From a virus: 20,845 nucleotides of DNA. The stretch lies in IMG/VR virus record IMGVR_UViG_3300046653_000028, positions 1 through 20,845 of that record; one strand, given 5' to 3'. A program made the position numbers and the translations under genes. The stretch's first letter is position 1. The number at the start of each line of letters is the position of its first letter. Positions 1 through 20,845 of this stretch are shown here, piece by piece. The notes beneath the pieces are model-generated. The model searched no databases. It saw only the letters and a program-made list of their open reading frames with translations, and was not told the DNA's origin.

Positions 1-830
1 GTGCCGGATAGGTCTGTCGTCTGGACCGTCTTGACGTAGGCTGTCCCGGACCAGCGATACAGCTCACCACCGTATACGATGGCGCTTGTCGACTTCGTTG
101 TGGGCAGGGCCCCAGTCACGAGTGACACCGGCTCGATGCCGGACGCGAATTTGGTAGTGGTTATGGCCGCGTCGGCGATCTGCGGCCCGATTATCGTGCC
201 GGATAGGTCTGTCGTCTGGACCGTCTTGACGTAGGCTGTCCCGGACCAGCGATACAGCTCACCACCGTACACGATGGCGCTTGTCGATTTCGTTGTGGGC
301 AGCGATCCAGTAGCTATCGTGATCGGCTCTATGCCAGAGGCAAACTTCGTCAGGGTGAGAGCCGCATCCGCTATTTGCGCTGATGCGATGGTTCCCGACA
401 GATCTGTCGTTGCGACTGTCGCAACATAGGTCGATCCGTTCCAGCGATATATCTTTCCGGTGCCCGTGAGGAAGATCGTACTGGTGGATTTGGCGGTCGG
501 GACCGTCGTGCCCGTGACAATCGTTACCGGCTCGATACCTGCGGCGAATTTCGCCGTGGTGAGAGAGGCATCAGCGATCTGCGCGGCGATTATCGACCCA
601 GTAAGATCGCTGGTGTCGATCTTGATTTTGTATTGCCCTGACGCGGTGTCCCAGGTGTATTGCTTACACGTCACGGTCCAGAATATCGTGTTTGTGATCT
701 TCGTGGTCGGCAGTGCCGCGCCCGTGACTACCTTGATCGCTTCCATGCCAGCGATGAACTTCGCGAGCGGATCAATCGTACCATCGGCGATCTTGTCGTT
801 TGTGATGTAACCGTCGGGTACTGGATCGTT
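1..830 (-). repeat. Tandem protein-coding repeats in the tip protein
   Basis: Five related units are visible in frame. Each carries an IAD motif, a KFASGIEP-like motif, a TVPT/LPTTKST-like motif, a YRW-like motif and a TTDLSGT motif. The spacing between successive IAD codons falls from 213 to 204 to 195 bases toward the C-terminus. The two leftmost blocks, 1-107 and 196-302, differ at only two bases (75/270 and 93/288). Both differences are synonymous (Val and Lys codons). Beyond base 107 of each unit the copies diverge sharply. The array continues past the window edge. Because all lengths are multiples of three and the frame stays open, this is a protein repeat and not a CRISPR or a non-coding satellite. 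Confidence 0.9.
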
Positions 831-3188
831 CGCCAACCGCGTGATGGTTTCATCGTCCACGGCGCGGCGCACCACTTGCGTCACGTGACCAGTGGCGACC
901 GACTCAGCCATTGCGCGCGATGTAATCTTCGGATCCCACGCGGGGATCGTGCCACCGTCTGCTTGCAGCTCTGGCGCATACGGAACGCAGGTAAGATGCA
1001 CCGTTTGGTCGGCCTTCTGGGCAATCCCCGTTACCAGCGCCGCAAGCGTCTCTTTGCCAGCTATACCAAATACGCAGTGATTCCCCGCTACTGGCGCCTG
1101 ATCTGGAGAAAGAGGCGTGGACAACACCAGCGTGTCGGTGTTTCCGGCCACGGTGACGATCTGCAAAAGCCCTACCGATGATCCGCGCTGTGGCTTCAAA
1201 ACGTAGTTGGTACCGGCCTCCATCGGCACGATTTCGTCGATCACAAAGCCCGTGACATAGCCATCGCTAACTCGCGTCAACACCTGTTTTATCCGGGTTC
1301 CGCGAATGCCCACCAACATGCGGGTGTGGGCGACGTCCACGCGCGAACCCCACGGCGCTACGAGGCCTTCGCGGTCGCAATCCCACTCATAGGTTTCAGG
1401 ACGGTGCGTGCGGCTCTGGATATAGCGCCAGCCGTAGACATAGGCCTCAGCCGCGTCCGTCTTGGTATCGGTATGGATGGCCTCAATTGCCGAGGCGGTG
1501 CTGGCGTCGTAGCCATCGGCATAAACGGTGCGCACCTCTTTCTGATAGCCAGAAGCCGCATCGAAAAAACTGACGTTCACTGCATGTAGGGCCTCGGGAA
1601 ACACGATAGAGCCCGAGAAATTACACACGTTGCGGCCTGAGAACAGCTGCACAGGTGCGGTGCGCTCATTGTCGATGGAGACGGTCAGCTGGCCTTCGTC
1701 CCACGGCGTTCCCAACGCCTGACCGGAAAGCGCCACCAGCGTCATCACCTGTTCGACACTCATCTCGGTATCGATGACCGTGTCGCACTTCCATCCCTTC
1801 ACCGCGCAGGTTTCGGCAAAGGCACCGATATTTGCGACATTGAAGCGACCGATCAGCGGGCGTGCGTTAGCTGGACCCCGAGCGATCCAGGAGAGCTGAT
1901 CTGCGGGATTGCTGGAGGCATCCTGTCCGGTGAACTCTCCCGCTGTTGCATTCCAGGTTGGAATTAGCGCCTCAACGATGCCGTTCAATTCGGCGATCTG
2001 ACCATTGAGCTGATTTGTGGCGCGGATGCGCAAGGCTGTTAGGGCGAAGTTATCGCCGATTACTGGCAGACCTTCGCCGAACGAGCGCATGCAGGTCCAA
2101 AACACTTGATCTTGCAGGCGCGGATAATTGTCACCAGCATCCGGCCAAACTCGCAGGATCTGCACATCATACTGCCCCTTGGCGACAGCCCATGAGATGT
2201 TGCGGCGGAACGGCTGCGCTTTGGCTTCCAGATATTTTATGACACCCGCATCTCCGACTGGGGCATCGATCCACGTAGCTGTATCGATAGGGCGATACTG
2301 GATATGCATATCGCATCGCGCTTCATCCTTGCCGTTCCACGCCAGACCGTTCGGCCACGCAAGATCGATACTGATCTCGGTCGTATCGACCTGGGTCTGT
2401 CGTGTAACCCAGCCGTTGTCATGAACGAGTTGGAGAGTGCCATAGGTGTCTTCGCGCACCACACGGTTGTAAAGTGATGGAAAGGGATCGGATGGCTGTA
2501 ATCGGTGCTGCACCTCAACGTCATTGAAAATACTGAGCGGCGTCTCGCCGATCCTAAGGTCGCTGAGGCGGACGGGTCCGACGCTCCATTGCACCAACAT
2601 GCGCAAGTAGACATCGTCGCCGACCGTTTCCGTCCAAGTTGACGCCGCCAGTCCTGGAACCACGCGCCGCTTGCCCAACACGACGGGGCAAATGCCATCA
2701 GGGTTCGCATTATTTGATGATCCCGAGATGCCGTAGGTGCTTGCGCCACCAGAGCGTCCACCACCCAAAAGACGCGACACTAGGCTTCCTGCCATGCCAA
2801 GCGCGGCGCTTTCAGTCATCGCGACAAGGCCAAATATCGCCTGGGCGGCGGCAAGCGAGGAGATACCGAAGGCCGAGGTGATTGTGGCTGTGATCGAGGC
2901 AGGCGCTAGAGCCGCCACGATGTAGGAGATCGCCATCGCGATGGTTTCATACTGCGGCGTCGGGTAGAGCAGCACATAATCGCCCGCAAGCGGCACGATG
3001 GTCTCGCGCTCATCAGGCAGGACTTCAGCCCGATTGACATAGGTTCGTAGGCGTCCCAGTTCGTCGCACTCGATAAGCCCGGCTTCAACCGCGCGATCGA
3101 CTATATCCGCCAGTGTCAACGGTTCGGCGATATCGAGCGTCTTGCGGCGGCCGCCGATGGGAGCGGCTATCTGGACGGTGATGGTCAT
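1..3188 (-). CDS. TipJ / lambda J-type host-specificity tail tip protein (3' end outside window)
   Basis: The reading frame runs open from the ATG at 3188 to the left edge with no stop, about 1062 codons, so the C-terminus is missing. The start overlaps the preceding stop as ATGA. The first 60 residues or so look like a small ubiquitin-like or sulfur-carrier-like region, followed by an Ala/Ile-rich hydrophobic stretch (about 85-145). Then comes the family's characteristic segment with ICPVVLGKRRV near residue 166. The middle part (about 180-780) is a long beta-rich, J-like body. From about residue 800 the protein becomes a tandem array of roughly 65-71-residue units. By family knowledge, such proteins form the tip of non-contractile tails and contact the host receptor. 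The NlpC/P60 and DUF1833 genes just upstream are its usual neighbours. The frame was checked at four points across the gene and no frameshift was seen. Confidence 0.88.
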   Translation of the reverse strand, partial: MTITVQIAAPIGGRRKTLDIAEPLTLADIVDRAVEAGLIECDELGRLRTYVNRAEVLPDERETIVPLAGDYVLLYPTPQYETIAMAISYIVAALAPASITATITSAFGISSLAAAQAIFGLVAMTESAALGMAGSLVSRLLGGGRSGGASTYGISGSSNNANPDGICPVVLGKRRVVPGLAASTWTETVGDDVYLRMLVQWSVGPVRLSDLRIGETPLSIFNDVEVQHRLQPSDPFPSLYNRVVREDTYGTLQLVHDNGWVTRQTQVDTTEISIDLAWPNGLAWNGKDEARCDMHIQYRPIDTATWIDAPVGDAGVIKYLEAKAQPFRRNISWAVAKGQYDVQILRVWPDAGDNYPRLQDQVFWTCMRSFGEGLPVIGDNFALTALRIRATNQLNGQIAELNGIVEALIPTWNATAGEFTGQDASSNPADQLSWIARGPANARPLIGRFNVANIGAFAETCAVKGWKCDTVIDTEMSVEQVMTLVALSGQALGTPWDEGQLTVSIDNERTAPVQLFSGRNVCNFSGSIVFPEALHAVNVSFFDAASGYQKEVRTVYADGYDASTASAIEAIHTDTKTDAAEAYVYGWRYIQSRTHRPETYEWDCDREGLVAPWGSRVDVAHTRMLVGIRGTRIKQVLTRVSDGYVTGFVIDEIVPMEAGTNYVLKPQRGSSVGLLQIVTVAGNTDTLVLSTPLSPDQAPVAGNHCVFGIAGKETLAALVTGIAQKADQTVHLTCVPYAPELQADGGTIPAWDPKITSRAMAESVATGHVTQVVRRAVDDETITRLANDPVPDGYITNDKIADGTIDPLAKFIAGMEAIKVVTGAALPTTKITNTIFWTVTCKQYTWDTASGQYKIKIDTSDLTGSIIAAQIADASLTTAKFAAGIEPVTIVTGTTVPTAKSTSTIFLTGTGKIYRWNGSTYVATVATTDLSGTIASAQIADAALTLTKFASGIEPITIATGSLPTTKSTSAIVYGGELYRWSGTAYVKTVQTTDLSGTIIGPQIADAAITTTKFASGIEPVSLVTGALPTTKSTSAIVYGGELYRWSGTAYVKTVQTTDLSG

Positions 3189-3367
3189 AGCCGCTCCCCA
3201 AACCCAGCGACGAAGGCGCTAGGGGCAAAGGAGTGAAACGGCACGATCACCGTTAGATTGACATCGCCTTCGAACACATCCGTCCAGGTCGAGGCTGCAA
3301 GTTTTGGCATCACGCGGCGTTTGCCAAGAACAACCGGACAGATGACATTTGGTTTCGCGCTGCTCAT
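3185..3367 (-). CDS. Mosaic 60-residue mini-gene (TipJ-like piece plus NlpC-like tail)
   Basis: This is an ORF with an ATG at 3367 overlapping the NlpC stop as ATGA. Its own stop overlaps the TipJ start in the same ATGA way. Residues 8-37 match TipJ around its residue 166: 22 of 30 are identical, including ICPVVLGKRRV and LAASTWT. Residues 39-60 match the C-terminus of the neighbouring NlpC protein: 16 of 22 are identical, including TVIVPF and the final ERL. No catalytic residue of NlpC is present. The joined order (tip segment, then NlpC end) is the reverse of the gene order, as expected at a tandem-duplication junction. It is probably a recombination remnant that has kept its frame and overlaps. 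It could still be translated, because coupling on both sides is preserved. Confidence 0.5.
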   Translation of the reverse strand: MSSAKPNVICPVVLGKRRVMPKLAASTWTDVFEGDVNLTVIVPFHSFAPSAFVAGFGERL

Positions 3368-3792
3368 AACCGCTCCCAGAACCCAGCTATGAACGCCCCG
3401 TGGGAGAACGAACGGAACGGAACAATGACCGTGCCGCCGATAGCGTTTTTCTGGACGTGCAGCATCTCGCTATCATTCAGAACCAAACCGACGTGATAGA
3501 GGCGCGGCTCCTCCGCTACACCACGCTTGTCAAAGCCAACTACACAGCCTTCCAAAGGGGCCGTCAGGCGCATCCATTCTCCGATGACCAGAGAGGTGAC
3601 AGCTTCAACATTGGTCTTGTCGTAGCTCGCAAGGCGCGCATAGACCTCTTCATAGCTCGGCCAATCTTTGCCCAGATCGTTCCTGGCAATCCATTGCACC
3701 AAGCCCCAACAGTCCCAGCCATCAGGCGTTGCGCCCCGCTCCAGGAACGGCACGCCCACATATTTTGCGCATTGCGCTTTGAGAGTGCCCAT
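3364..3792 (-). CDS. NlpC/P60-family tail peptidase (lambda gpK-like)
   Basis: A 142-residue protein. The GWDCWGLVQW motif places the likely catalytic Cys at residue 28. YHVGLVL (His near 100) and LHV (His near 112) complete the Cys-His-His pattern typical of NlpC/P60 endopeptidases. In tailed phages these enzymes sit at the tail tip and cleave peptidoglycan cross-links during DNA entry, or process tail components. The start is taken at the ATG at 3792, which gives a TGATG overlap with the DUF1833 stop; a TTG one codon upstream (3795) is the alternative. The gene lies between DUF1833 and the tip protein, the normal place for this function. Its C-terminal 22 residues are duplicated in the following mini-gene. 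Confidence 0.85.
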   Translation of the reverse strand: MGTLKAQCAKYVGVPFLERGATPDGWDCWGLVQWIARNDLGKDWPSYEEVYARLASYDKTNVEAVTSLVIGEWMRLTAPLEGCVVGFDKRGVAEEPRLYHVGLVLNDSEMLHVQKNAIGGTVIVPFRSFSHGAFIAGFWERL

Positions 3793-4265
3793 CAATAGAC
3801 GAGCCCCGGATGGGTCTTGCGTGTGAAGCGGTATTGTGAAAACGGCTCGCGCGTCAGGTCTGGCATCCCCAAACTGACATCAATGCTGTCGTCATAATGT
3901 GCGTCGAGAAAGACCAGACCCGGCCATGTCTTCTCGACAATGTCGGGGGCGGACGCAAACACCAGCTCCCAGCTTGCTTGTGGGGGCTCGCTCGTGCCAG
4001 CCGCCGTGCGCAGGACCGTGATGATCTCACCGCTGATGTTCTCAATCCGAAGCCGCGCGGGCTGCACGCCGTCTTTTGTCTGTTCTGGAGGCGTTAACTC
4101 GAAGGGAGCAAACCGATATGTCACCCCCCGAGAAACAAAGTCCTCACCGTTCAGCACCAGTCGGATCGGCTGATCGAGGCTGGCATGGGTGATGGTTAGC
4201 AGCGCCAAACGCGGGTCGGCGCTCACATCCTGGTTAGCGTCTGTGGCAAAATATTCGCTTACCAT
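3792..4265 (-). CDS. DUF1833-family minor tail protein (lambda gpL-like position)
   Basis: A 157-residue protein resembling the DUF1833 family of siphophage minor tail proteins. The family resemblance lies in the N-terminal LLTITHASLDQPIRLVLNG-like stretch, a YRFAPFELTPPEQ-like stretch, and the LRIENI and ARL motifs. It probably adopts a tail-hub or distal-tail beta fold, by analogy with the lambda gpL position just before the NlpC protein; this is inferred from gene order. The ATG at 4265 overlaps the upstream stop by 7 bases. It is preceded by GAGGTGG at a workable distance for ribosome binding. No membrane segment or signal peptide is seen. Confidence 0.75.
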   Translation of the reverse strand: MVSEYFATDANQDVSADPRLALLTITHASLDQPIRLVLNGEDFVSRGVTYRFAPFELTPPEQTKDGVQPARLRIENISGEIITVLRTAAGTSEPPQASWELVFASAPDIVEKTWPGLVFLDAHYDDSIDVSLGMPDLTREPFSQYRFTRKTHPGLVY

Positions 4266-4618
4266 GCGTCCACCTCAAGGGTGACCGTCACCATAAAGTA
4301 GGGAGAGTTTTCTGCGGTAGCAGGCTCACTACCGATGATAAACCGCGCATTCACAATCGCGCGCGTGAAGGGTTGCGTAAAGGTGAACCATGCACCGCCA
4401 CCCGCTCCGCCATTCGGATCAGCAGCAAATGATTGAAGGTTGGCCTCTTCCGTCTTTGTGCATTTGTAGACGAGCGTGACACGTGACAGAGCAGCGGTTG
4501 TCGTCATGCTCTGTTTGGCCGGGCCCTCATCCACCTCAAAGCGCCGCCCCCGGCGACCGGGAGCGCGAGAAAATCCCTTGAACAACGGTTCGGGAAGGTT
4601 AGCGGGCCACGCGGTCAT
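4259..4618 (-). CDS. Minor tail protein, gpM-like by position and layout
   Basis: A protein of 119 residues if translated from the ATG at 4618, which forms a TGATG overlap with the tape-measure stop. A GTG at 4621 would add one residue. The sequence starts with a short Pro-rich segment, then an RRGRRFEVDEGPAKQ stretch. It continues with a TLVYKCTKTEEANLQSF-like helix region, a Gly-rich turn, WFTFTQP, and a terminal beta strand ending in VTLEVDAW. This layout (basic start, conserved aromatic FxF near the middle, closing strand) resembles lambda gpM-type distal tail proteins. I base the call mainly on position directly after the tape measure. No residue-level match to a named family is certain. 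Confidence 0.55.
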   Translation of the reverse strand: MTAWPANLPEPLFKGFSRAPGRRGRRFEVDEGPAKQSMTTTAALSRVTLVYKCTKTEEANLQSFAADPNGGAGGGAWFTFTQPFTRAIVNARFIIGSEPATAENSPYFMVTVTLEVDAW

Positions 4619-7600
4619 CACTGCCTCCGCGTGAGAAGCGGAGAGGCGCCATAGCGCTTAAGCGCCTTATCCGCAGAACCAGCCTCGATACTTGACGCCA
4701 CGGCCTTGCCTAAGTCGCGCCGCAGATCAACGCGCATCGTGTTCGATGATGGATCATATTGCTGGCTTACCTGCATCGGTTCGCCATGGTTATGGACTTC
4801 GACCTTGGGAGCTGGGTTCCCCGTCGTGCCGCTTGACCCGCTTGCCTGCACCGGCAAAAGGTTGACCACGGGACGCGACTGCAATTGCTGATAGGCCGCG
4901 ATCATGCGGTCCGTCGAATTAGCCTGCGCTGCCGTTTCAACACGCTCGCCAACCTGGAGGATCGCGGGGACTTCGCCCTGCTTGATCACCTTGTCGATGC
5001 CGGTGTGGTAGCGGGGAGCGGCGTAATAGAGAGCGAGCGGAACATCACGCATCATGGCGGCAGAGCCAGCGCGTCCGCCACCGTGATGCACACCAGCGCT
5101 TACACCAAATATGCTGCCAAGGCCGCTAAGAGCACTATCCATAAAGCCGAGCGCACTGTTACCAATGCTATTCACGCTGGTGGCGAGATAGCGCTGATAC
5201 GCCATTTTCAGGAACTGGTCTTCGACAAAGCTTGCGAGGCTTCCAATGCTCAGCTTGCCGGATTTGGCGAATGCGAGGAATTCATCCTCACCTTGCTGCG
5301 CCCAGCCCTTGATGAAGCCCTCGCTCTGAGAGGCGAAATCGCTATAAGAGCGAAGTACCTCTTGGTTGGCGCGGATGACGCCAGAGGCCCAGTCACGACG
5401 ATTGCGAAGATCTTCGTCATCCGCCTCTTTCAGACTGTGACTGAAGGCCATGTCCAACTTTGCTTGAGCTGCGTCGTAGCCCTCAGTTGGCTCTCCTTTG
5501 TCCTTCGCCAAATTCTTCCCGGCGGCAAGATCCTTGCTGAGCCTTACATAGTGGTCGTTTGCCTTTTTCCGAAGAGCCTCTTGGCGAGCATTTTGTAGTG
5601 CATCATCCATATAGCCGCTGGCGGAACCGATCTGCTGGTCAGCTTCCTGCATTGCAGAGAGCGCCTTGTCAGCTATGAGTTGATTTTTCTTTGCCTCGGT
5701 GAGTTTGTCGATGGTGTCTGTCAGCTGCTGGACAGCCTTGCCGTGTGCGAAACTAAGCTCGGTCGTATAAGACAGCGACGCCTTTGCGATTTCCTGCTGA
5801 TCGTTGAAGGCCTCTAGCGCAACTGAGCCCTGTTGATAGGCTTCAGTCCGGCCAACGGCACTGGCGGTTTCGAGATTAGCCTGCGCGATCGCCTGACCAG
5901 AACCGGCGATCAGTTGCTTGATTTTTTCGTAATGCTGTTTTTCGACCTCATTGAGTGCCCGCATCGCATCGGCGCGCTCTTTTGTGACCTTTGTGATTTC
6001 CGCGCCAACAGCGGCGAGCGCCTTTTCTTTACTGACAGTATTGCCGTTAGCGTCGGTGGCAGTGATGCCTTTGGAATAAGCCGCCTCGATGCGGGCCTTC
6101 TGGGAATTAAGATCGCGGAGCTTTTGATCGTAGGGGTTGGTCGTGTAGCCGTTCACGAGGCCGCTAATGGCCACAGCTTCTGTATTGCGCGCTTCGATGT
6201 TTTTATCAGCTTTGGCTTTGCCCCCAGCGTCAGCGATTTTTTTATCAAGTGCCGCGATCAGACCGCGTAAATTTGCAATCTGTGTTGTTCGGTATCCATT
6301 GGGATTGTCTTTCAAAGCTCCGTCGAGTTGTTTTTGAAGAATATCTCGTTGCTCTTCAGGTGCAAATCCACGTGCATGATGGCCAATGCTTTCCCAAAAA
6401 TCGGAAGCCGCCTTGCTCGTCCAGTTCAACGCTTGTCCCCAAAGCGTCGTTTGATCGGTCGCATCCTTGAACCGTGCCGTCATGGCACCGATAATGACCT
6501 TATTTGCGTCCATTATCTTACCGCTTTCGGTCAAATCGCGGATCTGTTGCAGCGTAGCTTGATCGAACAGCCCATACTGCTGTGTCAGCTGCACGGCCCA
6601 TTCGTAGGGCTTCTGCATTCCCTCCGCAGCCTTCTGCGCGGCCTCGGGAACGCTGATACCCAGCACTGCGGCGTAGTCCTTAGACATGGCAGCGGCGGAG
6701 TTCCAAAGCGATTTATCAACATGTGCATCGGCAAAGCTCGCCTCGATTTCGCGAGCGGATCGTATGGAGACATTTGACGCTTTTGCGATATCACCAGTGA
6801 GCTTCAGATATTCCCCGCTAGTTCCCGCAACGGCCAAACTATGTGCTTGGAGCGTCACATTCAGTCCACCGATAGATGCCTCATAGCTCTGTTCTGCGGC
6901 GGCGAGGACGCCCACGGCGGCAGTTGCTGCGCCCGCAGCGGAAATCAGCGGAAATGCGCTGATAACTTCCGGGATCGCGGCAAGCGCAGCGCGGGTGCGA
7001 CCGATGATAGCCCTCGGCACGCCGCCTGCTTTACCGAGCTTGGCAAGATTGGCCTCAACACGACCCAATCCCATCGCGGCAGTCTCGGCTTCTATGTTCA
7101 TGCCACCGAGCGCAGCGCCAATTGCTATGGCGGCATCTTTTTCGGCAATCATGGCCGCAGTGCCCGTATTGGATGCTGCACGCGATAGGGCAAGTTGCAC
7201 CGAAGCTGCATTGACAGCCTCTGTGTATTCCAACTGGGTGATGGTGGCCGAGGCGAGCAATGTGCGGGCCTGGGCAATGGTGACGTTGTATTCAGTTTGC
7301 GCTGCCGCCATGGCGCGGACACGGTTGGTGACGGCTTCACCGGCAGCGGCTTGCTGCGTCAGCGCCACGATATCGGCCCGCTTGGTCTCAGCCCCGGCGG
7401 TGATGGCGGCATTAGCCATCACGGTGGCTTCGGTCTGCCCTTTGATCGCTATAGCGTTCGCGTTGAACTCCGCCGCCATGCCAGCGGCAGCGGCACCGGT
7501 TTCGACAATCTTGCGCTTGGTCTGGTCAAGGGCAACGGTTGTGCCTTCGGCAGCCGCAACGATGCCCTTGTTGTCGCCGGTCAGGACGAGGCGCGCGACC

Positions 7601-7620
7601 AGTGAGCCGGAACTGCTCAT
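4618..7620 (-). CDS. Tail tape measure protein (lambda gpH-like)
   Basis: A 1000-residue Ala/Gln/Lys-rich helical protein, the longest complete gene in the window. It fits the role of the rod that sets tail length and is expelled during DNA ejection. Residues 20-200 and 560-720 are coiled-coil-like. A hydrophobic segment lies near 211-243. The part around residues 330-410 (YGLFDQATLQQI, IDANKVIIGAMTARF-like, ALNWTSKAASDFW) resembles the lambda-family tape-measure middle domain. Residues about 770-850 (FIKGWAQQGEDEFL through MAYQRYLATSVNS) resemble the conserved C-terminal domain. The end is Gly/His-rich. It starts 24 bases after the GT stop with only a weak AAGGGG ribosome site and ends in a TGATG overlap with the next gene. 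It contains a run of seven A residues at 6243-6237 on the coding strand. Confidence 0.93.
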   Translation of the reverse strand: MSSSGSLVARLVLTGDNKGIVAAAEGTTVALDQTKRKIVETGAAAAGMAAEFNANAIAIKGQTEATVMANAAITAGAETKRADIVALTQQAAAGEAVTNRVRAMAAAQTEYNVTIAQARTLLASATITQLEYTEAVNAASVQLALSRAASNTGTAAMIAEKDAAIAIGAALGGMNIEAETAAMGLGRVEANLAKLGKAGGVPRAIIGRTRAALAAIPEVISAFPLISAAGAATAAVGVLAAAEQSYEASIGGLNVTLQAHSLAVAGTSGEYLKLTGDIAKASNVSIRSAREIEASFADAHVDKSLWNSAAAMSKDYAAVLGISVPEAAQKAAEGMQKPYEWAVQLTQQYGLFDQATLQQIRDLTESGKIMDANKVIIGAMTARFKDATDQTTLWGQALNWTSKAASDFWESIGHHARGFAPEEQRDILQKQLDGALKDNPNGYRTTQIANLRGLIAALDKKIADAGGKAKADKNIEARNTEAVAISGLVNGYTTNPYDQKLRDLNSQKARIEAAYSKGITATDANGNTVSKEKALAAVGAEITKVTKERADAMRALNEVEKQHYEKIKQLIAGSGQAIAQANLETASAVGRTEAYQQGSVALEAFNDQQEIAKASLSYTTELSFAHGKAVQQLTDTIDKLTEAKKNQLIADKALSAMQEADQQIGSASGYMDDALQNARQEALRKKANDHYVRLSKDLAAGKNLAKDKGEPTEGYDAAQAKLDMAFSHSLKEADDEDLRNRRDWASGVIRANQEVLRSYSDFASQSEGFIKGWAQQGEDEFLAFAKSGKLSIGSLASFVEDQFLKMAYQRYLATSVNSIGNSALGFMDSALSGLGSIFGVSAGVHHGGGRAGSAAMMRDVPLALYYAAPRYHTGIDKVIKQGEVPAILQVGERVETAAQANSTDRMIAAYQQLQSRPVVNLLPVQASGSSGTTGNPAPKVEVHNHGEPMQVSQQYDPSSNTMRVDLRRDLGKAVASSIEAGSADKALKRYGASPLLTRRQ

Positions 7621-7644
7621 GCGCCCGCCCCTTCAAAGATCATT

Positions 7645-8432
7645 TTAGACCCGTTTGAGGGCCGCTGTGGCGCGGGCGTCGAAGATCCGCAGCGCTTCGC
7701 CTTCCATGAAGCCGATGGCGTCCAGCAGGCATTCATCGACCGCGATTGCGAGACCGCCCGCCATGGCAGGAAGAACCTCGTATTTGAGGCCGTGGTGACG
7801 CGTGAAGAACACCCGGCCCGCAACGACCGTCTCGACGTTCCATTGGGTTTGCATGCGGTTGAAGAGCCGCACGGCATTCCTATTTTCCGGCTCGACTTCA
7901 AACGCACGGGAGCTCTCACTCTTTGCTTCCTGCTTGCCCAGCGCAGCCTTGATCTGCTCCGGGCTGTACCCTTGCTCTTTCCACTCTCGCGCCAGTTCGG
8001 CGTCATCGAGGTCGTGGCCGCCATCCGCGTCCTCGCCTAAGAGGTAGCAGACGGCGTCACGGAGTTTTTTGCGGCGCGCCCCGCCCGCATTTCCATGTAG
8101 CCTTTCATGAGACCGGACACGGCGTAGGGCAGCGCCATCATGAAGGGGATCGCCACGTCATCGGGAATGGTAGTGCCGCCGTCGTTGGTGAAGCCGTCAA
8201 AGCCCAAGAGCACCTTGCTCGTGATATGGGTATCGACAGACTTGAGCGCGGTATTGGCCTCGGTGATGAGCGCCTCATGCGCGGTCTCGGCAATGAGATC
8301 CAGCGAGAAGCGCGCAATCAGCAGGCGCTCTTCGATAAGCCCGCCGCTAAGCGGCACAGCAATCATGCAGGGCCACAGGATCGAACGGCCCGGTTTGTCT
8401 TCGGCGAAGACGAACATTTTGGGAGATGTCAT
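7645..8432 (-). CDS. Tail assembly chaperone GT (made by -1 ribosomal frameshift)
   Basis: The frame after 8064 is open in -1 relative to gene G down to a stop at 7645, yet it has no plausible start of its own; only a GTG far inside it could serve. A shift at the heptamer A AAA AAC (8070-8064) joins 123 codons of G to 139 codons of the T part, giving a 262-residue fusion. The T part begins LRDAVCYLLGEDADGG and contains a RLFNRMQTQWNVE stretch and an acidic C-terminal half. In lambda and many siphophages, G and GT chaperone tape-measure folding and tail-tube assembly. They always lie between the tube and tape-measure genes, as here. The site and the open frame are seen directly; the fusion product is inferred. 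Confidence 0.8.
8020..8055 (-). promoter_or_regulatory. Hairpin downstream of the frameshift site
   Basis: Starting 8 bases after the heptamer, GCCGTC (8055-8050) can pair with GATGGC (8025-8020, one G-U pair). Inside it CCTC (8044-8041) pairs with GAGG (8034-8031) around a 6-base loop. The spacing fits a structure that stalls the ribosome over the slippery site. Its stability was not calculated. Confidence 0.45.
8037..8432 (-). CDS. Tail assembly chaperone G
   Basis: A 131-residue protein, MTSPKMFVFAED through NSVTPSATS, encoded between the tail tube and tape measure. It fills the position and size of the lambda gpG chaperone, which binds the tape measure before tube polymerisation. The start is the ATG at 8432, one base after the TAA of the tube gene, with no clear ribosome site, so it is probably translated by coupling. 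A longer version from 8477 would overlap the tube gene and adds a Cys/Arg-rich stretch that looks non-coding. The last 8 codons after the heptamer at 8070-8064 are read only by ribosomes that do not shift. Confidence 0.8.
   Translation of the reverse strand: MTSPKMFVFAEDKPGRSILWPCMIAVPLSGGLIEERLLIARFSLDLIAETAHEALITEANTALKSVDTHITSKVLLGFDGFTNDGGTTIPDDVAIPFMMALPYAVSGLMKGYMEMRAGRAAKNSVTPSATS
8064..8070 (-). promoter_or_regulatory. Programmed -1 frameshift slippery heptamer A AAA AAC
   Basis: In the G frame the message reads GCC GCA AAA AAC TCC, so the heptamer A AAA AAC is correctly phased (X XXY YYZ). After slippage the ribosome continues CTC CGT GAC in the T frame. The site lies 8 codons before the G stop, within the overlap of the two frames. 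Placement matches the G/GT frameshift known from lambda. Confidence 0.82.
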
Positions 8433-8433
8433 A

Positions 8434-9372
8434 TTATTGCACCGTGAGTGTGAGTTCGCCATTGCCGGTCGTGGCACGGATCAAGCCAAGATCGGCTTGG
8501 CAGAAGACCTTGCCATCAATATCGGAGAGCTTTGGCTGCTTGATCTGCGTCAGCAGGCTATCGACCTTGACGATATTGCCCGCGACGAGCCCGTGGCTGA
8601 GCGAGAGAGCGCCGAGCGTGTTCTTGACGGCACGATCCATCAGATCGAAGGTCGCAACGCTGGGATATTCGAAGGTGATCTTGCCACTCGAACTGCGCCC
8701 GGTGATATCGATGAACGCCCCGTTTGGCATATCGGAGAAGGCCACCGTGTTGCCCTGGTCGATGTCCAAGCTATTGAGCACCGGCGTGAAGCCGTGGAAG
8801 GAAAAGGTCGTATTGGCCTTGTTCACCTCGATACCCCGCAGGAAGGCTTCCTTGGCGGTGTTGATGTCCGGCATTACTGTGTCGGTTGGCTTGGCCCACA
8901 GCCCCGTGAATGAGAACTTCAGCATCGGCTTGGAATTGGCCGCGAAGGCGAGGCTCACTGTGCCGCGCCCACTGAGCAACATGAACTTCAAGCCGCCCTT
9001 GTTGAAATAGATCGCCACGCTCTTCGAAGTGGTGCGGTTAAAATTTTGGGTGGTATAGGCAACTTTGACACCCGCCGTGACGGTTTCGACAAAATCGCAG
9101 GCCTTCAGGCAGATGCCATATCCCGGAGCAGTTCCGGCGGCGCCAGCCCCCGCGAAGGGAATATCGAAGGACATCGTCATATACTTGCCGGTCCAGTCGT
9201 CGGCGTCGGCGCCAAAGTCGGCATCGGCCTTCTGGCCGTCGTCGTATTTGCCCTGGCTCGGATCGATAGAGATGTTCTTGGCCAGGATGCCGGTCGTAGT
9301 TGCCAGCGTCGGGTCAACGCCCACCGTGGTTTCGAGACCGATTTGCAAGGTGGCCTGATTGCTCAACAACAT
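8434..9372 (-). CDS. Major tail tube protein (siphophage type)
   Basis: A 312-residue protein starting MLLSNQATLQIGLETTVGVDP and ending TTGNGELTLTVQ. The N-terminal TLQIGLETTVGVDPTL pattern, the many short beta strands and the location just before the G/GT chaperones are typical of tube proteins of non-contractile tails in B3/D3112-type transposable phages. No contractile sheath gene (Mu gpL type) is present between it and gp37, so the tail is inferred to be long and non-contractile. A GGGGAA ribosome-site-like stretch lies about 9 bases before the ATG. The start codon is 3 bases past the stop of the preceding small gene. Confidence 0.82.
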   Translation of the reverse strand: MLLSNQATLQIGLETTVGVDPTLATTTGILAKNISIDPSQGKYDDGQKADADFGADADDWTGKYMTMSFDIPFAGAGAAGTAPGYGICLKACDFVETVTAGVKVAYTTQNFNRTTSKSVAIYFNKGGLKFMLLSGRGTVSLAFAANSKPMLKFSFTGLWAKPTDTVMPDINTAKEAFLRGIEVNKANTTFSFHGFTPVLNSLDIDQGNTVAFSDMPNGAFIDITGRSSSGKITFEYPSVATFDLMDRAVKNTLGALSLSHGLVAGNIVKVDSLLTQIKQPKLSDIDGKVFCQADLGLIRATTGNGELTLTVQ

Positions 9373-9375
9373 GGG

Positions 9376-9639
9376 CTATTTCCCCTTCTTGGCAGGAATA
9401 TCGGCGGCGGGTTCCGTCACCGGCTCAGTGATGGGTGCGCTCACAACTTCCACCGTCTTGGCGCGCAGCGCATCGATTGCCTTGGCGCGGTCGGCGCTCG
9501 AAAGCGCCATAAGGCGTTCGCGCTCTTTCTGCGATTGGGCAAAGACCACCACTTGCTGATCGGACGGCAGCTGTTCGATGCTGCGAAACAGCGCTCCGGC
9601 AGTGATGTGTGGTGGTGCTTCTGTCTTGTCAGTTTCCAT
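9376..9639 (-). CDS. Small hypothetical protein between gp37 and tail tube
   Basis: An 87-residue protein from the ATG at 9639; an upstream TTG at 9648, closer to a GGAG site, would give 90. The N-terminus is polar. The middle is helical and charged (IEQLPSDQQVVVFAQSQKERERLM-like, then LSSADRAKAIDALR). The tail is Pro/Ala/Glu-rich and ends in AKKGK. It holds the place of Mu gp38 but does not resemble the DUF2635 proteins usually found there. No membrane segment, Cys or metal motif is seen. A tail-completion or assembly role is only suggested by position. Confidence 0.65.
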   Translation of the reverse strand: METDKTEAPPHITAGALFRSIEQLPSDQQVVVFAQSQKERERLMALSSADRAKAIDALRAKTVEVVSAPITEPVTEPAADIPAKKGK

Positions 9640-9644
9640 CAGGC

Positions 9645-10085
9645 TCAATTCTCCACGTAATAGGGGCAGACATAGTCCGCACCCCAGATCAGAATTCCGG
9701 TTTCGAGGTCTTGGAAGGCGATACCGCCGCCGCCATAGATGACGGGCGATTGCTCGCCGGGAGGAAGCCAGCCCACGAGCGCGGCCTTCACGGCCTCGGT
9801 GACATCTTCAACGCTGTCGAGGTCGCCAATCTTACGCTGGTTCATCCGCACAAAACCGATCAACACGCTCACGGTCTTACGCGTGCGCTGGCTGACATCC
9901 ATCGTTCCCGATGTGTTGTCGCCGGGGTAGTCACCCTTGGGTAGCACATAGGCCGTGTTCGTAAATTTGAGCACGGTCGGAATGGACGGCATCAGTCCTG
10001 CGCCCAACACGTTGCGCAGGATGGGCTCATTGATGTTCACGAGCCGCGTTTTAAGCCGGTCAATGACGGCGGCAACACGCATCAT
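9645..10085 (-). CDS. Mu gp37-like tail terminator / joining protein
   Basis: A 146-residue protein beginning MMRVAAVIDRLKTRL and containing VLPKGDYPGDNTSG, RKTVSVLIGFVRMNQ and LVGWLPPGEQSPVIYGGGGI. This pattern (N-terminal helix, a Pro/Gly loop, then VxVxIGF strands and a GWxPP motif) is that of Mu gp37-type proteins that cap the tail tube or join it to the head. It starts with ATGATG, whose second codon overlaps the gpG stop, so either ATG may be used. Position directly before the tail tube supports the tail-terminator call. Confidence 0.75.
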   Translation of the reverse strand: MMRVAAVIDRLKTRLVNINEPILRNVLGAGLMPSIPTVLKFTNTAYVLPKGDYPGDNTSGTMDVSQRTRKTVSVLIGFVRMNQRKIGDLDSVEDVTEAVKAALVGWLPPGEQSPVIYGGGGIAFQDLETGILIWGADYVCPYYVEN

Positions 10086-10651
10086 GGGCGATCTCCCAAC
10101 AGGGCCGCATTCTCATGGCGCTGCGCGATGGCCACGATTTCGACAGCATTGGCTTCGCTGAGGCCAAGATAGGGTCGCGCATCGATGTGGATTTTGTGCT
10201 CTGGCACCACAACCCAGTTGGCATAGTTGGCCTTCGACTTCTTGACGAAGCCCGGTTTCAGTTCCCCGGCCTTGTTCGTGTTGCGGTAGATCTGCTGACC
10301 GCGTTCGTAGCTGGTAATGTCAGCACCGAACTGTATCGCCGCCGCATAGACGCGGTTGGAGCCCTGCTCGACACCGGCATTATTGATGACGTTGTAGGTC
10401 TCGCTCGCGAAGAGAAACCCTTTGTCATAAAGCGTCTGCCCGCCTTCGCGGATGGCGCGCTGGGATTTCTTCCAGGGAGTACCTTGCGGATCGACCTGCT
10501 CTTCAAAACGCATTTGGGCATAGCTGACCAACGAATGGCCGATAGCGTCCCACATGCGATGGGCGTAAGCGTCCCCAAAGGTCATGAGGCGCCGCGCCGC
10601 CTGTCTCAGCGGTTCGTCATCCCAGACGAGTTCAAAGGCAGCGCCGGTCAT
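10082..10651 (-). CDS. Phage virion morphogenesis protein (Mu gpG / Phage_tail_S type)
   Basis: A 189-residue protein with a helical N-terminal half and the family's recognisable stretches: RFEEQVDPQGTPWKKSQRA, TLYDKGFLFASETYNV, VYAAAIQFGA and a C-terminal IDARPYLGLSEAN segment. In Mu the gpG gene (gp31) lies between F and the protease. Here the gene sits between gp36 and gp37, which is a different order. The family is linked to head completion or tail joining. The ATG forms a TAATG overlap with the gp36 stop, so translation is probably coupled. Confidence 0.85.
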   Translation of the reverse strand: MTGAAFELVWDDEPLRQAARRLMTFGDAYAHRMWDAIGHSLVSYAQMRFEEQVDPQGTPWKKSQRAIREGGQTLYDKGFLFASETYNVINNAGVEQGSNRVYAAAIQFGADITSYERGQQIYRNTNKAGELKPGFVKKSKANYANWVVVPEHKIHIDARPYLGLSEANAVEIVAIAQRHENAALLGDRP

Positions 10652-11061
10652 TAGAAGTCACCTAAGCTGTCGCGCGTGAATTGACGCTGTGGCGAGACAA
10701 AAACCGGGGCATCATTGCCAGCAGCGGCTGGCGTCTCGGCATTCTGACCGGCGAGCGTTGATCGGCCATCGGCCACGCGGCGCAGGAAGGTGATGGCGTC
10801 CTCATAATCCTTACGCACACGCTCGGCGCAGGGATCTGTGAGGTGGTAGCGCGCAATCGCACAAGTGAGGTTCGTGAGCTGATCGGTTACCGTGATGGCG
10901 CCATTCAGCCGGGCTTCGGAATTGACCTCAGCCGTCGCATTCTCCAGTGCGCTGGACAGCACGGCATCATCGATCACATTGGCGCCGGTGCGGTCGGTGA
11001 TGCCGACCAGTTCTTCGGCGCCGTAGCGGTCGATCATGTCTTGCTTGGAGGCGTAGGCCAT
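10651..11061 (-). CDS. DUF1320 head-tail connector protein (Mu gp36)
   Basis: A 136-residue protein starting MAYASKQDMIDRYGAEELV, followed by a helical body with LTCAIARYHL and a VRKDYEDAITFLRRVADG segment. These are the hallmarks of DUF1320 (Mu gp36-type) proteins, thought to act as adaptors at the head-tail interface. The first ATG five codons upstream (11076) is less likely, since family members begin at MAYAS-like sequence. The gene is separated from gp35 by 128 bases containing two hairpins. Confidence 0.87.
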   Translation of the reverse strand: MAYASKQDMIDRYGAEELVGITDRTGANVIDDAVLSSALENATAEVNSEARLNGAITVTDQLTNLTCAIARYHLTDPCAERVRKDYEDAITFLRRVADGRSTLAGQNAETPAAAGNDAPVFVSPQRQFTRDSLGDF

Positions 11062-11085
11062 TGGGCATCCGATCAAGGCGGGGAC

Positions 11086-11168
11086 GGCGATCCTGTCCGA
11101 TCACCGCCCCCTTACGCTTTCACATGGGCGAGGGCTTTAGCCTCTGGTTCCACCGCGAACAGGCGGTG
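11086..11168 (-). other. Two hairpins in the gp35-gp36 gap
   Basis: The 128-base gap (11062-11189) holds no ORF. On the transcribed strand CACCGC/GCGGTG (11168-11163 with 11156-11151, 6-base loop) is a perfect 6-bp stem. GGTGATC/GATCGCC (11105-11099 with 11092-11086, 6-base loop) is a 7-bp stem with one G-U pair. Neither is followed by a U run, so they do not look like intrinsic terminators. They may adjust expression of downstream genes or protect RNA ends. Confidence 0.4.
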
Positions 11169-11189
11169 CGCCCTTCTTCGCTCGCGGGG

Positions 11190-11447
11190 TTATTTCTTCT
11201 CGGGCTTTTCATCACCGATCTTGTCCACAACCAGCACCACGAGCTTGGGCTCGGCGGCGAGCTGCTCGTACTGGGTATCGCTGATCTCGGACGCCAGATG
11301 GTCCACAGACTCGGCGCTGTGCTTGATACCAGCCCGGCGAAAGCCATCGACCTTTGCCCAAACACGCACTACGCGGGTGGCACCGGAAGCGGGCTTGCTC
11401 GCTTTGCTGAGCGGGCCGTCGACTTTGATGATTTCTTCTTTCGGCAT
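11190..11447 (-). CDS. Mu gp35-like (HI1506-type) capsid-block protein
   Basis: An 85-residue acidic/basic protein: MPKEEIIKVDGPLSK at the start, a central VWAKVDGFRRAGIKHS segment, a LASEISDTQYEQLAAEPKLVV stretch and a Lys/Glu-rich end. The layout (short N-terminal tail, then a small FRRAG...L...Q...L...P..V domain) matches proteins found directly after the major capsid gene in Mu and the Haemophilus FluMu prophage. Their exact function is not known to me. The ATG is preceded by GAGG at 5 bases. A hairpin lies between it and the capsid gene. Confidence 0.72.
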   Translation of the reverse strand: MPKEEIIKVDGPLSKASKPASGATRVVRVWAKVDGFRRAGIKHSAESVDHLASEISDTQYEQLAAEPKLVVLVVDKIGDEKPEKK

Positions 11448-11468
11448 ATTGTCCTCAATGGAGCCGCG

Positions 11469-11485
11469 AGGCGTGCATCACGCCT
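11469..11485 (-). other. Perfect hairpin just downstream of the capsid gene
   Basis: AGGCGTG and CACGCCT form a perfect 7-bp stem with a 3-base loop, beginning 15 bases after the gpT stop. No U run follows. A conserved RNA motif downstream of Mu-like gpT genes (Mu-gpT-DE) has been described. I recall the name and place but cannot check whether this sequence fits it. Confidence 0.5.
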
Positions 11486-11499
11486 GCGCTCAGTTTGCG

Positions 11500-12405
11500 T
11501 TAGCCGAGATACGGCACCGTAACGAGGTTGGCTTTTTTGTAGTTCGTGTTGCTGGCACCGTTGGCGAGGTTTTGCGCCTCGATGATGCTTTCCGCCGCCG
11601 CGAGGTTGGAGGGGCCAACGAACAACGTGAACTCGCTGGGCGCGATTTTGCCGCCGCCGTCTTTGGGCATGTTGAGCAGCGATTGGCGCGCCGTATTAAA
11701 GTGCGCCACATCGAGCGTCTGCTTGGAGCCCCAGCAGAGCTGCGGCAGGCTGTAGCCGACGTTGTGACGTGCATCGACGCCATAACGGAACTTCTTGTCC
11801 ATGAAGACGCGCTCATCATCGGACTTGTCCATGGCGGTGAACTGCCAGTCCTGGCGCTTCTGCAGAATGACGGGGAGCAGCGGCATACCGGTAACTGCCA
11901 AAAACCACGGATAGCTCGCGCCGCCATCGGTATTGGCAAACTGGGTTTCGACACCATTAGCGTCGAGCACCGGATGATCGGTGTCAAAGAAGTATTGGGT
12001 GTCGTAGCAGGCGGTCGTGAAGCCCGCGACGAGCAGTTGGAAGATCAGCTTGTCGTAGGAACGCCCGGTGCTGTCGGCGAACATATCGATCTTTTTGCCG
12101 TAGAGGCTGATCTTGTCATCGAGGATCGCATTGCGATCCACGCCGAAGGTCAGTTCCCAGTCCTTGTTTTTGATCGTGTAACCGGCGGCAGCAAACTCAT
12201 TGATCCTTCGGTCGCCCACCCATTCACGAACATCGGGGAGGTCGAGCAGAAAGCCGTAATCTTCCTCGGAGGTTTCCGAAGGAACCTCAGTTGCAATTTG
12301 CTGCCAGATCGATTTGGACGACGCCAATGCGCCCTGGAAGCGGGTCTGGAAGCCGACGCCAATGGCGCGAACTTGGCTACCACGGACGATATTTGGTTTT
12401 ACCAC
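11500..12405 (-). CDS. T: Major capsid protein (Mu gpT)
   Basis: A 301-residue protein, close to the roughly 305 of Mu gpT. The N-terminus VKPNIVRGSQVRAIGVGFQTRFQ-like segment, the YGFLLDLPDVREWVGDRRI segment, the KNKDWELTFGVDRNAILDDK stretch and the C-terminal LFVGPSNLAAAE... region all follow the gpT pattern. The start is placed at the GTG at 12405, because AAGGAG lies exactly 6 bases upstream; the upstream ATG-initiated extension (to 12555) is low-complexity and overlaps the cement gene. This is the shell subunit assembled on scaffold Z and trimmed or matured with protease I. Confidence 0.93.
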   Translation of the reverse strand: MVKPNIVRGSQVRAIGVGFQTRFQGALASSKSIWQQIATEVPSETSEEDYGFLLDLPDVREWVGDRRINEFAAAGYTIKNKDWELTFGVDRNAILDDKISLYGKKIDMFADSTGRSYDKLIFQLLVAGFTTACYDTQYFFDTDHPVLDANGVETQFANTDGGASYPWFLAVTGMPLLPVILQKRQDWQFTAMDKSDDERVFMDKKFRYGVDARHNVGYSLPQLCWGSKQTLDVAHFNTARQSLLNMPKDGGGKIAPSEFTLFVGPSNLAAAESIIEAQNLANGASNTNYKKANLVTVPYLG

Positions 12406-12411
12406 GTAACT

Positions 12412-12417
12412 CTCCTT
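12412..12417 (-). promoter_or_regulatory. Strong ribosome site fixing the GTG start of the capsid gene
   Basis: AAGGAG, 6 bases before the GTG at 12405. This is one of the best ribosome sites in the window, as expected for the most abundant structural protein, and it decides the start in the absence of a suitable ATG. Confidence 0.8.
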
Positions 12418-12424
12418 TTCGCGC

Positions 12425-12856
12425 TTAGGCGATGTTGCCAGCAGTGAAGTCGATCCAGACGCCGCCATCGGTCGGATCAACGCCGACGATGATGCCAGCG
12501 GGACTTCGCGTTGCGGTGCCGTTGGTCTTGGCGACGGTCTGGTCATCGACCACATAGGCGGTCTTCTTGATGTCCGCGTTGGTGATCAGATCGGTTGAGG
12601 TCGAGTTCGCGAACTTAAAGATGCCGATCTCGTATTCGCCGGCGACGGCGCCTGCAGCGCCACCGGTGTTGTCGTAGGTGTCGCGCGAGACGCCAACACC
12701 CATAAGACCGACAGCGGTAACACCAGGTTTGATATTGCCGCTCGCGTCGAGCACGACCAGCGCTCCTGCATAGAGCTTCACATTGGCGGCAAGGCCGAGG
12801 ACATCGCTGGCGCGCTTGCGCGATTGCGTCTGACGGGGTTTGGAAAGAGCTGTCAT
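12425..12856 (-). CDS. Capsid cement / decoration-type protein (DUF2190-like)
   Basis: A 143-residue Gly/Ala/Thr-rich beta protein located between protease/scaffold and the major capsid protein, the usual place for a capsid-stabilising protein. It contains LGLAANVKLYAGALVVLDASG, GLMGVGVSRDTYDN, an EYEIGIFKFANS segment and a GIIVGVDPTDGGVWIDF end. This repeated strand-turn pattern resembles cement proteins that clamp capsid hexamers. A basic N-terminus (KPRQTQSRKR) may reach between subunits. The ATG lies 6 bases after the protease stop and lacks an obvious strong ribosome site, so coupling is likely. Confidence 0.72.
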   Translation of the reverse strand: MTALSKPRQTQSRKRASDVLGLAANVKLYAGALVVLDASGNIKPGVTAVGLMGVGVSRDTYDNTGGAAGAVAGEYEIGIFKFANSTSTDLITNADIKKTAYVVDDQTVAKTNGTATRSPAGIIVGVDPTDGGVWIDFTAGNIA

Positions 12857-12862
12857 GTGCGA

Positions 12863-13447
12863 TTATTCCTCGTAACCCATGGCTTTCGCCGTGGCCTTGT
12901 AGTCTTCGGGTTTGATGTCGAGCGACGAGCAGACCGCCGCTTCCTCTTCGGAGAGACCGTTATCGGCCCCGACCTTCTTGCTCGGCGTGACCTTTCCGGG
13001 CGTCAGCACCGGAACGGCCTTGGCGATGAAGGCATCGAAGGCGGCGGGATCGCGCTTGCAAAGCGCAAGAGCGTCGGTCTTTTGCGCAGGCGTGATTTGC
13101 TGCGAGGCAAGCGCGGCTTCGATGCGCTGTTCAGCGGTCTTGGTTTCGGCGTTCCCTACCAGCTCCAAAATGCGCAGCTGCGCCGTGGTGAGGTCAGCGG
13201 ACAACGTGGCGGTATCGCTCTCGCCCGCGACCTTCAGCTTGGTGCAGATCGCGGTTGCGACGGTGTCATCGAACTTGGCGATGTCAGCGGTCAGACCAGC
13301 GGCGGCCAAGATCGAGCAGACGCCCTTTTTGGTGGAAGCCATAGCCGAGGCGTCCTGGCACATCGCTTCAATGGCGGCAGTCGCATCCGCCTCCGTCGCT
13401 GTATCGGGAAGCCCGAGCAGCTTCAGCAACTTCGTAAGATCCACCAT
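12863..13447 (-). CDS. Z: Nested scaffold protein (Mu gpZ type), internal start in the protease gene
   Basis: The ATG at 13447, in frame inside the protease gene, is preceded by AAGGAG three bases away. It opens a 194-residue product beginning MVDLTKLLKLLGLPDTATEA. This product is helical and Ala-rich, as expected of a head scaffold removed after assembly. In Mu the scaffold Z is known to be made from an internal start in gene I, and the layout here is the same. The ribosome site and ATG are seen directly; independent expression of Z is inferred. Confidence 0.75.
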   Translation of the reverse strand: MVDLTKLLKLLGLPDTATEADATAAIEAMCQDASAMASTKKGVCSILAAAGLTADIAKFDDTVATAICTKLKVAGESDTATLSADLTTAQLRILELVGNAETKTAEQRIEAALASQQITPAQKTDALALCKRDPAAFDAFIAKAVPVLTPGKVTPSKKVGADNGLSEEEAAVCSSLDIKPEDYKATAKAMGYEE

Positions 13448-13990
13448 ATTCTCCTTGGTTGGGGGGATGATCGGCTGCGCCGATGCCAGCGCCGTCATAA
13501 CCAGCGCTGGATTGTTGGTGAGGGCGGCGCGCAAAATGTCGGTGACCTGGCGCGTGTCCTTGCGGAAATTGAAAACCGGCGACAGGAACCGATACTCTTT
13601 GGAGGCGACGGCCTTGCCGCCCGCCTCAGTCCAGTCCATGCGCGCCCAGATGCCGGGCTCGCCATTGGGGCCGGATGCCTTCAGTTCCTTGATCCAGCCA
13701 GCGGCGCGCGAAGAACCACTTGTGTCAGAGCCGTGGTCATAGTCGGTTTGCATGCGCGCGAGGCGCGACTGCGATGCGGCGATAACGGCGTCAGGATTGT
13801 TGCAGGTCCAAGGCTCACGCCCATCGACGGGCGTAATCTCACCGACCGGCAGAAGCTGCACCCACTGCGGGGCTTGTCCATCGGTGACGACCAGCTCGGC
13901 ACCAAAGCAGATGGCGACTTCTAGCGCGTCGCTATGCTGTGAAGCGCAGAGCGCGACCGCAATGTCGGGTGTGATGAGACGTGAATTCAT
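12863..13990 (-). CDS. I: Phage head maturation protease (Mu gpI type)
   Basis: A 375-residue protein from the ATG at 13990 (MNSRLITPDIAV); an ATG at 14017 would add nine residues. The N-terminal half is the protease: WVQLLPVGEITPVDGR near 43-58, DYDHGSD with the likely catalytic His at 86, AAGWI near 96-100 and the YRFLSPVF motif at 133-140. The C-terminal half (from residue 182) is a helical, Ala-rich scaffold domain that can also be made separately. By analogy with Mu, the protease cleaves scaffold and itself during procapsid maturation. Both candidate start codons lie inside an inverted repeat, and neither has a good ribosome site. Confidence 0.88.
   Translation of the reverse strand: MNSRLITPDIAVALCASQHSDALEVAICFGAELVVTDGQAPQWVQLLPVGEITPVDGREPWTCNNPDAVIAASQSRLARMQTDYDHGSDTSGSSRAAGWIKELKASGPNGEPGIWARMDWTEAGGKAVASKEYRFLSPVFNFRKDTRQVTDILRAALTNNPALVMTALASAQPIIPPTKENMVDLTKLLKLLGLPDTATEADATAAIEAMCQDASAMASTKKGVCSILAAAGLTADIAKFDDTVATAICTKLKVAGESDTATLSADLTTAQLRILELVGNAETKTAEQRIEAALASQQITPAQKTDALALCKRDPAAFDAFIAKAVPVLTPGKVTPSKKVGADNGLSEEEAAVCSSLDIKPEDYKATAKAMGYEE
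13451..13456 (-). promoter_or_regulatory. Internal ribosome site for the nested scaffold
   Basis: AAGGAG, 3 bases before the ATG at 13447 inside the protease gene. It is far stronger than anything before the protease's own start codons, so the scaffold would be made in excess over the protease, as assembly requires. Confidence 0.7.
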
Positions 13991-14018
13991 GCCCGGACCA
14001 TGCACGGGGCCGGGCATG
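13988..14018 (-). promoter_or_regulatory. Perfect inverted repeat holding both protease start codons
   Basis: CATGCCCGG and CCGGGCATG form a perfect 9-bp inverted repeat (14018-14010 with 13996-13988) around a 13-base loop. One candidate protease ATG (14017-14015) lies in the 5' arm, the other (13990-13988) in the 3' arm. If the hairpin folds in the message, it would hide both starts. Confidence 0.6.
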
Positions 14019-14023
14019 CTCGG

Positions 14024-14045
14024 GCCGCTGAAAAATTTCGGCGGC
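14024..14045 (-). other. Hairpin just upstream of the protease start
   Basis: A 10-base near-perfect inverted repeat (14045-14036 with 14033-14024, one G-U pair), GCCGCCGAAA paired with TTTCAGCGGC, separated by two bases. It sits 6 bases upstream of the start-codon hairpin, so the two may stack. There is no U run on its 3' side. Confidence 0.5.
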
Positions 14046-14152
14046 AGGGTGGGGTTATGAGGGGTGGGTTAGGCCAAGGCCTTTTCGGCAGGCGGCGGGG
14101 CGCTCCGAAGCAGCCCGAACGCACCCCTCATACCCCCGATTTTGGTCCTTTG

Positions 14153-14171
14153 GGAGGGTAAAACTCCCTCC
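14153..14171 (-). other. GGAGGG...CCCTCC hairpin
   Basis: A perfect 6-bp stem (14171-14166 with 14158-14153) around the 7-base loop AGTTTTA. The 5' arm GGAGGG resembles a ribosome site that would be masked by pairing, but no suitable start codon follows closely. Confidence 0.45.
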
Positions 14172-14218
14172 GGGGCAAAATGCCGGGTCGGGACGGGGGG
14201 AGAAATCGTTTTTGAAAG

Positions 14219-14231
14219 GCTTTTGAAAAGC
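14219..14231 (-). other. Small GCTTTTCAAAAGC palindrome
   Basis: A 13-base palindrome with a single central base, GCTTTT / AAAAGC. It could be a protein-binding site rather than a hairpin, since a one-base loop cannot fold tightly without opening pairs. Confidence 0.35.
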
Positions 14232-14256
14232 TGACAGCCCGGTTCGGTCAGTTCTG

Positions 14257-14296
14257 GCTCCAGGTGGCCACGGGCGGTCCCCAAGAGCCCTGGAGC
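14257..14296 (-). other. Perfect 8-bp stem enclosing one GGGACCGCCC copy
   Basis: GCTCCAGG and CCTGGAGC (14296-14289 with 14264-14257) pair perfectly around a 24-base loop that contains one copy of the direct repeat GGGACCGCCC. Confidence 0.5.
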
Positions 14297-14307
14297 GCCA
14301 TTTCTGG

Positions 14308-14325
14308 GGGCGGTCCCTTCCGCCC
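14308..14325 (-). other. GGGCGG...CCGCCC hairpin
   Basis: A perfect 6-bp stem with a 6-base loop (14325-14320 with 14313-14308). Its 3' half is the second copy of GGGACCGCCC, so the 5' arm could pair with either copy, allowing alternative folds. Confidence 0.5.
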
Positions 14326-14348
14326 GACACCAGGGATCGCCGCCCCAC

Positions 14349-14367
14349 CTATCCCTAGAGCGGATAG
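14349..14367 (-). promoter_or_regulatory. Dyad CTATCC-N7-GGATAG, candidate activator site
   Basis: A perfect hyphenated dyad of 6-base arms 43 bases after the F stop. Mu late promoters are activated by protein C, which binds a spaced inverted repeat (TTAT-N6-ATAA). The geometry here is similar, although the arm sequence is different. Promoter function is inferred from position and symmetry only. Confidence 0.35.
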
Positions 14368-14409
14368 TTAAGGGCTGGAAGGCGGCGAGCAGGCGGATTC
14401 GGACTGGCA

Positions 14410-15162
14410 TTAGGCGGCTTGCGCCAGCGCCTGGAGTAGCGCGATTCCAGAGTTGTAGCCAAAGCCCGGATCGATACCGTGCGGGACTTTCGTGATCTCG
14501 CCGGTGCGCCGGTTGGTGAAGTCGCGCAAGATGGTGGTTGGCGCGTCGGTGCTGATGCGGCCCGACTTCTCAAGGCGGCCAAACTGCATTTGCGATACCG
14601 GGATGACGCTGCAATGGCAGCACCACGCGTTGGGCGGATAATGCGTCAGCCACCATTCGTGATCGACGGGCAAACAAATGCCGTCCCAAGCCTCATGCTC
14701 GATGCGAGGATGCATCGAGGCATTGTGCTTGTACATTAGGTACGGCACATCTTGCTTGTTGCGATCAATCTCTAACCAGCGACCCGCTGCATAACTCTGA
14801 CGCAGATTGGTGTCGTAGATGATCTGCAAGCGGCGAACACTACCGAGCTGCGCTTCGACTGCATCACCGGTTACGGGATCTAATGCCGGGCCACGCCCCC
14901 ACCATCCCTTCTCCTGCAATGTCGGGATTAGCTTCTTCGACCATGTGTCTAAGGTCTCGCCATTCGCTATCGCGTCTTTAAGCGATACGCCAATATCGGC
15001 AAGCACATCATGGCCTGCCGTCTTCGCTACCGTAAAGGTGGATGAATGCTCGTGGTTCCACACATCAAGCCATGAGTATTCCGGCGCCGGTTGGTCAAGG
15101 CGTGTTTGAAACGCCTTTAACGCGCTTTGCGGATCGATATTGCGGGCGGTTAGAAGGGGCAT
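14410..15162 (-). CDS. F: Minor head protein, F-type (Mu gp30 / SPP1 gp7 domain)
   Basis: A 250-residue protein. The N-terminal half is helical. Residues 147-190 carry the domain's signature: NASMHPRIEH with His 151 and 156, WDGICLPVDHEWW, YPPNAW, and the CCHC cluster at 181-184, likely metal-binding. By family knowledge it acts inside the procapsid near the portal during assembly or ejection. It is clearly shorter than Mu F (about 420), ending soon after the domain, so the C-terminal region typical of Mu is absent. It starts 4 bases after the portal stop, with a GAGG nearby, and is followed by the structured gap. Confidence 0.85.
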   Translation of the reverse strand: MPLLTARNIDPQSALKAFQTRLDQPAPEYSWLDVWNHEHSSTFTVAKTAGHDVLADIGVSLKDAIANGETLDTWSKKLIPTLQEKGWWGRGPALDPVTGDAVEAQLGSVRRLQIIYDTNLRQSYAAGRWLEIDRNKQDVPYLMYKHNASMHPRIEHEAWDGICLPVDHEWWLTHYPPNAWCCHCSVIPVSQMQFGRLEKSGRISTDAPTTILRDFTNRRTGEITKVPHGIDPGFGYNSGIALLQALAQAA

Positions 15163-15166
15163 AGCC

Positions 15167-16729
15167 TCACTTCACTTGATCGCCGACAATGGCGCCGCCG
15201 ACCATCTGAAACCTTGCCGACGCCAACGCCGCTGCGAAGCGTGCCATGTCGGGGTCAATCTCGGCGATCTTCTTCTTGGCCTCTTCAAAGCTGGAACTGG
15301 CGGCGATGGCGGCTTCGATCTGCCCCATGATCGGCGCCATGTTGGGCTCCCAGTCAGTCAGCATCTGTTCCACGATGGCATCAATGCCATCACCTTTGCC
15401 AGCAGATGCAAGGGCCCTCGCCATGGCTGGGTTTGGAGAGAGTGCCAAGGGTGCAGGCGCTGAGGCTGGCAGCTGGAACAATTCGTCTCCGTCCTTGGGC
15501 TCGTTAAAGCCCACTGCGGAGCGGATGTCAGATTGTGCAATTCGAAAACCGAGTGGCACGAGCTTTTCGGCGGCGGTCAGCATGAGCGTCGCGTCTTTGA
15601 CATCATCGCGACCGATCCGAAGCCAGGGATAACGCGGCTGCGGGCCAAAGTTCAAAATCACATAGGGCTTGACCAGATATTCATTGAGCGCAGCCGATAC
15701 GGCATTGGCATCAGCGCGCTCGATGTCTTCGCGCACAGTTGAATGCTCGGTGCCGCTACCAAGCCCCTTGGCCCCCGTTGAGTCGGTCGTTCCGGTTTGT
15801 CCCAGAACCATCTTGCTCTCGGCTTGGTCAAAATACTGGCAGAGCCGTTCGAAGAGGTCAGCCGACGATCCCTTATTAGCGGCCTCGACGAAGTCGATAT
15901 TCATGTTTTGGGGGATGATCCCCGCCGCATCCGAGGCAATTGACGCCAGTGCGAGCAAAAGTTCCTTCTTGTCGCTGTCGCTGGCACCGTTGGGATATTT
16001 TCCGAGCCGCAGCGGCAGGCCATAAACTTCGGCGAACTGTATCCAGTCCTTGATGCCAAGGTTCTTGAACAGCCAGCACCAGGCCGCAGCCCTGGCAATG
16101 CCGCCGCGCACCGGAATGCCGGACTTGGCCTTTAGCTCAAGATAGACGTACTTGAATGCGGGTAAGCTCTCGTCTTCTCCGTTGTCACCGAGCAACATGG
16201 GGATGCGCTGGGTTTCGCGGTCGAATTTGACGAAGCGCGGATCAACATGCTCGATACGTGCAGGCTTCCAGCGAGGGCCGATCGTGTCCCAGATGTTCTC
16301 GCCGAGAGAATAACCCTTACCAACAGCATCCAGCATATCGAACATATAGCGGTCGATCACACCGCTATCGACCAAGTCTTCCTGGACGGCCTCAGAGATC
16401 GCTTTGTCGTTGTCATTGCCGTTCTTTGCCACCGCAACCGTCATGGGCAATTGCGCGACCTGACGCTTGCGCGTGCCGAGTACCGAGAGATACTGGAAAT
16501 CCTTCTCCTCGATCTCTTCGGCAAGTTCCATATAGCGCTTAGGGAAACCCTCATCGGCCTCACGCATAATCGACGCCAACCGGCGCGGATCAAGATTGCG
16601 GCTGATGCCCTCGTGGAACACGTTACGAACGCCGGTCAGCGTCGCGCCGGACGAGTGCTTCTCCAGAACTTGCTTGCCGGTGTCACCTTTGAAATAGGCA
16701 ACAAGGCTATTCCACATTTTCGGAAGCAT
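15167..16729 (-). CDS. Portal protein (DUF935, Mu gp29)
   Basis: A 520-residue protein, similar to Mu gp29 (about 510). Recognisable segments are LDPRRLASIMREADEG (about 46-61), MELAEEIEEKDFQYLSVLGTRKRQVAQLP (about 67-95, shown here as two adjoining parts of a helix), WKPARIEHVDPRFVKFD, and the WIQFAEVYGLPLRLGKYP segment near 240. The portal forms the 12-subunit ring at one capsid vertex through which the terminase pumps DNA. It begins right after the terminase gene with a perfect AGGAGG overlapping that stop codon. Confidence 0.92.
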   Translation of the reverse strand: MLPKMWNSLVAYFKGDTGKQVLEKHSSGATLTGVRNVFHEGISRNLDPRRLASIMREADEGFPKRYMELAEEIEEKDFQYLSVLGTRKRQVAQLPMTVAVAKNGNDNDKAISEAVQEDLVDSGVIDRYMFDMLDAVGKGYSLGENIWDTIGPRWKPARIEHVDPRFVKFDRETQRIPMLLGDNGEDESLPAFKYVYLELKAKSGIPVRGGIARAAAWCWLFKNLGIKDWIQFAEVYGLPLRLGKYPNGASDSDKKELLLALASIASDAAGIIPQNMNIDFVEAANKGSSADLFERLCQYFDQAESKMVLGQTGTTDSTGAKGLGSGTEHSTVREDIERADANAVSAALNEYLVKPYVILNFGPQPRYPWLRIGRDDVKDATLMLTAAEKLVPLGFRIAQSDIRSAVGFNEPKDGDELFQLPASAPAPLALSPNPAMARALASAGKGDGIDAIVEQMLTDWEPNMAPIMGQIEAAIAASSSFEEAKKKIAEIDPDMARFAAALASARFQMVGGAIVGDQVK

Positions 16730-16734
16730 GGCTT

Positions 16735-16740
16735 CCTCCT
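16735..16740 (-). promoter_or_regulatory. Consensus ribosome site of the portal gene
   Basis: TAGGAGGAAGCCATG: the terminase stop TAG, a perfect AGGAGG and the portal ATG (16729) 5 bases later. It fixes the portal start and is the only full-consensus site I found in the window. Confidence 0.8.
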
Positions 16741-18247
16741 ACCAAGTGCCGCGACTTGCGCCGCCATATTGATCGTCAGCGCGCATGCGCATGCCGTCGT
16801 CACGATTGTTACCGCCGATGTCGAACTTGCCGGGGCCACGCGGGACGGGGATGAAGCCGTGGCAGGTTGGCCCTGCGGTTTCCGCCGCGAGGCATGCAAG
16901 AGCCGCAGCCCAAAACATATCCGCGTGAACCGTCTCGTCATTGACGAGGCGAACGGTGTCGCCTGATCCCTTCGACTTCTTGATTGCCTTGAAGTCGGAG
17001 CGGATTATCGGGTCTGGTGAATAATGGATGGTGTGTTCTTGAGTGCGCTTCTTGAGAGCGATGGCGGCGTTGAGCCGGTTTGTCGGCGTCATCAATACCC
17101 CGACGACGCGGTCTGTGCCCTTTAGTGCCTGCTGATCTTCGACAACCTTTTCGCCCATGCCTGTCTGATCGATGCAGGCGCGCAAAACCCGGTAGTCGGT
17201 AAACATGCGGTCGAAGACGGCATCCTGTTCGGCGAAGGTTGCCTTTTTCTCCTCATAGCGTTCTCGCAGCCAGAGGTGACCATCCGATGTGATCTCAAAT
17301 GGCCAGATGACGGCAAAGTCTCGGCGGCGTGCCACGTCGCGGCCAATGGCGACAAGACCGCCCTGGTACTTTTCGGGCTTGCCAGCATCCTCATGTTCGC
17401 ACGCCGCGATATCAGCAGGGTCAAGATAACAGCCGGACCCCGCCTTCGGGATGCAGTCCAGCTCCTCTTCGGCGTCTTCGCCATAGCTGTCGCGGATGTC
17501 CTTGGCGAATTGCACCTTGCCGTCTGGCGTTGCCTCTTTGCCGGTGACCAGACAAATGCGCTCATAGAGCCCGTCGGCCATGGCATCTTCGAAATCGATG
17601 CGGAGAACTTCGCCGCGCTTGCGTCCGGCTCGGACCTCATCAATGAGGACGTTGAAGGGATTTTCTAGGCCGTCATGCGTCGATATAACGACAACTTGTC
17701 CGCCCCACATCAAAAGGGCCATCGCCGCTTTCAAGAGTTCGGAGAGCTTGTCGCAGAATGCGGCTTCGTCGATGATGACGACGCCCTGCTTGCCACGGAT
17801 AGATCGTGGCGCGCTGGAGAGGGCGACAATCTCAAAGCCGGATGCGAACTGAATGCGGAAGGCCTTGATAGACTTCGTATTGCCGTTCTCGTCCTGATCC
17901 TCGAAAAAGTACTCTTCCGTATCGCCGCGAACCCCGAGCGAATATGCCTTTGCCCACATGGCGCAGGCATCGATAAACTCGCGCGTCATTTCCTGCGCGT
18001 AGGAAATGTACAGCACATCGCTGCCATCATCGCCTTTGCGCAAAGCCGCTTTCAATACGGCCCACGACGCAACACCCCAGGTCAGACCAATGCGGCGCGA
18101 CTTTTCAATGATGAGGAGCGCCGTGCTATTGAGCAGGCCTATCGCCTTCTGCTGATATCTAAGCAGAAGATTGCCGCGCGGAAGCCCTTCCAGCGCGGCG
18201 GGTAAGTCCTGTCCCTTGTGCCGAGGGATTGTGTCGTCGGTAGTCAT
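16739..18247 (-). CDS. Large terminase subunit (Mu gp28)
   Basis: A 502-residue packaging motor. The ATPase part has a deviant Walker A (EKSRRIGLTWG, about 48-58), Walker B GVVIIDEAA (155-163) and a coupling motif VVVISTHDG (185-193). The nuclease part has acidic residues in IGRD (Asp 304) with Asp 310, ACID (Asp 360) and HADMFW (Asp 443), consistent with an RNase-H-like metal site. The EKSRR-type Walker A without the usual GKT is characteristic of the Mu gp28 group. In transposable phages this enzyme packages DNA headful-wise from integrated copies, taking flanking host DNA. The start overlaps the small terminase stop as ATGA. Confidence 0.94.
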   Translation of the reverse strand: MTTDDTIPRHKGQDLPAALEGLPRGNLLLRYQQKAIGLLNSTALLIIEKSRRIGLTWGVASWAVLKAALRKGDDGSDVLYISYAQEMTREFIDACAMWAKAYSLGVRGDTEEYFFEDQDENGNTKSIKAFRIQFASGFEIVALSSAPRSIRGKQGVVIIDEAAFCDKLSELLKAAMALLMWGGQVVVISTHDGLENPFNVLIDEVRAGRKRGEVLRIDFEDAMADGLYERICLVTGKEATPDGKVQFAKDIRDSYGEDAEEELDCIPKAGSGCYLDPADIAACEHEDAGKPEKYQGGLVAIGRDVARRRDFAVIWPFEITSDGHLWLRERYEEKKATFAEQDAVFDRMFTDYRVLRACIDQTGMGEKVVEDQQALKGTDRVVGVLMTPTNRLNAAIALKKRTQEHTIHYSPDPIIRSDFKAIKKSKGSGDTVRLVNDETVHADMFWAAALACLAAETAGPTCHGFIPVPRGPGKFDIGGNNRDDGMRMRADDQYGGASRGTW

Positions 18248-18807
18248 GTCGCAACGCCGAGCACTTGGGTCATGATCGACTTAACCGTGTCGGCCGACAG
18301 CCCCGGTGCATCCGTCCTCAAAGCCTTTTCAACGACCGTTGCGGCCTTCTGCGCCGTCGCCTTAGCAGCTTCTTGTTTGATCCGCATGATGCGGTCGGTA
18401 TCGAGCTTGCGAGCGGCGGAAAGACGCTGGAGCGCATCGGAAAGTTGGCGAAGCTCTTTAATCATATTTTCGGGCTCGACATCTCCGACCAGCATAGCCC
18501 GCTGTGCCTTGAAGATTTGACCCTGCAACATCTCGTAGTTGATTTGGGATTGCTCGTCGTCGGCAAGGTCTCCCATTTCCGCGCGAAGCATCTTTGCCAT
18601 ATCGCGGCTTTCGCGCATGGCTTGCGCCACCTCCTCGATCTTGAGCCGATGACGCCCTAGCGCAGAACGCGACACAGGCTCATCAAGCTGCACCTTCTGC
18701 AGCTCTTCTACGAGCTGGTCGAGCGTCTTGCGCTTATCGGCGCACAGCGCGTTGATCTGTTGCTGCTGATCTTCTGGCAAACGGTCGATGGTAGAGCGCT
18801 GCGCCAT
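18244..18807 (-). CDS. Small terminase subunit (DUF3486, Mu gp27)
   Basis: A 187-residue protein from MAQRSTIDRLPEDQQQQINAL. This N-terminus is the DNA-recognition helix-turn-helix part of DUF3486 proteins. Charged helices follow (EEVAQAMRESRDMAKML, QINYEMLQGQIFKAQRAMLV), then an Ala/Lys-rich C-terminus. By family knowledge it recognises phage DNA and recruits the large subunit. The ATG at 18873 would give 22 extra residues that overlap the upstream gene and look foreign; the ATG at 18807 is one base after the upstream stop and fits the family start. Its stop overlaps the large terminase ATG. Confidence 0.9.
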   Translation of the reverse strand: MAQRSTIDRLPEDQQQQINALCADKRKTLDQLVEELQKVQLDEPVSRSALGRHRLKIEEVAQAMRESRDMAKMLRAEMGDLADDEQSQINYEMLQGQIFKAQRAMLVGDVEPENMIKELRQLSDALQRLSAARKLDTDRIMRIKQEAAKATAQKAATVVEKALRTDAPGLSADTVKSIMTQVLGVAT

Positions 18808-18808
18808 C

Positions 18809-19114
18809 TCATACCCCAATCGAAGGGCGCTTGATGCCGTCAACAAATACGCGCCCTTTGGCGATATCGACACCGCGCGTCGTAATGTGGGCTACGACGA
18901 GTTTGTCGCCGTACCACTTGAGCTGTATCGCACCACGCTCTTCGAGAAACTTTAGATCGTCGCGCAATGCCTCACGCGTGAGGCCAGCTTCCAGACCGAC
19001 CATCTCAAGCCCATCTTGTAGGGTACTCTCATTGGCAGACCCGCCGCTATCAGACATCAGCCGCAGCATGGTGATCCTGCGATGCCCGGCCAACACTTGC
19101 GCAAAATCAGACAT
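18809..19114 (-). CDS. Mu gp26-like winged-helix protein (VpaChn25_0724 family)
   Basis: A 101-residue protein, MSDFAQVLAGHRRITMLRLM through KRPSIGV. The order is an N-terminal helix FAQVLAGHRRITMLRLM, a NESTLQDGLEMVGLEAGLTREALRDDLKFLEERG region typical of a winged helix, a short wing (KLVVAHITTRG) and the conserved VDIAKGRVFVDGIKRPS end. Mu-like phages carry this protein just before the small terminase. It may bind DNA, but its role is not known to me. TAATG overlap with DUF2730. Confidence 0.82.
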   Translation of the reverse strand: MSDFAQVLAGHRRITMLRLMSDSGGSANESTLQDGLEMVGLEAGLTREALRDDLKFLEERGAIQLKWYGDKLVVAHITTRGVDIAKGRVFVDGIKRPSIGV

Positions 19115-19464
19115 TACGGCCTCTTGTTCAGCAAAAAATCCTGTACGCGGTCGATGGCTTGGCGTGTTGCCTTTGCCTCGTCACCAATTCCGTCGAGGCG
19201 CTCGTTCATCGCCTTCATGTCTCCGCTCACGCCTTCAAGCTTCAGACTGAGATTGTGAACGTCATCCTTTGTCGGAAGAAGTTTCTGATCAGCCTCCAAG
19301 GTGGCAATGCGTTCGCCGTGTGTTTGAACGGTCTTCGAAATGTCGCCGAGCATCGTAGCGACATTCTTCTCGACTGTGATTTTTACCCACCACGTCACAG
19401 CTCCGACGAATAGAACGGCGAGCGTCGAGACGACGGGCCACCATGTCTGCACAAACTCGTTCAC
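19114..19464 (-). CDS. DUF2730-family membrane protein (Mu gp25-like)
   Basis: A 116-residue protein with one N-terminal membrane segment (about 8-27, WWPVVSTLAVLFVGAVTWWV). A long charged helix follows with heptad-like spacing (about 30-112, coiled coil). This is the layout of DUF2730 proteins that occupy the same place in Mu-like phages. The start is the GTG at 19464, two bases after the TraR stop; no better start exists. The function is not established; a membrane-tethered role is suggested by the topology. Confidence 0.8.
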   Translation of the reverse strand: MNEFVQTWWPVVSTLAVLFVGAVTWWVKITVEKNVATMLGDISKTVQTHGERIATLEADQKLLPTKDDVHNLSLKLEGVSGDMKAMNERLDGIGDEAKATRQAIDRVQDFLLNKRP

Positions 19465-19466
19465 GG

Positions 19467-19685
19467 CTAACCCCTCGTTCTTTTCTCAAAATCTTCTTGG
19501 CATCCGACACAGCGCTTGGCACTGGGAAGGGCTTTGCGGCGATCTTCTGGAATGGGGTCGTCGCAATCGACACAGTCCGCAGCGCCCGCGCGGGCGAGCG
19601 CCGTGGTAACCTTGAGGCGCGTGGCCGACAGCGCGGCGCCCCGGATGAATTCTTCGCGCTGTTGCGCACGGTCGCCGTCATCCAT
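19467..19685 (-). CDS. DksA/TraR-family C4 zinc-finger protein
   Basis: A 72-residue protein from MDDGDRAQQREEF. Four Cys residues at 38, 41, 59 and 62 (CVDC and CVGC) form the C4 zinc finger of the TraR group. TraR proteins bind RNA polymerase through its secondary channel and alter promoter choice without ppGpp, so this protein may tilt host transcription during lytic growth. The ATG at 19685 gives the family's usual short length; an upstream start at 19712 is less likely. The start overlaps the end of the Rz frame (ATGGATGA), so the two are probably translationally coupled. Confidence 0.88.
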   Translation of the reverse strand: MDDGDRAQQREEFIRGAALSATRLKVTTALARAGAADCVDCDDPIPEDRRKALPSAKRCVGCQEDFEKRTRG

Positions 19686-20472
19686 GGAGTTTGGCGACAG
19701 CGGCTTGAGCAAGCTCGGTCAAGGCTTGGGCGGTGGCTGTGCCGTAGTGGCCGGGACCACAGACGGTGACGACACAGTCCGGCAAGGCTGGTCCCACGCG
19801 TTCAGCTTCAATCGTCCTTGGCGTTCGATGAGAGCCCAGCCCAAGGCTTCGGCGGCTGCGTCCTTGAGCGGTGCGCTTTGCACCGCGACGATCACCTTGT
19901 TTGGCGGCGGGCACCACGGCCCCGTGGACGTTTGCAGCGGCGGGCCGTTGTCCGGGCACGCTGTCAGCGCTGCCGGTGGTTCCGCGCAGGTCAGGGCCTG
20001 ATGCACCTTTGCCGTCGCCACTTCCACTGCGGGTGAGTAGTCCGGTGTCGGGATTTGCGATGATGTCGAGCAGGCTACGGCGAATAAGCAAATCGTCAGG
20101 GCTACCGGGAAGAGCATTCGGTGAAGCATGGGCGGTCAACTCCTTGAAGTGGGCGACACTGGCGTCGATGGTGAATTGGGCCTTGGCGAGAGCGGCTTCG
20201 AATTCGCCATACCGTGCCTCAAGCGCCAGAATTCTGCCGGTGATGTCGCCGAGTGACGCGGCGAACTGATCGGCCTGCGCGGCTTGCTTGGCCTTGGCCG
20301 CATCACGGTCCTTGAACGCCTGATCGCGGGCGGCGGTGAGAGCGGGCTGCGCGTCGTAGGCATCGCTCCAAGCCTTGACGGTTTCGACACCGCGCACGAT
20401 GCCGATCACGACAGCAAGGGCGAGAATGCCAATGCCAGCCCATTTGGCGAGGGTGGGATAGGGGATGGCCAT
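19678..20472 (-). CDS. Rz-type inner-membrane spanin
   Basis: A 264-residue frame from the ATG at 20472 (TAATG overlap with the preceding gene). Residues about 10-28 are a membrane anchor (GIGILALAVVIGIVRG). Residues 40-120 are a long periplasmic coiled coil rich in Ala/Lys/Glu/Gln. IIRRSLLDIIANPDTG-like sequence follows. This is the design of i-spanins that fuse inner and outer membranes at lysis. The length is well above the usual 150-190: the last 115 codons or so overlap the Rz1 frame and have odd composition. The end overlaps the TraR start, which suggests it is translated through. Part of the tail could be a by-product of the embedded gene. Confidence 0.75.
   Translation of the reverse strand: MAIPYPTLAKWAGIGILALAVVIGIVRGVETVKAWSDAYDAQPALTAARDQAFKDRDAAKAKQAAQADQFAASLGDITGRILALEARYGEFEAALAKAQFTIDASVAHFKELTAHASPNALPGSPDDLLIRRSLLDIIANPDTGLLTRSGSGDGKGASGPDLRGTTGSADSVPGQRPAAANVHGAVVPAAKQGDRRGAKRTAQGRSRRSLGLGSHRTPRTIEAERVGPALPDCVVTVCGPGHYGTATAQALTELAQAAVAKLHG
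19719..20129 (-). CDS. Rz1-type lipoprotein spanin embedded in Rz
   Basis: A 136-residue frame inside the Rz gene in a different phase. It has an N-terminal signal (MLFPVALTICLF), a lipobox ending AVAC with the lipid-accepting Cys at 20, and a Pro-rich mature part (PTPDYSP, PDNGPPLQ, CPPPNK, QPPPKP). This is the pattern of outer-membrane o-spanins (Rz1), commonly overlapping Rz. The mature part, about 117 residues, is longer than many Rz1 proteins. Starts at residue 1 or 5 are both possible. Confidence 0.75.
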   Translation of the reverse strand: MLHRMLFPVALTICLFAVACSTSSQIPTPDYSPAVEVATAKVHQALTCAEPPAALTACPDNGPPLQTSTGPWCPPPNKVIVAVQSAPLKDAAAEALGWALIERQGRLKLNAWDQPCRTVSSPSVVPATTAQPPPKP

Positions 20473-20684
20473 TAGCGTCCACTCACCTTGATGCGGGCGA
20501 GCAAGCAATCGATGCCCGGAGCGGCGGCGATTACCTTCATGGCCTCACTGGCAAGGTGATCGATGCGCTTGCGAGCTTCATCGCGATCAAACGTGTGCCC
20601 CGCGCCAATTGTGATGGTCACCTTGATATCCGCCTCGCATGCATCGGCGACAAGGTGACGTGTAATAGCCTTCCCCTCACTCAT
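20472..20684 (-). CDS. Unknown 70-residue protein
   Basis: The 70 residues comprise a short polar N-terminus, a strand-like VTITIGAGHTFD segment, and a charged helix (RDEARKRIDHLASEAMKVIAAAPG) followed by a final strand. No Cys cluster, membrane segment or signal peptide is seen. The gene lies between the holin-like membrane protein and the Rz spanin with ATGA and TAATG overlaps on the two sides, so it is part of the lysis block. I do not recognise the family. Confidence 0.7.
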   Translation of the reverse strand: MSEGKAITRHLVADACEADIKVTITIGAGHTFDRDEARKRIDHLASEAMKVIAAAPGIDCLLARIKVSGR

Positions 20685-20845
20685 GATTTCCCCTTTGGCG
20701 CATCGGAGCGCCCGTTGAACAAGATGGCAGCGCCCGCGCTTGTCAGAAGCGCGGCGACGGCTGCGCCATAGGTGACGGGATCGAAGGGCTGGCCCTTCGC
20801 GGCGACGGCATAGATCACCATGCCGTGCATGAAGAGGAATGAGAC
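20681..20845 (-). CDS. Holin-like membrane protein, C-terminal part (5' end outside window)
   Basis: An open frame of 54 residues from the window edge to a stop at 20681. Two hydrophobic stretches are visible (VSFLFMHGMVIYAVA and YGAAVAALLTSAGAAILF) flanking a short polar loop. The protein ends in a Lys-rich tail (SDAPKGKS). Two short membrane spans, small size and position directly ahead of the spanin genes are what one expects of a phage holin or accessory lysis protein. The N-terminus, and thus the number of spans, is not visible. The stop overlaps the next start as ATGA. Confidence 0.6.
   Translation of the reverse strand, partial: VSFLFMHGMVIYAVAAKGQPFDPVTYGAAVAALLTSAGAAILFNGRSDAPKGKS

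Follow-up and report, generated by a model that had tools for sequence, protein, structure and literature searches.

A predicted −1 frameshift in a DUF1799-type tail assembly chaperone gene and the conservation of its signal among related phages

In the tail module of the virus analysed here, an open frame termed T overlaps the end of gene G in the −1 frame, which raises the question of how T is translated. The window, i.e., the whole stretch of DNA that was analysed, is the complete IMG/VR virus record IMGVR_UViG_3300046653_000028 of 20,845 bases. Its minus strand carries the canonical gene order tube-G-T-tape measure (Table 1), and this order together with the nearest phage records (RcapMu, RcWaterboi, RC1, and vB_ThpS-P1) suggests a Mu-like siphophage. 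The tail tube protein, which shares 37% identity with the protein annotated as tail tube in RcWaterboi, is the presumed partner of the T domain, and the tape measure protein is the presumed client of both G and GT. The locus is almost certainly a lambda-type G/GT chaperone gene within the tail module of a Mu-like siphophage, in which a −1 slip on A_AAA_AAC, together with a hairpin, would join G to a DUF1799-containing T. A lambda-like G/GT frameshift had already been proposed in a first-pass annotation of this DNA, and this reading is now supported by conservation, the DUF1799 match, the chaperone matches among relatives of G, and the gene order.

Table 1. Coordinates of the tail module features in the window
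Feature	Position	Strand	Details and evidence
Tail tube protein, 312 aa	8434..9372	−	PF18906 Phage_tube_2, E 4.6e-6, 26.9 bits, just below cutoff 27
Gene G, tail assembly chaperone short form, 131 aa	8037..8432	−	ATG at 8432, stop TAG 8039-8037; open frame, site between tube and tape measure genes
Slippery heptamer A_AAA_AAC	8064..8070	−	In phase with G, 8 codons 5' of G stop
Hairpin directly 3' of heptamer	8013..8061	−	MFE, shuffles, family folding statistics
T part, 139 aa + stop, −1 frame, DUF1799	7645..8064	−	PF08809 and phrog_680 matches; TAA stop at 7645
Tape measure protein, 1000 aa	4618..7620	−	PF06791 TMP_2, E 6e-13; PF09718 Tape_meas_lam_C, E 1.6e-8

Elsewhere on the minus strand of the window, a 60-aa ORF (3185-3367) resembles a diverged chimera. 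Residues 1-41 share 61% identity with part of the J-like protein that comes next, and the final 21 match the end of the protein before it (3795-3364) at 71%, with a DNA identity of about 71% for each of the two parts. This ORF is possibly the remnant of a tandem duplication.

At the putative slip site, the 0-frame reads GCA AAA AAC TCC and continues to TAG, and the −1 frame reads AAA AAA CTC CGT GAC; the form of the site in the window is AAAAAACTCC, where TCC is the codon that follows the heptamer. A slip on AAC would create a K-N-L-R-D junction (read through as ...AAKNLRDAV...) and a predicted G-T fusion of 123+139 = 262 aa. A re-reading of the sequence confirmed the initial coordinates of G, the phase of the heptamer, its distance of 8 codons from the G stop, and the length of the fusion. 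T had also been described as start-less, which holds for the stretch before residue 64, and GTG and ATG codons are present further in. A gene caller would go wrong on T, as the first-pass annotation had warned, and take the 0-frame ORF 8024-7617 instead of the real T part; the annotation is corrected here. The motif AAAAAAC occurs twice in the window, as opposed to 1.9 expected occurrences. The second copy (1564-1570) lies on the plus strand, opposite to the local genes and away from any frame overlap, and is probably due to chance. Heptamers of the form X_XXY_YYZ (Y=A/T) are found in phase at 7 of 6,300 codon positions in the genes of the window, and we infer a chance of roughly 4% for one in-phase heptamer within the 40-codon overlap. 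Judged by the window sequence alone, the slip-site signal would thus exceed chance only moderately.

The identity of T is indicated by its matches to PF08809 (DUF1799; E 4.6e-7, 30.4 bits, curated cutoff 26, T residues 55-128) and to phrog_680 (E 7e-13), and DUF1799 is matched by all 71 of the 71 aligned T relatives. The T of lambda belongs to a different sequence family. The G of the window has no match in Pfam, PHROGs or NCBIfam and shares 39% identity with its counterpart in the nearest relative (L034). Among the 83 aligned G proteins, PF08748 (Phage_TAC_4) is matched by 32, phrog_569 by 78, and the tail assembly chaperone family phrog_313 by 44. PHROGs 569 and 680, matched by G and T, respectively, carry the label tail length tape measure protein. 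In Synechococcus phage S-LBS1 (L006:4434-4814), G is annotated as the ATPase component of a cobalamin/siderophore transporter; on homology and position, this protein is a tail chaperone G. Structural models were predicted for both proteins (pLDDT 87.5 for G and 91.9 for T), and a fold search of these models in the PDB returned no match for either; the best model matches of G are unnamed or phage proteins of unknown function. In a sequence search against solved structures, G had no match and T matched only ribosomal protein L20, weakly. The conserved residues of T (K and L at over 90%) start at the slip site, a coincidence of homology and site that is partly built in by seeding the T profile with sequences trimmed at the slip site.

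The collection of relatives depended on the tail tube protein. Used as queries in viral contigs, the G, tube, and tape measure proteins of the window found no relatives, and neither did G in phage records. The tube protein worked as a query, first against phage records and then as a profile, with which loci were collected from viral contigs and bacterial genomes in addition to the phage records. The large collections contributed the best 80 and best 75 loci among the matches listed, a selection biased towards tube proteins that resemble the query profile. Loci related through the major capsid protein carry other tail modules and were of no use as a comparison set. In the virus contigs concerned (L016-L033), the capsid proteins are 27-45% identical to that of the window and homologues of its tube protein, G, and T are not detectable, a pattern that points to the exchange of head and tail modules.

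Both a G and a T homologue were found in 160 loci among the matches listed, of which 131 remained after the removal of near-copies. The heptamer counts presuppose that the G and T profiles assign the frames correctly, which is supported by the 160 loci matching both. T lies in the −1 frame of G in 158 of these 160 loci, and since the −1 overlaps of the relatives keep an in-phase X_XXY_YYZ heptamer (157 of 158 among the matches listed), the doubt left by the window statistics is removed. The 157 heptamers comprise 91 AAAAAAC, 63 GGGAAAC, and one each of AAAAAAG, TTTTTTC and AAAGGGT, so that AAAAAAC or GGGAAAC is present in 154 of the 158 −1 overlaps among the matches listed (87 and 41, respectively, of the 131 non-redundant loci). 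The only −1 locus lacking a heptamer is that of a Klebsiella phage (L015), with C_CAA_AAG before its stop. In the rest of the G and tube genes of the same loci, by comparison, AAAAAAC or GGGAAAC occurs in phase at 4 of 58,885 codon positions. The codons that form the site are disfavoured elsewhere in these genes, which have a mean G+C content of 60%: AAA accounts for 30% of lysine and GGA for 10% of glycine codons. In a tree of 127 tube proteins, AAAAAAC and GGGAAAC were exchanged for each other at least 13 times; it is therefore the slipperiness of the site that has been kept rather than one sequence. The conservation of the heptamer among relatives, on which the first-pass annotation had let its reading depend, is thereby borne out, as the heptamer is kept wherever both frames are.

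Of the two loci outside the −1 class, one (L061:4760-5030) has a G that ends with GGGAAACTAA as in its relatives and a T frame broken further downstream, by either a sequence error or decay. Because this locus retains GGGAAACTAA at its G end, only the other one (L157:2600-2760) truly differs, with T in the +1 (or −2) frame of G around GGCGGAAAATCTC, which could be a −2 shift or a sequence error. A −2 shift has been described for Mu. In Microcystis phage vB_MaeS-yong1 (L008:3355-3361), the heptamer is T_TTT_TTC, located 20 codons before the G stop, and does not follow the R_RRA_AAC pattern; T_TTT_TTC is the heptamer reported for Pseudomonas Mu-like phages (PMC4378225).

Another conserved element is the position of the G stop codon, which directly abuts the heptamer in 118 of the 131 non-redundant loci, whereas the usage of leucine codons and the base that follows would predict adjacency in 17%. 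In 52 loci, T must use the leucine codon CTA for the stop to be adjacent, and elsewhere CTA accounts for 4% of leucine codons. On the tube tree, the stop stayed where it is through at least 27 changes among TGA, TAA, and TAG. The adjacent arrangement was lost at least 12 separate times, scattered over the same tree, and the window represents one of these losses: its heptamer is kept, the leucine is kept as CTC, and the stop is found 8 codons on. The nearest relative (L034) has the stop-adjacent AAAAAACTGA. Either G is under pressure to end at the heptamer or the adjacent stop participates in the slip.

The third element is the hairpin downstream of the heptamer. The window hairpin has an MFE of -31.5 kcal/mol (z -3.5, with 0 of 200 shuffled sequences reaching this stability; z -4.0 when computed with the family) and consists of a 4-bp outer and a 10-bp inner stem, the latter beginning about 7 nt past the heptamer; the TAG stop of G sits in the apical loop. 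This hairpin is likely the stimulator of the slip. Across the 131 relatives, the 40 nt right after the heptamer fold more stably (-1.47 SD, p 1e-22) than other positions up to 300 nt up- or downstream once G+C content is corrected for, and within these 300 nt no other position stands out toward more stable folding. Shuffle z-scores in the family are -1.41 at the site vs. -0.29 in control windows. When ten hairpins were combined, the consensus RNA structure was weak (5 pairs, 2 of them changed on both sides) because stem and loop lengths differ, and position-wise folding statistics were used instead. The idea that a stronger hairpin compensates for a displaced stop was unsupported, the mean z being -1.34 for displaced and -1.42 for adjacent stops. 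Upstream of the heptamer, Shine-Dalgarno-like pentamers start at a distance of 10-14 nt in 13 loci, compared with 1-4 in other 5-nt bins, a mild excess based on too few cases to lean on.

The observed gene layout, heptamer with its conservation, hairpin, and domain families suggest the following course of expression, in which the slip, how often it occurs, and the contacts between the proteins are predictions. The majority of ribosomes would read G to its own stop and thus produce the 131-aa chaperone. In a small fraction, ribosomes with lysine and asparagine tRNAs on A_AAA_AAC would slip back by one base, helped by the downstream hairpin, and continue in the −1 frame to yield the G-T fusion with its C-terminal DUF1799 domain; the T part would be translated only as this C-terminal portion. 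In lambda, G binds the tape measure protein and T binds the tube (PMC5009743). By analogy, G may coat the tape measure protein, and T may recruit tail tube subunits to the G-coated tape measure. The predicted slip rate could be low, since in Escherichia coli A_AAA_AAC promotes shifting less strongly than A_AAA_AAG (PMC5009743; PMC4066793).

Other routes to a protein encoded by T were weighed against this frameshift. Annotators often call T as a gene of its own and start codons do occur inside its frame, as would be expected if T were a separate gene translated from its own start by coupling or reinitiation past the G stop. However, T in the window offers no start codon before a GTG at residue 64 and no ATG before residue 70, and a start at either position would lose half of T including the conserved K-L start. 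The relatives share no common start either: in 82 of 131 loci, T either lacks an ATG or has its first one more than 30 codons into the frame, and an ATG within 10 codons of the slip site is present in 7 of 131. A conserved independent start of T, which the first-pass annotation had named as evidence against the frameshift, is thus missing from the family. As a separate T would also leave the heptamer and the hairpin unexplained, it is very improbable.

Slippage of RNA polymerase on the A run, resulting in mixed transcripts and a change of frame in transcription, is a slightly less probable explanation still. The site does contain six consecutive A, yet 41 of the 131 relatives use GGGAAAC, which lacks a long single-base run, at the same place and in the same phase. 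Moreover, transcriptional slippage is independent of codon phase, whereas the phase is invariant, and an RNA hairpin at ribosome distance fits translation. That the break between the frames stems from a sequencing error or a decayed gene, with G and T being one frame or a pseudogene, is hardly credible: although the window is an uncultivated virus record, the same −1 relation is present in 158 loci including the isolated phages RcapMu and RcWaterboi, and both frames are conserved as proteins.

The frameshift favoured here agrees with several known systems. RcapMu (genes 49/50, JN190960) and RcWaterboi (genes 47/48) have the same gene order, a DUF1799 T in the −1 frame of G, and, as in the window, an in-phase heptamer at the G end. 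Their tube proteins, however, are only 36-37% identical to that of the window, and their heptamer is GGGAAAC directly followed by TGA, whereas the window has AAAAAAC with the stop 8 codons on. The RcapMu GenBank record names DUF1799 and carries the note “potential -1 frameshift” at the corresponding place. An all-A heptamer ending in C had been regarded in the first-pass annotation as a departure from known sites, but it is already a published slippery site for tail chaperones. In Acinetobacter phage Loki, a −1 frameshift at AAAAAAC is predicted for the tail chaperone gene (gp12/gp13; PMC5313236), where, unlike in the window, the stop directly follows the heptamer and an extra gene lies between chaperone and tape measure. 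The chaperone frameshift site is AAAAAAC in six Caulobacter phiCbK-like phages and GGGAAAC in Colossus (PMC3556154), a heptamer pair identical to that of the window family, although these are unrelated large siphophages and the comparison with them covers the heptamers. For gp18/gp19 of Burkholderia phage KL1, a GGGAAAC site with 142-aa and 264-aa products and a downstream stem-loop has been predicted (PMC3483164); in contrast to the window, TGA directly follows the heptamer and a gene intervenes before the tape measure gene. Among haloviruses, A_AAA_AAC is found in HCTV-2 and G_GGA_AAC in HCTV-1 (PMC5009743). Lambda itself produces G and GT by a −1 frameshift upstream of its tape measure gene, an arrangement widespread in long-tailed phages (PMC5009743). 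The window shares with lambda the position 5' of the tape measure gene and, as predicted, the two chaperone forms and the −1 frameshift, and differs in its slip site (A_AAA_AAC vs. G_GGA_AAG).

The predicted frameshift in the window is therefore a well-supported case of a known mechanism and is not novel; it is the family-wide comparison that turned a guess from a single genome into such a case. The finding also assigns a DUF1799 protein to the T half of such a chaperone, and the comparison reveals a family signal of three elements, namely R_RRA_AAC, the adjacent stop, and the hairpin. Stop adjacency seems to be under-reported across the DUF1799 family: a literature search, which was not exhaustive, found no paper on a family-wide stop-adjacent arrangement, and the family-wide count of adjacency and its losses may be new. 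Tentatively, the G stop after R_RRA_AAC could itself be part of the frameshift signal in chaperones of the DUF1799 group, where a stop that occupies the A site beside a weak AAC heptamer may determine the ratio of G to GT, and the window, lacking the adjacent stop, would rely on heptamer and hairpin alone. The stop element is directly testable because phages like that of the window have lost it and, should this doubtful but possible role hold true, the window would be a natural comparison case for the role of the stop.
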